From positions 2,046,001-2,110,000 of the forward strand of contig NZ_LT900217.1 of NCBI RefSeq assembly GCF_900199375.1: a DNA stretch of 64,000 nt, given 5' to 3'. Source of the stretch: Gordonibacter urolithinfaciens. Its GTDB lineage: Bacteria; Actinomycetota; Coriobacteriia; Coriobacteriales; Eggerthellaceae. Within the stretch, counting starts at the first letter, position 1, and the number at the start of each line of letters is the position of its first letter. Shown here piece after piece: positions 1-64,000 of the stretch. The translations under genes were made by a program, and so were the position numbers. The notes under the pieces were generated by a model. It was not told the DNA's origin, did not search any database, and worked only from the letters and a program-made list of their open reading frames with translations.

Positions 1-2
1 CG

Positions 3-779
3 CAGCGCGGCGAGGTCATCAACAAGGTCACGCAGATCGGCGAGTGCAAGTCCGACATGCAGATCAACCTGGAGTTGGGCAAGCGCTTCAACCCCGAGGC
101 CTGGCCTTGGGAGAAGCCGGAGGAGATGTTCACCGAGCTGTTGAAGCCCACGGGCTACTCGTGGGAGGAGCTGCGCGAGGAGGCGCCGGTGTACCTTCCG
201 GTGGAGTACTACAAGTACAAGACCGGCAAGATGCGCAACGACGGCCAGCCCGGGTTCCAGACGGCCACGGGCCGCATCGAGCTGTGGTCGACGTTCTACA
301 ACGCGGCCGAGCTCGACCCGCTGCCGTACTTCGAGGAGCCCGATCCGGGCCCCGGCTCCACGCCGGAGCTGTTCGAGCAGTACCCGCTCGTGCTCACCAC
401 GGGCGCGCGCAACTGGAGCTACTTCCACTCGGAGCACCGCCAGATCGAGCGTTTGCGCCGGATGCACCCCGACCCCATCGTGCAGGTGCATCCCGACAAG
501 CTGGCCGAGCTCGGCATGGAGGACGGCGAGTGGGTGTGGATCGAGAACCAGAACGGCCGTGCCAAGATCAAGATCGAGTCGACGCCCATCCTCACCGATC
601 CCCGCATCGTGGCCTGCGACCACGCATGGTGGCGGCCGGAGGGCGACCCGGAGAAGTTCTTCGACGTGTTCGAGTACAACATCAACAACCTCATGGTGTA
701 CAGCCCCGGCAAGAGCGGGTTCGGTTCCAACTACAAGACGAGCATCTGCAGGCTCTACAAGCTCGAGGACGGTGAGTAA
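3..779 (+). CDS. Molybdopterin oxidoreductase, C-terminal part (5' end outside window)
   Basis: This is the last 258 codons of a DMSO-reductase-family catalytic subunit; the frame is open to the left edge. The segment holds the end of the catalytic region and the C-terminal molybdopterin-dinucleotide-binding barrel (YPLVLTTGARNWSYFHSEHR, then VQVHPDKLAELGMEDGEWVW). The ending with SGFGSNYKTSICRLYKLE resembles the acetylene hydratase / pyrogallol transhydroxylase / catechol dehydroxylase branch rather than nitrate or formate enzymes. It is followed two bases later by a small Fe-S protein, the usual partner in this branch. The substrate cannot be read from this fragment; a catechol-type aromatic is an inference from family and likely host. 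The N-terminal signal and Fe-S motif lie outside the window. Confidence 0.85.
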   Translation, partial: QRGEVINKVTQIGECKSDMQINLELGKRFNPEAWPWEKPEEMFTELLKPTGYSWEELREEAPVYLPVEYYKYKTGKMRNDGQPGFQTATGRIELWSTFYNAAELDPLPYFEEPDPGPGSTPELFEQYPLVLTTGARNWSYFHSEHRQIERLRRMHPDPIVQVHPDKLAELGMEDGEWVWIENQNGRAKIKIESTPILTDPRIVACDHAWWRPEGDPEKFFDVFEYNINNLMVYSPGKSGFGSNYKTSICRLYKLEDGE

Positions 780-781
780 CA

Positions 782-1120
782 ATGGCCCAGTACGGAATCT
801 TGGTTGACTACGAATGGTGCACGGGCTGCCATTCGTGCGAGTTCGCATGCCAGATGGAGCACGGCTACCCGGTGGGGCAGACGGGCATCCTGGTGAACGA
901 GATAGGCCCGTGGAAGATCGACGAGGACGTGTGGCAGCTGGCCTACATGCCGGTGCCCACCGACCAGTGCGACCTGTGCGCTGCGCGCCAGGCTCTCGGC
1001 AAGGTGCCTACCTGCGTGCAGCACTGCCAGGCGAAATGCCTGGAGTACGGCCCTCTGGAGGAGCTGAACGCCAAGCTGGCCGCCAAGACGAAGCAGGCGG
1101 TGTTCGCCCTCGGCGAGTAA
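782..1120 (+). CDS. Small dicluster 4Fe-4S electron-transfer subunit
   Basis: A 112-residue ferredoxin-like protein starting two bases after the molybdopterin subunit, so surely co-translated with it. The first cluster motif is C-x2-C-x2-C-x3-C (CTGCHSCEFAC, residues 13-23) and a second group is CDLC...CVQHC with a further Cys three residues on (residues 64-86). It is about half the length of DmsB/NrfC-type subunits, which carry four clusters, and matches the short subunits that accompany catechol dehydroxylases and transhydroxylases. Its role would be to pass electrons to the molybdenum subunit. No membrane anchor gene follows, so the physiological donor is unknown. Confidence 0.85.
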   Translation: MAQYGILVDYEWCTGCHSCEFACQMEHGYPVGQTGILVNEIGPWKIDEDVWQLAYMPVPTDQCDLCAARQALGKVPTCVQHCQAKCLEYGPLEELNAKLAAKTKQAVFALGE

Positions 1121-1128
1121 GCAAGGGG

Positions 1129-1159
1129 CCCGCGTCCCGGCTGCGTGCCGGGACGCGGG
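1129..1159 (+). terminator. Hairpin after the molybdopterin enzyme operon
   Basis: A perfect 13-bp stem (1129-1141 with 1147-1159) around a 5-base loop begins nine bases after the stop of the Fe-S subunit. There is no T run, so it may act as a transcript-end stabiliser or as a factor-assisted terminator. A second GC-rich dyad (cggccggccg repeated) follows at about 1164-1191. Confidence 0.55.
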
Positions 1160-1335
1160 TCAGCGGCCGGCCGTGAGACTGCGGCCGGCCGAGTCGTCGC
1201 ATGCAGGAAAGCGGCTGGACATGCGACGCATACCCTCCAAAGTCTGCCAGAATTCGAAAAATCTGATGCGCGGCACGAGGCGGAGAAGGCGTTTTGCGCT
1301 GCCGTGACAGAATCTTTGTGTGGAAAGGGGCCGTT

Positions 1336-2040
1336 GTGGATACCATCGTGCTGCTCGTCGCGGTTGTGGCGGGCCTCGTGGCGTTGGAGCTGCTGGGCAT
1401 GCGCGCGTACCGTCGCCATCGTGCACGCAAGCAGGCGGCGTTCACGCGGGAGAACGTGGGCGCGGTCTACGACGACCTGCAGGCCGCCCGCGCCCGATGC
1501 CTGGCGGAGAAACGCGCGTTCGCCCTGTTGGCCGATGCCGCCCGCTCGGCCGGCCGCCCGGAGGACGGTGCCGTGCTGGACGCGTTGGCGGCTGGCGAGC
1601 GGGCTCACCTGGCTGCGATCGAGGCCTTCCGCGGGCCGCTGCATGCCGAGAGCGTCGATCCGGCGGCGTACACGTCCCTGCCGTCGAGCTTGGACGACGC
1701 CCTGCGCGTCGCGTCCGGGCGGCTCGATGATTGGAGTACGGGGGCTTGCCGCGACGCCGCCGCGCGCGCCCGCGTGCGCGGCTACCGCGACATCGCGAAG
1801 CTCTACCGCCAGCTGCAGGAGGTGGAGCAGGCCGCCGCGTGCCTCTGCCTCGATATGGCCGAGGGCGCCCGTCCTGCCGGGCTCTTCTCGCTCTGCCCGG
1901 CCTGCGGCCTCGTCGTGGCCGGCCGTCGTCCCGCTTTCTGCACCGTGTGCGCGAAGCCTGGCTTCGAGTTCGACGACGTGGCGATGCCCGCAATGCCGGA
2001 AGCGGCAGCTGCCATGTTAAAACCTGAAGGCGTCGCGTAG
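1336..2040 (+). CDS. Membrane-anchored rubrerythrin-like protein with degenerate diiron site
   Basis: A 234-residue protein. I chose the GTG at 1336 because ggaaagggg lies about six bases upstream; an ATG at 1294 lacks a site. Order: one N-terminal membrane segment (VDTIVLLVAVVAGLVALELL), a basic stretch, a helical ferritin-like region and a C-terminal zinc-ribbon/rubredoxin-like end with CPAC and CTVC followed by GFEFDDV. The layout follows rubrerythrin. One ExxH motif survives (GERAH), but where rubrerythrin usually has EVEKRH this protein has EVEQAA, and the first glutamate is not evident. It may have lost the diiron centre and act as a membrane-bound redox or structural protein. Its neighbours give no clear operon partner. 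Confidence 0.6.
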   Translation: MDTIVLLVAVVAGLVALELLGMRAYRRHRARKQAAFTRENVGAVYDDLQAARARCLAEKRAFALLADAARSAGRPEDGAVLDALAAGERAHLAAIEAFRGPLHAESVDPAAYTSLPSSLDDALRVASGRLDDWSTGACRDAAARARVRGYRDIAKLYRQLQEVEQAAACLCLDMAEGARPAGLFSLCPACGLVVAGRRPAFCTVCAKPGFEFDDVAMPAMPEAAAAMLKPEGVA

Positions 2041-2071
2041 CGGCGAGCCAAGGCCCGTGGGGCGGCGCCCG

Positions 2072-2737
2072 TCAGGCCGAAACCACCATCTCCGCCAGCT
2101 CCAGCAGGTTGGATGCCTCGTAATCCGCGCGGACGCCCAGCTCCTCGGGTGGCAGGCCGCGGCGGTTGAGCCAACCCACGGTGAAGCCGAACGCCTTGGC
2201 GCCGGCCACGTCCCAGCCGTTCGACGACACGAACAGCAGGCGCTCCCGCGCAACGCCCAGGTGGTCGACGGCCAACTGGTACACCTCGGGCCGCACCTTG
2301 AACAGCCCCGCCTCGTCGGCGCTCAGGCAGGCGTCCAGGTGCGCGCCCAGCCCGGAGCGCGCGACGAGCGGCTGGATCATCCCCAGGTTGCCGTTCGTGA
2401 GGATGGCCTTCTTGCGCGTGCCGAAACGCGCCATGGCCTCTATGACCTCGGGGTACATCTCCAGCTCCAGATAGGTTGCCATGATGGCCGCTATCTTCCC
2501 CTCGTCGCCCTCCAAGCCCAGCTCGGCCAGCGTGTAGCGCAGCGCGTCCTCGGTGACGCGCCAGAAGTCCGCATAGCGTCCCATGAGCGTGCGCAGCCAC
2601 GAGTACTCCAGCTGCTTCTGGCGCCACAGCCGGCTCATGGCCGCCCCGCTGCCGGGGTACTCCTCCTCGCACTTCCGCTCCACCGAGTACACGTCGTACA
2701 GCGTGCCGTACGCATCGAACGCGATAGCCTCTATCAT
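2072..2737 (-). CDS. Haloacid dehalogenase type II (HAD superfamily hydrolase)
   Basis: 221 residues; ATG at 2737 is preceded by ggaaaggga. The HAD motif I is AFDAYGTLYDV with the nucleophile Asp8, the typical form of (S)-2-haloacid dehalogenases. Motif II is LTNGN; the SSNGWDVAGAKAFGF segment carries the family Ser-Asn and Asp residues. Family members hydrolyse 2-haloacids, but close relatives also act as phosphatases, and nothing here identifies the substrate. It converges on the rubrerythrin-like gene with 31 bases between the stops. Its own promoter would lie in the 2738-3051 gap. Confidence 0.8.
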   Translation of the reverse strand: MIEAIAFDAYGTLYDVYSVERKCEEEYPGSGAAMSRLWRQKQLEYSWLRTLMGRYADFWRVTEDALRYTLAELGLEGDEGKIAAIMATYLELEMYPEVIEAMARFGTRKKAILTNGNLGMIQPLVARSGLGAHLDACLSADEAGLFKVRPEVYQLAVDHLGVARERLLFVSSNGWDVAGAKAFGFTVGWLNRRGLPPEELGVRADYEASNLLELAEMVVSA

Positions 2738-3051
2738 GGCCGTTTCCCTTTCCCCTGAGTATCCCGCCGCAGCCGCCAACGCTGCAGCCTCCTCCATTGT
2801 GCGCCGAAACCATCGGCGCGGCAAGCAGAAAAGGACCCGCACCCGTTTTGAGGCGAGCCCCTGCAGTTTGGTCGGATTCAACGAAAGCGACCACAATTAT
2901 CGGGGTCAAGTTCATAGAGGCGCGGGCCCTTGGGGGAAGGCAGTGCGACGGCGAGGTCGTTGGGGCAGGCGGCGAACCCGCTGTGGCGCTCGGACGGTCT
3001 TCGCCCGGGCCCGCACGGCCGGCCGCTCCGGCACCGCTTTCGGAAAAGGGA
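2738..3051. other. Intergenic stretch with no gene seen
   Basis: About 310 bases between the start of the dehalogenase-type gene and the terminator of the DASS transporter. No reading frame here has convincing codon use. It should carry the minus-strand promoter of the hydrolase; GATAAT on the minus strand near 2895-2900 is the only -10-like hexamer I see and has no good -35. Confidence 0.4.
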
Positions 3052-3083
3052 AGGGCCCGGACCCCTTGCGGGGTCCGGGCCCT
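3052..3083 (-). terminator. Rho-independent terminator of the minus-strand DASS transporter
   Basis: A perfect 14-bp GC-rich stem (3052-3065 with 3070-3083) with a 4-base loop, followed on the minus strand by a run read as tcccttttcc. It starts about 38 bases after the stop codon of the transporter. Confidence 0.8.
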
Positions 3084-3120
3084 GGAAACGCGAGTCCGGA
3101 GAGAGCTCGAACGTCGCGAA

Positions 3121-4554
3121 TCAGTACCCCACCAGGCCCACGAGCGGGGCGAGGATGGTGGCGTGGAGGATCATCATGGCGATGGTCGGCGCGATGCCGG
3201 CCTTGAAGAACTCGCCCATCTTCCACTGGCCGTGCTTGAACGTCATCATGTTGTTGCTGTCCACGCCCAGAAGGAACGTCGTGTTGGCGTTGAACGCGAT
3301 GATGATGGCGAACACGGCGGCCGACACGCCCATGGCAGGGCCCATGCCCGCAAGCGGGATGAGGCTGATGGCGATGAGCGCCGGGCCCACCGGGATGATC
3401 AGGCGCATGAGCGGCAGCGCCACGGCGGTGGCGGCGACCACGGCGAAGGCCGACACGGCCATCTTGCCCACGGTGGCGCCGAAGAGCCAGCTGGCCGCGC
3501 CCTGCTCCTTGATGCCGCCCGCGATGGACTGCACGCAGCCGATGAGCAGCACGATGGCCCACTGCACGCTGGCGATGTACTCTTTCCAGGTAAGCACGTC
3601 GATGCCGGGCAGGAAGAACAGCGCCAGGCCCGCAACGGCGATGGCCGTGGCGTCCCATCCCGTCCAATTGCTGGCCACCCAGCATACGATCATGAGCGCC
3701 AGAATGGCGAGCACCTTCTTGTCAAACCCGTCGAGCTTGCCCACCGACGCGCCCGATTTCTCGATGGCGAGCATCGTCTCGTCGGAGATACGGTCGGTCT
3801 TGAAGATGAACACCACCGACAGCCAGCACACCACCAGCAGGATGAGGGCGATAGGCGCGCAGATGATGACCCAGTCGAGGAACGAGATGGTGAAGCCCGC
3901 GTTCGCGCCCAGCATGTTCAGCGTCATGATGTTCAGCGCCGAGCCGGCCGGCGTGATCATGCCGCCCATGCACGAGGCGTACGCGATGCCTATCATGAGC
4001 GCCTTGCCCAGGTTGGCGGCGTGCTTCGCGGTGCCGTTCTTCTGCTCCACCTCGATGATGCTGGACATGGCGATGCCCGCGAACAGCGCCGTGCAGGGCA
4101 GGTTCGAAACGAAGGCCGAGATCACGGCCGTGGCCACCATGAACATGAGCACCGTGAGCTTCGCGTTGCCCTTCGTGATGTGCATGAGCGTGAACACGAT
4201 CTTCGTGGGGATCTTCGTCTTCAGCAGCGCCGACGTGATGCCGAACGACGCCAGGATGAAGAAGATCACGTTGCTGATGAAGTTCGCCCATACGCCGGGC
4301 GTGCCGTTGTACGGGAAGATGCCGAATCCCGGCATGAGGCACATGAGCGCCAGGCCCGATATGGCCATGGGCACGGGCTCCGTCACCCAGAGCACGATGC
4401 CGGACACCATGAGCGCTATGGCCATCTTGCCCGCGTAGGACAGCCCTTCCGGCGTGGGAAGGAAGTGCGCTATCACGATGATGGCCACGGCGACGCCGAT
4501 AAGCGCCAGCCTCTTGCCGAGCGACGTGCCTTGTTGCTTTTTGTTGTCGGACAT
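3121..4554 (-). CDS. DASS/SLC13-family anion:sodium symporter (first of two)
   Basis: 477 residues; the ATG at 4554 gives the natural N-terminus of the family, with an aaggggg element upstream. The protein is almost wholly hydrophobic with about eleven to twelve membrane segments. Family marks are the segment LWVTEPVPMAISGLAL, FISNVIFFILASFGITSALL and SNLPCTALF (Ser150-Asn151), which sits where DASS proteins carry a sodium-binding SNT motif, and a late GVDSNNMMTF. Relatives move dicarboxylates, sulfate or other organic anions. It is divergent from a close paralogue at 4896. A LuxR regulator lies beyond that. The substrate is not deducible from sequence. Confidence 0.85.
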   Translation of the reverse strand: MSDNKKQQGTSLGKRLALIGVAVAIIVIAHFLPTPEGLSYAGKMAIALMVSGIVLWVTEPVPMAISGLALMCLMPGFGIFPYNGTPGVWANFISNVIFFILASFGITSALLKTKIPTKIVFTLMHITKGNAKLTVLMFMVATAVISAFVSNLPCTALFAGIAMSSIIEVEQKNGTAKHAANLGKALMIGIAYASCMGGMITPAGSALNIMTLNMLGANAGFTISFLDWVIICAPIALILLVVCWLSVVFIFKTDRISDETMLAIEKSGASVGKLDGFDKKVLAILALMIVCWVASNWTGWDATAIAVAGLALFFLPGIDVLTWKEYIASVQWAIVLLIGCVQSIAGGIKEQGAASWLFGATVGKMAVSAFAVVAATAVALPLMRLIIPVGPALIAISLIPLAGMGPAMGVSAAVFAIIIAFNANTTFLLGVDSNNMMTFKHGQWKMGEFFKAGIAPTIAMMILHATILAPLVGLVGY

Positions 4555-4895
4555 GAGATGAATCAACCCCCTTGCTTTTCCAGTTGCTTCCTTGTTCTGT
4601 TGGAGCTTCGGTCCATCCCCCTTTCTCCGCTGCGCGCCGTGCAAGGGACGCGCCTCTCCGCCGAATGCTCGCCTCCCACTATCTCCGAGCGCGCGGGATC
4701 GTGAATCGAATGGCCGTTGCTAAAACCGGGGGAAGTCATCGAAAAATCCGTATGAAGAACCCGCATGAAGGGGGTCATACGCACAGTAGTATGGCGTTCG
4801 TGCGCTTTCCTTTCAGGCGTCCGATTCGTGCCTTGCGGGTTCACGTTATGGTGGGCGCCTGTTCGAGGGCTCGGCGTGCGAGGGGGAGGTATTCG
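4555..4895. promoter_or_regulatory. Shared divergent control region of the two DASS genes
   Basis: 341 bases between two divergent transporter starts, somewhat less GC-rich than the genes. It must contain both promoters. I can see ribosome-binding sites at both ends (agggggaggt for the plus gene) but no clear operator dyad; the AT-rich patch near 4715-4800, with catacgcacagtagtatg, is the best place to look. Confidence 0.5.
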
Positions 4896-6335
4896 ATGGG
4901 CGAAAAGGGACGGAGCGCGAAACGAAGCCAGGCGCTGGCAGGCGGTTCGGCGGCCAGGAGGGTCGCCTGCGTGGCGGTGGCGGTGGCGTTGATCGCGGCC
5001 GCATGGTTCGGGCCCACGCCGGAGGGGCTCTCCGAGGCGGGGAAGATGTCGCTGGCGCTCATGGTGGCGGGCATCTTCCTGTGGGTGACGGAGCCGGTGC
5101 CCGTGGCCATCTCGGGCCTCGTCATGATGGTGCTCATGCCCGCCTTCGGCGTGCTGGAATTCAACGGGGGCGTGTGGAGCGGGTTCATCAGCAGCGTGAT
5201 CTTCTTCATCCTGGCGTCGTTCGGTATCACGGCGGCGCTGCTCAAGACGAAGCTGCCCACGAAGATCGTGTTCGCGCTCATGCGCCTGACGAAGGGCAAC
5301 GCGCGGGCCACCGTGGGCGCGTTCATGGTGTCGGCCGCCGTGCTGTCGTTCTTCATCTCCGACCTGCCTTGCACGGCGCTGTTCGCGGGTATTGCGGTAT
5401 CGAGCATTCTCAAGATCGAGGGGTGCGAGCCCGGCAAGTCCAACCTGGGGCGGGCGCTCATGATAGGCATCACGTACGCGTCGGTGGTGGGCGGGCAGTC
5501 CATCCCGTCGGGCAGCGCCATGAACATCATGGCCATGAACGTGCTGGCCGCCAACACCGGCATAGAGATATCGTTCCTGGACTGGACGGCCATCTGCATG
5601 CCCATCGCGCTCGTGCTGCTGGTTGCGTGCTGGCTGTCGGTGACGCTCGTGTTCCGCCCGGAGCCCATCTCGGCGGCCACCATGGCCTGCATCGAGGAGA
5701 AGGGGCGCGCCGTGGGCAGGCTGGAGGCGCTTGACTGGAAGGTGCTCGGCGTCATGGGCGTGACGTTCGCGCTGTGGATCGCGAGCAACTGGACGGGCTG
5801 GGATGCCACGGCCATCGCGGTGCTGTGCCTGGTGCTGTTCTTCCTGCCGGGGCTCGACGTGCTCACGTGGCGCGAGTACACGGCGTCGGTGTCGTGGAAC
5901 ATCGTGCTGCTCATCGGCTGCGTGCAGTCGCTGTCGGGAGGCGTGAAGGAACAGGGGGCGGCCAGTTGGCTCTTTGGCTCCACGGTGGGCAAGCTCGCGG
6001 TGAGCGGCACGGCCATCGTGGGCGCCACGGCGGCGCTGCTGCCGCTGCTGCGCCTGGTCATACCCGTGGGACCGGCGTTCATCGCCATCTGTCTCATACC
6101 GCTCGCGTCGCTGTCCGCCGCGTTCGGCGTGAGTCCTGTCGTGTTCACGGTCATCGTGGCGGTGAACGCATCCACCACGTTCCTCATGGGCGTGGACAGC
6201 AACAACATGTTGTCGTTCCGCTACGGCTACTGGAAGATGACCGACTTCTTCAAGGCGGGCGTGCTGCCCACGCTGGCCATGATGGCGCTGCACGCCACCG
6301 TGCTCGCCCCGCTCGTGGCAGCCGTGGGATACTAG
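4896..6335 (+). CDS. DASS/SLC13-family anion:sodium symporter (second of two)
   Basis: 479 residues; ATG at 4896 has agggggagg seven bases upstream. It has the same fold and motifs as its divergent neighbour (LWVTEPVPVAISGLVMM, FISSVIFFILASFGITAALL, GVDSNNMLSF, a shared TAIAV...LFFLPG block), so the two arose by duplication. At the sodium-site position it reads SDLPCTALF, with Asp where the paralogue has Asn, which may change cation or substrate preference. About twelve membrane segments. It converges on a membrane LuxR regulator (stop to stop 72 bases), which may control it. Confidence 0.85.
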   Translation: MGEKGRSAKRSQALAGGSAARRVACVAVAVALIAAAWFGPTPEGLSEAGKMSLALMVAGIFLWVTEPVPVAISGLVMMVLMPAFGVLEFNGGVWSGFISSVIFFILASFGITAALLKTKLPTKIVFALMRLTKGNARATVGAFMVSAAVLSFFISDLPCTALFAGIAVSSILKIEGCEPGKSNLGRALMIGITYASVVGGQSIPSGSAMNIMAMNVLAANTGIEISFLDWTAICMPIALVLLVACWLSVTLVFRPEPISAATMACIEEKGRAVGRLEALDWKVLGVMGVTFALWIASNWTGWDATAIAVLCLVLFFLPGLDVLTWREYTASVSWNIVLLIGCVQSLSGGVKEQGAASWLFGSTVGKLAVSGTAIVGATAALLPLLRLVIPVGPAFIAICLIPLASLSAAFGVSPVVFTVIVAVNASTTFLMGVDSNNMLSFRYGYWKMTDFFKAGVLPTLAMMALHATVLAPLVAAVGY

Positions 6336-6407
6336 GGTAGCTGGGGCGTCAGCTGGCAGGCGCCGTTCGCCCGCCGGAACGCCGCGCCCGACGAACCCGG
6401 CGGCGCC

Positions 6408-7805
6408 TTACTGGTACACGACCTCCGTGGAGTCCACGATGCTGATGAGCTCCTGCTGCGAGTTGATGCCCATCTTCTGGTAGATGTGGTACACGTGCGT
6501 CTTGGCCGTGTACGCCGAGATGTTCAGCTCGTCGGCGATGAACTGGGCGTTGCGCCCCTTCGCCAGGTAGTACAGGATCTCGCCTTCTCGGTTCGACAGC
6601 TTGTACGTTTGCGCTGCCTGGTTGCAGCGCTGCTTGAAGTAGCCTCCCTCCACGATCTCGGCCTTCACCGTTTTGTCGGCGAACGTGTTGTCCTTGAACG
6701 GCACGAACGCGGCCAGCAGCGCCAGCGCCAACAGCAGGCCGAGCGCCAGGTAGGGCACGTAAGCGAACAGGCTCGGATTCGCATACTCGATGGCCATGCA
6801 CAAACTCCAGCTTACGATCATGCCCGCCGGCAGCACCAGCTGGCCGCGGGCGATGCGCCAGAACGGCGAGGGATGGCCGCTCGCGAAGCCCACGAGCGCG
6901 CTCAGGTTCGAGAAGTCCAGGTACACGTACACGCCGACGATGAACAGGCAGCATGCCAGCATGAGCCCCGGTCCGAGGAACGCGAGTCCCAGAAAGCCCA
7001 CCACCAGCAGCAGAAGCGCCACCTTCTCCGCGGTGCCGAACGGCACGTAGCGCTTCACCAGAACGCTCAGCGCCAGGTGCAGCCCGGCGCCGCACGCGAC
7101 GGCCGCCGCGACGGCCAGCGGGTCCACGGCGTCCAGGTTCGCGCACAGCAGGTACAGCGCGATGCCGAACAGCGCGCCGAACACGGCCACGGTGAATCCG
7201 GTAAGCGGGAACAGGCGCGTCTGCTCGAGCGGCGAGTCGGGCTCCTGCTCGCTGCCCACGATGTGGGTGCGCACATAGTGGAGCACGGCCAGCGATGCCA
7301 GCGGCAGCAGCACGAGCGCAACGTCACCGTAGGGCGGCAACAGCTCGCAGGCGAAGAGGTAGACCACGGCCCCCGCCAAGGCGCTTGCCGACAAGTACGC
7401 CCCCACGTCCTTTTGCCAACCCACCATGAACACCTTGGGCCAGAGAAGGAAGATGAGCGAGAAGCCGCACCCGCCCAGGAACCAGGCGGCGAAGAACGCA
7501 GCCGGGGGAACGGCCGCGTAATGGGCGACGAGGTTGAGCAGCCCAAGCGGAAGGGATAGCAGGGCTGCCGCCCAGGGAAGCGGGTCGTGCTCCGTCCGGC
7601 TGAAAAGGTCGCGCTTCAGGTACACGAGCAAAAGCACGGCCAGGACGCCCACAAGGAACGCGAGCTTCAAAACGAGCGACAGGTCGCCGGCGTGGCTTGC
7701 CGGATAAGGGCTCAAGAGCACGAGGTAGAACCAGGCCCAGAAAGAGGCGAATCCTGCCGAGGCAACCGGAAGCATGGTTCTCACATGCGCTTTCTTCACT
7801 TTCAT
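6408..7805 (-). CDS. Membrane-bound LuxR-family transcriptional regulator
   Basis: 465 residues from the ATG at 7805 (aggggaagg upstream). Residues 1 to about 395 form roughly a dozen hydrophobic segments; residues 401-465 are a LuxR/NarL helix-turn-helix (LSNREGEILYYLAKGRNAQF, then AKTHVYHIYQKMG). This layout, a large membrane sensor fused to a DNA-binding domain, is typical of Eggerthellaceae, where such genes sit beside reductase and transport genes and are thought to sense the substrate. Here the candidates for control are the two DASS genes or the molybdopterin enzyme further left. No receiver domain is present. Confidence 0.85.
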   Translation of the reverse strand: MKVKKAHVRTMLPVASAGFASFWAWFYLVLLSPYPASHAGDLSLVLKLAFLVGVLAVLLLVYLKRDLFSRTEHDPLPWAAALLSLPLGLLNLVAHYAAVPPAAFFAAWFLGGCGFSLIFLLWPKVFMVGWQKDVGAYLSASALAGAVVYLFACELLPPYGDVALVLLPLASLAVLHYVRTHIVGSEQEPDSPLEQTRLFPLTGFTVAVFGALFGIALYLLCANLDAVDPLAVAAAVACGAGLHLALSVLVKRYVPFGTAEKVALLLLVVGFLGLAFLGPGLMLACCLFIVGVYVYLDFSNLSALVGFASGHPSPFWRIARGQLVLPAGMIVSWSLCMAIEYANPSLFAYVPYLALGLLLALALLAAFVPFKDNTFADKTVKAEIVEGGYFKQRCNQAAQTYKLSNREGEILYYLAKGRNAQFIADELNISAYTAKTHVYHIYQKMGINSQQELISIVDSTEVVYQ

Positions 7806-7955
7806 AGTGCGCTGCCTTCCCCTGAATCTTTGCATAGGCCGCCTTACGCCGGCGGCGCGTCGTTCCATTATAGGCAAACCGCTGCGGTGAATGGCGCAGA
7901 CCGTGGCTGCGGGCTGCGTTGTTCCGGCGCCGTTGCGCGGCGGTGCTCCGCCGCC

Positions 7956-8972
7956 CTAGGCTTTCCCCGGGACTGCCTCCGCTGGGATGGAGGGGAGCGC
8001 CACGATGAAGCAGGCTCCTCCCTCGGGCAGGTTGATGGCCTCCACCGTGCCGTCGTGCGCTTCCACCACCGATTTCACAATGGCCAGCCCCAGGCCCGTG
8101 CCGCCCGTTCCGCGGCTGCGCGAGGCATCGGCACGGTAGAAGCGGTCGAACAGCAGCTTGGGGTCGGCGTCGCCGAAGCCGGGGCCGTCGTCCTTCACGG
8201 CCAGGATGGAGTTGCCGCGCAGGCCGAACAACTCGATGACGATATGCCCGCCGGGGTCGATGAAGCGGCTTGCGTTCTCCACGAGGTTCGTCACGGCCTG
8301 CTTGAGGCGGTCGGGGTTGCCCAGCACGTCGGGCGCTTCGCCCACGATCTCGGTGTTCGCCTCGCGGTCGCGCAGGATGGGCTCCAGCGCGTCGAGCACG
8401 CTGTGGGCCAGGCTGTTCAGGTTCACGCGCGAGAGCTCGAACGGGGTATGGTCGTTCTCGATGCGCTGGAGGGCCAGAAGGTCGTTCGTCAGGCGGCTCA
8501 AGCGCTCGCTCTCGCCCACGATGATGGAGCAGAACTTGTCGTGCAGCTCGGGCGGCAGGTCGGGGTCGGAGAGCATCTCGGCATTGCCGCGGATGGCCGT
8601 GAGGGGCGTGCGCAGCTCGTGGGCCACGTCGCTCACGAATGCCGACTGGCGGCGCTCCTTGAGCGCGAGGTCGATCTGCTGGGACTTCGTCTTCTTCACC
8701 AGCGAGTCGATGGTCTTCGACAGCTCGTCGGCCTCGTGCAGGCGCCCGTCCGGGGCCAGCGACACGTCGGCGCCGGAACGGACGGCCTCGGTTTTCTTCA
8801 CCAGCACGTTCAGCGGTTCGGCCAGGAAGTGGCCGATGATGAGGCTGAGCACGAACGTGACCAGCCCCGTGGGTATGAGAAGTAGAAACGCCTTCGGCGG
8901 AGTGCCGAAGGCGATGAAGCAGGTGAGCACGATGATGGCGCCGGCGAGCAGCATGAGCAGCGTTGCCAGCAA
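7956..8972 (-). CDS. Sensor histidine kinase without an extracytoplasmic sensor domain
   Basis: 338 residues from a TTG at 8972. Two adjacent membrane helices (residues about 1-22 and 30-48) with almost no loop between them, a HAMP-like linker, the H-box VAHELRTPLTAIRGN with phospho-acceptor His118, then N box LVENASRF, DDGPGFG and GTGLGLAIV. The lack of a periplasmic domain suggests sensing in or at the membrane. It follows the response regulator by 23 bases on the same strand. The start is uncertain: no good Shine-Dalgarno precedes TTG 8972, aaagagg lies 18 bases upstream, and an in-frame ATG exists at 8954. Confidence 0.85.
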   Translation of the reverse strand: MLATLLMLLAGAIIVLTCFIAFGTPPKAFLLLIPTGLVTFVLSLIIGHFLAEPLNVLVKKTEAVRSGADVSLAPDGRLHEADELSKTIDSLVKKTKSQQIDLALKERRQSAFVSDVAHELRTPLTAIRGNAEMLSDPDLPPELHDKFCSIIVGESERLSRLTNDLLALQRIENDHTPFELSRVNLNSLAHSVLDALEPILRDREANTEIVGEAPDVLGNPDRLKQAVTNLVENASRFIDPGGHIVIELFGLRGNSILAVKDDGPGFGDADPKLLFDRFYRADASRSRGTGGTGLGLAIVKSVVEAHDGTVEAINLPEGGACFIVALPSIPAEAVPGKA

Positions 8973-8995
8973 GGAGAAGTATGTCTGCAGCCTCT

Positions 8996-9691
8996 TTATT
9001 GTCTGAACCTGTACCCGTATCCGCGAACCGTCTCCACCAGGCCGGGATCGTACCCGGCGCCCTCAATCTTATCACGGAGGCGCTTGATGTGGGTGTCGAC
9101 CGTCTTGGTTTCCGTCAAGTATTCCCAACCCCACGCATCGCGCAGCAGGTCCTCGCGCGACACCACCTTGCCGGCGTTCTTCATCAGGCTGGCCAAGAGC
9201 TCGAACTCGCGCGGCGTGAGGTCTATCTCGCCGTGCTCGCCCGATGCCGTGTGGGCGTCTTCGTCCAGCGTGATGCCGCTGGCCGTGATGGCGTGGTTCG
9301 CGCCGGGGAAGTCGCCGCCGGAGCCGCGGCGCAGGAGCGCGCGGACGCGGGCGATGAGCTCGCGCACGCCGAACGGCTTGGCAAGGTAGTCGTCCCCGCC
9401 GATCTCCAAGCCCACCACCTTGTCGAGCTCCGTGTCGCGCGCCGACAGGAACAGCACCGGCACGGTGGTCTTGGAGCGCAGGCGGCGACACAGCTCGTAG
9501 CCGTCCATGCCGGGCAGCATGATATCGAGCACGAACAGGTCGTAGGGGTTCTTCGTCGCCAGAGCCAGGGCCTCCTCGCCATTGTCTACCACGTCGGTGT
9601 AGAAACCCTCCTTCTTCAAGGCGTAGCTGACGAATTCCGTGATGGAAGGCTCGTCGTCCACGACGAGGATGCGGTTCGGTGTATCGTTCAT
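8996..9691 (-). CDS. OmpR/PhoB-family response regulator
   Basis: 231 residues; ATG 9691 with gaaaggta upstream. Receiver domain residues 6-120 with the acidic pocket (VDDE), phospho-acceptor Asp56 (FVLDIMLPG) and the conserved Lys in YLAKPFG; winged-helix output domain in the C-terminal 95 residues, including DLTPREFELLASLMKNAG and TVDTHIKRLRDKIE. It is the first gene of a two-gene operon with the downstream kinase. Targets are unknown. The upstream gap to coaX (divergent, about 125 bases) must carry both promoters. Confidence 0.92.
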   Translation of the reverse strand: MNDTPNRILVVDDEPSITEFVSYALKKEGFYTDVVDNGEEALALATKNPYDLFVLDIMLPGMDGYELCRRLRSKTTVPVLFLSARDTELDKVVGLEIGGDDYLAKPFGVRELIARVRALLRRGSGGDFPGANHAITASGITLDEDAHTASGEHGEIDLTPREFELLASLMKNAGKVVSREDLLRDAWGWEYLTETKTVDTHIKRLRDKIEGAGYDPGLVETVRGYGYRFRQ

Positions 9692-9815
9692 GTGATACCT
9701 TTCTACGAGTGCGTAGTCAGATAAAGGCGGCGGGCGACCGCTTGGTATAATGATCAACCGCAACTATATCCGCTCCCGTCCGTTTCGCCTGCGTCCGAGG
9801 GGGTTTGTCAAAAAC

Positions 9816-10598
9816 ATGTTACTTGCCATCGATGTGGGGAACACCCAGACCGTCGTGGGGGTGTACGAGGGCGAGGTGCTCGCCCACATGTGGCGCGTGG
9901 CCACGAACAAGAGCCATACGTCCGACGAGCTGCGCGTGAAGGTGCTGCCGCTTTTGGACTCGGAGGGCATCGCCCCGGGCGACCTGCAGGGGGCGGCGCT
10001 CGCCTCCGTGGTGCCGCAGCTCACGCAGGCGTGGTGTGCGGCGCTGCACCGCATGCTGGGCATCGACGCGCTCGTGTGCACGGCTGCCTCGGCCGGGGAG
10101 CTGTTCCCCACCACGTACGCCAACCCCGGTGAGATCGGCGCCGACCGCGTGGCCGACGCCGTGGCCGCGCGGTCGCTCTACGGCGCGCCCGTGGTGGTGG
10201 TGGATTTCGGCACGGCCACGAACATCGAGGTGGTGGACCGCGAGGGGCGTTTCATCGGCGGCGTCATCGCACCGGGCGTGGACACGAGTGCCGCGGCCCT
10301 GTTCTCGCGCGCCACGCGCCTGGCCGCCATCGACCTGGTGGACCCGCACACGGCCATTGGCGGCAGCACCGAGCAGGCCATCCAGGCCGGTATCGTGTAC
10401 GGCGAGGCCGACCGCGTGGACGGCCTCGTGCGCCGCATCTTCGCCCAGCTGGGCTACGAGGCCCCCGTGGTGGCCACCGGCGGTTTGGCCCCCCGCGTGG
10501 CCGAGCTCTCCCAGACCATCACCGTCACGAACCCGGAGCTCACGCTGGAAGGATTGCGCCTGATACACGAGGCGCAGGGGAAGGGCACGGGGGTTTAG
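9816..10598 (+). CDS. coaX: Type III pantothenate kinase
   Basis: 260 residues; the start ATG 9816 is set by the family N-terminus MLLAIDVGNTQTVVGVYEG, with gaggggg upstream. CoaX phosphorylates pantothenate in the first step of coenzyme A synthesis and needs a monovalent cation. The phosphate-binding loop DVGNT, the NPGEIGADRVADAV segment, VVDFGTATN and the late GGVIAPGV are all present, so it should be active. Its stop overlaps by three bases the stop end of the HipA-like remnant on the other strand. Confidence 0.95.
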   Translation: MLLAIDVGNTQTVVGVYEGEVLAHMWRVATNKSHTSDELRVKVLPLLDSEGIAPGDLQGAALASVVPQLTQAWCAALHRMLGIDALVCTAASAGELFPTTYANPGEIGADRVADAVAARSLYGAPVVVVDFGTATNIEVVDREGRFIGGVIAPGVDTSAAALFSRATRLAAIDLVDPHTAIGGSTEQAIQAGIVYGEADRVDGLVRRIFAQLGYEAPVVATGGLAPRVAELSQTITVTNPELTLEGLRLIHEAQGKGTGV

Positions 10599-11664
10599 AC
10601 GCCGACCGCAGCCGCGGGGACGAAGGCGTCCTCGGGCAGGGTGCCCTCGATGCGCGCGAGGACGTCGGCCGAGCTTGTCGGCTCTATCGCGAGCATCTGG
10701 CGCACCCGCGCGCCCAAGAGCCGGTTGAGGGCGTCAAGCCGCTCCTCATCCACGGGATAGACGGGGTGGTTCGTCAGCTCGAAGGAGAGCATACGGCGCA
10801 GCGCCTCGCGGTGCCGCTCGGTCATGACCACTTGGAGCACCTGGTCGAAGGGCAGGTTGCTGCCGGCGGGCGCCTGGCTGCCGGCCTTGCGGGGCCACTC
10901 GTAATGCCTCCGGGGAAACCCGCGCCGCCGCAGCGAGGTTCGCGGGGAAGCGCGACTGCCCGGTTGCGGGCCAGAACGGCACGAAGGCGGTGTCCTTGTC
11001 GTGCATGAGCGGGCAGACCGAAGCGAGCTTTCCCTGCCATTTCTCCAGATCGTAGTCCACATGGGGGATGCCGAATGCTTCGGCGGCCTGCGCGGCGAAG
11101 AACTCCGAATAGGGCTCCATGCCGGAGTTGGCGTACCCTTCCGTGCCGGCTTTGAACAGGAGGAGCGCATCGTCGATTCTTCGCCAGGCCTTCGGGTACT
11201 GGCCGTCGGTGGTCCATTCGGTCGAAAGCCCCGCGCGGCGATGCTGGGCGAGGGGTATCCCGTGTAGGCCGTCAGTGCGAGAGCTTCGTCCAGCTCGTTG
11301 TCGAACAGGTTGTAAGCGGCGAACGTGCCCGCGAACCCTTCGGGAACCACTCAGTACGCGTCGTTGATCGAAAGGCCCAGGCACACGTCGATGATGCCCA
11401 TGGTGTCGCCGGGGGTCAGCCCTGCTTGGGCGAGGATCTTGTCCGCGAATCGTCGGTTCTTCGGCACGACGCGCGTATCGAGCCACTCTTTGAGGGGATT
11501 CTGTCCCAGGTAACGCATCAGGGGAGGGGGAAGAGGCTGCGCGCGTCATCGCCACTGTCGAGGACGGAGGACGACACGTTTCCGAACGCGTCGGCCATCG
11601 CAGAGAAGACGAGCAGCGCCCGGTCGTAAAGCCGCAGTTCGTAGCGTTTTACCTGGTTGACCAT
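10595..11664 (-). pseudogene. Broken HipA-like kinase gene
   Basis: Starting at ATG 11664 (MVNQVKRYELRLYDRALLVF) the protein sense is carried in pieces by different frames. A frameshift lies near 11528, an in-frame TGA at 11350-11352 interrupts AINDAY-type sequence (SINDAY then VVPEGFAGTF), another shift lies near 11230, and a last one near 10.9 kb, after which the C-terminus FDQVLQVVMTERHREALRRM reads to the TAA at 10595. The middle piece (YPKAWRRIDDALLLFKAGTE, then YSEFFAAQAAEAFGIPHVDY) resembles HipA-type kinase domains of toxin-antitoxin or phage-related origin. With one stop and at least three shifts it is not functional. The HipA label rests on motif resemblance only. Confidence 0.6.
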
Positions 11665-11778
11665 GAGCGCTCTTTCCCCGTGTCGCATTTGCCCTGGATC
11701 GCCGGCCGAGCGTCTCGATTATACCTGAAGCCTCCGGGAAGGTTAACGCGGGCCGCCGCTCCGTTGCTGCCGCGAAGA

Positions 11779-12060
11779 TCAAGCGGATGCGCAGCAGCGT
11801 TTCCTCGGCTTCGGCATGAAGGGCGTCGCTGCGATGCGAAGCTCATCTGCATCGGCGCGAAGCCGCTGCGCCGAAAGGGCCAAGGCGGCGAGCTCGCCCT
11901 CTAGGTACTCGCCGGTTTCCTCGGGGTTCGACCTCACGGCGGCATTCGCGAAGAGAAGAGCATCTTCAAGCTCTCGCGCTTCCCGCTTGACAAGGTCGAT
12001 GCGGTCGATGACGTCGATGGGGATAGAGCCCCTTCGAGATGCGTGCTTATTCTTGGCCAT
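11779..12060 (-). CDS. Small uncharacterised helical protein
   Basis: 93 residues; ATG 12060 with aaaagggggg upstream. The sequence is charged and predicted helical (IDVIDRIDLVKREARELEDA in the middle), without cysteine clusters or membrane segments until the short basic Pro/Cys end. I do not recognise the family. It lies between the HipA-like remnant and a divergent helix-turn-helix gene and reads in the direction of the remnant, so the three may have been one toxin-antitoxin-like or phage-derived unit. Confidence 0.6.
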   Translation of the reverse strand: MAKNKHASRRGSIPIDVIDRIDLVKREARELEDALLFANAAVRSNPEETGEYLEGELAALALSAQRLRADADELRIAATPFMPKPRKRCCASA

Positions 12061-12091
12061 GAATCCCCCTTTTCGTCCACCTAGTGTACAC

Positions 12092-12119
12092 AACTAAAGT
12101 TATTCGATCAACTCTAGTT
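12092..12119. promoter_or_regulatory. Pair of AACTnnAGTT palindromes, likely operator
   Basis: Two 10-bp dyads, aactaaagtt (12092-12101) and aactctagtt (12110-12119), 18 bases centre to centre, in the AT-rich gap between the divergent small gene and the helix-turn-helix gene. Spacing close to two helical turns suggests two dimers on one face. The adjacent XRE-like protein is the natural candidate ligand. Confidence 0.5.
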
Positions 12120-12179
12120 ATGCAATTTGCTTTGAGAAAAGCGCTTTCCTCCATCCTTCTAGTAACAGGAGGTGTGCTC

Positions 12180-12425
12180 ATGAATACAAATGAAGCTATT
12201 AGAACAATGGTGGAGGAATCCGGCTATAGTCATAGAGCTCTTTCCGTCGAGCTCGGCCATTCAGCTACCTGGCTGAGTTCGACTCTGCATCGACCCGGAG
12301 ACTCCGAGTGTGGGACGGTGGCGGCAATCGCCCGCATCGCAGGCTATTCGCTCGTGCTGGTTCCGAGGGATCGTCCTCTGCCGGTCGGCTCTTTGGTGAT
12401 CGACCCGCCGAGCGACAACGCGTGA
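12180..12425 (+). CDS. Small XRE-like helix-turn-helix protein
   Basis: 81 residues; ATG 12180 follows a near-perfect ribosome-binding site (acaggaggtg). Residues 1-55 look like a lambda-repressor-type HTH (IRTMVEESGYSHRALSVELG, then TWLSSTLHRPG), ending in a short hydrophobic strand and a Pro-rich tail. Codon use is more AT-rich than in neighbours (aataca aatgaagct), a sign of acquired DNA. It is divergent from the HipA-like remnant; a HipB-like antitoxin/repressor role is possible but unproven. Confidence 0.7.
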   Translation: MNTNEAIRTMVEESGYSHRALSVELGHSATWLSSTLHRPGDSECGTVAAIARIAGYSLVLVPRDRPLPVGSLVIDPPSDNA

Positions 12426-12427
12426 AA

Positions 12428-12462
12428 ATGTCCCAAAAGGGGACAGGCGCCTTTTGGGACAT
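12428..12462. repeat. 13-bp palindrome after the HTH gene
   Basis: 12428-12440 and 12450-12462 form a perfect 13-bp stem with a 9-base loop, starting three bases after the HTH stop codon. It may end transcription of that gene or be a dispersed repetitive palindrome; no T run follows. The loop repeats the ggacagg word seen in the larger palindrome at 32253. Confidence 0.6.
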
Positions 12463-12689
12463 GCTGCGGTGCGCTCAAATTCGCTCTCCGTTCAAGATGA
12501 GCGGGTGCCGTTCTGCGTGCATAGCGCGAACGGCACCCGCCTCCTCTTCCGATTTTGAGCTGGGGGCGAGCGGCCCGAGCTCCCCGGTTGCTGGTATTTG
12601 ATGGCCCTTGCGGAAAACAAGGTGGTCACGGGCCGAAAAACCAGTAGAATGCAGGAAAGCGCACCGACGAGGAAAAGGGAGGGCCCCAC

Positions 12690-14378
12690 GTGTTGAGCGA
12701 CATCGAAATTGCCCAGGCAACGAAGCCGCAGCCTATCAGCGCCATCGCCGAGAAGGCGGGCGTGCCGGAAACGTACCTGGAGATGTACGGCACCAACAAG
12801 GCGAAGGTGGACTACAACCTGCTCAAGGACGTGGAGCACGAGCCGGGCAAGCTCATCCTGGTCACCGCCATCAACCCCACGCCGGCCGGTGAGGGCAAGA
12901 CCACCACGACGGTGGGCCTGGCCGACGCGCTGGCGAAGCAGGGCAAGAACGTGGTCGTGGCGCTGCGCGAGCCGTCGCTCGGCCCCGTGTTCGGCATCAA
13001 GGGCGGTGCGGCCGGCGGCGGGTACGCCCAGGTCATCCCCATGGAGGACATCAACCTGCACTTCACGGGCGACTTCCACGCCATCGGCGCGGCCAACAAC
13101 CTGCTGGCGGCCCTGCTGGACGCGCACATCCACAACGGAAACGAGCTGGGCATCGACGTGCGCAAGATCACGTGGAAGCGCGTGGTGGACATGAACGACC
13201 GCCAGCTGCGCAACATCGTGGACGGCCTGGGCGGCAAGGCCCACGGCGTGCCGCGCGAGGACGGCTTCGACATCACGGTGGCCTCCGAGGTCATGGCCAT
13301 TTTCTGCCTGGCCACGTCCATCATCGACCTCAAGGAGCGCCTGGGCCGCATCGTGGTGGGCTACACCTACGACGACAAGCCGGTCACGGCGCACGACCTG
13401 CATGCGGAAGGCGCCATGACGGCCCTGCTCAAAGACGCGCTCAAGCCCAACCTCGTGCAGACGCTCGAGGGCACGCCCGCGTTCGTGCACGGCGGCCCCT
13501 TCGCCAACATCGCGCACGGCTGCAACTCAATCATGGCCACGCGCATGGCCATGGCGCTGGGCGACTACTGCGTGACGGAGGCCGGCTTCGGCGCCGACCT
13601 GGGCGCGGAGAAGTTCCTGGACATCAAGTGCCGTTTGGCGGGCCTCAAGCCCGACGCCGTGGTCGTGGTTGCCACGGTGCGCGCCTTGAAGAATCACGGC
13701 GGCGTGGCGAAGGCGGACCTCAACGAGGAGAACCTCGAGGCCCTGGAGGCCGGCCTGCCCAACTTGCTGCAGCACGTGGAGAACATCACGCAGGTATACA
13801 AACTGCCGTGCGTGGTGGCCATCAACGCGTTCCCCACCGACACGAAGGCCGAGCTCGACCTCGTGGAGGCCAAGTGCCGCGAGCTGGGCGTGAACGTGGC
13901 GCTTTCCGAGGTATGGGCGAAGGGCGGCGAGGGCGGCCAGGCGTTGGCGACCGAGGTGGTGCGCCTGTGCGCCGAGGGCGACGCCGAGGGCCGCAGCGCC
14001 GAGACGTTCGAGTTCTCCTACGGCGACGACCTGACGCTGGCCGAGAAGATTGAGGCCATCGCCAAGCGCATCTACCACGCAGACGGCGTCGTGTTCGAGC
14101 CGGCCGCGAAGAAGGAGCTGGCCCAGCTGGAGGCGCTCGGCTTCGGCGCCATGCCCGTGTGCATGGCCAAGACGCAGTACTCCTTCAGCGACGACGCGTC
14201 CAAGCTGGGCGCGCCGCGCGGCTTCACCGTGACCGTGCGCCAAGTGAAGGTGTCGGCCGGCGCCGGCTTCGTGGTGGCGCTCACGGGTTCGATCATGACG
14301 ATGCCGGGCCTTGGGAAGGCCCCCGCCGCCTTCAAGATCGACGTGGACGAGAACGGCAAGATCAGCGGGTTGTTCTAA
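12690..14378 (+). CDS. fhs: Formate--tetrahydrofolate ligase
   Basis: 562 residues; GTG 12690 (alternative TTG one codon later) with gaaaagggaggg upstream. The enzyme joins formate to tetrahydrofolate with ATP, giving 10-formyl-THF, the entry step of the Wood-Ljungdahl methyl branch. The ATP site [14 protein letters not shown] is at residues 63-76; [20 protein letters not shown] and FTGDFHAI are family marks, and the C-terminus [15 protein letters not shown] is intact. Length is normal. It lies 1.8 kb upstream of fchA-folD-formate dehydrogenase, separated by an ATPase on the other strand. A -10-like tagaat lies near 12645. Confidence 0.97.
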
Positions 14379-14397
14379 AAGGCTTCCGTCTCTACAA

Positions 14398-14436
14398 ACG
14401 GGGCCCGGTGACATGCGTCGCCGGGCCCCGTTTTTT
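14398..14436 (+). terminator. Rho-independent terminator of fhs
   Basis: An 11-bp stem, 14398-14408 with 14421-14431, followed by a run of six T (14431-14436). It starts 20 bases after the fhs stop and is a textbook intrinsic terminator. Confidence 0.92.
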
Positions 14437-14448
14437 GTCCAGCGGACT

Positions 14449-15744
14449 CTATGCGGTGAGCGACGTGATGGGAACCACGTACACCCCCTCGGGCGTCTTG
14501 CGGCAGAAAGCCGCTTTGCCTACCAGAACGGCGAGGAAAGCGGGTTCCTTGTTGCGGGCAGCCGGGTTGGAGGACACCTTGTTCGCAAGCCTCGTGAGGC
14601 TCCTGACCGCTTCGGGCACCTTCTCGTCGCTGAGCTTGATCTCCAGCGCGCCCCATCGACCGTCGGCAAGCTCGATGACGGCATCCACTTCAAGCCCGTC
14701 CGAGTCGGCGTAGTAGAGCACCTCCGCCTCGGGTGCCTGCTGCAACGCCGCCGCGTACACGCGCAGGTCGCGCAGGCAGAGCTCCTCGAAAAGGTTGCCG
14801 AACAACTGCGTCTCGAACAACAGGCGCTCCGGTGCCACGCCGAGGAGCGAAGCCGGCAGAGAAGGATCGGCGAAGGTTCGCTTGGGCTTCGTGCGCACGC
14901 GCGAGCGTGATTTGATCGGCGCATCCCAGCCCCTTTGATCTTCGATGAAGTATTGGGCTTTAAAAAAGCTCAGATACGGTTCAAGGCGCTCGCGAACGCC
15001 CGCATCGCTCAACTTGCTCGACGGTTCGCCTTCGGACACGTCGGCGAACAGCGTTTTGTAGGTGAGCGTTTTACCGGTGTTTCTTGCCAGGGATACCGCC
15101 ACCCGTCGGGCAAGGTAGGGATCAAGATCGGCTTTGCGTGCACTAACTTCGAACAATGCGGCGAGATACTGTGCGGGGAGATCACGCGCGAGGGAAGGGT
15201 CGACGTCGAGCGAGGCGGGCCAGCCTCCTTGGCAGATGAGGCGGGCGAGGCTTCTGACGTCGGTTTTGACCGCGCGCTGTTCGAAGGATCCCTCGAAAAG
15301 GCCGCGCAGGGAAACCGACTGGTCGGAATCTCCGCTTTCGGCCAGGCTCATGGGGCGCATGTGCAGGCGGGCGATGCGGCCCGCCCCGCTATGGGAAACC
15401 TGCCTTTTGTCCACCGTGGACGAGCCGGTGAGGATGAACTGCCCCTTCTCGTTTCCCGTCGCATCTACGTAACGCCTGACGGTGTCCCAGATTTTGGGAA
15501 CCTCCTGCCATTCGTCTATGATATGGGGCCGCGCCCCTTCAAGCGCCAGGCTCGCATCCAACTCGATGGCGGGTTGCACGGCGTCGTCGTCAATGTGGAC
15601 GATGCTCTCTCCTTGCGCCATGCTGCTCCATGTTTTGCCGCAGAACTTGGGGCCCGCCACTTCGACTGCTCCGAATGCTTTGAGCGCGCGGGCAAGTTTC
15701 TCATCGATGATCCGAGGTCGATACGCCGATGGCTGTAAGCTCAT
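14449..15744 (-). CDS. AAA-family ATPase with DUF4143 C-terminal domain
   Basis: 431 residues; ATG 15744 with tcggaggga upstream. The N-terminal AAA_14-type ATPase has a Walker A GPKFCGKTWS (residues 31-40) and a Walker B-like PHIIDEW; FILTGSSTVDKR is the sensor I region. The C-terminal half (FETQLFGNLFEELCLRDLRV, then YYADSDGLEVDAVIELADG) is the DUF4143 nuclease-fold domain. Function of the family is unsettled; links to defence and mobile DNA have been suggested. It lies opposite to and within the one-carbon gene block, so it is probably an insertion. Three 23-bp repeats lie upstream. Confidence 0.88.
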   Translation of the reverse strand: MSLQPSAYRPRIIDEKLARALKAFGAVEVAGPKFCGKTWSSMAQGESIVHIDDDAVQPAIELDASLALEGARPHIIDEWQEVPKIWDTVRRYVDATGNEKGQFILTGSSTVDKRQVSHSGAGRIARLHMRPMSLAESGDSDQSVSLRGLFEGSFEQRAVKTDVRSLARLICQGGWPASLDVDPSLARDLPAQYLAALFEVSARKADLDPYLARRVAVSLARNTGKTLTYKTLFADVSEGEPSSKLSDAGVRERLEPYLSFFKAQYFIEDQRGWDAPIKSRSRVRTKPKRTFADPSLPASLLGVAPERLLFETQLFGNLFEELCLRDLRVYAAALQQAPEAEVLYYADSDGLEVDAVIELADGRWGALEIKLSDEKVPEAVRSLTRLANKVSSNPAARNKEPAFLAVLVGKAAFCRKTPEGVYVVPITSLTA

Positions 15745-15781
15745 AACACTCCCTCCGAAATGGGTTTATCGTCAGTGTATC

Positions 15782-15850
15782 GCAAAATAGAGGAAAACTT
15801 GCTTGCAAAATAGAGCGAAAGTGATTTGCAGAATAGAGGAAAACTGGGGC
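15782..15850. repeat. Three tandem 23-bp repeats upstream of the DUF4143 ATPase gene
   Basis: Units begin at 15782, 15805 and 15828 with gcaaaatagaggaaaa, gcaaaatagagcgaaa and gcagaatagaggaaaa: exact 23-base period, slightly diverged, AT-rich in a GC-rich genome. They lie 38-107 bases before the ATPase start on its upstream side. Likely a binding array for a regulator, possibly the ATPase itself; not a CRISPR, as there is no spacer. Confidence 0.75.
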
Positions 15851-15951
15851 CTGAAGTGAAACCGGGTCTGGGACCCAGGGACTGGGACCTGACTGAACTC
15901 GATTCCGCTTGTGAACTAGAAGATGACGCTGGGTTGGCTTGATTCAGGTGC

Positions 15952-16006
15952 ATTTTCGCTCCAAAAACACGCCTCAGCGCACGAGGCGTGTTTTTGGAGC
16001 GAAAAT
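15952..16006. repeat. Perfect 23-bp inverted repeat
   Basis: 15952-15974 pairs with 15984-16006 around a 9-base loop. The arms begin attttcgctccaaaaa. It stands in the gap between the ATPase and fchA, far from any stop codon, so it is more like a dispersed palindromic element than a terminator. The rest of the 15745-16173 gap holds the repeats above, a run of g at 16009-16016 and a -10-like tatcat at 16089 that may serve fchA. Confidence 0.75.
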
Positions 16007-16173
16007 CGGGGGGGGGTAGCACCGTGGCCGCACGTCGAGGGTTCGTGCATGTTTCGCGGGGCGTATGGGGTTATTGCGGGCGGTGGGCTATCATACGGAA
16101 TGCCGGACGTGCGGCGTGTTCGCAGCGGCCGGCCATCCCGATCACACTTGACGCTCGCGCAAAGGGAGGCGCC

Positions 16174-16788
16174 ATGTACGACACCTCATTCATCGACGAG
16201 CTGGCCAGCGCGGCGCCCACGCCGGGCGGCGGCGGGGCCTCGGCCTACGCGGGCGCGCTCGCGGCGGCGCTCGCCTCCATGGTGGGCAACCTCACGGTGG
16301 GGAAGAAGACCTACGCCGACGTGGAGGACGAGGTGCGCGCCTCGCTTGCGCGCCTCGACGCGCTGCGCGCCCGCCTGGTGGAGCTCGTGGACGAGGACGC
16401 CCGCGCGTTCGAGCCCCTGGCCGCCGCCTACCGCCTGCCGAAGGCCACGCCGGATGAGCAGGCCGCCAAGAACGCGGCGCTCCAGCAGGCGCTCGTCGGC
16501 GCGAGCGACGTCCCCCTCGCCATCATGCGCGCCGTGGCCGACGTGGTGGACGAGGCCGACTACCTGGCCCATCACGGCTCCAAGATGGCGCGCTCCGACG
16601 CGGGCGTGGCCGCCGCGTTCGCCCGGGCCGCCTCCGACGGGGCCAGCCTCAACATCTTCATCAACGCCGCCTCCATGGACGACGCTGCCCAGGCCGCGCG
16701 CTACCGCGGCGAGGCCGAGTCGCTGGCCGCGCGCACGCGTGAGCGCTGCGACGAGCTGTTCGACTTCGTGAAAACGTCCGTCTCGTAA
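16174..16788 (+). CDS. fchA: Methenyltetrahydrofolate cyclohydrolase, FchA/cyclodeaminase family
   Basis: 204 residues; ATG 16174 follows aaagggagg. The sequence matches the cyclodeaminase fold (FIDELASAAPTPGGGGASAY at residues 5-24, then GNLTVGKKTY) that works in formiminotransferase-cyclodeaminase and, as FchA, hydrolyses 5,10-methenyl-THF to 10-formyl-THF. It is 26 bases upstream of folD, whose product lacks its own cyclohydrolase residues, which supports the FchA assignment over histidine degradation. No formiminotransferase gene is near. It is the first gene of a run through 21815. Confidence 0.85.
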   Translation: MYDTSFIDELASAAPTPGGGGASAYAGALAAALASMVGNLTVGKKTYADVEDEVRASLARLDALRARLVELVDEDARAFEPLAAAYRLPKATPDEQAAKNAALQQALVGASDVPLAIMRAVADVVDEADYLAHHGSKMARSDAGVAAAFARAASDGASLNIFINAASMDDAAQAARYRGEAESLAARTRERCDELFDFVKTSVS

Positions 16789-16813
16789 ACCCTCGAAGGA
16801 GCGAATCACTCCC

Positions 16814-17683
16814 ATGGCAACCCTCCTCACCGGAAAGCCCGTCGTCGACCGCTTGGCGCAGGAGCTCGCGCCGCGCATCGAGGCGCTCGGGCTCGCCGGC
16901 ATCGTGCCCGCGCTCGTCATCGTGCGCATGGGCGAGCGCCCCGACGACCTGTCCTACGAGCGCACCGCCCAGAAGCGCGCCGAGTCGCTCGGCATCGCCG
17001 TGCGTTCGTTCGTCCTGCCAGAGGACGCCCCGCAGGAGGTCCTCGAAGCCGCGCTCGCCGAGGTGAACGCCGACGCCTCCATCCACGGCTGCCTGCTGTT
17101 CCGCCCGCTGCCCGTGCACATCGACGAGGCGCGCGCCTGCGAGCTGCTGTCCCCCGAGAAGGATGTCGACGGCATCACGCTCGCCTCGCTGGCCTCGGTG
17201 TTCACCGACGGCGCCACGGGCTTTCCGCCCTCGACGGCCGCCGCGTGCCTCGAGCTGCTCGACCATTACGGAGTGCCGCTCGAAGGCAAGCGCGTGGCGG
17301 TGGCGGGCCGCAGCCTGGTGGTGGGCAAGCCCGTGTCCATGATGCTGCTGCGCCGCAACGCCACGGTGACGCTCTGCCATAGCAGGACCGAGAACCTTGC
17401 CGAGGTCGTGTGCGCCTCCGACGTCGTGATCTGCGCCACCGGCCGTGCCCGCATGTTCGGCGCGGAGTTCTTCCGCCCCGGGCAGACGGTGCTCGACGTG
17501 GGCATCAACTTCGACGCCGACGGCAACCTCTGCGGCGACGTGGACTTCGACGCGGCAGAGCCGGTGGTGGACGCCCTCACGCCCGTGCCGCGCGGCCTGG
17601 GCACGGTGACCACCAGCGTCACGATGGCCCACACCGTGGCCGCCGCCGAGGCCGCGCTCGCCGCGCGCGAAGGAGGGCGGTGA
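16814..17683 (+). CDS. folD: Methylenetetrahydrofolate dehydrogenase, probably without cyclohydrolase activity
   Basis: 289 residues. The NAD(P)-binding domain has GKRVAVAGRSLVVGKPVS and the C-terminal GLGTVTTSVTMAHTV of the FolD family, and the KDVDG motif (Asp117) is kept. In the motif that normally reads YVxxKxK, this protein has YERTAQK, so the catalytic lysine is Ala52; the usual Gln of GILVQLPLP is Phe96 (GCLLFRPLP). Loss of both matches monofunctional dehydrogenases of acetogens and yeast MTD1. With FchA encoded just upstream, the pair would cover methylene-THF to formyl-THF in two proteins. The stop overlaps the GTG of the next gene. Confidence 0.93.
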   Translation: MATLLTGKPVVDRLAQELAPRIEALGLAGIVPALVIVRMGERPDDLSYERTAQKRAESLGIAVRSFVLPEDAPQEVLEAALAEVNADASIHGCLLFRPLPVHIDEARACELLSPEKDVDGITLASLASVFTDGATGFPPSTAAACLELLDHYGVPLEGKRVAVAGRSLVVGKPVSMMLLRRNATVTLCHSRTENLAEVVCASDVVICATGRARMFGAEFFRPGQTVLDVGINFDADGNLCGDVDFDAAEPVVDALTPVPRGLGTVTTSVTMAHTVAAAEAALAAREGGR

Positions 17684-18339
17684 GCTTGCGCGCAGCGACG
17701 CCTGCCGGCAGGAAGTTCATCATCGCCGACCCTTCGGTCTGCATCGGCTGCAAGACGTGCATGGCGGCCTGCCTCATGCGCCATGACGCCCCCGGCGACG
17801 TGGCGGTGCCGCGCCTCACGCTGGTCACGACGCGCACCATATCGGCGCCCGTGGGCTGCCATCACTGCGCCGAGGCGCCGTGCGTGGACGCGTGCCCCAC
17901 GGGCTGCCTGTTCAGCGACGACGAGCATGTGGGCGTGCACCCCGAGAAGTGCATCGGCTGCCGCAACTGCGTGCTGGCCTGCCCTTACGGCGCCGTGGAG
18001 ATCGTGACCGAGAAGCTGCCGCCCGAGCCGGAGCCCACGCCCGAGGAGGCGGCCGCGGCCGACGCGGCGGCCAAGGACGACAAGTCCGCCAAGGGCGCGC
18101 GGGCGCGGGCCCGGGCGAAGAAGCGCAAGCGCACGCGCTCGACGGTGGTGAAGTGCGACCTGTGCACGGGATGCGCGGGCGGCCCGGCGTGCGCGAAGGC
18201 GTGCCCGACCGACGCGCTGCGCCTGATAGACGCCGACTTCATGGAGCGCGCGCGCCAAAGCAAGCGCAAGGCGGCGGCCCGCGCCACGGCGTCGTTCGCC
18301 AGCATGAAGCTCAACGCGAGCCTGGACGAGGGGGAGTAG
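17680..18339 (+). CDS. Four-cluster ferredoxin-type subunit (HydN/HycB-like) of formate dehydrogenase
   Basis: 219 residues from GTG 17680, whose bases overlap the folD stop; a TTG at 17686 has better spacing to aaggagg and may be the true start. Cysteine groups CIGCKTCMAAC, CHHCAEAPCVDAC, CIGCRNCVLAC and CDLCTGC...CAKAC give four 4Fe-4S sites, as in the HycB/HydN family that shuttles electrons from formate dehydrogenase. A charged low-complexity insert rich in Glu, Ala and then Arg/Lys separates clusters three and four, which is unusual. It ends five bases before the catalytic subunit. Confidence 0.88.
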   Translation: MSLRAATPAGRKFIIADPSVCIGCKTCMAACLMRHDAPGDVAVPRLTLVTTRTISAPVGCHHCAEAPCVDACPTGCLFSDDEHVGVHPEKCIGCRNCVLACPYGAVEIVTEKLPPEPEPTPEEAAAADAAAKDDKSAKGARARARAKKRKRTRSTVVKCDLCTGCAGGPACAKACPTDALRLIDADFMERARQSKRKAAARATASFASMKLNASLDEGE

Positions 18340-18343
18340 CCTC

Positions 18344-20671
18344 ATGGAGAAGCATATGGCGGTGTGCCCGTACTGCGGCGCGGGTTGCAAGATGAATCTG
18401 GCGGTGGAGAACGGCCGGGTCATCGACGCGGAGGGACTGGACGGCATCACGAACGAGGGCGAGCTGTGCCTCAAGGGCCTCTACGGCTACGACTTCGTCA
18501 ACGACACGCGCATCCTCACGCCGCGCATCTACCACCCGATGATCCGCCGGCGGAAGGGCGCGCCGCTTGAGCGCGTGACCTGGGACGAGGCGCTCGATTT
18601 CACGGCCAGCCGCCTGCGCGCCATCATCGAGGAGAGCGGTCCCGAGGCCGTCATGCTCACGGGGTCGTCTCGCGGGGCCGGCAACGAGGCCAACTTCGTC
18701 ATGCAGAAGTTCACGCGGGCGTGCCTCGGCACCAACAACATCGACAACTGCGCGCGCACCTGCCACGCGGCCAGCGTCATCGGCCTCATGGAGTGCGTGG
18801 GCTCGGGCGCGATGAGCGTGAGCATCCCCACGCTCGAGGAGGCGGACTGCATCCTGCTCATCGGCTACAACCCGGCGGCGAGCCATCCCATCGTGGCGCG
18901 CCGCATCGTGAAGGCGAAGGAGCGCGGCGCCGAGCTCATCGTGTGTGACCCGCGCGTCATCGAGAGCGCCCGCATCGCCGACCTCTACCTGCCGCTCGCG
19001 AACGGCTCGAACCTCGCCTTCGTGAACGCGCTCGCGTACACCATCGTCGACGAGGAGCTGGCCGACTTCGACTTCATCGACGAGCACACCGAGGGCTTCG
19101 ACGACTGGTGGGAGATCGTGCAGGACTACGCGCCCGAGGACGTGGAGGACGTGTGCGGCCTCCCCGCCGAGCTCATCCGCCAGGCCGCGCGCCGCTACGC
19201 AACGGCCGAGACGGCCATCGTGGGCTGGGGCATGGGCGTGACCCAGCACGCGCAGGGCGTGCAGACGGTGCGCGCCATCGCCGCGCTCGCGCTCATCACG
19301 GGCCACATCGGCAAGCCCCGAAGCGGCCTCGCGCCCGTGCGCGGGCAGAACAACGTGCAGGGCTCGTGCGACATGGGCATGTGGCCGAGCCTCTACCCCG
19401 GCTACCAGCGCGTGGACGACCCGGCCGCGCGCGCGAAGTTCGCCGCCGCCTGGGGCGTTCCCGAGGAGCGTCTGTCGCTCAAGCCCGGCTGGAAGCTCAC
19501 CGACCTGCCGCACGAGGTGGAGGAGGGCAAGATCCGCGCGTTCTACAACTTCGGCGAGGACCCGCTGCAAACCGAGCCCGACACGGCGCAGATGCGGCGC
19601 ACAATGGAGAACCTCGACCTCCTCATCAGCCAGGACATCTTCATGACGCAGACCACGGCGCTGGCCGACGTGGTGCTGCCCGCCACGTCGTGGGCCGAGC
19701 ACGACGCCGTGTACACCGCGTCGGACCGCTCGTTCCAGCTGACGACGGCCGCGCTGCCGCCGAAGGGCGAGTGCCGCCACGACTGGGAGATCTTCGCCGA
19801 CCTCTCCACCCGCATGGGTTATCCGATGCGCTATGAGAGCACGCGCGAGATCTGGGACGAGGTGCGCAGCCTCTGCCCGCAGTTCGCCGGGGCCACCTAC
19901 GAGAAGATGGCGGGCACGGGATACGCGCAGTGGCCCATCCGCGCCGAGGCGGCCGACGACCCCGACAACCACGGCACGCCGGAGCTCTACGCCGGCGGCG
20001 CGTTCACCACGCCAAACGGCAAGGGGCGCCTGGTGGCGGCGCACTGGCGTCCTCCCACCGAGAAGCCCGACGACGCCTGGCCGCTCGTGCTGTGCACGGT
20101 GCGCGAGGTGGGGCACTACTCGTGCCGCTCGATGACCGGCAACTGCAAGGCGCTGGCCGCGCTGGCCGACGAGCCCGGCTACGTGAGCATGAGTCCGGCC
20201 GACGCCGACGCGCGCGGCATCGAGGAGGAGCAGCTGGTGTGGGTGCGCTCGCGCCGCGGCAAGGTGCTCGCGCGCGCCGCGGTGGACGAGCGCGTGAACG
20301 AGGGCGCGGTGTACATGACCTACCAGTGGTGGATCGGCAAGTGCAACGAGCTTACGCTGCACGCGGTGGACGGCGAGTCGGGCACGCCCGAGGACAAGTA
20401 CAGCGCCTGCGAGGTGGAGGCGATCGCCGACCAACGCTGGGCGGAGGATCACCTGGTGGAGCGCTACGCCTCCCTCAAAGCCGAGCTGGCCGCCGAGGCC
20501 GACCGCCAGAACCCTCCGGAGCCGGAGCCGGAGGCGGCCGCCGAGCCCGCCGCGGCTGCGTCCGAGCCTTCCGACGAAGCTCCAACCCCCGCCGCCGCCT
20601 TCGCCCCCCACGAGGCCGAGGTGGCGGGCCGGGCGCTCTACGCGAACGGCGAGGAGGAGACGCTCGTATGA
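18344..20671 (+). CDS. Formate dehydrogenase catalytic subunit, cysteine form
   Basis: 775 residues. Fe-S ligands Cys8, Cys11, Cys15 and Cys42, Lys44 next to them, and Cys140-His141 align position for position with E. coli FdhF, whose residue 140 is selenocysteine; here it is an ordinary cysteine codon. Motif ARTCHAASVIGLMECVGSGA surrounds it. The molybdopterin domains follow (GYNPAASHPIVARRIVKAKE; ADVVLPATSWAEHD). The last about 85 residues form a Pro/Glu/Ala-rich tail not usual in the family. No Tat signal, so it is cytoplasmic. With three ferredoxin-type partners and the methyl-branch genes upstream, CO2 reduction or formate oxidation feeding fhs is the likely role. Confidence 0.95.
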   Translation: MEKHMAVCPYCGAGCKMNLAVENGRVIDAEGLDGITNEGELCLKGLYGYDFVNDTRILTPRIYHPMIRRRKGAPLERVTWDEALDFTASRLRAIIEESGPEAVMLTGSSRGAGNEANFVMQKFTRACLGTNNIDNCARTCHAASVIGLMECVGSGAMSVSIPTLEEADCILLIGYNPAASHPIVARRIVKAKERGAELIVCDPRVIESARIADLYLPLANGSNLAFVNALAYTIVDEELADFDFIDEHTEGFDDWWEIVQDYAPEDVEDVCGLPAELIRQAARRYATAETAIVGWGMGVTQHAQGVQTVRAIAALALITGHIGKPRSGLAPVRGQNNVQGSCDMGMWPSLYPGYQRVDDPAARAKFAAAWGVPEERLSLKPGWKLTDLPHEVEEGKIRAFYNFGEDPLQTEPDTAQMRRTMENLDLLISQDIFMTQTTALADVVLPATSWAEHDAVYTASDRSFQLTTAALPPKGECRHDWEIFADLSTRMGYPMRYESTREIWDEVRSLCPQFAGATYEKMAGTGYAQWPIRAEAADDPDNHGTPELYAGGAFTTPNGKGRLVAAHWRPPTEKPDDAWPLVLCTVREVGHYSCRSMTGNCKALAALADEPGYVSMSPADADARGIEEEQLVWVRSRRGKVLARAAVDERVNEGAVYMTYQWWIGKCNELTLHAVDGESGTPEDKYSACEVEAIADQRWAEDHLVERYASLKAELAAEADRQNPPEPEPEAAAEPAAAASEPSDEAPTPAAAFAPHEAEVAGRALYANGEEETLV

Positions 20672-21291
20672 ACCGCTTCGTCGTGTCCGACCCCGCGCGC
20701 TGCATCGGCTGCGGCGCGTGCCGCGTGACGTGCAGCGAGGCGCACCGCAAGCGCGCGCTGCGCCCGGCGTCGCGCCTCTCGCTCGTGAAGACCCGCGAGG
20801 TGTCGGCCGCGGTGACGTGCCACCAGTGCGAGGGCGCGCCCTGCCTGGCGGTGTGCCCGGAAGGGGCCATCTACCAGGAGCGCGACCGCCTGCAAGTTGA
20901 CGAGGGCCGCTGCACGGGCTGCCTGCTGTGCGCGCTCGCGTGCCCGTTCGGGGCCGTCTACCCCTCGGCTCCCTCCACCGCGCACGTGAAGGCCGCGCCG
21001 TACAGCCGCGCGTCGTCGGCGCGCTCGGCGGGGCTGCTGCGCCAGAAGGAGACGGGCGCGTACACGAGCGTGGTGGTGTGCGACCTGTGCGCGAAGTCGC
21101 CCGACGGGCCGCGCTGCGTGGAGGCCTGCCCCACGAAGGCGCTCGCGCTCGTAGACGAGGAGATGCTCGAGGCGCTGGGGAAGAACCGCCGCATCGAGGC
21201 CGTCGAGCGGGCTGAAGCAGCCCTGCGCGGCGGGCTTCCCGACGATGCGTTCGCGGGAATGTTCGATCTGCTCGAGGAGGTCGATCGCTGA
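20668..21291 (+). CDS. Four-cluster ferredoxin-type electron transfer protein (HycB-like)
   Basis: 207 residues; its ATG overlaps the formate dehydrogenase stop (ATGA), so translation is coupled. Cysteine groups CIGCGACRVTC, CHQCEGAPCLAVC, CTGCLLCALAC and CDLC...CVEAC are those of a four-cluster HycB/FdhB subunit. It resembles the product of the gene upstream of the catalytic subunit, so the complex has two such proteins flanking it. The C-terminal 50 residues are helical and without cysteine. Likely wires the catalytic subunit to a further acceptor. Confidence 0.9.
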   Translation: MNRFVVSDPARCIGCGACRVTCSEAHRKRALRPASRLSLVKTREVSAAVTCHQCEGAPCLAVCPEGAIYQERDRLQVDEGRCTGCLLCALACPFGAVYPSAPSTAHVKAAPYSRASSARSAGLLRQKETGAYTSVVVCDLCAKSPDGPRCVEACPTKALALVDEEMLEALGKNRRIEAVERAEAALRGGLPDDAFAGMFDLLEEVDR

Positions 21292-21815
21292 TGGCGAACG
21301 TGAAGCCCCGCACGTCGAACCCCATCTCGAGCCGCGACCGCGCGACGGGGGTTCGGCGCGCCTCGAGCGTGGTGGAGGGCAAGCCGCGCCACGACTTCTC
21401 CGCCTGCATCGCATGCGCCGCCTGCGCGGCGGCCTGCGACGCGAACGCCATCCGCATCTTCATCGACGAGGACGAGGGCCTGCTGGTGTGGACGCTCGAC
21501 CTGTTCGACTGCACGCAGTGCGGCCGCTGCGTGCCTGCGTGTCCCACCGGGGCCATGGACGTCATCGAGGGGGCCGACTTCGCCGACGAGCCCGAGCTGC
21601 CCAAGCGCTGCCTGTTCACGCTGGCGGAGTGCGAATCGTGCGGGCGCTACTACGCCACGAACAAGGAGATAGCGTTCGCGAACGCCCTGCTCGAGCAGGA
21701 GGAGCACGCCGACGCCGCCCGCGCCCGCGCGCTCATGGCCACCTGCCCCGACTGCAAGCGCACGCATGACGCCAAAGCCGCCGCCCGCCGCGCGGGGATG
21801 AAGCGGCGCCTGTAG
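21291..21815 (+). CDS. Ferredoxin-type protein with extra cysteine pairs (HycF/NuoI-like)
   Basis: 174 residues; the start shares a base with the previous stop (TGATG). Two 4Fe-4S motifs, CIACAACAAAC and CTQCGRCVPAC, in the central part, followed by CESC and CPDC pairs near the C-terminus that could bind zinc or another metal. The basic N-terminal 35 residues are not ferredoxin-like. It resembles the HycF/HyfH connectors of formate hydrogenlyase complexes, but no hydrogenase gene is in this window. It is the last gene of the operon. Confidence 0.85.
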   Translation: MANVKPRTSNPISSRDRATGVRRASSVVEGKPRHDFSACIACAACAAACDANAIRIFIDEDEGLLVWTLDLFDCTQCGRCVPACPTGAMDVIEGADFADEPELPKRCLFTLAECESCGRYYATNKEIAFANALLEQEEHADAARARALMATCPDCKRTHDAKAAARRAGMKRRL

Positions 21816-21832
21816 GTCGAGCTTCTTGATGT

Positions 21833-21876
21833 GTCGTTCGACCGGCGAGGCAGCTGCGAGCCGCCGGTCGAACGAC
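21833..21876. terminator. Hairpin between convergent genes
   Basis: A perfect 14-bp stem, 21833-21846 with 21863-21876, lies between the end of the formate dehydrogenase operon and the stop of the minus-strand peptidase. No strong T run on either side; a bidirectional transcript end is likely. Confidence 0.6.
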
Positions 21877-21924
21877 GGGGGGCGAATAGGCGCGCCGGGT
21901 CTCCCGCGCTAACACGTGGGCCTG

Positions 21925-23001
21925 TTACCCCAGTACCTCCAGCTCGTGGGGGTAGCCGTTGAGCACCTCGCAGCCGTCCTCGGTTACGATGACCAGGTCC
22001 TCGATGCGCACGCCGAACTCGCCGGGCAGGTATATGCCGGGTTCGATGGAAAAGCACATGCCCACCTCCACCGGGGCCTCGTGAACCGACGAAACGTCGC
22101 CCGGCTCATGCACGTCCAGGCCGATCTGATGTCCCAGGCGATGAGTGAAGAAGGGGCCGTAGCCCGCCTCCTCGATGACTTCGCGGGCGGCGCGGTCGAT
22201 GTCGCAGAAGCGCACGCCGGGGGCGACAACGCGCTGGGCGGCCTCGTTGGCCCGCCGCACCGTCTCGTACACCTCGCGCTGCTTGTCGGTGGGCTCGCCG
22301 AAGAAGAACGTGCGCGTCATGTCGGCGCAGTACTCGCCCTGACGGCAGCCCACGTCGAACAACACCACATCGCCGGCGGTCAAGGGCGTGCCGTCGGGCT
22401 CGTGATGCGGATCGGCGGCGTTTGCGCCGAAGCTGACGATGGGCGCGAACGAGTGGCCCTGCGCGCCCAGCTCGCGGTAGATGCCCTCCAGCTGCCCGGC
22501 CACTTCGGCCTCGGTCGCGCCTTCGCGCACCAGCTTCTTGAAGCGTGCCATGGCGGCGTCGTTCGTGTGCGAGGCGTCGCGCATGAGGTCGCGCTCCTCG
22601 GCGCTCTTGTGGGCGCGCGCGTCGTCCACCACGTCGGAGGCCAGCACGAAGGCGCTTGCCGCCCCGCGCTCCATGAGCGGGATGAGGAAGCGCGCCGCAA
22701 GGTTCTTGTCGCAGCCCAGCGGGCGGGACGGGCCGAGCAGCCCGGCGGCCAGCGCAAGGGGGTCCTCCGTGTCGTTGAACGTGAGCGTGGCGCAAGAGAG
22801 GTCGCTCGGCACGGCGAACATCTCGTTATAGACGAGCGTCGGCGCGCCGCCTTCGGCCAGAACCAGGCCCAGAAAGCGCTCGCCCGGCTCAAGGTATGCG
22901 CCGGTCAGGTACTGGATGGACCGCGGGTCGCAGACGAGCATCTGCGAGAGCCCGCGCCGGGCAAGGTTCTGCATGACGGTTTCGATACGCGCTTCGTACA
23001 T
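21925..23001 (-). CDS. M24-family Xaa-Pro aminopeptidase/dipeptidase
   Basis: 358 residues; ATG 23001 with aggaggcaacc upstream. The creatinase-like N-terminal domain is followed by the pita-bread catalytic domain with the five dimetal ligands Asp216 (LFDVGC), Asp227 (CADMTRTF), His291 ([13 protein letters not shown]), Glu320 (FSIEPGIY) and Glu334 (VRIEDLV). These enzymes cleave Xaa-Pro bonds in the cytoplasm and recycle proline-containing peptides. All ligands are present, so it should be active. Single-gene unit, convergent with the Fe-S operon. Confidence 0.92.
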
Positions 23002-23330
23002 GGCTGGTTGCCTCCTTCGTGTCGCGCCGTGCCGCCGCCGTGCGGGCGGGGGGCGGGTGTTTTGCGTTCAAGGCGATGATAGGGCAAAAGCGATGCGTCG
23101 CGATGAGAATTCTGCCGCGGCGCCCGTTCGGCGGCAGCCCGCGCGCCAGCGGCCGCAGGCGTCTCGCGTTCCGTACGCCGGCGGGCACATGGCCTTCGCC
23201 CTCCCGTGTGTTGGCGGCCGCGCCGTACGTCCTCTTCGCTCGCCTTCGCCTGCGCCGCGCGTGCCAATGCCGCACCATGGAAGATTCCCGATTCCCCGCC
23301 GCCGTCGTGGCCTGGGCGGTCGTGTTGGCG
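23002..23330. other. Intergenic stretch with no gene seen
   Basis: About 330 bases between divergent genes. A plus-strand frame runs through it (about 23019-23351) but its product is Arg/Ala-rich with shadow-like composition and it overlaps the tsaE start, so I do not call it. The promoters of the peptidase and of tsaE must lie here. Confidence 0.45.
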
Positions 23331-23336
23331 TATCAT
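23331..23336 (+). promoter_or_regulatory. -10 hexamer for a leaderless tsaE transcript
   Basis: TATCAT at 23331-23336 ends seven bases before the tsaE ATG, and there is no Shine-Dalgarno sequence. Transcription would start at or next to the A of the start codon. No good -35 is seen. Confidence 0.5.
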
Positions 23337-23343
23337 ACGCACC

Positions 23344-23859
23344 ATGGCTAACGGACTGACCTACATACGCAAGACCACCTCCACGGAGGCGACGAAGCAG
23401 CTGGCCTCCACGCTTGCGCCCTATCTGCACGCGGGCGACGTCATCGTGCTCTCGGGCGACCTGGGTGCGGGCAAGACCCAGTTCGTGCAGGGGGTCGCCG
23501 CTGCACTTGGCGTGCGCGACCAGGTGACCAGCCCCACGTTCAACATCCTGCTGCAGTATCCGGGAGGCCGGCTCCCGCTGTACCACTTCGACCTGTATAG
23601 GCTGGAAGATCCCGACGAGCTGGAGGACATCGGCTATTTCGAGACGATCGACGGCGACGGCACCTCGTTCGTCGAATGGGGCGAGAAGTTCCCCTCGGCC
23701 CTGCCGTACGGCTACCTGGAGATAGCGGTCACCGTCGACGCTGACGGAAACCGCGACGTGCGCGCGCAGTCGTTCGGCGACCGTGCGCGGCAGCTGCTGT
23801 TCGTATGGGCGAAGGACTCGAAATCGCGCCTGATGAAGGCAGCGGGGTGCTGCGGGTGA
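23344..23859 (+). CDS. tsaE: tRNA threonylcarbamoyladenosine biosynthesis ATPase
   Basis: 171 residues. Walker A is GDLGAGKTQ at residues 38-46, followed by the family marks [20 protein letters not shown] and VEWGEKF. TsaE hydrolyses ATP to drive turnover of the TsaB-TsaD complex that makes t6A37 in ANN-decoding tRNAs. The start ATG is fixed by the conserved N-terminus; it has no ribosome-binding site and probably starts a leaderless transcript. The next gene encodes TsaB and TsaD as one protein and begins within the end of tsaE. Confidence 0.94.
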
Positions 23860-26369
23860 GCGATCGAGAGTTCCCGGCTGCGCGTGCGGCGGAGGCCGGC
23901 GCGGCGCACGGTGCCCCAGCAGGCGCACGGCCACGCTACGCGCTTGCGTTCGACACGGCCAACGAGGTCATCGCCATCGGCTTGGGCGTGCTGCACGCGG
24001 AAAGCCTCGAGGTGGAGGTCGTCGCTTCCGCCGAGGCGTCGGCGCATCGCGCCTCGAACACCCAGCTGCTTCCGCGCATCGACGCGCTGCTGGCCGAGCA
24101 GGGCGTGGCGCGCGGAGAGCTGGTATGCATTGTCGTCGGCCGCGGGCCGGGGTCGTTCACCGGCGTGCGCATTGCCATGGCCACGGCCAAGGGCGTCGCG
24201 TCGGCGCTGGGCGTGGGGCTCGTGGGCGTGTCGTCGCTCGATGCCGTGGCGTGGAACGCGCAGGCGGCGGGCGTGCGCGGCCCGCTGGCCGTGGTGGCCG
24301 ACGCCATGCGCAAGGAGGTGTATCCCGTCCGCTACCAGCTGACGGACGAGGACGCCTGCCGCCTTGGGGCCGACCGTGTGGTGAAGGCCGAGGCTGCGGC
24401 TGCCGAGCTGGTCGCGCATGCGACTGAAACGCCCCACGCGGCCGTCACCGGCGACGCGCTGGCGAAGTACGCCGACCTGTTCGCACCGGCGGGCGAGGCC
24501 CTGCCGTCGGAGCTGTGGGCTCCCACGGGCCGCGGCCTGCTGCGGGCGCTGCAAGCCGCCTGGCGCGCGGGCGAGGCCGATCCCTTCGACGCCGCCCGGC
24601 ACAACCCTGCCTTTGCGCTCCCCGTGTACACGCGCCTGTCCGATGCGGAGGAGAACGAGCGCATCCGCTTGGCGAAGAACGATCCGAAGAACCTCGCCGC
24701 CGGCGTGCAGGACGTGGCCCCGCGCCGCGACCAGCGGGCGAGCATGCACGACACCGCCATCCTGAACGCCCGCCCAGCCGCCGACGGCATCGTGTACAAG
24801 CCGCTTGATGCCGCGCATGCCGCCGCTGTCGCCGCGTTGGAGGCGCAGGTCATGGGTTCCGACGCCTGGAACGAGCACCTGGTTGCCGACGAGCTCCCGC
24901 GCCCCGACCGCATCTGGTGGGCGGCTTACGATGGCGAGCAGCTGCTCGGCTATGCGGGCGGGTGGGTCGTGGACGGGCAGGTGCAGATCCTCAAGGTGGG
25001 CGTCGACCCGGCGCAGCGCCGCCGCGGCATCGCGCGCGAGCTGCTGGCCCGCGTGGCGGCCGACGCGCGCGACCTGGGCGCGGCAACGTGCTCGCTCGAG
25101 GTGCGCGCGGGCAACGCCGGCGCGCAGGCGTTCTACGGGGCGCTCGGCTTCCATGCGCTGGGCACGCGTCCGCGCTACTACTCGGACGGCGAGGACGCCC
25201 TCATCTTGGAGGGCCCGCTGCCCCTGGCCCCGCACGACGTGGCGGGCATGCAGCTGCAGGTCGACGCCGCCCGCGCCGAGGCCTCTCGCAAGGAGGTGCC
25301 CCGCACGGAATCTGCCTGCCCCGCTGTTGCGCGCCCGCTTATCCTGGCTATCGAGTCATCCTGCGACGAGACGGCCGCCGCCATCGTGGACGGCGACGGC
25401 AACCTCGTGGCCGACATCGTGGCCTCGCAGGTGGACTTCCACGCGCGCTTCGGCGGCGTGGTGCCCGAGATAGCCAGCCGCAAGCACATCGAGGCCATCT
25501 GCGGCGTGTGCGACGAGTGCCTCGACGTGGCGGCCGACCATCTGGGGCTCGCACACCTGACATGGACTGACCTCGACGCCGTGGCCGTCACCTACGCGCC
25601 CGGCCTCATGGGCGCGCTCGTGGTGGGCGTCGCCTTCGCGAAGGGCGCGGCCTGGGGTGCCGGCAAGCCGTTCATCGGCGTCAACCACCTCGAAGGCCAC
25701 TTATACGCGAACAAGATCGGCGCGCCGGACTTCGAGCCGCCCGCCGTGGTGTCGCTTGTGTCAGGCGGCAACACCATGCTCGTGCACATGCGGGGCTGGG
25801 GCGACTACGAAACGCTCGGCGCCACCATCGACGACGCGGTGGGAGAGGCGTTCGACAAGGTGGCGAAGGCACTCGGCTTGGGGTATCCCGGCGGCCCCGT
25901 CATCTCGAGGCAGGCGGCGCTCGGCAACCCGGATGCCATCGCCTTCCCTCGTGCCATGATGCATTCCGGCGACCTGCGCTTCTCGCTCTCGGGCCTCAAA
26001 ACGGCGGTCGTCACCTACATCAACAACGAGCGCGCCGCCGGCCGCGAGCCCCACGTGCCCGACGTTGCCGCCAGCTTCCAGCAGGCGGTGGTGGACGTGC
26101 AGGTGAAGAAGGCGGAGATGGCGCTGCGGCAAACGGGCGCGCGCACGTTCTGCCTCGGCGGCGGCGTGGCGGCGAACCCGGTGCTGCGCGACGCCTACCA
26201 GGAGCTTTGCGAGCGTCTGCATGTGCGCCTGACCCTGCCGCCTTTGAGCGCCTGCGGCGACAACGCCGGCATGATAGCCCTTGTGGCCCTCGATCGCTTC
26301 CGCGCTGGGAAGTTCTACCCCCTGGACGCCGACGCCCAAGCCCATGCGAATCTTGACGATCCCTACTAA
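23856..26369 (+). CDS. TsaB-RimI-TsaD three-domain fusion protein
   Basis: 837 residues from GTG 23856, which overlaps the tsaE stop by four bases; an ATG at 23805 would add 17 residues and overlap tsaE by 55 bases. Counting from 23856: residues about 27-290 are TsaB (YALAFDTANEVIAIGLG; GRGPGSFTGVRIAMATAKG), about 310-452 a GNAT acetyltransferase like RimI (VGVDPAQRRRGIARELL; NAGAQAFYGALGF), and about 494-837 TsaD (LAIESSCDETAAAIVDG; metal-binding NHLEGH; SGGNT; GGGVAANPVLRD). TsaB and TsaD form the t6A synthase with TsaE; RimI acetylates ribosomal protein S18 and is often a neighbour gene. Having all three in one chain fixes their stoichiometry. All key motifs are intact. Confidence 0.95.
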   Translation: MSDREFPAARAAEAGAAHGAPAGARPRYALAFDTANEVIAIGLGVLHAESLEVEVVASAEASAHRASNTQLLPRIDALLAEQGVARGELVCIVVGRGPGSFTGVRIAMATAKGVASALGVGLVGVSSLDAVAWNAQAAGVRGPLAVVADAMRKEVYPVRYQLTDEDACRLGADRVVKAEAAAAELVAHATETPHAAVTGDALAKYADLFAPAGEALPSELWAPTGRGLLRALQAAWRAGEADPFDAARHNPAFALPVYTRLSDAEENERIRLAKNDPKNLAAGVQDVAPRRDQRASMHDTAILNARPAADGIVYKPLDAAHAAAVAALEAQVMGSDAWNEHLVADELPRPDRIWWAAYDGEQLLGYAGGWVVDGQVQILKVGVDPAQRRRGIARELLARVAADARDLGAATCSLEVRAGNAGAQAFYGALGFHALGTRPRYYSDGEDALILEGPLPLAPHDVAGMQLQVDAARAEASRKEVPRTESACPAVARPLILAIESSCDETAAAIVDGDGNLVADIVASQVDFHARFGGVVPEIASRKHIEAICGVCDECLDVAADHLGLAHLTWTDLDAVAVTYAPGLMGALVVGVAFAKGAAWGAGKPFIGVNHLEGHLYANKIGAPDFEPPAVVSLVSGGNTMLVHMRGWGDYETLGATIDDAVGEAFDKVAKALGLGYPGGPVISRQAALGNPDAIAFPRAMMHSGDLRFSLSGLKTAVVTYINNERAAGREPHVPDVAASFQQAVVDVQVKKAEMALRQTGARTFCLGGGVAANPVLRDAYQELCERLHVRLTLPPLSACGDNAGMIALVALDRFRAGKFYPLDADAQAHANLDDPY

Positions 26370-26377
26370 TTATTATA

Positions 26378-26404
26378 GAACATAGGTTCGTTTTATGATA
26401 TACT
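26378..26404 (+). promoter_or_regulatory. SOS-type LexA box and promoter before the Bro-N gene
   Basis: GAACATAGGTTC (26378-26389) is a perfect GAAC-N4-GTTC dyad, the core of Gram-positive LexA boxes. A -10-like TATGAT or TATACT follows at 26394-26404. The box covers the -35 position, so a bound repressor would block transcription of the gene starting at 26486. Confidence 0.6.
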
Positions 26405-26485
26405 GGCGTCATCGATAAATCGCATGGCGTTGTGCTCGACCAAGCACCCTCCTGTCCAAAACGCCCCGGACCGAAGGAGGGAATC

Positions 26486-27151
26486 ATGGTCGATTCTTCC
26501 GTAAAGCTGTTTGAAAGCCAGGAAATCCGCTCGGCATGGAACGAGGACGAGGCGGAGTGGTACTTCTCTGTCGTCGATGTGGTCGGCGTGTTGACGGAGA
26601 GCGCCAACCCAACTGACTATCTGAAGAAGATGCGCAAGCGTGACGAGCAGCTTGCGAGCTACCTAGGGACAAATTGTCCCCAGATAGAAATGGCAACGTC
26701 GAGCGGGAAGAAGCGCAAGACGCTTGCGGGGAATGCCGAGCAAATCCTGCGCATCGTGCAGTCCATTCCCTCCAAGAAAGCCGAGCCGTTCAAGCTGTGG
26801 CTCGCGCAGGTGGGCTCCGAGCGCATCGACGAGATCATCGACCCCGAGTTGACGCTCGACCGCGCTCTGGAAACGTACCTCAAAAAGGGCTACGACCGCA
26901 ACTGGGTCAACCAGCGCCTGCAAACCATCCAAGTGCGCAAAGGGCTCACCGACGAGTGGGAGAGGCGCGGCGTCGAGAAAGGCAAGGAGTACGCTATCCT
27001 CGCCGACGAGATAACGCGCGCCTGGTCGGGGATGACCACCCGCCAGTACAAGGATCTCAAAGACCTCAAAAAGGAGAACCTTCGCGACAACATGACCACG
27101 CTCGAGCTGGTGCTGAACACGCTGTGGGAGGCTGCGCCGAGAAGCCGGTAG
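26486..27151 (+). CDS. Bro-N domain protein (phage antirepressor-like)
   Basis: 221 residues; ATG 26486 with gaaggaggg. The N-terminal Bro-N domain is visible (SVVDVVGVLTESANPTDYLK; LAGNAEQILRIVQSIPSKKA), followed by a helical charged C-terminal half (ERIDEIIDPELTLDRALETY; EITRAWSGMTTRQYKDL). Bro-N proteins are DNA-binding antirepressor-type proteins of phages, also found as chromosomal single genes. The SOS-like box upstream suggests induction by DNA damage. No other phage gene is nearby, so this is a remnant or a domesticated gene. Confidence 0.82.
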   Translation: MVDSSVKLFESQEIRSAWNEDEAEWYFSVVDVVGVLTESANPTDYLKKMRKRDEQLASYLGTNCPQIEMATSSGKKRKTLAGNAEQILRIVQSIPSKKAEPFKLWLAQVGSERIDEIIDPELTLDRALETYLKKGYDRNWVNQRLQTIQVRKGLTDEWERRGVEKGKEYAILADEITRAWSGMTTRQYKDLKDLKKENLRDNMTTLELVLNTLWEAAPRSR

Positions 27152-27193
27152 CGCGCTGTGAGGAGCGAATCTTCCATGCTCCGCACAGCGCGC
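27151..27193. terminator. Bidirectional terminator between Bro-N and MFS genes
   Basis: A 10-bp perfect outer stem (27151-27160 with 27184-27193) and an inner 5-bp stem (27162-27166 with 27178-27182) lie exactly between two convergent stop codons. Confidence 0.7.
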
Positions 27194-27197
27194 CCTG

Positions 27198-28698
27198 CTA
27201 GGCTTTCTTGTGCTCGCGCCTGGTACTCGGGTACGAGAACCAGGCGACCACCCAGGCGGCCAGGATGCAGCCCATGACGCAGCAGATGGTGGCGGGGAAG
27301 CCGGCAGCGTCGTTGACGAGGCCCCAGACGATGGAGCTGACGCCGATGCCGACGTCGCTCGCCAGCAGGTAGAGGGCATTGGCGGCACCCCAACGCTCGG
27401 CGGGAGTGTTCTTCACGGCCACTGCCTGATTGAGGGGCATGCTCACGCCGAGACAGACGCCGTACAGGATGCCGGCCGCGTAGTAGGCGAGATCGCTCGA
27501 TCCGGCCACGAACAACAGCAGGAAGCCGGCGAGCCCGCAGGCGGTTGAGGCGGTGCATATCTTGATAGGGGCCACACGATCCATGAACGACTTCGACTTG
27601 AGGCGCACGGCTATCATGCTCAACGCCGAGAGCGTGTAGAACAGCCCGGGGTTCGCCACGCCCAGAGACGTGCCGTACAGCCCGACGAAGAAGATGCCGA
27701 ATCCGAACGCCGGGCTCAGCACCACCATCGGCAACGCACCTGGCAGCGCACTCAGCTCGAAGAAGCGCCCGAGGCCGCGAGCGGAGGGCTCGGGCGCAGC
27801 GCCACGTGCCTGCCGGTTATCGGCGACGCGGGCAGCGCACGGGTCGGTCGCGTGGCCTCCCCGCGCGCTGCCGTGCTCCAACTCTCGGTGCTCCTCGTGG
27901 AGACGCCGGTATGCCGCGGTGGCGGGCAGGCGCGAGGGGTTGCGCTCGTAGCGGCAGAGCGCGGCGAGCATCAAGCCGAGCGCGGCGATCACGGCGAGGC
28001 CCAGGTAGAGGTTGGCGGCGGGGTCGGTGTTCACCAGGAACAGCGCCAGCGCAGGGCCAACGGACATGGCGAGCGCCTGGCCCAGCCCGTAGTAGCCGAT
28101 ACCCTCGCCCAAGCGGGAGAGGGGCAGCACGTCGGCTGCGGCGGTTGCCGAGGCCGTGGTGGCGGCCGAGAAGCCCACGCCCTGCACGATGCGGCAGACC
28201 ACGAATACGGCGTCGTTGGAGCTTACGGCAGGCACCAATGTTCCGGCCAGCAGCAGCGCCGCCCCGCCGACCATCACGCGCAACCGGCCAGCGCGGTCGA
28301 CGAGCGGGCCGCACACGATGCGCGCCGCTGCGGCCGCAGCCGAGAACACGGCGGCCAGCACGCCGGCGAAAGCAGCGCTGCCGCCCATGTGCGCGATGAA
28401 CACGGAGGTTCCCGAGTTGAGGCCCTGGCCCACCATGAAGCAGCAGAGCGTGCCCGCCACCACGATCACGAACAGCGGCGACCACAGGCGCTCGCGGCTC
28501 CGCGCCCCGCGGCGGTCTTGCGCCCCGGCTCTCCAGGGAGCTGCACCTGCGCCAGGCGATCCGATGGGGGGCGTGGTTGCCGCCAGCGCCCAGCGCGTCG
28601 GGGTTGCCGAATTCGGCAATCCCTTCGAGCGCGTCGTACGCGTCGGGCTCCTCGAGTGCGGCGGCACCCTCGGATATATGAGCAGTTTTTGAGTCCAT
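27198..28698 (-). CDS. MFS transporter with apparent frameshift in a G6 tract
   Basis: The main body encodes a 12-segment major facilitator (LFVIVVAGTLCCFMVGQGLN at the first helix; PLVDRAGRLRVMVGG as the loop 2-3 motif), with a central charged loop. Codons and composition fit a start at ATG 28698 (MDSKTAHISEGAAALEEPDA), an acidic cytoplasmic N-terminus, but that frame must switch by one base near 28566-28571, a run of six G, to join the transporter frame. Reading the transporter frame back to ATG 28706 gives an Arg/Pro-rich N-terminus unlike real protein. It is therefore a frameshift, either a base-count error, a null allele or a slippery tract. Substrate unknown. Confidence 0.7.
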
Positions 28699-28809
28699 GA
28701 TGTCATCCTACGCCTTTCGGCGTGCTCCGCATCATACCGAACGCTTGATTTCCCGCTCTGCACGCAAGCCGGTTGCGCTCGGGACGGTCAAAAACCGCGC
28801 AGGTCGGCT

Positions 28810-29556
28810 CTATCGTGCCGGCTTCCTCGCCACGTGGACCGCGGCGATGCCGCCGGTATAGTTCTTCCAAGTCACATCTTCGAATCCGGCCTTCTCCATC
28901 ATGGCCGCCAAGCCCTGCTGGTCGGGGAACGCCTTGATCGAGCGCGCCAGGTACACGAAGCCCTCGCGGTCGCCCGTGATGAGCCCGCCCCAGAACGGGA
29001 TGAGGTGCTTGAGGTAGAACCCGTACAGCGCGCGCCACACGCGGTTCGGCGGCGTGGAGAACTCCAGGCACACGAGCGAGCCGCCCGGCTTGAGCACGCG
29101 GAACATCTCGGCGAGCGCCCGGTCGCGCTCGGGCATGTTGCGGATGCCGTACGCCATCGTGATGGCATCGTAGCTGGCGTCGGCATAGGGGATGTCCTGT
29201 GCGTCCACCACCTCGAAGTCAACCGGCACGCCGCCCGCCTTGCCGTCCGCGTAGTGCATGCGCGCCACGTCGAGCATCTCGTTCACGAGGTCGGTGCACT
29301 GGATGTGGGCCGGGCGCTTCGCGCGCGCTACGGAGAACGTCACGTCGCCCGTGCCGCCCGCGATGTCTAGCACGTCGGCGTCCGCCTCTATGGGAGCCTG
29401 GCGCATCATTCCGGCGAGCCATGCCTTGTACGCGCCGAAGCTCGACACGGCGTTGAACCGCTCGTACTTCTTCGCGATGGCCGAGAATATCTCCTTCACG
29501 CGCGCGGACGAGAGGTCTGCGGGCGCTTCCTTGCCGGTGGCGGTGTCGATGCTCAC
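28810..29556 (-). CDS. menG: Demethylmenaquinone methyltransferase
   Basis: 248 residues from GTG 29556 with ggag eight bases upstream. UbiE/MenG-family SAM methyltransferase: VLDIAGGTGDVTF (residues 62-74) is motif I, DAQDIPYADASYDAITMAYG and IRNMPERDRALAEMFRVLKP are family signatures, as is LEFSTPPNRVWRALYGFYL. It adds the methyl group in the last step of menaquinone synthesis, supplying the quinone for anaerobic respiration. No other men genes are adjacent. A longer N-terminal reading exists but lacks family similarity. Confidence 0.92.
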   Translation of the reverse strand: MSIDTATGKEAPADLSSARVKEIFSAIAKKYERFNAVSSFGAYKAWLAGMMRQAPIEADADVLDIAGGTGDVTFSVARAKRPAHIQCTDLVNEMLDVARMHYADGKAGGVPVDFEVVDAQDIPYADASYDAITMAYGIRNMPERDRALAEMFRVLKPGGSLVCLEFSTPPNRVWRALYGFYLKHLIPFWGGLITGDREGFVYLARSIKAFPDQQGLAAMMEKAGFEDVTWKNYTGGIAAVHVARKPAR

Positions 29557-29849
29557 AGGTGGCGCTCCATCAGGTAAACGTGGTCGGTCGATTGGCGAAG
29601 CCCCAGTATAGCGCGACGCTCCGAGAAGTCGGTCGTTATCTTGCAGGTTCTCCTTAGATGGTCGGCCAGATACGCCACCGCAAACCCAATGGCTGGACAA
29701 AATCGAAGGCTCTGGTAAGGGGGAGGCGGGTTGTAGGAGCGTCCTGCTTACGCGAAAGCACGAAACCGCAGGTCGCAATAATCCGTGACGAAGCGGGCGA
29801 ACGGGGAGGCCCCAAATCCCCCCGTTATGTCCATGATGAACTTGGTTAT

Positions 29850-29884
29850 AAAAAAGTGCGGTCGCCGGGGAAGGCAGCCGCACT
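29850..29884 (-). terminator. Rho-independent terminator of the radical SAM gene
   Basis: On the minus strand AGTGCGG (29884-29878) pairs with CCGCACT (29861-29855) and runs into six T. It begins four bases after the stop of the radical SAM gene. The rest of the 29557-29849 gap shows no gene. Confidence 0.85.
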
Positions 29885-29887
29885 CTC

Positions 29888-32161
29888 CTACTTCTCCTTG
29901 CGATCCCGCAGCTCGCCCAGCTTGCGGGCCTCGCGAGCGCCCTTCGCGCCGCCGGCCCCCTGCAGGCCACCGGCGTCGCGCGGCACCGTGCGCGCCACCT
30001 CGCCGCGGGCCAGGGCCTGCTCGCGTTCGCGCTCCTCGGCCATCATCTGCTCCAACAGCGGGTCGCGCTCCACGGTGCGCGCGGCCTCGGCGCGGATGGC
30101 GGCGTAGCGCCCGGCCTCCACGCCCGTGCCGGCGCGTCCGGCTTCCAGCTGCGCGTTCGCAGCGTCGAAGGCCTCGTTCGTGTTCGCCTCGGAGAACCCG
30201 GGCGCCACCACGCTGCCGAACGCGGCCACCTGCGCGCCGGCCTCGTCGGCGAGCGCGCGCCCGTCGCCCATGCCGTCCACGGCCAGCCCCTTGAACGTGC
30301 AGTTGGGCGTGCCGTCGGCGTTCCAGGCGGGCGAGAGCTCGCCGGTGGTCTGGTCCGGGTAGTCGAAATCGCTCTGCGCGGGCCGCCATGTGCCGGTCAG
30401 CTTCGCCAGCGCGTTCGCCGGCTCGTTCGTGAGCCACAGCTTTGCCAAGTGCTTCGCGTGCACGGGCTTCACGTCGAACGCCCAGTTCAACTCCGATTTC
30501 TCGGCCACCGTGTTCTCGGACAGCCGCTCGAACTCGGCCTTCAGGGCCCCCAGGCGCGCGTCGATGCGGCCGGTGCCGTTGTACAGCACGTCGTCCAGCC
30601 GGTTCATCTGCTCGCGCGCCTCGCGGATGCGCTTGTCGGTGGCGGCCGCCATTCCCGCGTCTAGGATGCCGTGCTCGCCCTTGATGCGGTTCAGGTCGAG
30701 CGCCGCGTCGTAGGTGGCGTCCACCATCTCGTCCACGCTCATATAGGTGCTCTCGTAGTTCATGATGTGCTTCCACGAGGGCAGGATCATGCGCTCGCGG
30801 TGCTCCTCGAACGTGCGGGCGCGCAGCTTGTAGCCGTACTTCTCCGGGTTGTCGAACGCGATGGACCCCACGTCCAGAAACGGCGCCATGGGCGAGGTCA
30901 GCACCACGAGCCGCGGGTCGTACCCCACGCGCTCGTACAGGTGCTGCACGTAGGCCCCGGTCTCGCGCACGCTGGCGGCCGTCTGCTTGGGGATGCCCGT
31001 CATGAAGTACAGGTCGAACCGCTCGCAGTTAGGGTGCGAGAGCGCGTCGACGATGGTGTCCTCCAGCTCGGCCATGGTGTAATGGCCCTTGCCGAACGCC
31101 TTGCGCACATCGTCGTCGTGGCTCTCGGCCGAGATCTCCACCGACCAGTTGCCCAGGTTGTCGTCGAGCAGCTGGTAGAACTCGTCGCCCCCCGGCGGCG
31201 GGCCGAAGAACTCGAAGCCGATAGGGTTGTGCACCTTGCCCTTGAGTCCGGTGATGAACTCGTGCGTGTACGCCTCGCCGGCCTGCAGGAAGTCGTTCAG
31301 CACGAAGATGGGGCCCCACACGTGGTTCTGCACGTTCTCGATGTCGCGAATGAGCAGTTTCGGGTCGCGCCACGCCACGCGCCGGCGGCCGAAGTGGTTC
31401 TTGAACGCGTAGGCGCTGCCGCCGCAGGTGGCGCAGTTGCGCGCGCAGCCGCGGCACGTGAGGCTGGCCGTCACGGGGTAGGAGAGCCACCCCTTCATGG
31501 GCAGGTAGCTGGTCATGTCGTGGTGGCGCAGCACGCCCTTCATGGGGTAGGCGTAGTCGAGCGAGATGGCATCCATGTCGTCGGGCACCCAGCTCAAAGG
31601 GTTGATGCGGATGGCGCCCGAGGCGTCCTTCCAGGTGAGGTTCGGGATGTCGCTCAGGTCGCCCACCGGCGTGTGCGTCTTGGCCGCCCGCGCCACACGC
31701 TCGATGAGCATGCGCATGGGCTCCTCGGTGGAGTCGCCGCGGAACACGTAGTCGATGCAGTCGTACTTGATCAGGTCCTCGTGGAAGATCGACGACGACA
31801 ACCCGCCGAACGACACCGGCACGTGCGGGTGCAGCCGCTTGAGGATCTTCGCCACCTCGATGGAGCCGTGGCAGTGCGGCATCCAGTGCAGGTCGATGCC
31901 GAACATGTGCGAGTCCAGGCGCGCGAGGTTCTTCTCCACGTCGAAGTTCTTCTTGTGCAGCATCATCGACGCCAGGTTGTAGATGCGCGAGCGCAGCCCG
32001 TGGCGCTCCAGGTACTCGCAGAGCGTCGTGAGCCCCAGCGGGTACATCTCGAAGATGGGCGTGGAGGGAACCATGTCGGACACGGGCCCGTACATGATGG
32101 AGCGCTCGCGGAAGTCGTAGGTGGCGGGCGCGTGGATGTATGTCATGTCTAGTGTTTGCAT
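29888..32161 (-). CDS. B12-binding-type radical SAM protein
   Basis: 757 residues from ATG 32161 (another ATG at 32146). The N-terminal 200 residues have the cobalamin-binding-like fold (PLGLTTLCEYLERHGLRSRI; VPVSFGGLSSSIFHEDLIKY) but the DxHxxG cobalamin motif is degenerate (DLHWMP). The radical SAM cluster is C239-x3-C243-x2-C246 (CARNCATC), with Cys236 just before it. The C-terminal 200 residues are helical, charged and low in complexity at the end. Substrate is unknown. A TATACT hexamer 10 bases before the start and no Shine-Dalgarno suggest a leaderless message. It is divergent from an amidohydrolase. Confidence 0.85.
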   Translation of the reverse strand: MQTLDMTYIHAPATYDFRERSIMYGPVSDMVPSTPIFEMYPLGLTTLCEYLERHGLRSRIYNLASMMLHKKNFDVEKNLARLDSHMFGIDLHWMPHCHGSIEVAKILKRLHPHVPVSFGGLSSSIFHEDLIKYDCIDYVFRGDSTEEPMRMLIERVARAAKTHTPVGDLSDIPNLTWKDASGAIRINPLSWVPDDMDAISLDYAYPMKGVLRHHDMTSYLPMKGWLSYPVTASLTCRGCARNCATCGGSAYAFKNHFGRRRVAWRDPKLLIRDIENVQNHVWGPIFVLNDFLQAGEAYTHEFITGLKGKVHNPIGFEFFGPPPGGDEFYQLLDDNLGNWSVEISAESHDDDVRKAFGKGHYTMAELEDTIVDALSHPNCERFDLYFMTGIPKQTAASVRETGAYVQHLYERVGYDPRLVVLTSPMAPFLDVGSIAFDNPEKYGYKLRARTFEEHRERMILPSWKHIMNYESTYMSVDEMVDATYDAALDLNRIKGEHGILDAGMAAATDKRIREAREQMNRLDDVLYNGTGRIDARLGALKAEFERLSENTVAEKSELNWAFDVKPVHAKHLAKLWLTNEPANALAKLTGTWRPAQSDFDYPDQTTGELSPAWNADGTPNCTFKGLAVDGMGDGRALADEAGAQVAAFGSVVAPGFSEANTNEAFDAANAQLEAGRAGTGVEAGRYAAIRAEAARTVERDPLLEQMMAEEREREQALARGEVARTVPRDAGGLQGAGGAKGAREARKLGELRDRKEK

Positions 32162-32252
32162 GCGGCCATGAAGTATAGCAGGTTCCGCCGGCCTTGCGGC
32201 CGACGGAACAACTCGACGCTGCGCGAGACAGGGACAGGGCGAGACAGGGGGA

Positions 32253-32317
32253 GAGACAGGGGGACGGTTCTCTTGTCGCACCGAGTTCGTGCGACAAGAG
32301 AACCGTCCCCCTGTCTC
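32253..32317. repeat. 29-bp perfect palindrome
   Basis: 32253-32281 and 32289-32317 are exact inverted copies around a 7-base loop. The arms read gagacagggggacggttctc and onward. Partial gagacaggg copies stand to the left (32225-32250). It lies between divergent genes and not at a gene end, so it looks like a dispersed repetitive element rather than a terminator. Confidence 0.85.
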
Positions 32318-32319
32318 GC

Positions 32320-32359
32320 GCCACCCCGCCACCCCGCCACCCCGCGATCCCGCGATCCC
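32320..32359. repeat. 8-bp tandem repeats
   Basis: Three copies of gccacccc (32320-32343) directly followed by two copies of gcgatccc (32344-32359), touching the large palindrome. Such short tandems can change in number between strains. Confidence 0.8.
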
Positions 32360-32538
32360 GTGAATCTCGGGCACGAGGGGGCTTCTCGCTGACTTACTGC
32401 GCCAACCTGGGGGCGTATGCTTCGCCTCCCGCCACGCTTCTTCCCCCGGCCGATTGCCCTGTGTGCTTTCGCCGGAGAGCGCACCGGCAATGCTATGATA
32501 CGCAGCACACGATTATTCTTAGAGATTGGTGGGCCGTC

Positions 32539-33894
32539 ATGCTGTTGTGCGCACAATATATTCTCCCCATCACTTTAGAACCGTTCCAGAACGGCGCCGT
32601 GCTCGTGCGCGACGGCCGCATCTGCGACATCGGCACCACCGACATGCTGAAGCTCCGCTACCCCGACGAGGAGGTCGTCGATTACGGCTTGGCCGCGCTC
32701 ATGCCGGGCCTGGTCGACCTGCACACCCACCTGGAGAACTCCGTCATGCGCGGCATCGTGCACGACGTGCCCTACACCACCTGGATCACGTCCATGCTGG
32801 AGAAGAGCGCGAAGATGGACGTGGGCGACTGGTACGACTCGGCCATCCTGGGCGGCCTCGAGGCGCTCTCCAGCGGCATCACCTGCGTCGCCGACATCAC
32901 CGCGACGGGTGCGGCCTGCACGGCCACGCAGAAACTCGGCATGCGTTCGGTCATCTACCGCGAGGTGGGCGCCATGGACAAGCGCCGCGTAGACTACGCC
33001 ATGCGCGCGGCGGAGAACGACATCATGCACTGGCGCGAGGAGGTCGACTCGTCCCGCATCACCATCGGCATCGCCCCGGCGGCCATGTACGTGTGCCACC
33101 CCTCCATGTTCGGCAAGGTGTCCGACTTCGCCCGCCGCGAGAACGTGCCCGTGGCCATGCACATGGCCGGCAACCGCGAGGAGTTCAACTTCATCAAGTA
33201 CGGCTCGTCGCCGTTCTCCGTGCACACCATGGACCAGAAGCGCGGCTACGTGGAGGTCCCGCCGTGGCTGCCAACGGGCACGACGCCCGTGCGCTATGCA
33301 CTGAACTGGGGCGCGTTCGAATCCGACAACGTGCTGGCCATCCACTGCGTGCATGTGGACGACGAGGACGTGAAGAAGCTCAAGGAGTACGACGTGGCCG
33401 TGGCCGTATGCCCGCGCTGCAACGCGCAGCTGGGCATGGGCGTGGCGCCGCTCACCGAGTTCTTGCGCTCCGGCCTGCGCACCGGCATCGGCACCGACTC
33501 GCCGGCCGCCACGGACTCCACCGACCTGCTCACCGAGATGCGCATCGGCATGCTGGTGCAGCGCGCCGTGAACGTGGGCCAGTTCCTGGACTCGGCCACC
33601 ATGCTGGAGATGGCCACCATCGGCGGCGCCCGCGCGCTCAAGCTGGACGACAAGATAGGCTCTCTCGACATCGGCAAGCGAGCCGACATCGTGGCCGTGG
33701 ACCTGTCCGGCTCGCACCAGACGCCCACCACCGACCCCGTGTCGGCCGTGGTGAACACGTGCAGCGGCGCCGACGTGCTCATGACCATGGTGGACGGCGT
33801 GCAGCTGTACGAGAAGAACAAATGGCATGTTGACGTGGAGGTGGCGAAGAACATCGCCCGCGTCATCGAGATCCGCGGAAAACTGAGGATGTAG
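32539..33894 (+). CDS. Amidohydrolase (SAH/MTA deaminase-like)
   Basis: 451 residues; ATG 32539 gives the family N-terminus, with only a weak ggtggg site. Metal ligands of the TIM barrel are visible: HTH at residues 62-64 (PGLVDLHTHLENS), HMAGNREE, HCVHVDDED and the catalytic Asp in GIGTDSPA. Layout and length match the S-adenosylhomocysteine / 5-methylthioadenosine deaminase group, which includes other chlorohydrolase-like deaminases, so substrate is open. It is followed four bases later by a tiny membrane protein. A -10-like tatgat lies near 32493. Confidence 0.88.
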   Translation: MLLCAQYILPITLEPFQNGAVLVRDGRICDIGTTDMLKLRYPDEEVVDYGLAALMPGLVDLHTHLENSVMRGIVHDVPYTTWITSMLEKSAKMDVGDWYDSAILGGLEALSSGITCVADITATGAACTATQKLGMRSVIYREVGAMDKRRVDYAMRAAENDIMHWREEVDSSRITIGIAPAAMYVCHPSMFGKVSDFARRENVPVAMHMAGNREEFNFIKYGSSPFSVHTMDQKRGYVEVPPWLPTGTTPVRYALNWGAFESDNVLAIHCVHVDDEDVKKLKEYDVAVAVCPRCNAQLGMGVAPLTEFLRSGLRTGIGTDSPAATDSTDLLTEMRIGMLVQRAVNVGQFLDSATMLEMATIGGARALKLDDKIGSLDIGKRADIVAVDLSGSHQTPTTDPVSAVVNTCSGADVLMTMVDGVQLYEKNKWHVDVEVAKNIARVIEIRGKLRM

Positions 33895-33898
33895 CAGC

Positions 33899-34099
33899 AT
33901 GGCGAAGCAGCAGAAGCTCACGGCGAAGCAGAAGAGCGAGCGCATCAAAGCCGCGCAGGAGCGCGAACGGAAAGCGCAGGAGCAACGCAGGCGCGCGGAG
34001 AAGACGAAGCGGATATTCACCGTGGTCATCTGCGTGATCCTCGTGCTGGCGCTGGGCATTCCCACCATGGCCCTCATGGTCATGGGCGGGGGATCGTAG
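33899..34099 (+). CDS. Small single-span membrane protein
   Basis: 66 residues. The N-terminal 38 are Lys/Arg/Glu/Gln-rich and helical, with LTAKQKSERIKAAQERERKA; then one membrane span IFTVVICVILVLALGIPTMA and a short Gly/Ser end. The basic side should be cytoplasmic. It starts four bases after the amidohydrolase stop with gagga in range, so it is co-transcribed. Family unknown to me. Confidence 0.75.
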   Translation: MAKQQKLTAKQKSERIKAAQERERKAQEQRRRAEKTKRIFTVVICVILVLALGIPTMALMVMGGGS

Positions 34100-34223
34100 G
34101 ACGCTGGCTACTGGGGCTCACCTGCCGTGTTCGAGTGATTCGCCCGGCCCGTGCGCGGACGAGCACCGGCGGCGCGCCCGCAATGCACGCGCCCGGCCCG
34201 TGGCGCGTACCCGGCTCGCGCTT

Positions 34224-34261
34224 GCGGCGCGCACGACGCGCCGCCTAACCCCTTGTTTTTT
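34224..34261 (+). terminator. Terminator after the amidohydrolase operon
   Basis: Stem gcggcgcg (34224-34231) with cgcgccgc (34237-34244), loop of five, followed after 12 bases by six T. The rest of the 34100-34370 gap is GC-rich without a gene; gatactatg near 34302 may be the -10 region of the tat operon. Confidence 0.6.
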
Positions 34262-34370
34262 CTGTAGAGCGCCCGCAGATGCGTTGCCCGAACGCGTTTG
34301 TGATACTATGAGTCGTTGCCGCGCGGGGCGCGGCTGATACGTTGAGAGACACCGCGCAAAGGGGTTTGCT

Positions 34371-35165
34371 TTGTTTGGTATAGGTCCATTTGAGCTTTTT
34401 CTCATCCTGCTGTTCGGGTTCCTCATCTTCGGGCCCGACAAGCTTCCGGCCATGGCGAAGACGCTGGGGAAGGCCATCGCGAAATTCAGGGACGCCCAGG
34501 AGGAGATGAACAAGGTCATCAAGACGGAAGTCTACGACCCGAATTCCGACGAGCCGTTCAAGAACCCGCTCGACGCTTTGGCGAAGGTGGGAGAGATCGG
34601 CAAGGACGAAAAGAAGCAGGCGCCGGCCGCCTCCGGGAAGCAGGAGAGCTTCTCCGAGCGCAAGGCCCGGTACGACAAGGAGCGCGCCGCCAAGAAGGCC
34701 GAAGAGGCGAAGCAGGCTACGACGGCCGCGACGGCCACCGCCGCCGGCACTGCCGCAGCGGCGGCGGCGAAGCCCGTCGCACGGCCTGACGGCTCGTTCG
34801 CGAAGCCCGAGGAAGCCAAGCCCGCCCCGACGGCGGCGGCCGGAACGTCCCCGGCGAAGGCCGAGGCTGCGAAACCGGTGGCCGAGCCGAAGGCGAAGCC
34901 CTCGGCCGACGAGCTGTACGGCACGAAGCCGGTCGCGAAGAAGCCGGCCGCAAAGTCCGCGACGAAGCCCGCAGCTGCTTCGGGGGAGAAGAAGCCCTCG
35001 GCAGCGAAGTCCACCGCAGCGAAACCCGCAAAGACCGAGGCCGAGAAGGCGGCGGCTCGCTCGGCTGCTGCGAAGAAGGCCGCGGCGACGCGCGCTGCTA
35101 AGAAAAAGGCGGCTGAGGAGGCCGCCAAGGCCGCGCCCACGACGACGAACGAGAAGGGGGAATAA
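34371..35165 (+). CDS. TatA/TatB-family twin-arginine translocase subunit with long tail
   Basis: 264 residues from TTG 34371 (caaagggg upstream). Residues 1-22 are the membrane helix FGIGPFELFLILLFGFLIFG, followed by the hinge GPDKLP and an amphipathic helix (AKTLGKAIAKFRDAQEEMNK), which is the TatB pattern. From residue about 90 on it is a low-complexity Ala/Lys/Pro/Glu tail, far longer than in typical TatA/B (around 90-170 residues). TatB helps recognise twin-arginine signals with TatC, encoded three bases downstream. Three Tat-exported flavoproteins in this window are likely cargo. Confidence 0.88.
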   Translation: MFGIGPFELFLILLFGFLIFGPDKLPAMAKTLGKAIAKFRDAQEEMNKVIKTEVYDPNSDEPFKNPLDALAKVGEIGKDEKKQAPAASGKQESFSERKARYDKERAAKKAEEAKQATTAATATAAGTAAAAAAKPVARPDGSFAKPEEAKPAPTAAAGTSPAKAEAAKPVAEPKAKPSADELYGTKPVAKKPAAKSATKPAAASGEKKPSAAKSTAAKPAKTEAEKAAARSAAAKKAAATRAAKKKAAEEAAKAAPTTTNEKGE

Positions 35166-35168
35166 GCC

Positions 35169-36008
35169 ATGCCTATCGGACCGGCACGTATGCCCCTTTT
35201 CGACCATCTGGGCGAGCTGCGCATGCGCCTTGTGCGCATCGTGGCGTGCCTCGCCATCGCCGTGGTGGTGTTCTACATGGCCACGCCCACGATGGGCCAG
35301 TTCCTGCTCCAGCCCATCTTCGATTTCCTGCCCAAGAACGCCGACGGCTCGCTGGCGCTGATCGCGCTCGACCCGTTCGAGTCGTTCGCCACGCGCTTCA
35401 AGATATCCATCTGGGCATCCATCGTGGCCTGCTCGCCGGTTATCCTCTGGCAGATCCTTGCATTCTTCCTGCCGGCGCTCAAGCCGAAGGAGCGCAAATG
35501 GTTCGTCCCGACATTCGGAGCGGCCGTGGCCCTGTTCGTGTTCGGAACGGTGTTCTGCTATTTGGTCATCCTGAACCCGGCGTTCGAATGGCTCACCGAC
35601 CAGGCGGCCGGCCTGGGCGAGATAGCCCCGCGCATGTCGTCCTACATCGATATGATCATCAAGTTCGAGATAGGCTTCGGCTTCGCCTTCGAGCTGCCAT
35701 TGGTGGTGTTCTACCTGGTGATCTTCGATATCGTGCCGTATAAGAAACTGCGCGGCGCGTGGCGCACCGTGTACGTGGCGCTCATGGTCATCTCTGCTAT
35801 GGTCACCCCTGACGCCTCGCCCGTCACCATGCTGCTCATGTTCGCGGCGCTGCTGGTGCTGTACGAGGGCAGCCTGCTCATCTCGCGCATCGTGCTGGGC
35901 AAGCGCATCAAGAAGCAGAACGAGGAGCTCGCGCGCGAAGAGGCCGAGGAAGAGGAGCTGAAGCAGGAGATGCTGGCCAGGAAGAAGGCCAGGGCAGCGA
36001 AGAAATAA
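35169..36008 (+). CDS. tatC: Twin-arginine translocase subunit TatC
   Basis: 279 residues; six membrane segments with the family marks MPLFDHLGELRMRLVRI at the N-terminus, DPFESFATRFKISIWASIV and FEIGFGFAFELPLVVFYLV. TatC binds the twin-arginine signal peptide and nucleates the translocon. The C-terminal 45 residues are a charged Glu/Lys/Arg tail, longer than usual. It follows the TatB-like gene by three bases and ends in a strong terminator, so the operon is tatBC-only; a separate TatA is not in this window. Confidence 0.96.
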   Translation: MPIGPARMPLFDHLGELRMRLVRIVACLAIAVVVFYMATPTMGQFLLQPIFDFLPKNADGSLALIALDPFESFATRFKISIWASIVACSPVILWQILAFFLPALKPKERKWFVPTFGAAVALFVFGTVFCYLVILNPAFEWLTDQAAGLGEIAPRMSSYIDMIIKFEIGFGFAFELPLVVFYLVIFDIVPYKKLRGAWRTVYVALMVISAMVTPDASPVTMLLMFAALLVLYEGSLLISRIVLGKRIKKQNEELAREEAEEEELKQEMLARKKARAAKK

Positions 36009-36023
36009 CCGTGCCGACAATCA

Positions 36024-36051
36024 GGCCCGCCGCTTGATCGGCGGGCCTTTT
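36024..36051 (+). terminator. Rho-independent terminator of tatC
   Basis: Nine-bp stem 36024-36032 with 36039-36047 and four T directly after. It starts 15 bases downstream of the tatC stop. Confidence 0.9.
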
Positions 36052-36067
36052 CGTTAAGGAGCGCATC

Positions 36068-36475
36068 ATGCACGAACTGGGCATCATGACGGGCGTCCTG
36101 GACGCCGTTCAAACGTCCGCGAGGCAGGCCGGCGCCGACCGGGTGCTCAAGGTGAGCCTGTCGGTGGGCGAGATGACCGAGGCCATCGAGGACGCGCTGC
36201 GCTTCGCCTTCGAGGCGCTTTCGGAGCAGCAGGAGTACGCGCTGTGCGCCGGCGCCGAGCTGGACATCGCCATGGTCCGTCCACGCAGCCGCTGCCTGGA
36301 ATGCGGCGCGGAGTACGACCACGACCGTTTCCATATGCTGTGCCCCGAATGCGGGAGCTTCGCCACCGAGCTCGTCGCCGGCCGCGAGCTGCAGATCGAC
36401 TCGATAGAGGTGGATATCCCCGACGGCGAGGAAGAAGGGGCCGCCGCCGCGGAATCCGTTTCTGCCGACGCGTAA
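36068..36475 (+). CDS. hypA: Hydrogenase/urease nickel metallochaperone HypA
   Basis: 135 residues; ATG 36068 with aaggag upstream. The N-terminal Met-His-Glu that binds nickel is present (MHELGIMTGVLDAV), and the zinc site is Cys76, Cys79, Cys92 and Cys95 (CLECG, CPECG). The C-terminal 20 residues are an acidic/Ala extension. HypA hands nickel to NiFe hydrogenase precursors with HypB, encoded 36 bases downstream. No hydrogenase structural gene is in this window, so the client enzyme lies elsewhere. Confidence 0.93.
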   Translation: MHELGIMTGVLDAVQTSARQAGADRVLKVSLSVGEMTEAIEDALRFAFEALSEQQEYALCAGAELDIAMVRPRSRCLECGAEYDHDRFHMLCPECGSFATELVAGRELQIDSIEVDIPDGEEEGAAAAESVSADA

Positions 36476-36511
36476 GTTTGCTATGCTGGGCGCGACCAAT
36501 AAGGAGCCATC

Positions 36512-37165
36512 ATGCAGATAGATATGAAACAGCCCATCCTCGACAAGAACGACCAGCTGGCCTCCGAGCTTCGCGCGCGGTTCGCCGAGAACCGCGTGTT
36601 CGTGCTCGACCTCTTGGCCAGCCCCGGATCGGGCAAGACATCCACCATCCTGGCCACCATCGACGCGCTGCGCGACGAGTTCAACATCGCCGTCATCGAG
36701 GGCGACATCGCCAGCAATGTGGACGCCGAGCGCATCAAGGCCCAGGGCATCCCCGCCGTGCAGATCAACACGGGCGGCGCGTGCCACCTGGAGAGCGCCA
36801 TGCTCAAGCGCGCCGTGGACGTGCTGGATCTCGCGCGCCTGGACCTCATCATCGTGGAGAACGTGGGCAACCTCGTGTGCCCCACGGATTTCGATCTGGG
36901 TGAGAACGCGAAGGTCATGATCCTGTCCGTTCCCGAGGGCGACGACAAGCCGCTCAAGTACCCCGGCGTGTTCCAGGTGGCCGAGGCCGTGGTGCTGAAC
37001 AAGGTGGACACCCTGCCCGTGTTCAACTTCGACCGCGAGGCGTTCGAGTCCGCCGTGCGCCAGCTGAACCCGCAGGCTCCCATCTTCCCCATCGCCGCCA
37101 CGAAGGGCGACGGCGTGGAAGCCTGGGCCGAGTGGCTTGCCGACCGCATCCGGGAGATCCAGTAA
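36512..37165 (+). CDS. hypB: Hydrogenase nickel-insertion GTPase HypB
   Basis: 217 residues; ATG 36512 with aaggag upstream. SIMIBI-class GTPase with P-loop SPGSGKTS (residues 37-44), the HypB signature VIEGDIASNVDAERIKAQGI, the metal-site segment NTGGACHLES and VENVGNLVCP. The C-terminal NKVD motif gives guanine specificity. It lacks a His-rich N-terminal nickel store. Together with HypA it loads nickel; hypCDEF are not adjacent. Confidence 0.95.
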   Translation: MQIDMKQPILDKNDQLASELRARFAENRVFVLDLLASPGSGKTSTILATIDALRDEFNIAVIEGDIASNVDAERIKAQGIPAVQINTGGACHLESAMLKRAVDVLDLARLDLIIVENVGNLVCPTDFDLGENAKVMILSVPEGDDKPLKYPGVFQVAEAVVLNKVDTLPVFNFDREAFESAVRQLNPQAPIFPIAATKGDGVEAWAEWLADRIREIQ

Positions 37166-37245
37166 CGGGGGAGCGCCCGCAACCGTGTTGAAACAATCGG
37201 CGCCCATACTGGCCGCAACGGCAGGCGCGAGCGAAAGGCTGGCAT

Positions 37246-38064
37246 ATGGAAACGAGCGAGCGGTACCGCCTCTGCGTCGAGGCGCTGCAAGGCTATGCGG
37301 ACGACGCTGGGTTCTCCGACGTGGTCATCGGGCTGTCGGGCGGAATGGATTCCAGCATCGTGGCGGTGATGTGCGTGGATGCGTTCGGCGCCGATCACGT
37401 GCACGGCGTGCTGCTGCCGGGGCCGTACTCGAGCGAGCACTCGGTGGAGGATGCGCGGGAGCTGGCGGGCAACCTGGGCATCGAGGCGCAGGTCGTGTCC
37501 GTCTGCGAGCCGTACGAGGCGTTCGAGCGCGTGCTGGCGCGCGCGTGCGGCGGCGAGCTCTCGGGGTTGGCGGCCGAGAACACGCAGGCGCGCTGCCGCA
37601 TGGTATGCCTGATGGCGCTGTCGAACGCACATGGCTGGATGCTGGTTAACACGAGCAACAAGAGCGAGGCCATGATGGGCTACTCCACGCTCTACGGCGA
37701 CACGGCCGGCGCGTTCGCCCCCCTCGGCGGCCTGTACAAGACCGACGTGTACGCTGTGGCCCGCTGGCGGAACGTCCAGGCCGAGGCCGCGGGCGCGGTG
37801 CCGCCCGTGCCCGAGCGCGTGTTCGCGAAGCCGCCCAGCGCCGAGCTCTCGCCCGGCCAGGAGGACGAGAAGAGCCTGGGGCTGGACTATCCCACGCTCG
37901 ATGCGCTGCTGCTGGCGCACGTGGAGCGCGGCCTAGGCGCCGACCGGCTCGTTGCCGAGGGCTTCGACGCCGCCACCGTCCAGCGCGTGCTGTCCACCGT
38001 GCGCGCCACCGCCTTCAAGCGCGCGCTGGAGCCCCCGTTCCCCGACGCGGCCTTCTACGCGTAA
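37246..38064 (+). CDS. nadE: Ammonia-dependent NAD+ synthetase
   Basis: 272 residues; ATG 37246 with gaaagg. ATP pyrophosphatase loop SGGMDSS at residues 31-37, LLPGPYSSEHSVEDARELAG, TSNKSEAMMGYSTLYGD and FAPLGGLYKTDVY are NadE marks. It lacks the N-terminal glutaminase domain, so it uses free ammonia to amidate deamido-NAD. Length is normal. It ends 80 bases after hypB; co-transcription with hypAB is plausible but has no known functional meaning. Confidence 0.95.
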   Translation: METSERYRLCVEALQGYADDAGFSDVVIGLSGGMDSSIVAVMCVDAFGADHVHGVLLPGPYSSEHSVEDARELAGNLGIEAQVVSVCEPYEAFERVLARACGGELSGLAAENTQARCRMVCLMALSNAHGWMLVNTSNKSEAMMGYSTLYGDTAGAFAPLGGLYKTDVYAVARWRNVQAEAAGAVPPVPERVFAKPPSAELSPGQEDEKSLGLDYPTLDALLLAHVERGLGADRLVAEGFDAATVQRVLSTVRATAFKRALEPPFPDAAFYA

Positions 38065-38211
38065 AGGGGCGCCACGCCTTTATTCCTTGGCGGCTTCCTT
38101 GCGAAGATTGCGTGACAACCCTCCGTCGTCCTGCCGCGCCCGCCCGTGCGGTCACTATACTCGGCGCATCCGGTAATGAACTGCAATTCCCATCAAAGGA
38201 GCCGCCGCCTC

Positions 38212-39720
38212 ATGGAACGTCGGGCATTCTTCAAACTCGTGGGTGCGGGTGCCGTCGTCGCGGCGGGCGGGGGCTTGGCTGCCTGCTCGTCGGGCGCGGT
38301 GCCGTCGCCGCTCGCCCCCGCCGCCTCGGAGGAAGAGGGGCCGCGCGTCTTCGAGAACCCCGACGTCAGCTTCTCGTCCGACGTGGACGTGCTCGTGGTA
38401 GGCAGCGGCATCGCCGGGCTGTCAGCGGCCATGGCGCCGCTCGAGGCTGGGCGCTCGGTCATGATCGCGGAGAAGCTGGAGCTGCTGGGAGGCGAGAGCT
38501 ACTCGTCCACGGGCGTCATGCACGTGTCCGGCAGCGCGTTGCAGAAGCAGGCCGGCATCGAAACCACGGCCGAGCAGGCATGGGACACACGCCGCCAGGA
38601 GTTCGCCGATGCCGGCATCACCGATCTCGACTTCGCCAAGCGGTTGTTCGTGACCGCGCCGGAATGGGTCGACCATCTGGTGGACGAGTACGGCGCCCAG
38701 TTCGAGAACCCCGGCGACCACGTGAAGGCGGGCGCGTCGGATCGTATCCTGTTGCCGAAGCGCGGATTGGGCGACATGGAGAGCATCATGACGCCGCTGC
38801 GCGACGGGCTCTCGTCGAAGGGCGCCGCATTCGTCACTGGCTTGCGCGCCTCGGCGTTCGTGGTGGATGCGTCCGGCGCGGTATGCGGCATGCGCTTGCG
38901 CGATGCGAAGACGGACGCCGCCACCGACGTGCGGGCGCACGCCGTGGTCATGGCCACCGGCGGGTTCGCCTCGAGCCAGCCGCTCGTACACGCAAACGTG
39001 CCTGCCCAGGAGCGTATCGGTTGCTACACCACCGCCTCGATGGGCGAGGGCCAGCTGCTGTGCGCTCACCTGGGAGGCCAGCTGGGCGATATGGGCAAGG
39101 CCGCGCCCCTGACGAGCGACCTGCCCGAGGCTGCGGCCTGGGGCCTGTTCGGCCCTGTGCTCATCGTGGATGCGCTCGGGCGTCGCTTCGCGCGCGAGGA
39201 CGACCTGAATGCCGCCGCCGATGCCTGCGTGGCCGACGACCGGGGCTACTGGTGGACGCTGTTCGGCAAGAAGCTGTCCAGCGGCGCCCAAGCGCGCAGC
39301 ATCGCGCAGGTTACGACGAAGAACGCCAAGCGCTTGGCAGGGCCGTTCGACGACGTGGAGGCGCTGGCGGGCGGCCTGGGCATCGCGCCCGAAGCGCTCA
39401 AGGCGGTGTTCGACGGTTACGGCGAGGCGGTTGACGCCGGCAAGGACGATGCGTTCGGCCGCACGGCGTTCCTGCAGGAGATCGAGCCGCCGTACTACGC
39501 GCTCAAGCAGTTCCCCGTGCGTTACAAGACACGCGGCGGCGTGCGCACCGATGCCGACGGCCGGCTGCTGAACGCGGCGGGCTCAGCCATCGCGAACGTG
39601 TACGCCTGCGGCTCGGTGGCGGCCGGCAGCGTGGGGGGGTTGGCGACGAACGGGGCGTTCGGGTTGATCGTGGGGCGGGCGGTGGCGAAGGCGCTCGACG
39701 AGGGGGATGCGGGGAAGTAG
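38212..39720 (+). CDS. Tat-exported FAD-dependent lipoprotein reductase
   Basis: 502 residues; ATG 38212, ribosome-binding site aaaggag slightly far. The N-terminus MERRAFFKLVGAG is a twin-arginine signal and LAACS gives a lipobox with Cys25, so the protein should sit on the outer face of the membrane. The FAD-binding domain starts with DVLVVGSGIAGLSAAMAPLE. The rest follows the fumarate reductase/succinate dehydrogenase flavoprotein fold, but the C-terminal substrate-site region reads GGLATNGAFGLIVG, with no arginine where fumarate reductases have NRLGG. A non-fumarate acceptor is likely. It is tail to tail with a paralogue. Confidence 0.88.
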   Translation: MERRAFFKLVGAGAVVAAGGGLAACSSGAVPSPLAPAASEEEGPRVFENPDVSFSSDVDVLVVGSGIAGLSAAMAPLEAGRSVMIAEKLELLGGESYSSTGVMHVSGSALQKQAGIETTAEQAWDTRRQEFADAGITDLDFAKRLFVTAPEWVDHLVDEYGAQFENPGDHVKAGASDRILLPKRGLGDMESIMTPLRDGLSSKGAAFVTGLRASAFVVDASGAVCGMRLRDAKTDAATDVRAHAVVMATGGFASSQPLVHANVPAQERIGCYTTASMGEGQLLCAHLGGQLGDMGKAAPLTSDLPEAAAWGLFGPVLIVDALGRRFAREDDLNAAADACVADDRGYWWTLFGKKLSSGAQARSIAQVTTKNAKRLAGPFDDVEALAGGLGIAPEALKAVFDGYGEAVDAGKDDAFGRTAFLQEIEPPYYALKQFPVRYKTRGGVRTDADGRLLNAAGSAIANVYACGSVAAGSVGGLATNGAFGLIVGRAVAKALDEGDAGK

Positions 39721-39737
39721 CTTTCGGCTCGAAGGAT

Positions 39738-39856
39738 GGTCGCGACCGCGGCGGGGAGGCCTGCGGCTCGGGCAGTCCTGGGCTCGCACGAACAGCCCGC
39801 TGGGCTGTTCGGCTCGTGCGGAACTCGCTGCAGGCCTCCCCGCCGCGGTCGCGACC
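39738..39856. repeat. Long nested inverted repeat between convergent flavoprotein genes
   Basis: 27-base arms at 39738-39764 and 39830-39856 are exact inverted copies. Inside, cgcacgaacagccc (39786-39799) pairs imperfectly with the stretch up to about 39821. The 119-base unit can fold as one long hairpin. It is more complex than a terminator and could be a repetitive element or an RNA structure. Confidence 0.75.
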
Positions 39857-39912
39857 TCGCCTTTGCCGAAGACGAGCAAGGGCGCCTCGTTCGGTCGGCA
39901 GGTAGAGAGAGG

Positions 39913-39945
39913 GCGGGGCCCCGGCCGGAACGGCCGGGGCCCCGC
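39913..39945 (-). terminator. Terminator of the minus-strand flavoprotein
   Basis: A 15-bp perfect GC stem, 39913-39927 with 39931-39945, and a 3-base loop, lies 28 bases after the stop of the minus-strand flavoprotein. No T run; very stable. Confidence 0.65.
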
Positions 39946-39972
39946 TTGGGGAGGGGTGGAGGGTCGCCTCGT

Positions 39973-41472
39973 TTACGCCTTCAGCGCCTCGACGACGGCC
40001 TTGCCGCTGACCAGGCCGCTGCCGGCGTTGGGGGAGAGGTCGCTGCCGCTGTCGGCGACGGTGGAGCCGCAGCAGTACACGTTGGGGATGGGGTTGCCGT
40101 CCTTGTCCGTGAGCTGGCTGTCCGTGGTGATCTTCATGCCGCCGTGCGTCTTATAGCGGAAGGGGAAGTGCTTCATGGCATAGTAGGGCGCGGCGAGCGA
40201 CTTCAGGAACAGCTTCTTGCCGAACTCGGTGTCCTCGCCGGCGGCCACCATGGCGTCGTACTTCTCGAACGTCTCCTTGAGCGTGCCGGCAGGCACGTCC
40301 ATGGCCGCGGCCAGCTCGTCGAGCGAGCCGCACGGGCCCACGAGGCGGTCGGGGCTGCCTTTCATGTTCAGCTCGACGTTCCACTTCTGACTGCCGTTGA
40401 TGGTCTGGTCGTCGAAGATGGTCCACCAGTAGCCCAGCTCGAGCTCGGCGGCCTTGTCGGGCGAGTCGTGGCTCTGGTCCTCCTTGATGAAGCGGCGGCC
40501 CTGCGGCGTCACCTGCACCTGTGGCGAGAAGTAGCCCCACACCGTGACCTGGGCCAGGTCGCTCATGCGGTTGGCCTCCATGTCCATGTGCGTGTACACG
40601 CCGCCCAGCGCCCGGCACATCTGGTGGCCTTCGCCCATGGAGTGCACGGTGAGCGGCCCGAGGCGCTGCTGGCTGGGCAGGTAGGCGGACACCATCTCCT
40701 GGTTGCACGAGAAGCCGCCCGTGGCCACGATGATCTTCTGCGCCTTGATGTCGACGGGCTTGTTGTTCTTCTCGTCGTTGAAGCGCACGCCGATGGGGGT
40801 GCCCTCGCCGTCCACGATGAAGTTCGTAGCGCGCAGGTTCAGCTTGTACGTGGCGCCCTTCTCCTCCAGGCCCTTCTGCAGCGGCGTGAGCACGGCCTGC
40901 ATGTCGCCGATGCCGTTGCCGGGCAGCAGCATGGACGTGGGCGCGCCCGTGTCCATGTAGTCGGTGATGGGCTGGAACACCGCGCCGTAGTCGGATGCCA
41001 CGCGGTCGGCCCATTCGGTCTGATAGACGTAGACGTTGTGCTTGTAGTCCATGTCATCGGTCTCGCCCTTCTTTTCCAGAATGGGAGCGTAGGCCTGCCA
41101 CTTCGTCTCCGGGTCGCCCTCGATGCCGGCGTCCTTCTGCATCTTGGAGCCCGCCACGTTCATGACGCCGCAGGCGATGAAGCTCTCGCCGCCCACGCGG
41201 TCGAGCTTGTCTACGAGCATGACCTTGTGGCCCGCCTCCACCGGGTCCATGGCCGCCGACATGCCGGCGATGCCCGTGCCCAGGATGAGCACGTCGGTCT
41301 CCTCGGTGAAGTTGACGGGCGCGGTGCCCACCACGGCGTCGCCCTCGCTCGCGCTGCCGCCCTTGCCGCCGCCGTTGGGCGCGCAGCCGGCCAGCGCGCC
41401 GCCAGCCACGAGCACGGCACCCGAAGCCACGGCTGCCTTGAGGAAGTTGCGTCGGTTCATGCTGCTCTCCAT
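39973..41472 (-). CDS. Tat-exported FAD-dependent lipoprotein reductase
   Basis: 499 residues; ATG 41472 with gggagga six bases upstream (a second ATG at 41460). Twin-arginine signal MNRRNFLKAAVASG and lipobox LAGC place it outside the membrane as a lipoprotein. FAD site DVLILGTGIAGMSAAMDPVE. It is clearly related to the flavoprotein at 38212 (shared GYWWT, PYYA-K-FP-RYKT-GG). The C-terminal region SDLSPNAGSGLVSG lacks the fumarate-reductase arginine. A divergent membrane LuxR gene at 41687 is the probable regulator, though it is frameshifted here. There is no haem or FMN domain, so an electron donor is missing from the locus. Confidence 0.9.
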   Translation of the reverse strand: MESSMNRRNFLKAAVASGAVLVAGGALAGCAPNGGGKGGSASEGDAVVGTAPVNFTEETDVLILGTGIAGMSAAMDPVEAGHKVMLVDKLDRVGGESFIACGVMNVAGSKMQKDAGIEGDPETKWQAYAPILEKKGETDDMDYKHNVYVYQTEWADRVASDYGAVFQPITDYMDTGAPTSMLLPGNGIGDMQAVLTPLQKGLEEKGATYKLNLRATNFIVDGEGTPIGVRFNDEKNNKPVDIKAQKIIVATGGFSCNQEMVSAYLPSQQRLGPLTVHSMGEGHQMCRALGGVYTHMDMEANRMSDLAQVTVWGYFSPQVQVTPQGRRFIKEDQSHDSPDKAAELELGYWWTIFDDQTINGSQKWNVELNMKGSPDRLVGPCGSLDELAAAMDVPAGTLKETFEKYDAMVAAGEDTEFGKKLFLKSLAAPYYAMKHFPFRYKTHGGMKITTDSQLTDKDGNPIPNVYCCGSTVADSGSDLSPNAGSGLVSGKAVVEALKA

Positions 41473-41499
41473 AATAATCCTCCCTGTTCCCTCTGCTTG

Positions 41500-41536
41500 T
41501 CCGCCTTGCGCCGGTCGTTGCCGGGCGCAAGGCGGA
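41500..41536 (-). promoter_or_regulatory. 13-bp inverted repeat in the leader of the flavoprotein
   Basis: 41500-41512 pairs with 41524-41536 around an 11-base loop in the divergent gap between the flavoprotein and LuxR genes. It could be an operator for the regulator or a leader hairpin. A TAGAGT hexamer on the minus strand near 41570-41575 may be the flavoprotein -10. Confidence 0.5.
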
Positions 41537-41686
41537 ATCCCTGTCGATCGTCCTCGCGACGATGCCCCCACTCTAGGTCCGCGGGCCGCCCCCGTCACCG
41601 TCCGTTTCGGGCTATATTGCCTTCTGCTGCCGTTATCCTGCGGTTTCGCCTCTCGCACGTGCAGGCGTTTCCGGTATCATGGGCGC

Positions 41687-43383
41687 ATGATGAATGCGGG
41701 GAGGGGAAAGCGCGCCGCAGGGCACGCGTCGAGCGCAGAGGGGTCGGGGCGCGCAGCGCCGGCCGCTTCGCCGCGCGCGGTGGACCCGCGGCTGTTCTCG
41801 CTCGTGGTGATCGTGGGCTACGGGCTGTTCCGTGGCGTGAACGCCAACTCCTACCTGTCGGCGTTCGCCTCGGTGGAGGCGCCGTTCCTGTTCGTCCCCG
41901 ACCTGTTCTTCAACGTGGTGGTGGCCTGCTCGGTGGTCGTGTGCTCGGTCACCGTCATCGCGCTGGTGCTGCGCGGGCGGCTGGGCCCGCTGTCCATGCC
42001 CTACGTGGCGCCCGCGGCGCTGTTCGTGGCGGCGAGCCTGTGCGCCCTGTTCGGCGTTTTCTCATGGATGCCATCCGATCTGGCGCTCATCGTGCCGGGC
42101 GTGCTGCTCGGGGCGGCGTCGGTCATGCTGTCGCTCGTGTGGGTGGAGGTGCTGGCCTGCCAGGAGCCGCGCGCCATCGTCACGCAGATCGCGCTCAGCA
42201 TGCTGGTGAACATGGTGACGTCGTCGGTGCTCTCGGGTCTGTCCGGCGGCGCGCGGGCGGCTGCGAGCTGTGCGGCCCTGGTCGTCATGGTGCTGTGCGC
42301 GCGGTACGTGCGGCGCGCGTTGCGCACGGGTGCGGCGGGCGCGAGGGCAGGCGGCGCGGTCGTGACGATGGCGGTGGGAAAAGGCGCGGCGGGCGATTGC
42401 GCGGGCAAGGCGGCGCGCGGGCATCTGAAGGCCGCGCCGCGCGGATCGTACCGCGACGCGTTCTTGGAGCTGGGAGACTCGCTCGTTGCGTTCTGCGTCA
42501 TGGAGGCCGTGATCGGGCTGCTCAACAGCTTCATGCTGGCCGGGTCCGTCACGTTCGCCGGGTCGGGCTCGGTGTCGGGGGTGGGCATGCTCATCGGCAT
42601 CTTGGCGTTCTGCGTCGTCGTGTTCGTGGTGCAGCGCATCCCGCGGGTGTCCACGGCGTTCCGCGTGCTCATGCCATCATCGCCTCGCTCTTGGTGTTCC
42701 TGCCGTTTCTGGGCGAGCAGTTCAACCTCTTCTTCAGCACGGTGCTCTTGGGCGGCTACTACTTCATTGCGCTGCTCATCACGTATGTGGTGGCCGAGAC
42801 GGCGCACGTGCGGAACCTGTCGCCCTACGTTCTCATGGGGGCGGCCGCGTGCCTTGCGCGCGTCTGCCTGGCCGCGGCGCTCTTGGGCGGGTACGCCATC
42901 GGCTCGCTGCCGGGCGGCCTGTTCGGCGAGAGCGAGCACCTCATGCGCTACCTGGTGGTCATCATGGCCGTGATCTACGCGCTGTCGCTGGCGGCCGTGC
43001 TCGTGTCGCGCGACCGGCGCCGCCGACGGCGCGGCGATGCGGATGCGGCGGGCTCGGTTTCGGCGCCGGCGGGTGCGGCCGTGGCGGCGCCTGCCCCGGC
43101 CATCGCGGCGGCCGAGGGCGATGACGCATTCGATGCGCGATGCGCGGCCGTGGCCGCAGCGGGCAACCTCACCGAGCGCGAGGCGGAGATCATGCGCTAT
43201 CTGGCGCGCGGCCGCACGAAAGCTCATATCGCCGGCGTGCTGTACGTCAGCGAGAACACCGTGCGCAGCCATGTGCGCAATATCTATGCCAAGCTCGAGG
43301 TCCACACCCGCCAGCAGCTCATCGACCTCGTGGAGGAAGAGCGCGGCGCGGACGGCGGCGGCGAGGCTCCCGGCTCCCGGTAG
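41687..43383 (+). pseudogene. Membrane LuxR-family regulator with one-base frameshift
   Basis: From ATG 41687 (TATCAT six bases upstream, no Shine-Dalgarno) a dozen hydrophobic segments read in one frame up to VSTAFRVLMP near 42675, after which sense continues one frame over as IIASLLVFLPFLGEQFNLFF to the LuxR helix-turn-helix (NLTEREAEIMRYLARGRTKA; SENTVRSHVRNIYAKLE) and the stop at 43383. One missing C in atgcc-atc at about 42674-42676 explains it. As written the product would lose its DNA-binding domain. It is divergent from the flavoprotein at 39973, which it should regulate. A real mutation and a sequencing error are both possible. Confidence 0.8.
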
Positions 43384-43446
43384 GCGCGTTCGGATACTCC
43401 AATTACCTCGGTTGGTGTATGGCGCGGCGGGGCCGGGTCGCGTACC

Positions 43447-44682
43447 ATGGCAGACATGGAGAACTTCCTTGTGAACAACCGCCCGATGGCGCCCAAGGAC
43501 TGGGCGGTCGACGTCGCCGTGATGCTGGCGGCGTTCCTGTTCGGCTGCGGGCAGCTCATGCTCACGGCTTCGTCCATCGTGATCCCCGACCTGGAGTTGC
43601 GCCAGTACCTGGGCATCGTGAACGTCGTGCCCGACACGTCGGTGTTCGTGGCGCTGGCGCTGACCACGCTGCCGCTCGCGGCGCGGAGGCGGTTCCCATG
43701 GCCCGTGTTCCTGTTCGTGCTCATCACGTTCCTGGGGCTGCAGAGCGCGTTCCGCGGCTTCTCGCTCACGGTGGTGGGCCCCGTGGTGGCGCTGTACACC
43801 ATCGCCTGCGAGCGCGGGCGCACGGAGGCCGCCGTCGCCGTCGCCCTGGCCGTGGCGGGCGTGCTGTTCGCCGACGCGCCCTCGCGCACGGCGAGCCTCG
43901 CCTTCTTCACGCGCTTCCAGAACGTCGCGCTCCTGGCGGCTGCGGCGCTCGCGGGCTACGCATACCGCACGCACCGCGCCTACGTGGCGGAGACGGAGCG
44001 GCGCGCGCTCGAGGCGGAGCGCTCGCGCGAGGAGGAGGCGGCCCGGCGCGTGGAGGAGGAGCGCGTGCGCATAGCCCGCGAGGTGCACGACATTACGGCG
44101 CACTCGCTCTCCGCGGTGAGCATCCAGGCGGCCGCGGCCGAGCGCCTGGTCGACCGCGACCCGGCGGCGGCAAAGCTCGCAATCGCCGCTGCGCGCACGA
44201 CGGCGAAGGACGCCCTCGAGGAGATCCGCGGCATGATAGGCGTGCTGCGAGCCGGCGACCCCGCGGCCGAGACGGAACCCACGGCCGGCACCGAGCGCCT
44301 GGACGACCTCGCTGCCTACTTGCGCCGTGCCGGCGTGGACGTGGCGCTGGATGCGGGCGGGTACGACCGCGCCGCCGTGCCGGCGTTCGTGGACGTGGCA
44401 CTGTACGGCATCGCCCGCGAGGCCGCGACGAACATCGTGCGGCACGCCGGCGCGCATGCGGCGACGATACGCCTGGCTACGGGGCCGACAGGCGCGAACC
44501 TGTCGGTAGAGGACGACGGCAGGGGCGCGGCGGCCGAGACGGACGGGCGCGGCCACGGCATTGCGGGAATGGCCGAGCGCGTGGGGCTTCTGGGCGGCAC
44601 GTTCGCAGCCGGCCCGCGCCCGCGCGGCGGGTTCCGCGTGGAGGCGCGCATTCCCCTGGGAGCGGAGAAGGAGGCGTCATGA
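43447..44682 (+). CDS. NarL/DesK-type sensor histidine kinase
   Basis: 411 residues. Four to five membrane segments in residues 18-172, a coiled coil (EAERSREEEAARRVEEERVR), the HisKA_3 dimerisation box with phospho-acceptor His214 (IAREVHDITAHSLSAVSIQA), and the ATPase domain with EAATNIVRHAGA, EDDGRG and GHGIAGMAERVGLLGG. It pairs with the response regulator whose ATG overlaps its stop. No periplasmic sensor domain is seen, so the signal is probably sensed in the membrane. The start ATG has a poor ribosome-binding site; a second ATG lies four codons on. Confidence 0.92.
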   Translation: MADMENFLVNNRPMAPKDWAVDVAVMLAAFLFGCGQLMLTASSIVIPDLELRQYLGIVNVVPDTSVFVALALTTLPLAARRRFPWPVFLFVLITFLGLQSAFRGFSLTVVGPVVALYTIACERGRTEAAVAVALAVAGVLFADAPSRTASLAFFTRFQNVALLAAAALAGYAYRTHRAYVAETERRALEAERSREEEAARRVEEERVRIAREVHDITAHSLSAVSIQAAAAERLVDRDPAAAKLAIAAARTTAKDALEEIRGMIGVLRAGDPAAETEPTAGTERLDDLAAYLRRAGVDVALDAGGYDRAAVPAFVDVALYGIAREAATNIVRHAGAHAATIRLATGPTGANLSVEDDGRGAAAETDGRGHGIAGMAERVGLLGGTFAAGPRPRGGFRVEARIPLGAEKEAS

Positions 44683-45434
44683 TCGAGAGGCATCTGCGAG
44701 AGGCGCGCTCGGCGGCGGGGGAGGTGCCGGTCCGCTCGGCGGGCGAGCGTCCTCTGCGCTTAGTGGTGGCCGACGACCAGGACCTCGTGCGCAGCGGGTT
44801 CCGCCTGATCCTGTCCTCGTACGACGGCTTCTCCATCGTGGGGGAGGCGCGCGACGGCGAGGAGGCCGTGGAGCTCGCTCGCCGCCTCGTGCCCGACGTG
44901 GTCCTCATGGACATCCGCATGCCGCACCTGAACGGCATCGAGGCCACCCGCGCCATCACGGGCGATCCGGCGCTCGCCGACGTGCGCGTGCTCATCCTCA
45001 CCACGTTCGACATCGACGAGTACGTCTACGACGCGCTCGCGGCCGGGGCGGGCGGCTTTCTGTTGAAGGACGCCGAGCCCGACGACATCGCCGCCGCCGT
45101 GCGCGTGGTGGCGGCCGGCGACGCGCTCATCCAGCCCTCGGTGATGCGGCGCCTGGTGGAGACGTTCGTGCGCATGCGCCCTGCGGCCGGTGCCGGCGTG
45201 GCCGCAGGGGAAGGCGGCAGCGCGTTCTCCGCGCTCACCGAGCGCGAGCGCGAGATACTGGTACAGGTGGCCCGCGGCATGACGAACGACGAGATAGGCG
45301 CCGAGCTGTTCATCTCGTCCGCCACGGTGAAGACGCACCTCGCCCGCATCATGGCGAAGCTGGGCGCCCACGACCGCGCACAGCTGGTGGTGAGGGCGTA
45401 CGAGGGCGGCCTCGTGAGGCCGGGCGAGCGCTAG
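44679..45434 (+). CDS. NarL-family response regulator
   Basis: 251 residues; ATG 44679 overlaps the kinase stop (ATGA), with gagaaggagg upstream. A 25-residue N-terminal extension precedes the receiver domain (LRLVVADDQDLVRSGFRLIL), phospho-acceptor Asp78 (VVLMDIRMPHLNG), Lys in FLLKDAEP, and the LuxR-type HTH at the C-terminus (LTEREREILVQVARGMTNDE; SSATVKTHLARIMAKLGA). Forms a two-component system with the upstream kinase. Targets unknown; the neighbouring flavoproteins are possible. Confidence 0.94.
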   Translation: MIERHLREARSAAGEVPVRSAGERPLRLVVADDQDLVRSGFRLILSSYDGFSIVGEARDGEEAVELARRLVPDVVLMDIRMPHLNGIEATRAITGDPALADVRVLILTTFDIDEYVYDALAAGAGGFLLKDAEPDDIAAAVRVVAAGDALIQPSVMRRLVETFVRMRPAAGAGVAAGEGGSAFSALTEREREILVQVARGMTNDEIGAELFISSATVKTHLARIMAKLGAHDRAQLVVRAYEGGLVRPGER

Positions 45435-45529
45435 CATCGGTCACGGCGCGGCGGCATGTGCGGCCGCGCCCGTCGGTCGGCGATTGCACCGCAGCGCCGC
45501 GAAGCGATCGTGCTGCCGCCTCGCGTCCG

Positions 45530-45662
45530 CTTCGCAACCCCGCCCGCGCCGCCTCGTTCGCGCTGCAGAATCGTCCTGCTCCCGCTCCCGCCGCCCTGCA
45601 AGCGCCGCCCGCGTCTGTGCTGCAGCGCTACGCCGCGCCCCTTCGCAACCCCGCCCGCGCCG
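45530..45662. repeat. 22-bp direct repeat in a gene-free stretch
   Basis: The 22-base word beginning cttcgcaaccccgcccgc occurs at 45530-45551 and again at 45641-45662, 111 bases apart. The whole 45435-45790 stretch is C-rich and has no convincing gene. Origin of the repeat is unclear; it may be a decayed duplicate. Confidence 0.6.
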
Positions 45663-45696
45663 TCCCGCGCCCGCCTCGCCGGCCACTCCCCAGACC

Positions 45697-45720
45697 GTTT
45701 TTGTGCAAAAGCACAAAAAC
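45697..45720. terminator. AT-rich hairpin, possible terminator
   Basis: 10-bp stem gtttttgtgc (45697-45706) with gcacaaaaac (45711-45720) and an aaaa loop. The T-rich arm is inside the stem; it could end read-through from the two-component operon before the groES promoter. Confidence 0.5.
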
Positions 45721-45797
45721 TTTCAGGAGTCCATCGAACGAATTGTGGCGATTATGCAAAACCTCAGTCAAGGGCACTGAGATTTCCTCAATTTTGC

Positions 45798-45825
45798 TTG
45801 CATTCGCTAACGAGGCTGCTATGAT
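45798..45825 (+). promoter_or_regulatory. groESL promoter
   Basis: TTGCAT (45798-45803), a 16-base spacer and TATGAT (45820-45825) match a housekeeping sigma promoter. The CIRCE element begins 10 bases after the -10, covering the expected start site. Confidence 0.75.
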
Positions 45826-45835
45826 AACGCAATGT

Positions 45836-45862
45836 TTAGCACTCGTTACCCATGAGTGCTAG
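45836..45862 (+). promoter_or_regulatory. CIRCE element (HrcA operator)
   Basis: TTAGCACTC at 45836-45844, a 9-base spacer, and GAGTGCTAG at 45854-45862: the canonical TTAGCACTC-N9-GAGTGCTAA with one end base changed. HrcA bound here represses groESL until heat or misfolded protein titrates GroEL away. Confidence 0.95.
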
Positions 45863-45944
45863 CAGTCACCGCAACGGAGTGGTTAAATAGCAAACGTGCT
45901 ACAACCAGTTTCGGACAAGAGACGGACGAAAGGAAGGCTACGTT

Positions 45945-46232
45945 ATGAACTTGAAACCATTGGGTGATCGCGTCATCATCAAGCAGGACGAGGCTGAGGA
46001 GACGACGGCATCCGGTCTGTATCTCGCTACCGAAGCGAAGGAGAAGCCCCAGACGGGCACCGTCCTGGCCGTGGGCGAGGGCAAGCTCGACAAGGACGGC
46101 AAGCTCATTCCCGTGCCGGTCAAGGAAGGCGACAAGGTCCTGTACGGCAAGTACGGCGGAACCGAGATCACCGTCGACGGCGAGGACGTCATGATCCTGC
46201 GCGCCGACGACCTGTACGCGGTGTTCGCGTAA
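45945..46232 (+). CDS. groES: Co-chaperonin GroES
   Basis: 95 residues; ATG 45945 with gaaaggaagg upstream. Full family length with N-terminal LKPLGDRVIIKQDEAEE, the mobile loop around ETTASGLYLATEAKEKPQTG and the C-terminal ILRADDLYAVF. It caps the GroEL folding chamber. First gene of the CIRCE-controlled operon, 41 bases before groEL. Confidence 0.98.
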   Translation: MNLKPLGDRVIIKQDEAEETTASGLYLATEAKEKPQTGTVLAVGEGKLDKDGKLIPVPVKEGDKVLYGKYGGTEITVDGEDVMILRADDLYAVFA

Positions 46233-46258
46233 ACCGAAGCAACCCAAGCTAACGCTGA

Positions 46259-47914
<1,656 letters not shown>

Positions 47915-48008
47915 GACCCCCCGGTTCCGGCAGCCGCCCGGCCGCCGGAACCACCTGAGACGCTGCGGGCGCTTACGCGCCCGGCCAGCGTATCCCTAAC
48001 TCGGAGAA

Positions 48009-48038
48009 CGGGGCGGCCGATGGGCCGCCCCGCTTCGT
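48009..48038 (+). terminator. Terminator of groESL
   Basis: 10-bp GC stem, 48009-48018 with 48023-48032, and a T-rich end (cttcgttttc). Two further dyads stand before it, one at about 47924-47949 and one at about 47961-47992. Confidence 0.8.
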
Positions 48039-48140
48039 TTTCTGGCCGGCGCGTTGCTTTTCACGCCAGCCGCCGGGTCGCCCACAGCTTCGGGTGCGAT
48101 GAGGGCGATGCGGAGGCGGGGCTAAATGTCGCCCGCCCGG

Positions 48141-48560
48141 CTAGCGCTCCTTCTTCGACACGAGCAGCAGGATGCCGCCTACCACGGTCACGAAGATGAG
48201 CGTGCACACGCCGAACGCCACCGTGTTCGGCTTTGTCCCCTGGTAAACGCCCCAGCAATGGACGCTCATCGGGATCATCCAAGCGAGCGGGATGATGGCC
48301 CATCCCACCGAGATAGTGGAGATGAGGCAGAAGATAAATGCGATCAGCCTGAGCGTCCGGTCGCTCTCGGTCGTTGCCGACGGATAGTAAACGGGAGCGA
48401 CGACGGGTTGCCCGTAGGCGGGGGCGCGGTAGCCTCCCTCGGGGCAAGCCGTCGGCTGGGCGTCCGCGAAATCGTTGGTCCACTGCATGCCGTCCCAATA
48501 GCGAAGCCTCGTCGCGTTCCCTGACGGGTCTGGATACCATCCAGCCTGCTGCGTTCCCAT
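48141..48560 (-). CDS. DUF2510 small membrane protein
   Basis: 139 residues; ATG 48560 with ggggagg upstream. The N-terminal DUF2510 motif is clear (GWYPDPSG...RYWDGMQWT), a short domain common in actinobacterial membrane proteins, followed by a Pro/Tyr-rich linker and two to three membrane helices (LRLIAFIFCLISTISVGWAI; VCTLIFVTVVGGILLLV). Function unknown. The gene stands alone, convergent with groEL. Confidence 0.8.
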   Translation of the reverse strand: MGTQQAGWYPDPSGNATRLRYWDGMQWTNDFADAQPTACPEGGYRAPAYGQPVVAPVYYPSATTESDRTLRLIAFIFCLISTISVGWAIIPLAWMIPMSVHCWGVYQGTKPNTVAFGVCTLIFVTVVGGILLLVSKKER

Positions 48561-48848
48561 GCTGCCTCCCCCGGCGTCTATGAAAGTGCGGTAATGCCTT
48601 CCAGTATAGCCCATCGGCTCGCATAGCCGCCCCGTAGCACGTGCTGTTCGACGCGGATAGGCCTGCTTATCGATACGCTCCGCCCTGCGCTCGAGGTCAG
48701 GCGTTGTCCCCCCCCCCTATCGGGCGGAATCCTCGCCCTGTTTATTGCCGGTTGCAATCGGCGGCGGAAAGACCGCACGCATCGGTTCCATGTGACTGTT
48801 CGGCTACGTCGCGGCTTGAACGCCCCTGTTGGACTACAATACGAACCT

Positions 48849-49730
48849 ATGGAAGAATTCATGCACATAGCCGGGCATGTCCTGGAGCATTCCGTCGCCG
48901 ACACGCTGTACCTCGTTCCGTTCCTCTTCGTCACCTACCTGGTGATGGAGTGGCTCGAGCATAAGACCGGCGGCAAGGCGCAGGCGGCCGTGCAGCGCGC
49001 AGGAGCCGCGGGCCCCATCGTGGGAGCGGTGGTGGGCGTGGTGCCGCAGTGCGGGTTCTCGGCCGTGGCGGCCACGCTCTGGGCCGGGCGCGTCATCACG
49101 CTGGGCACGCTGTTCGCCGTGTTCCTTTCCACGTCCGACGAGATGCTGCCCATCTTCATCGCCGAGCAGGTGCCGCTGGACGTCATCCTCAAGATTCTCG
49201 GCGCGAAGATCGTCGTGGGCATGGTCATGGGCTTCATCGTGGACGCCGGCATGCGCCTCGCGCGGCGCATCGATGCGCCGCTGCACATCCACGACTTGTG
49301 CGAGCGCGACCACTGCCACTGCCATGACGGCGAGGGCGGCATCCTCAAGAGCGCGCTCAAGCACACCCTGCAGGTCACGGTGTTCATCTTCATCATCACC
49401 ATCGTGCTGAACGGCGTGTTGGAGGTGGTAGGCGAGGACGCGCTGGGCGAGTTCCTCAGTGCGAACCCGGTGCTCTCGGTGTTCGGATCGGCGCTCGTGG
49501 GCCTTGTGCCCAACTGCGCGGCCAGCGTGGTCATCGCGCAGCTGTACGTGAGCGGCGTGCTGGGCTCGGGCGCGATGCTCGCCGGCTTGCTGGTGAGCGC
49601 GGGCGTGGGCCTGCTCGTGCTCGTGCGCACGAACCGCCACTGGAAGCAGAACGTCGCCATCATCGGAGGCCTGTACGCGATGGGCGTGTTCTGGGGCCTC
49701 ATTGCGAATGCGCTCGGCATCGTGTTCTAG
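48849..49730 (+). CDS. Putative metal/arsenic exporter, multi-span permease
   Basis: 293 residues; ATG 48849 after a TACAAT hexamer eight bases upstream and no Shine-Dalgarno. About eight to ten membrane spans with an internal duplication marked by VPQCGFS and VPNCAAS. Between the halves is a metal-binding-like loop HIHDLCERDHCHCHD at residues 146-160, with five His and three Cys. This fits the putative 10-TM heavy-metal exporter (ArsP_2-like) family, sometimes annotated as a manganese transporter. The metal is not known; no regulator or metal resistance gene is adjacent. Confidence 0.75.
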   Translation: MEEFMHIAGHVLEHSVADTLYLVPFLFVTYLVMEWLEHKTGGKAQAAVQRAGAAGPIVGAVVGVVPQCGFSAVAATLWAGRVITLGTLFAVFLSTSDEMLPIFIAEQVPLDVILKILGAKIVVGMVMGFIVDAGMRLARRIDAPLHIHDLCERDHCHCHDGEGGILKSALKHTLQVTVFIFIITIVLNGVLEVVGEDALGEFLSANPVLSVFGSALVGLVPNCAASVVIAQLYVSGVLGSGAMLAGLLVSAGVGLLVLVRTNRHWKQNVAIIGGLYAMGVFWGLIANALGIVF

Positions 49731-49972
49731 GGCCGCAAGCGCGGTGGCAAATGCAGTATTCCGGTCATTTCTGTGCAAGCTTCTGACCTGGAACGATAGT
49801 GCATAATACCAGTTCAAAGCGCAGAAAATGAAATGCACAAAAATGCACGGTATATTACATCCAGGCCAGATCTTCTTCGGAATCCGAAAAAGATTGCCGA
49901 TGGGCCTCTGGCATCCGAAGCGCCCTCACCGCTATAGTATGACCAGACCGCAAAACGAGAGGAGCATCGCCC
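49731..49972. promoter_or_regulatory. AT-rich control region of the HD protein gene
   Basis: 240 bases, clearly more AT-rich than the surroundings. Features: repeated aaatgcac/aaaaatgcac words near 49830-49850, tgcata at about 49801, and TATAGT near 49933 followed by a 40-base leader with gagagg before the ATG. Looks like a regulated promoter with repeat-type binding sites; no gene. Confidence 0.45.
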
Positions 49973-50578
49973 ATGACCGCACTTGAAGCCGGCATGACGC
50001 GCGACGAGGCGTTCGCGCTGTTGCAGGAGCACAACAAGGACCCGTTCCATATCGAGCACGCCGAGACGGTGGAGCAGACCATGCGCTACTTCGCGCGCGA
50101 GTACGACCCCGAGAACGAGGAGTTTTGGGGCATCGTGGGCCTGCTGCACGACCTGGACTGGGAGGAGCACGACGACGAGCCCGAGCTGCACACCATCTAC
50201 GCGGCCAAGGACATCGAGGCCGCCGGCGGCTCGCCCGAGCTCATCCGCGCCATCCAGAGCCACACGTCGGATTTCAACCCCGAGCTTCCCAAGCCCGAGC
50301 TGCAGATGGAGAAGGTCCTGTTCGCCACCGAGGAGCTGACGGGCCTCATCGGCGCGGCCATCGTCATGCGCCCCAGCAAGAGCGTCATGGATTTCGAGGT
50401 GAAGTCGCTCAAGAAGAAGTTCAAGGACAAGCGCTTCGCCGCCGGCGTGAGCCGCGACGTCATCCGCAGTGGAGCCGAGATGCTAGGCTGGGAGCTGGAC
50501 GAGCTGTTCGCCCGCACCATCGAGGCCATGCAGTCCTTCGCGCCGGACAAGGACACGTTCGTTCCCGCCGAGGGGTAA
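49973..50578 (+). CDS. HD-domain hydrolase
   Basis: 201 residues; ATG 49973 with gagaggag. The HD metal site is read from FHIEHAETVEQTM, GLLHDLDWEEH and the downstream IQSHTSDF. Single-domain HD proteins of this type hydrolyse phosphoester bonds in nucleotides or related compounds; the substrate is unknown. The C-terminal half (FEVKSLKKKFKDKRFAAGVS) is basic and helical. Stands alone. Confidence 0.85.
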   Translation: MTALEAGMTRDEAFALLQEHNKDPFHIEHAETVEQTMRYFAREYDPENEEFWGIVGLLHDLDWEEHDDEPELHTIYAAKDIEAAGGSPELIRAIQSHTSDFNPELPKPELQMEKVLFATEELTGLIGAAIVMRPSKSVMDFEVKSLKKKFKDKRFAAGVSRDVIRSGAEMLGWELDELFARTIEAMQSFAPDKDTFVPAEG

Positions 50579-50717
50579 GGGAGACCTCCCGAGATCGCTC
50601 GCGCCCTCTTGCCGCAGATGCAGCAGGAGGGCGCACGTTTTGCGCTTGGGCGCACGCTCGGGCAGAGGCGAGGCCGGCAAGCGCGCGGCCGGAGGTCTTC
50701 CGAGCTCTTCCCAGGCC

Positions 50718-51986
50718 CTAAGATTCGTCCACTTCCCTCAGCCGGCGCCGCATGGTGCCGTGCTTGCGGCTGACGAACAGGTACGCCGCCAACGCGACGA
50801 TGGCCACCAGCGACATAGCCTCGAACAGGCCGCGGAAGCCCAGCACTGGCTGCACCAGGCCCAGCAGCAGCGGGCCCAGGCCCACGCCCACGTCCAGCAG
50901 GATGTAGAACGTGGAGTTCGCCAGGCCCAGCCGGTCGTCGGGGGCGATGCGCACAGCCAGCGCCAGCCCGCTTGCCTGCACGGTGCCCACGCCGAAGCCC
51001 AGCAGCGCCGCCGCCGCGAGCATGGCCGCGGGCCGGTACACGGTTGCCAGCAGGCCCATCCCGACGATGAACGCGATGAACGCCGGCACCATGACCACGC
51101 GGTCGCCCTTGCGGTCGAACAGCTTTCCCGTGAAGGGCCGCGTGACGAACGTGGCCACGGCGTACACCACGAAGAAGAAGCTGGCAGGCTGTTCCAGACC
51201 GCTCTCGGCGGCAAACGGCGTGAGGAACGCGAGCAGGCTGGAGTAGCAGAAGAACAGCAGCGCGCACACGGCGCCGATGGGCAGCACGCTGGACTCCAGG
51301 TAGTTCCCCAGGTCGAAGCGCGGCACGCGGAAGTCGCCGGCACGCTCGTCGCGCTCGTCGCGCGCTATCTCCTCGGCAGCCTCCTCGATATCCGCGTCGC
51401 TCTCCTGCGCCGCCTCGGGCACCTTCAGCTGAGCGGCGGCCAGAAGGCTCAAGCCGGCTACGGCGGCTGTAGTCACGAACAAGGGGAAGAAGCCGGCGTT
51501 TTGCGAGAGGAACATGCCCAGGAAGGGTCCGATGGCCGCTCCCAAGGTCACGGACAGCATGTAGTAGCCCACCCCCTCGCCCTTGCGGCTGTCCGGCACG
51601 AGCGCCGTTACGATGGTGCCGATGGTGGTGGAGCACACCCCGTAAGCGAAGCCGTGCAGCAGGCGGGTGGCGAACAGGGGGGCGAACCCGAGCCCGGCCA
51701 AGTAGAGCACCGAGAACACCACCTCGCCGATCGCGCCCATGACCAGCAGCCGCTTGCGCCCCACCTTGTCCATGATGCGGCCGCTGACGAGGCGCGCCGC
51801 GAGGGCACCGATGATGAAGATGCTCGCGGCCAGGCCGGCCGTGGCTGCGGGTGCGTCGTAGGTTTTCATGGCGTAGTCGGCCACCACGACCATGAGGCCG
51901 TAGTAGTTCACCATGAGCAGGAAGTTCACCGCCGTGCCCAGCGTGAAGTCCTTCGTCCAGAGCCTCGCCTGCGTTGCAGCCGACAT
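50718..51986 (-). CDS. MFS transporter
   Basis: 422 residues with 12 membrane segments, the loop 2-3 motif SGRIMDKVGRKRLLVMG and its repeat GKLFDRKGDRVVMVP in the second half. A long acidic central loop (EAAQESDADIEEAAEEIARD) separates the halves. Layout resembles drug/metabolite exporters of the DHA1 type. The universal stress gene upstream ends one base before its start, so the two are co-transcribed. Substrate unknown. Confidence 0.88.
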   Translation of the reverse strand: MSAATQARLWTKDFTLGTAVNFLLMVNYYGLMVVVADYAMKTYDAPAATAGLAASIFIIGALAARLVSGRIMDKVGRKRLLVMGAIGEVVFSVLYLAGLGFAPLFATRLLHGFAYGVCSTTIGTIVTALVPDSRKGEGVGYYMLSVTLGAAIGPFLGMFLSQNAGFFPLFVTTAAVAGLSLLAAAQLKVPEAAQESDADIEEAAEEIARDERDERAGDFRVPRFDLGNYLESSVLPIGAVCALLFFCYSSLLAFLTPFAAESGLEQPASFFFVVYAVATFVTRPFTGKLFDRKGDRVVMVPAFIAFIVGMGLLATVYRPAAMLAAAALLGFGVGTVQASGLALAVRIAPDDRLGLANSTFYILLDVGVGLGPLLLGLVQPVLGFRGLFEAMSLVAIVALAAYLFVSRKHGTMRRRLREVDES

Positions 51987-51987
51987 G

Positions 51988-52554
51988 CTAGCGCGCCGCC
52001 TTGTCGTTCGGTGCGCCGGTCAGGTTCGCGCCCTGGGAGCCCGTGCCCGGGGTCTCCGCTGCGGGTGTCGTGGCTGCCGATTCCCCGGCGCCAGGCGCGT
52101 CCGCCGCGGCTGCCATAGCCCCGCCGGCCGCTCCTGCGCCGGGTGCGTCCTTCGCGATGAGCACGGCTACGGGCGACCCCTGCACCACGGCATAGCTCAC
52201 GCTGCCCAGGTACCCCTTCACGCCGCCCTTGCCGCGGCTGCCCATGACGATAAGGTCGCAACCCTCGTCCTCGGCGCATTTCAGCAGCAGGTCGGCCGGC
52301 GACGTGCCCTTCAGCAAGTGCGCGTGGGCCCTGTTCGGCACGCGCTCGGCCAGCTGCTGCAGCGCGGCGTGAACGCGGTTCGCCTCCTCGATAAGCGGCC
52401 CCTCGGCACCGGTGCCCAGAGCGAACAGCTTCAGCACGTGCACGAACACCAGCTCGATGCGCTCATCCTGCGCGCCGATGGACTGGGCGAGATCGAGGGC
52501 TTTCGCAGAAGGGGTCGATCCGTCGTAGGCGACGAGAACTTTAGAGCACCACAT
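51988..52554 (-). CDS. Universal stress protein with long Ala/Gly/Pro tail
   Basis: 188 residues; ATG 52554 with gaaagg. UspA fold in residues 1-140: SKVLVAYDGSTPSAKALDLA at the N-terminus and the ATP-site GSRGKGGVKGYLGSVS, near the G-2x-G-9x-GS consensus but one residue shorter. Residues from about 142 on are a low-complexity Ala/Gly/Thr/Pro tail. USPs bind ATP and respond to starvation or stress. Co-transcribed with the MFS gene, perhaps its regulator or partner. Confidence 0.87.
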   Translation of the reverse strand: MWCSKVLVAYDGSTPSAKALDLAQSIGAQDERIELVFVHVLKLFALGTGAEGPLIEEANRVHAALQQLAERVPNRAHAHLLKGTSPADLLLKCAEDEGCDLIVMGSRGKGGVKGYLGSVSYAVVQGSPVAVLIAKDAPGAGAAGGAMAAAADAPGAGESAATTPAAETPGTGSQGANLTGAPNDKAAR

Positions 52555-52802
52555 GGCTATCACGGCCTTTCGGGAGGGCGGGCTGGCGGAAGACGGCGGG
52601 GATGCCGCGCGGAAGCGCCGCAGGTTACGCATACCCCTCGATTGTAGTACCGCCGAGGCGGCGCGTATGTTACGGCTTCGTTTCAACCGGGAGGCGGAAT
52701 GTGCCTGGCCGGCCCCCCGTTCAGCATTTCGCCGGGGCACCCTTTTGCGGTGCCGCAGACTGCGCTCTTCTCGTGCGCAGGCGGGTGTTGCGAACATTTT
52801 CA

Positions 52803-52831
52803 TTGACCGTCTCACCCGCCCCGGCTAGAAT
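52803..52831 (+). promoter_or_regulatory. Promoter of tRNA-Lys
   Basis: TTGACC (52803-52808), 17-base spacer, TAGAAT (52826-52831), then the tRNA 24 bases on. One of the best matches to a housekeeping promoter in the window. The remainder of the 52555-52802 gap holds the minus-strand promoter of the stress gene and no gene. Confidence 0.8.
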
Positions 52832-52854
52832 AGATACTCGCGCATTGCAGACGT

Positions 52855-52930
52855 GGGCCGTTAGCTCAGCTGGTAGAGCAGGGGACTTTTAATCCCAAGG
52901 TCGCGGGTTCGACTCCCTCACGGCCCACCA
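52855..52930 (+). tRNA. tRNA-Lys (anticodon TTT)
   Basis: 7-bp acceptor stem GGGCCGT/ACGGCCC, D-arm GCTCAGCTGGTAGAGC, anticodon stem-loop GGGACTTTTAATCCC with TTT in the anticodon place, T-arm with GGTTCGACTCC, encoded CCA. Complete 76-base tRNA. Confidence 0.97.
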
Positions 52931-52994
52931 TTTCAACGTCTGCGCAGACGGCGCCTGGCAAGACGCGCCGCGTTGCAAGCGCTCCGCACCAAAC

Positions 52995-53068
52995 TGGGCC
53001 ATCGTCCAACGGCAGGACTCTGGTTTTTGGTACCAGCTATCCAGGTTCGAATCCTGGTGGCCCAGCCA
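52995..53068 (+). tRNA. tRNA-Gln (anticodon TTG)
   Basis: 7-bp acceptor stem TGGGCCA/TGGCCCA, anticodon loop TTTTGGT between CTGGT and ACCAG giving TTG, T-arm GGTTCGAATCC, encoded CCA after discriminator G. Follows tRNA-Lys by 64 bases and is probably on the same transcript. Confidence 0.97.
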
Positions 53069-53322
53069 GTTGGTCGGTTGCAGCCGTCGTAGGTTGCGCG
53101 ACCCCAAGCCGACAAGGCGGCTGCGCTTGGCGCGAATACCTGGCGGTCCCGTTTCTCCGGCGAGGACCGCGCGGCATCGAACCGCACGCCTGGCAAGCAG
53201 GTGACTTCGAACCAGCGGGTTTGTTGGTGTTGTGCGCTCGTTTATTTTCTTCTCCCTTTCCCCGAAACTTTTGGTATCATCTATGGTTGCTGTTTAGTGA
53301 CGATTTGCTTGAAGGAGCACTT

Positions 53323-53541
53323 TTGACCAAAGAAGATGTTATCGAGCTCGAGGGGACCGTCCTGGAGGCGTTGCCGAACGCTATGTTTAGGGTGGAGCTC
53401 GAAAATGGCCACAAGATATTGGCCCATATCTCCGGCAAGATGCGTATGCACTACATCAAGATCCTCCCGGGGGACAAGGTGACGGTGGAACTGTCCGTCT
53501 ACGACTTGAACCGCGGGCGCATCACGTACCGCTTCAAGTAA
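53323..53541 (+). CDS. infA: Translation initiation factor IF-1
   Basis: 72 residues from TTG 53323, preceded by gaaggagcac; this start gives the exact IF-1 length. The OB-fold protein reads [20 protein letters not shown] through GRITYRFK, nearly invariant in bacteria. It binds the ribosomal A site during initiation. A TATCAT hexamer at 53275-53280 probably opens the operon. The usual secY-adk-map genes are not upstream here; two tRNAs are. Confidence 0.97.
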
Positions 53542-53678
53542 GCGCGCGAATCTGCACGGCCTGTGAACCAGGTGTGCGCATTTTGTGTGCCATGCGGCAC
53601 ACGGCAAGCACGAAAACAACCGCCTGCGGCTGGGCGTATGTATAGATTAAGGTACACATAAACCGAAAGGAATTGATT

Positions 53679-53792
53679 ATGAAGGTACGTCCTTCGGTCA
53701 AGAAAATGTGCGACAAATGCAAGATCATCCGACGCCATGGCAAGGTGCTCGTCATCTGCGAGAACCCGCGCCACAAGCAGCGTCAGGGCTAG
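53679..53792 (+). CDS. rpmJ: Ribosomal protein bL36
   Basis: 37 residues; ATG 53679 with accgaaagg. Zinc-binding form: Cys11, Cys14, Cys27 and His32 in MCDKCKII...[13 protein letters not shown]. Too short for most gene callers but exact in length and in place between infA and rpsM. 137 bases separate it from infA, so a secondary promoter may exist there. Confidence 0.97.
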
Positions 53793-53810
53793 GAAAGAGG
53801 AGAATCATCT

Positions 53811-54179
53811 ATGGCTCGTCTTGTTGGTGTCGACCTTCCTCGCGACAAGCGCGTTGAAATCGGCTTGACCTACATCTACGGCATCGGTCTGACCACCTCC
53901 AAAAAGATCCTCGCCGAAACCGGCGTGGATCCCGACGTCCGCATCAAGGACCTCACGGAGGACGATCTGACCAAGCTGCGCGACTACATCCAGGAGAACA
54001 TCAAGGTGGAGGGCGACCTGCACCGCGAGGTTTCCCAGAACGTCAAGCGCCTCATGGAGATCGGTTGCTATCGTGGCCTGCGCCATCGTCGCGGCCTGCC
54101 CGTTCGCGGACAGCGCACGCACACGAACGCGCGTACCCGCAAGGGTCCTCGTAAGCAAATCGGCGGAAAGAAGAAGTGA
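53811..54179 (+). CDS. rpsM: Ribosomal protein uS13
   Basis: 122 residues; ATG 53811 with gaaagaggag. Typical N-terminus [20 protein letters not shown] and C-terminal [14 protein letters not shown]. Contacts the 50S subunit and tRNAs in the head of the 30S subunit. Normal length. Ten bases upstream of rpsK. Confidence 0.98.
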
Positions 54180-54189
54180 GGTAGCTTAA

Positions 54190-54588
54190 GTGGCAGCAAA
54201 GAAAAACGTGCGCACGCGCATCAAGCGTTCCGAGCGTAAGAACATCGCCGTGGGCGCCGCGCACATCAAGTCTACGTTCAACAACACCATTGTGAGCATC
54301 ACCGATCCCCAGGGCAATGTGATCTCCTGGCAGTCCGCCGGCACGGTTGGCTTCAAGGGCTCCCGCAAGTCCACGCCGTTCGCCGCGCAGATGGCCGCCG
54401 AGGCCGCCGCGAAGACGGCCATGGAGCATGGCCTGCGCAAGGTGGCGGTGTTCGTCAAGGGCCCGGGTTCGGGTCGCGAGACGGCCATCCGCTCGCTGCA
54501 GGCCGCCGGCCTGGAAGTCTCCAGCATTCAGGATTGCACACCCATTCCGCACAACGGTTGCCGTCCGCGCAAGCGTCGTCGCGTGTAA
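54190..54588 (+). CDS. rpsK: Ribosomal protein uS11
   Basis: 132 residues from GTG 54190, with gaggt upstream. Family sequence [20 protein letters not shown] and the C-terminal [15 protein letters not shown]. Sits on the platform of the 30S subunit. Start differs from the usual ATG but is fixed by the N-terminal alignment [12 protein letters not shown]. Confidence 0.98.
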
Positions 54589-54607
54589 CTGAAAGGATCG
54601 AAGTATT

Positions 54608-55234
54608 ATGGCTCGTTATACTGGAGCGGACTGCCGTTTGTGCCGTCGTGAAGGTGCGAAGCTCTTCCTGAAGGGCGACCGCTGCTACACGGACAAGTGC
54701 GCGATCGAGCGCCGCAACTACGCGCCCGGCGAGGCCGGCAAGAAGCGTATCAAGGAAAGCGAATACCGTCTGCAGCTGCGTGAGAAGCAGAAGACCAAGC
54801 GCATCTACGGCGTTCTGGAGAAGCAGTTCCATCACTACTACGAGATCGCCGGCCGCCAGCAGGGCGTCACGGGCGAGAACCTGCTGCGCATCCTCGAGAG
54901 CCGTCTGGACAACGTGGTGTACCGCCTTGGCTTCGCGAAGTCGCGCGCCGAGGCCCGTCAGCAGGTGCGTCACGGCCACATCACCGTGAACGGCCGCCGC
55001 GTGGACATCCCGTCGTTCCGCGTGAAGGCGGGCGACCTGGTGGCCGTGGCCCCCAAGGCCAAGGACCTGCTGGTCATCAAGAGCGCGCTCATCTCCAACG
55101 AGCGCGTGCAGGTGCCGGCCTGGCTCGAGGTCGACATCGAGAAACTGCAAGGCAACGTGCTTGCTCTCCCGCAACGCGATCAAATCGATCTGGACATTCG
55201 CGAACAGCTCATCGTCGAACTTTACTCGAAATAA
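54608..55234 (+). CDS. rpsD: Ribosomal protein uS4, zinc-binding form
   Basis: 208 residues; ATG 54608 with gaaaggat. The N-terminal Cys9, Cys12, Cys26 and Cys31 show the zinc-binding version. S4 RNA-binding domain in the centre ([20 protein letters not shown]). A primary 16S rRNA binder; in many bacteria S4 also represses this operon by binding its leader, but I see no obvious pseudoknot site before rpsM. Confidence 0.98.
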
Positions 55235-55263
55235 TCGCGGCATAGTAAGGAGGCTTACACAAC

Positions 55264-56214
55264 ATGACAGAGTTCATGAGGCCTACGGTAACAACGGAAG
55301 AAGTCAACGAAACTGTCGCGCGTTTCGTCGTGGAACCGCTCGAGCGTGGCTACGGCTACACCTTGGGCAACTGCATGCGCCGCGTGCTGCTCTCGTCGCT
55401 GGACGGGGCGAAAGCCACCGCCATCCAGATCGAGGGCGTGCAGCATGAGTTCACGACGGCCGAGGGCGTCATCGAGGACATCACGGACATCGTCTTGAAC
55501 GTGAAGGGCCTCGTGTTCTCGGCACTCAACGAGGATATCGAGGAGGCCACGGCCCATGTGTCCGCCGAGGGCCCCTGCACGGTGACGGGTGCCGACCTGG
55601 ACATCCCCACCGAGTTCACGCTGGTGAACCCCGAGCACGTCATTGCCACGGTTGCCGACGGCGGCCAGCTGGACATGACGATCCGCATCGGGGTGGGTCG
55701 CGGCTACGTGTCCGCGGAGCGCAACAAGCGCACCGAGGACCCCATCGGCGTCATCCACGTTGACTCGTTGTTCTCGCCGGTCCGCCGGTGCACGCTGAAC
55801 GTCACCGACACCCGTGTGGGTCAGCGCACCGACTACGACAAGCTCGTGCTGGAGGTTGAGACCGACGGCTCCATCGCGCCCTCCGAGGCCGTGTGCCGTG
55901 CCGCCAACATCATCAACCAGTACATGGGGGCGTTTTTGGGCCTGTCCGACATCGTGGACGAGGAGGAAGGCGAGGTTCCTTCCATCTTCGCGCCCGAGGG
56001 GCAGGAGTCCAATGCCGAGCTGGACAAGCAGATCGAGGACCTGGACCTTTCCGTCCGCTCCTACAACTGCCTGAAGCGCGCCGGCATCCATTCCGTCCGC
56101 CAGCTCGTCGAGTTCTCCGAAAACGACTTGCTGAACATTAGGAACTTTGGTGCGAAGTCCATCGAGGAAGTGAAGGACAAGCTCATTTCCATGGACCTCA
56201 ATTTGAAGCTTTAG
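55264..56214 (+). CDS. rpoA: RNA polymerase alpha subunit
   Basis: 316 residues; ATG 55264 with aaggagg. N-terminal dimerisation domain with ERGYGYTLGNCMRRVLLSSL, then linker, then the C-terminal domain (SVRSYNCLKRAGIHSVRQLV; NFGAKSIEEVKDKL) that binds UP elements and activators. Normal length and complete. Confidence 0.98.
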   Translation: MTEFMRPTVTTEEVNETVARFVVEPLERGYGYTLGNCMRRVLLSSLDGAKATAIQIEGVQHEFTTAEGVIEDITDIVLNVKGLVFSALNEDIEEATAHVSAEGPCTVTGADLDIPTEFTLVNPEHVIATVADGGQLDMTIRIGVGRGYVSAERNKRTEDPIGVIHVDSLFSPVRRCTLNVTDTRVGQRTDYDKLVLEVETDGSIAPSEAVCRAANIINQYMGAFLGLSDIVDEEEGEVPSIFAPEGQESNAELDKQIEDLDLSVRSYNCLKRAGIHSVRQLVEFSENDLLNIRNFGAKSIEEVKDKLISMDLNLKL

Positions 56215-56227
56215 GAGATACGAGATC

Positions 56228-56812
56228 ATGAGACACTACAAGAAGGGGCGCAAGCTGGGCACCGACACCAGCCATACCAAGGCCATGAAGAAGAGCCTGG
56301 TGTGCGCGCTGCTGGCGAACGACCGCATCAAGACGATCGACTCGCGCGCCAAGGAGATCCGCCCCGACGTTGACAAGATCATCACGTGGGCGAAGAAGGG
56401 CGACCTGCATTCCCGCCGCCTCGCCATTGCGGCGCTGGGCGACAAGGAGCTCGTGCGCGAGATCTTCGAGAAGGTCGCGCAGGGCATGTTCCAGGACCGC
56501 CAGGGCGGCTACACCCGCATCATGAAGCTGGGTCCCCGCAAGGGCGACGACGCCCCCATGGTTATCATGGAGCTGGTGACCGAGCCGGTGAAGGCGAAGA
56601 AGGACGAGGCCAAGCCCGCTGCCAAGAAGGCTGCGAAGAAGGCCGCCCCGAAGAAGGTCGAGAAGGCCGACAACGAGGCCAAGGCCGAGGAGACCAAGGT
56701 GGAGGCCGAGGAGGCCAAGGCCGAGGAGGCCGCCGACCAGGCCGAGGAAGCCGCCGCCGAGAATGCGGAGGCCGCCGAGGCCGAGGCCGTGGAGAAGGAG
56801 AAGGCCGAGTAG
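56228..56812 (+). CDS. rplQ: Ribosomal protein bL17 with extended acidic/Lys tail
   Basis: 194 residues. The first 115 or so are standard L17 (MRHYKKGRKLGTDTSHTKAM; RLAIAALGDKELVREIF; YTRIMKLGPRKGDDAPM). The following about 75 residues are a low-complexity Ala/Lys/Glu tail (KKAAKKAAPKKVEKADNEAK, then EEAKAEEAADQAEEAAAENA), absent from E. coli but seen in various actinobacteria. L17 lies near the peptide exit tunnel, so the tail may project from the ribosome. Last gene of the operon. Confidence 0.97.
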   Translation: MRHYKKGRKLGTDTSHTKAMKKSLVCALLANDRIKTIDSRAKEIRPDVDKIITWAKKGDLHSRRLAIAALGDKELVREIFEKVAQGMFQDRQGGYTRIMKLGPRKGDDAPMVIMELVTEPVKAKKDEAKPAAKKAAKKAAPKKVEKADNEAKAEETKVEAEEAKAEEAADQAEEAAAENAEAAEAEAVEKEKAE

Positions 56813-56847
56813 CCTTTCCCCGACCTGCGCATAAGCACTGCATCCGA

Positions 56848-56874
56848 ACGGGAGCCCACGGGCTCCCGTTTTTG
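56848..56874 (+). terminator. Terminator of the rpsM-rplQ operon
   Basis: acgggagcc (56848-56856) pairs with ggctcccgt (56861-56869), with a cacg loop and a run of T to 56874. Clear rho-independent terminator 36 bases after rplQ. Confidence 0.92.
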
Positions 56875-57025
56875 CGTATGCCAAAGCTCGGCCAGTGCCG
56901 CCACCAATGCGTCAAGAACGCGTTTTCCCGCGGTTGCGCGGCGGTTCCGCACGCTGGACTACCATAAAGGGGAGCGGGCGCACGGCGCGGCCCGCCGGCA
57001 ATCCGCAGCTAGGAAAGAGGCTCCT

Positions 57026-57304
57026 ATGGAAGACCGTGGACCCGCAGACGGGAAGCCTGCAACCGACGGCAAGATGAACGTGGCATGGCACATGAAGGAC
57101 ATGGCGGGCGAGCTGCAGCAGCACGCGCAGGACGCTTTCGGCGACGTGGGCGACCATGCGCAGGGACTCGCCGGCGAGGTGGCGCATCACTCCCAGCAGG
57201 CCGCGGTCGAAGTGCGTCGCGAGATACCCGTGCTCATCGAGCACGTGCGGGATACCGTAATCGACCTGTTCGGCAACGTGCGCCACAACGCGTCGCGGAA
57301 GTGA
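57026..57304 (+). CDS. Small amphipathic helical protein (first of three)
   Basis: 92 residues; ATG 57026 with gaaagagg five to six bases upstream. No cysteine, no membrane span, rich in His, Gln, Asp and Ala, predicted as amphipathic helices. Residues 24-38 (KDMAGELQQHAQDAF) match residues 20-34 of the protein at 57946 in spacing and character, so these two are diverged relatives. A late hydrophobic helix (VRREIPVLIEHVRDTVIDLF) could bind membrane or a partner. Looks like a LEA- or apolipoprotein-type stress protein, by composition only. Confidence 0.65.
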   Translation: MEDRGPADGKPATDGKMNVAWHMKDMAGELQQHAQDAFGDVGDHAQGLAGEVAHHSQQAAVEVRREIPVLIEHVRDTVIDLFGNVRHNASRK

Positions 57305-57502
57305 CGGGCTCGCCGCCCTGCTGGTTCGTCGCGGTAGCGTCGCGCCGCCGCCCTGCCGATGCGTCGGACGCCGTCTCCGGTCCCGAATCCAAGCGTTGCA
57401 CGTTCGTCAGCGTGCGGAAACCGGTCCTGTCGGGGCGGTGGCTACAATAGGCTGGACAGCTTACCTTCCCCTGGCGGGATTCCCGACGAAAGGAGCCGAA
57501 CC

Positions 57503-57754
57503 ATGGCCGAGACCACGACGAAAGAGGATATCCGCATCGACGCGGACGAAGCGGACGAGCTGAACCGCGAGGCGGCCGACGACCTCGAGCGCATCGAGCG
57601 TGCCGTCAAGCAGGAGGCCGAGGAGTACGTCGAGGCCGTCGACGGCGACGGCAACGAGAAGGAGTCCGTGGAGGCCGCCGCCACCGCGTTCGACTTCGAC
57701 GAGGCGGAAGGCGAGACGGAGCGTCTGGCCAACGACGCGTCCGAGCGCGACTAG
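57503..57754 (+). CDS. Small highly acidic protein (second of three)
   Basis: 83 residues; ATG 57503 with gaaaggag. About a third of the residues are Asp or Glu (EADELNREAADDLERIERAV), no aromatic core, no cysteine: likely disordered or a single helix. A TACAAT hexamer lies at 57443-57448, giving it its own promoter. No family recognised. Position between two helical relatives suggests a shared condition of expression. Confidence 0.65.
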   Translation: MAETTTKEDIRIDADEADELNREAADDLERIERAVKQEAEEYVEAVDGDGNEKESVEAAATAFDFDEAEGETERLANDASERD

Positions 57755-57945
57755 CCGTTCCCGGCAGCGCAACGGGCGCGCCGGTGCGACGCGGGCGTCG
57801 CGAAGGGCGCCCGTTCCGGTTCGCCTGGTGCATCCTGCGCTCCCTGTGCGCGAACCGTTGCGGCGCCGTTTTCCCCCGGAAGCCGACGCCGGGCACCCCA
57901 TCCCTAGAATGGGGATGACACAGAACCTTCCCGAAAGGAGCAGAA

Positions 57946-58311
57946 ATGGTCGATCAGGCTTACAAGACGGGCGACGCGTCCGTCGATATGAAGAACGGCG
58001 CAAAGGACATGGCTCACGACGTGAAGAACAACGTGAAGGACGCGTTCCACGAGGCGAAGGCGGGCGTGAACGAGCGCCGCGCCGAGGACGCCGCCGCCGA
58101 CCGCGAGCATCAGGTGGCCCAGCAGACGGGAAGCACCGACGCCGCCATGCGCGCGCAGCAGCACGAGAACCGCAAGGACCAGAAGTCCGAGGGCTTCATG
58201 GACTCCGTCAAGGATTCGCTCGGCAAGGCCGGCGAGGCCATCAAGGAGGCCGCGTCCGACGCGAAGGACAACATCAAGCAGGGTGCCGAGAACATGAAGG
58301 AACGCATGTAG
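57946..58311 (+). CDS. Small LEA-like helical protein (third of three)
   Basis: 121 residues; ATG 57946 with gaaaggag. Lys/Asp/Ala-rich with 11-residue-like periodicity, e.g. AKDMAHDVKNNVKDAF and SVKDSLGKAGEAIKEAASDA, the pattern of group-3 LEA proteins that protect membranes and proteins in drying or stress. No cysteine or tryptophan. TAGAAT at about 57905-57910 may be the -10. Shares a KDMA-x8-DAF word with the protein at 57026. Confidence 0.7.
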   Translation: MVDQAYKTGDASVDMKNGAKDMAHDVKNNVKDAFHEAKAGVNERRAEDAAADREHQVAQQTGSTDAAMRAQQHENRKDQKSEGFMDSVKDSLGKAGEAIKEAASDAKDNIKQGAENMKERM

Positions 58312-58336
58312 CGCCCACGCGCCCTCCTGCCCCTCC

Positions 58337-58370
58337 GAAGCCCGTAGCATGAGCTGCGGGCTTCTCTTTT
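58337..58370 (+). terminator. Terminator after the small-protein gene
   Basis: gaagcccg (58337-58344) with cgggcttc (58357-58364), plus three inner base pairs, followed by tctttt. Ends the small-protein transcript 25 bases after its stop. Confidence 0.85.
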
Positions 58371-58406
58371 CCATCCGCTCGGCCGCGCCGTCTGAAAGGC
58401 AATTCC

Positions 58407-60179
58407 ATGGGTTCTTCCGCTGCATCTCCCTCCCCAAGCCGGACCGTCCGGGCCGGTCATGGCAAGGGATTCGTCCTCATCGCCGCCGTGTACCTGCTGG
58501 GCCTGTTCATTGGCGCGCTCGACACCGGCATCGTCACGCCCGCGCGTACCGTCATCCAAGGCGACCTCGGCATCACCGACCAGATGAGCGTGTGGATCAT
58601 CACCATCTACACGCTGGCGTACGCGGCGGCCATCCCGGTCATGGGCAAGCTGGCCGACCGCTCGGGGCGCAAGCGCATCTACCTGGTCAGCATCGCGCTG
58701 TTCGGCGCAGGGTCGCTTTTGTGCGGTCTCGCGCAGGACGTGGGAAGCTTCTGGATGCTCTTGGGCGCGCGAGCCGTGCAGGCGATCGGCGGAGGCGGCA
58801 TCGTGCCGGTGGCCACCGCCGAGTTCGGCACCACGTTCCCTCCCGAGAAGCGCGGGTTGGCGCTGGGCCTGGTGGGCGGCGTCTACGGCATCGCCAACAT
58901 CTTCGGCGCATCGGCCGGCAGCCTGATACTCTCGCTGTTCGGCCAGACGAACTGGCAGTTCATCTTCTACGTGAACGTGCCCATCTGCGCGGTTATCGTC
59001 GCAGCAGGGGTGTTCGTGCTGCCGAACACGCGCGCCGAGGAGGTGAAGCCCATCGACGGCTTGGGTATCGCGGTGCTCGTGACGATGGTGCTGTCGCTCC
59101 TGTACGGCCTGAAGAACCTCGATTTCTTCAACGTGGGCGCTTCCCTCGTGTCGACGGACGTGTGGCCGTTCCTGCTGGCCTTCGTGGTGCTGCTGCCGCT
59201 GTTCGTGCTCATCGAGCGGCGGGCGGCCGACCCGGTGCTGAACCTCTCGTACTTCCGGAACCGCGATATCCTCGTCACGCTCGTGCTGTCGGTGATCACG
59301 GGCGTCATCCTGATGGGGATCATCTTCATCCCGCAGTTCGCGGAGAACGTGCTGAAGCTGCCCTCGGGCAGCGGCGGCTACGTGGTGATCGTCCTCGCGG
59401 CGTTCGCGGGCGTGGGGGCCCCGGTATCGGGCAAGCTCATCGATCGGTTCGGCGTGAAGGCCGTGCTGGCCTTCGGGCTTGCCGCCTCGGCCGCCGGCGC
59501 GCTGTTCCTGGCGCTCGTGGCGACGCGGTTCGCGAACCTGGCGACGCTGATCGTCAGCCTGGTGGCTATCGGCATCGGGATGGGCTTCACCATCGGCACG
59601 CCGCTCAACTACATGATGCTGGCGAAGACGAAGGAGAGCGAGTCGAACTCGGCGCTGGCAACGTTGTCGCTCGTGCGCTCGGTGGGGACGGCGGTGGCCC
59701 CGGCCGTTCTGGTGGCGTTCATCGCGCATGCGGGCATGGCCGTGCCCGATCGCATCATGGGCGTGCTGCCCGACGTGCCGAACGGGCCTTCGATGGCGCA
59801 GCTGGCAAGCGGGGAGGGCGGGGGCGCGGGACTGCCTCCCGACCTGCAGCAGCTGATGGAGAATTCGGACGTGACGACGATCGTCGGCAGCGTGAAGACG
59901 TTGGCGAAGACCGAGATAGCGCAAGCGGCGACGGCCGCCGGGATGCCGTCCGAGGCGGTCGATGCCGCCGAGGACCAGTACCTTGCCGCCATCGACGAGC
60001 GGGCGGGGACTATCGAGGACACGTTCCAGAGCACGCTCGACGAAGGGTTCCGCGGAGCGTTCCTCCTGGTGGGGGCGTGCTCGCTGATTGGCTTGGCGCT
60101 GCTCGCGCTCTATCGGGAGGATAGCGGGTCCCACGGGCGCGGGAGCGGCGAGTCCGCGGAGGCGCGGCGCGGTCGCTGA
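58407..60179 (+). CDS. DHA2-family MFS drug exporter (EmrB/QacA type)
   Basis: 590 residues; ATG 58407 with gaaagg. Fourteen membrane segments; marks are ALDTGIVTPARTVIQGDLGI (motif D1), GKLADRSGRKRIYLV (motif A) and GARAVQAIGGGGIVPVATA (motif C-like). A long soluble insert near residues 450-555, before the last helix, is rich in Gln, Glu and Ala and should lie outside the cell. No membrane-fusion partner gene is adjacent. Proton-driven export of hydrophobic drugs or bile-acid-like compounds is plausible. Confidence 0.9.
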   Translation: MGSSAASPSPSRTVRAGHGKGFVLIAAVYLLGLFIGALDTGIVTPARTVIQGDLGITDQMSVWIITIYTLAYAAAIPVMGKLADRSGRKRIYLVSIALFGAGSLLCGLAQDVGSFWMLLGARAVQAIGGGGIVPVATAEFGTTFPPEKRGLALGLVGGVYGIANIFGASAGSLILSLFGQTNWQFIFYVNVPICAVIVAAGVFVLPNTRAEEVKPIDGLGIAVLVTMVLSLLYGLKNLDFFNVGASLVSTDVWPFLLAFVVLLPLFVLIERRAADPVLNLSYFRNRDILVTLVLSVITGVILMGIIFIPQFAENVLKLPSGSGGYVVIVLAAFAGVGAPVSGKLIDRFGVKAVLAFGLAASAAGALFLALVATRFANLATLIVSLVAIGIGMGFTIGTPLNYMMLAKTKESESNSALATLSLVRSVGTAVAPAVLVAFIAHAGMAVPDRIMGVLPDVPNGPSMAQLASGEGGGAGLPPDLQQLMENSDVTTIVGSVKTLAKTEIAQAATAAGMPSEAVDAAEDQYLAAIDERAGTIEDTFQSTLDEGFRGAFLLVGACSLIGLALLALYREDSGSHGRGSGESAEARRGR

Positions 60180-60255
60180 CGGCGCCTTCCGCTGAACGCG
60201 CGGAATTGTCACCCCATGCGCGGCGGGCGGCCGGCACTTGTGGCATACTGCCAGC

Positions 60256-61107
60256 ATGCGCATCAACGTCAGCTCCTACATCCCCGGAACCTCGCCGATC
60301 CACGCGTGCGACGCGCGCGTGAAGATCGTGCTGCTCGCGATGTACTCGGTCATGTTGTTTCTCGTGGACACGTGGGCGGGGCTGGTGCTGTGCGGCGCGC
60401 TGTTCGCGGCGGCGGCGGTTTCGTCGCGCATTCCCCTGCGGCGGTTCTTCGCGCTGCTCGTGCCCGTGTACGTGCTCGCGGCGTTCGCGGTCGTGTTCAA
60501 CGGGTTCGCCTTCGATGTGGGCCAGGCCGCTCCGGGGGCGGCGCCGCCCTTGATGGGGCAGGAGCCGGGGCTCTTCGGCAGCCTGCCGCCGGTGGCGCTC
60601 GTCGGGTCGTTCGGTCTCGTGCCCGCAGGCCTCGCGCGCGGATGCTTCTTCGCGGTGCGCATCGTGCTGCTGGTCACAGCCAGCCTCGTGGTCACGTACA
60701 CCACCACGTCCACCGCGCTCACGGACGCGCTCGCCGACTTCCTGCGCCCGCTGCGGCGGCTGCGCGTGCCGGTGGACGACATCGCCATGGTGTTCTCGCT
60801 GGCGCTGCGCTTCATCCCCGTCACGGCCGAGGAGCTCGGTCGCGTGCACGACGCGCAGCAGGCGCGCGGCGCGTCGTTTTCCGAGGGCGGCCTGTGGGAG
60901 CGCCTGCGTGCTTGGCAGACCGTGCTCATCCCCCTTTTCGTGGGCCTGTTCCGCCGTGCCGACGCGTTGGCCGTGGCCATGGACGCCCGCTGCTACGGGG
61001 CCCAGCCACATCGTACCTCCCTGCATGACCGTCGCCTTGCGGGCCGCAGCCTGGCCGTGCTCGCCGCCGGCCTCGCGCTGTGCATCGCCGTCGCCGTGCT
61101 GCTGTAG
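60256..61107 (+). CDS. ecfT: ECF transporter transmembrane T component
   Basis: 283 residues; ATG 60256 after a CATACT hexamer six bases upstream and no Shine-Dalgarno. CbiQ/EcfT-type protein with five to six membrane segments and the two coupling motifs Ala-Arg-Gly in QQARGASF and a variant DARCYG in place of Ala-Arg-Gly. EcfT couples ATPases to a vitamin- or metal-binding S component. No EcfA or S-component gene is within the window, which is unusual. Ends before a strong terminator. Confidence 0.87.
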   Translation: MRINVSSYIPGTSPIHACDARVKIVLLAMYSVMLFLVDTWAGLVLCGALFAAAAVSSRIPLRRFFALLVPVYVLAAFAVVFNGFAFDVGQAAPGAAPPLMGQEPGLFGSLPPVALVGSFGLVPAGLARGCFFAVRIVLLVTASLVVTYTTTSTALTDALADFLRPLRRLRVPVDDIAMVFSLALRFIPVTAEELGRVHDAQQARGASFSEGGLWERLRAWQTVLIPLFVGLFRRADALAVAMDARCYGAQPHRTSLHDRRLAGRSLAVLAAGLALCIAVAVLL

Positions 61108-61176
61108 GGCTCTTGCGGACGGGCCTTGCCCGGAAGGGGCGCCGCCGGCCAGCCTGTCGCCCTTTGCCCGCCCGGC

Positions 61177-61214
61177 AAAAAGCGGCGGCCGCACAGCGGT
61201 CGCCGCTTTTTTTT
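61177..61214. terminator. Bidirectional terminator between ecfT and the flavoprotein
   Basis: aaaaagcggcg (61177-61187) pairs with cgccgcttttt (61201-61211), with eight T from 61207 on the plus strand and A-rich flank giving T on the minus strand. It can end both convergent genes. Confidence 0.92.
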
Positions 61215-61272
61215 GAAAGTTGCGGCCCGGCCGCCGGGAGGGAGATGGCGTCCGGGCCGTTGCCGGGCCGGC

Positions 61273-63006
61273 CTACTCGGCGCCGGCCAGCTTGCGGCCG
61301 GTCACGTAGCCGAACGTGAGGCACGTGCCGCCCAGGTTATGGCCGGGGAAGTGCGTGGAGTAGCAGTTCGTGTACATGTCGCCCACCGTGGAGCCCAGGC
61401 AGTACAGCCCGTCGATGACCTCGTCGTCGGCGTTCATGGCCTGCAGGTCCTCGTTGCAGCGGATGCCGCCGGTGGTGGACAGGAACCACGGCGTGCACTC
61501 TATGCCGTAGAACGGGCCCTTCTTGATGGGCAGCAGCAGCTCTTTGCGCTTGCCGAACTCCTCGTCGACGCCTGCGTCGCAGTAGCCGTTGTACGCCTCG
61601 ATGGTCTTGAGCGTCTCGTCCTTCGGCAGGCCCAGCTTCTCCACCAGCTCCTCCACGGTGTCGGCCTTGATCATCTTCACCGGGATGTCGCCCGAGCCGT
61701 TCATGTTGATGGTGCCGGGGCCGTCCACCACGGTCTGCCAGTAGGCGCGCACGTCGTCGGGCGTGTCGAACACCTTCGGGCCGTCCACGTAGCGGTGGTT
61801 CTGCCAGCCCGGCTCGTTCGCGTAGTCGTCGTCCCAGATGGCGAACGCGTGGTTGCCCTTCTGGTGCATGAGCGCCAGGCCGCCGTGCGAGATGACGTTG
61901 TCCTCGTTGTCGTAGCGGCGGCCGTCCTCGTTCACCATGAGGCCCTGGAACGCGCGCACCTGGCGCGTGATGGAGCGCCACTGGAAGCAGAAGATCATGG
62001 GCGCGGGCGTCTCGCTCTTGTCGACGGCGGCGCCGGCCCAGTACGCCATCTTGTGGCCCGAACCGTTCCAGATGCCGCCGAACTCGGTCTGGTGCGCCGC
62101 CCAGGGAATGAACTTCTCCAGCATGTCCTTGTCCTGGCCGAAGTCGCCCGTGGCGATGACCACGCCCTTCTTTCCGTTGAACCGCACGTAGCCGTCCTTG
62201 CCCTTCGCCACGACGCCCACTACCTTGTCGCCGTCCTTCACGAGCTGCTGTGCGTCCGTCTCGTAGCGGATGTCCACACCGGCCTTCTCGCAATACAGCG
62301 CCATGTTCGCGCACACGTCCTGCTGCGGGTTGTCGTCGGGGCCCTTGCCGTTGGGCCCGTCGAGGAACTCGTGCGTGCCGGGGAACTCGCCGTTGATGTT
62401 CTCCGGGTCCTCGTACCAGTGCTCCATGACGGGGGTCAGGTCGTCGCCGCCCACGGAGCTGGCCGTGGTCATGCGGTCGATGAGCCAGTCCATGGCCTCG
62501 CCCGAGCGGTTGAAGTGCAGCATCCACTTGCGGCCGTCCACGCGGTAGGAGTGATAGCCCATCATGCGCTTGTAGCGCTGGGCCACTTCCTCGACGGAGC
62601 ACTCGTAGCCCTTCTCCTTCGTCAGCTTCGAGTTCATGGCGTAGATGGAGCCGCCGCGCCCGATGACGTGGTCCATGCGCTCGAGCATGACCACGTTCGC
62701 ACCGTTCTCGGCGGCTGCGAGCGCGCAGCACAGGCCGGAGAACCCGGCGCCGATGACCACGACGTCGGCGTCCACCGTCTCCTTGATGTCGCCCTCGGCG
62801 ATGGGATCGGGCGCCGTCTCGAAATCGTAGGTGCCGCCCGCGGCCTTGCCGTCGGAGGCCGACGTGCCCGCCTTGCCCTCCTTCGGCTGCGCAGCGCAGC
62901 CGGCGAGCGTCCCCACGCCCGTGACGGCGGCGGTAGCCACGGCGCCCGTGGCGAATGCGCCCTTGAGGAAGCTGCGGCGGTCCATGCTCGTCTTCTCGTT
63001 CTCCAT
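61273..63006 (-). CDS. Tat-exported FAD-dependent lipoprotein reductase
   Basis: 577 residues; ATG 63006 with gggaagggg upstream. Twin-arginine signal SMDRRSFLKGAF and lipobox LAGC. FAD site DVVVIGAGFSGLCCALAAAE; capping-domain residues include TTGGIRCNEDLQAMNAD. The C-terminal site reads FPGHNLGGTCLTFG, with Asn where fumarate reductases have the catalytic Arg of NRLGG, so a different substrate is expected. It belongs to a different subgroup from the two at 38-41 kb, being longer and with a fuller motif. Divergent from a membrane regulator that starts at 63212. Confidence 0.9.
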   Translation of the reverse strand: MENEKTSMDRRSFLKGAFATGAVATAAVTGVGTLAGCAAQPKEGKAGTSASDGKAAGGTYDFETAPDPIAEGDIKETVDADVVVIGAGFSGLCCALAAAENGANVVMLERMDHVIGRGGSIYAMNSKLTKEKGYECSVEEVAQRYKRMMGYHSYRVDGRKWMLHFNRSGEAMDWLIDRMTTASSVGGDDLTPVMEHWYEDPENINGEFPGTHEFLDGPNGKGPDDNPQQDVCANMALYCEKAGVDIRYETDAQQLVKDGDKVVGVVAKGKDGYVRFNGKKGVVIATGDFGQDKDMLEKFIPWAAHQTEFGGIWNGSGHKMAYWAGAAVDKSETPAPMIFCFQWRSITRQVRAFQGLMVNEDGRRYDNEDNVISHGGLALMHQKGNHAFAIWDDDYANEPGWQNHRYVDGPKVFDTPDDVRAYWQTVVDGPGTINMNGSGDIPVKMIKADTVEELVEKLGLPKDETLKTIEAYNGYCDAGVDEEFGKRKELLLPIKKGPFYGIECTPWFLSTTGGIRCNEDLQAMNADDEVIDGLYCLGSTVGDMYTNCYSTHFPGHNLGGTCLTFGYVTGRKLAGAE

Positions 63007-63152
63007 GTGAAACCCCTTCCCTCCGGCGGAACGCGTCCAGCGCGCCCGCTCCCTGCCCGGCGCCCTCCGCACCGTGCGTTGCCCGCACCCTAGCACGCGT
63101 GGCGTGCGCTCCGCTTCGCCCATCGCAGGGAAAAAGCCGAATCGTGCGTTTT

Positions 63153-63185
63153 CACCCTGCGGGGTGAGGCGCGACGCGGTATGCT
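63153..63185 (+). promoter_or_regulatory. Dyad and -10 hexamer in the divergent promoter gap
   Basis: CACCC-TGCG-GGGTG (63153-63166) is a short dyad; TATGCT at 63180-63185 may be the -10 for the regulator at 63212. The dyad would cover the promoter, fitting autoregulation. Confidence 0.45.
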
Positions 63186-63211
63186 TGTGCGAGGGACAAA
63201 GGGGAGGGCCC

Positions 63212-64000
63212 ATGAAGGGAAGCCACGTTCGCCACCTGTTCAACGAGCCGGGCGACCGCGAGCGCGTGCGCGCGGAGCTCGGCCACGCCGCGGCGGGAAA
63301 CGCCCGTATCGCGCTGGCCATGGCAAGCTACATGGTTTGGCTGATAGCCTGCTGTACCGGGCCGGCCGTCGTGCTCGGGGCACAGGGGTCGGGAGGCGGC
63401 GAGATGCTCCTGCCGGCATGGCTGGGGCCGCTCGCGTGCATGGCGGCGGCGAGCGCGGTCATAGCCGTGTGGTTCAAGCGGACCCGCAAGGTGCCGAGTG
63501 CGACCTCGTGGACTGTGGCATTGGCGTCGCTTATGACGCTCGCGGCGGCCCTTCATCTGGTGTGGGCGCTCGACACCGGGCTGCCGACGGCTGCGCGGGG
63601 CGCGCTGTACCTGCTGGCGAGCCTGGTCATGGGTGTGGGATGCGCGCTGTTCCGCGTGGAGGTCGATCGCGTGTTCGGCTGGATAGGAACGCAGCAGACG
63701 TTGTACCAGGGCATGCTGGCCACCGTGGCGACGGCAGCCGTGCTCGCGATGCTGGCGGTGGCGGGCCGGGTATCCGGGTCGGGCGACCTGCCCCTGCTGG
63801 CAGCGCCCCTCGTGCTGCCGTTCGCGGGCGCCGCGCTGCTGCGCTCCGTGGTGGGCGGCTTCCCCCGGGCGCGTTACTACGGGCATGGGCGCGACGTGCC
63901 GCTGCCGTTTCCCGCGAAGTTCGCTGCCACGTCGTGCGTGCAGGGTCTGGCTGCCGGCGTGCTGTTCGCGGGAATGTTCGCGTTAGGCGGCGACGGCGCC
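63212..64000 (+). CDS. Membrane regulator, N-terminal part (3' end outside window)
   Basis: 263 codons, open to the right edge, from ATG 63212 with aaaggggaggg. About seven hydrophobic segments, e.g. IALAMASYMVWLIACCTGPA, and a basic cytoplasmic N-terminus. Its place, divergent from a Tat flavoprotein, and its resemblance in layout to the proteins at 6408 and 41687 suggest a LuxR-type membrane regulator whose HTH lies beyond the window. Without the C-terminus this is an inference. Confidence 0.65.
   Translation, partial: MKGSHVRHLFNEPGDRERVRAELGHAAAGNARIALAMASYMVWLIACCTGPAVVLGAQGSGGGEMLLPAWLGPLACMAAASAVIAVWFKRTRKVPSATSWTVALASLMTLAAALHLVWALDTGLPTAARGALYLLASLVMGVGCALFRVEVDRVFGWIGTQQTLYQGMLATVATAAVLAMLAVAGRVSGSGDLPLLAAPLVLPFAGAALLRSVVGGFPRARYYGHGRDVPLPFPAKFAATSCVQGLAAGVLFAGMFALGGDGA

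Follow-up and report, generated by a model that had tools for sequence, protein, structure and literature searches.

Background

Clostridium perfringens reportedly has a FolD that acts as a dehydrogenase only and works alongside a separate FchA cyclohydrolase and Fhs, and in these features it resembles the locus described here. PMC7219735 cites an experimental study of the three C. perfringens proteins (Aluri et al. 2016, Microbiology 162:145). For the cyclohydrolase reaction of FolD, a Lys serves as general acid/base, a Gln positions this Lys, and an Asp binds the pterin (PMC3338484). In the acetogen Acetobacterium woodii, the genes are ordered fhs-fchA-folD as at the present locus (PMC10472528), and the methylene-THF dehydrogenases of A. 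woodii and Eubacterium callanderi are NADH-dependent (PMC3315566, PMC8760232). A working Wood-Ljungdahl route in E. lenta is unsettled (PMC10234575). The combination of a monofunctional FolD with FchA is thus already known from C. perfringens, other clostridia and acetogens; the present survey adds a rule on the residues and shows how far it extends in Coriobacteriia. The rule was not found stated in the literature searched, which was covered in part, and no priority is claimed.

The fchA-folD locus

The window is the whole 64,000-nt stretch of DNA that was analysed, from a gut-type actinobacterium; the features of the locus are listed in Table 1. The original prediction placed fchA directly upstream of folD, and both reading frames were recovered in this arrangement, head to tail on the + strand with a gap of 25 bp. 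Shine-Dalgarno-like sequences (AGGGAGG and AAGGAG) precede the ATG of fchA and of folD, respectively. The first HydN-like gene starts within the folD stop codon and opens a formate dehydrogenase cluster of the order hydN-like, fdhF, hydN-like, hycF-like. By translation, fdhF is of the Cys form (CARTCH), not the selenocysteine form.

Table 1 Features of the fchA-folD locus in the window
Feature	Position	Strand	Description	Evidence
fchA	16174..16788	+	204-aa methenyl-THF cyclohydrolase, FTCD_C family	PF04961; 7vg4 as best solved relative
folD	16814..17683	+	289-aa methylene-THF dehydrogenase without cyclohydrolase Lys and Gln	PF00763 and PF02882; alignment to PDB FolDs
folD codon 52, GCC (Ala)	16967..16969	+	position of the catalytic Lys	
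folD codon 96, TTC (Phe)	17099..17101	+	position of the catalytic Gln	
fhs	12690..14378	+	formate-THF ligase	NCBIfam NF010030, 927 bits (cut-off 652)
AAA_14/DUF4143 ATPase gene	14449..15744	-	between fhs and fchA	Pfam
HydN-like gene	17680..18339	+	4Fe-4S protein	NF007658, under cut-off; conserved order
fdhF	18344..20671	+	fdhF-type formate dehydrogenase alpha subunit	TIGR01591, 812 bits (cut-off 666)
Second HydN-like gene	20668..21291	+	4Fe-4S protein	NF007658, under cut-off
HycF/HyfH-like gene	21291..21815	+	4Fe-4S protein	NF009053, under cut-off

The order (fhs-)fchA-folD-hydN-fdhF-hydN-hycF is conserved in relatives belonging to several genera of the family, and in relatives fhs adjoins fchA. 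The AAA_14/DUF4143 gene is probably an insertion outside the pathway, since several relatives have no such gene separating fhs and fchA; comparison of the loci found none there in G127, G129 and G186. In the genus mate G065, a different AAA_14/DUF4143 ATPase, 37% identical, occupies the equivalent place.

Just upstream of fchA (15953-16005) lies an inverted repeat whose 23-bp arms match perfectly around a loop of 7 bases, with a predicted RNA fold of -41.5 kcal/mol (z -8). It was not found in the three genus mates, and a degenerate copy is present upstream of fchA in G025, a member of another genus (L344:7147-7190).

FolD residues

The protein matches both FolD domains and was aligned to solved FolDs, its sequence identity to which settles the fold; window Y48, A52, F96 and D119 fall at human Tyr52, Lys56, Gln100 and Asp125. 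The catalytic Lys of the bifunctional enzyme (K54 of E. coli and Pseudomonas aeruginosa) is therefore Ala52, and the Lys-positioning Gln98 of P. aeruginosa is Phe96. Tyr48, Asp119 and the NADP-site motifs GRS and HSR are retained, which bears out the original prediction that Lys and Gln had been replaced by Ala52 and Phe96 with the dehydrogenase motifs intact. The window FolD thus has the fold family, both Pfam domains and the conserved Tyr, Asp and NADP site in common with bifunctional FolD and the DC domain of human MTHFD1, and differs from them in the catalytic Lys and its Gln partner; a FolD fold that keeps Tyr, Asp and the NAD(P) site while the cyclohydrolase Lys is absent is what would be expected of a monofunctional dehydrogenase partnered with FchA. 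The NCBIfam cut-off for bifunctional FolD was not reached (244.8 bits against 421 for the best match listed). Sequencing error or chance as the source of A52 and F96 was excluded, the same kind of state being present at 88 loci in Coriobacteriia.

FchA identity and copy number

FchA matches PF04961 (E=1e-62, 211 bits). Its best solved relative, ahead of FTCD, is the methenyl-THF cyclohydrolase 7vg4 (E=5e-45), likewise a stand-alone enzyme, the Fch of Methylobacterium extorquens, whose partner dehydrogenase is MtdA and not FolD. The score of 196 bits against the NCBIfam equivalog NF045657 is under the cut-off of 275, and the assignment of this stand-alone FTCD_C protein rests on the closeness to a known cyclohydrolase and on context. 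It is extremely unlikely that the protein is instead a formimino-THF cyclodeaminase of histidine breakdown: such enzymes share PF04961, the missed FchA cut-off would agree with one, and a PF04961 protein of this sort occurs in a Clostridia genome of the survey (G593, below), but the solved relatives favour 7vg4 over FTCD (157 against 93 bits), the gene adjoins folD within the fhs/fdh cluster, where the annotated neighbours include neither urocanase nor formiminotransferase, and the genome would have no cyclohydrolase without it.

The genome is a single contig of 3.29 Mb, 99.97% complete, and contains exactly one PF00763 protein, FolD, and one PF04961 protein, FchA; the PF00763 search of the 3.29 Mb returned no second, bifunctional FolD. 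Residue states, single copies and gene order were thus established directly. As the genome encodes FolD and FchA once each, FchA would be needed for the route, and the claim that it is essential follows to this extent.

Proposed division of the two steps

The sequence points, with a probability of about 0.92, to a window FolD that is a monofunctional methylene-THF dehydrogenase and to FchA as the separate methenyl-THF cyclohydrolase. Formate, either taken up or generated from CO2 by the formate dehydrogenase encoded alongside, would be converted to 10-formyl-THF by Fhs, 10-formyl-THF to methenyl-THF by FchA, and methenyl-THF to methylene-THF by FolD; this presumed direction of flux would be reversed when carbon comes from serine. 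A FolD without the Lys would have no general acid/base for hydrolysis, with a Phe in place of the Gln that holds the Lys, and the loss of cyclohydrolase activity is put forward on these residues. FchA would then be all that connects formyl-THF with methylene-THF in these cells, which matters for metabolic models, where FolDs of the window's kind are usually entered as bifunctional.

Survey of Coriobacteriia

FolD was found in all 298 sampled genomes of Coriobacteriia and FchA in 219 of them. FolD residues were read at 137 loci, the window included. The FolDs of FchA-positive genomes were without Lys and Gln at 88 of 88 loci, position 52 being A, V, I, L or C and position 96 being F, L or M, and those of FchA-negative genomes kept K and Q at 49 of 49; these counts, like those for Clostridia below, include related genomes and are not independent events. 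At one of the 88 loci (L107), FchA is on another contig (L033). Families f1 and f2 are FchA-positive throughout the listing, and families outside the order are FchA-negative. Genus g44 and two small families contain both kinds, each following the residue rule. The swap of FolD type inside a single genus offers a natural experiment on why the two steps are split or fused. For Coriobacteriales, a major gut order, the usual label of bifunctional FolD is corrected for most of the order.

Survey of Clostridia

In a sample drawn from across the class, a Lys-less FolD was found in 105 of 107 FchA-positive genomes of Clostridia, 15 further FchA-positive genomes having been left out, and the Lys was kept in 39 of 39 FchA-negative genomes, which were the best- and worst-scoring ones and not a random draw; in these 39 genomes both K and Q are kept. 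A Lys-less FolD is the only kind present in 103 of the 107. G304 has both a Lys-less and a canonical FolD, with the Lys-less copy beside fchA. In G482 (L219, L237), a Lys-less FolD and FchA are accompanied by a second FolD of the canonical kind that is interrupted by an in-frame TAA, through either decay of a bifunctional copy or, equally conceivably, an error of assembly.

Two FchA-positive genomes, G349 and G593, have only a canonical FolD. The supposed FchA of G593 is a histidine-pathway cyclodeaminase and not FchA, because its neighbours are genes for urocanase, an imidazolonepropionase-like amidohydrolase and formiminotransferase. In G349, the FTCD_C protein (L339:4154-4774) is encoded at the end of a contig, next to ABC-transporter-like genes, and the sole FolD keeps Lys and Gln. 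The rule linking FchA to a Lys-less FolD is therefore not absolute, with G349 as one unexplained exception. Two other Clostridia genomes, G372 and G456, have FchA and no FolD match. The domain score alone was rejected as a means of telling the FolD types apart, since Lys and Gln are still present in some FolDs that score weakly in small Clostridia genomes (L223, L224, L226, L227, L229-L231).

The co-occurrence rule was read directly from the genomes and gives strong indirect support to the pair working as split enzymes. A FolD that is still bifunctional, with another residue standing in for the Lys and FchA merely adding flux, is very unlikely. Lys54 of the window FolD, two positions further along, is retained by the majority of Lys-less FolDs and might in principle extend to the site; it aligns, however, with a second Lys/Arg of canonical FolDs, the human enzyme among them, and is not a compensating gain. 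Retained bifunctionality would also give no reason why Lys and Gln are found in every FchA-negative genome and why the Lys is lost in nearly every FchA-positive one.

Cofactor and relation to acetogenesis

Acetobacterium and E. callanderi genomes were located with a 16S probe. Their FolDs have Ile and Phe at the two positions and are encoded beside fchA; as in the window, the Lys is lost and the Gln is replaced by Phe, and they fall in the same hydrophobic group of the FolD tree. They differ from the window FolD in having Ile and not Ala at the Lys position, in reading NNS for the GRS of the window FolD and HVH or HVF for its HSR, and in belonging to organisms with the full Wood-Ljungdahl pathway, including AcsB. 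Because GRS and HSR are kept in the window and lost in the NADH-dependent acetogen enzymes, the window FolD is predicted to use NADP(H) and not the NAD of A. woodii and E. callanderi.

Acetyl-CoA synthase (AcsB/CdhC, PF03598) had no match in the window's 99.97% complete genome and none in 56 of 57 genomes of the family, the window's included, while three acetogens used as positive controls matched at E<=5e-64. The sole PF03598 (CdhC) match among the family genomes searched (G116:C1:2585147-2585623, L354) is weak (E=1e-14) and falls in a frame of 304 aa, much shorter than AcsB. Since its genome is without acetyl-CoA synthase, the organism is not an AcsB-type acetogen. The fhs-fchA-folD set is that of cluster II of A. 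woodii (PMC10472528, PMC3315566) and is joined by a formate dehydrogenase, as would be expected of autotrophic Wood-Ljungdahl acetogenesis, but with PF03598 distributed in this way and with NADP-type motifs in FolD that are missing from the NADH-dependent enzymes of the acetogens, such a role for the locus is highly improbable. Biosynthesis and the use of formate are the most likely roles of the route, ahead of acetogenesis. The likeness to acetogens in the division of labour, proposed in the original prediction, holds in that the residue loss tracks FchA almost perfectly in two phyla and that acetogen FolDs share the residue state and tree group; it does not extend to acetyl-CoA synthase or to the cofactor motif.

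FolD trees and descent

Two FolD trees, one larger than the other and both unrooted, were built after the alignment columns at and near positions 52 and 96 had been taken out. In the smaller tree, a branch with 100/99 support sets apart the 28 rows in which a hydrophobic residue replaces the Gln, among them the window FolD and those of further Coriobacteriales, of many Clostridia and of the acetogens. In 11 Clostridium-like genomes with FchA, FolD is of a different type (Q/Q), with Gln at the Lys position and the other Gln kept where the window has A/F, a comparison that rests on these survey genomes and not on C. perfringens itself. The Q/Q type forms a separate group on the canonical side (6 rows, 100/99). 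Branches inside the tree are weak, and the trait changes needed are 3 in the larger tree and 1 in the other, the number of losses being unsettled in unrooted trees.

The trees fit one old split lineage that would have spread by gene replacement, together with at least one separate loss. It is somewhat more likely than not that the Lys-less FolDs with Phe, Leu or Met for the Gln are an old separate lineage that moves with fchA and has replaced bifunctional FolD in anaerobes. If this is true, FolD positions 52 and 96 would predict the presence of FchA from sequence alone, and very many FolDs labelled as bifunctional would be mislabelled.

On a smaller scale, fchA and folD of the window are 95% and 92% identical to those of G025 and 65% and 78% identical to those of G065 (loci L344, L341), whereas the M24 peptidase encoded beside them shares 93% identity with its G065 counterpart (over 105 aa) and 80% with that of G025. 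An exchange of the fchA-folD operon between genera is likely, because the two genes are closer to G025 and the peptidase is closer to G065.
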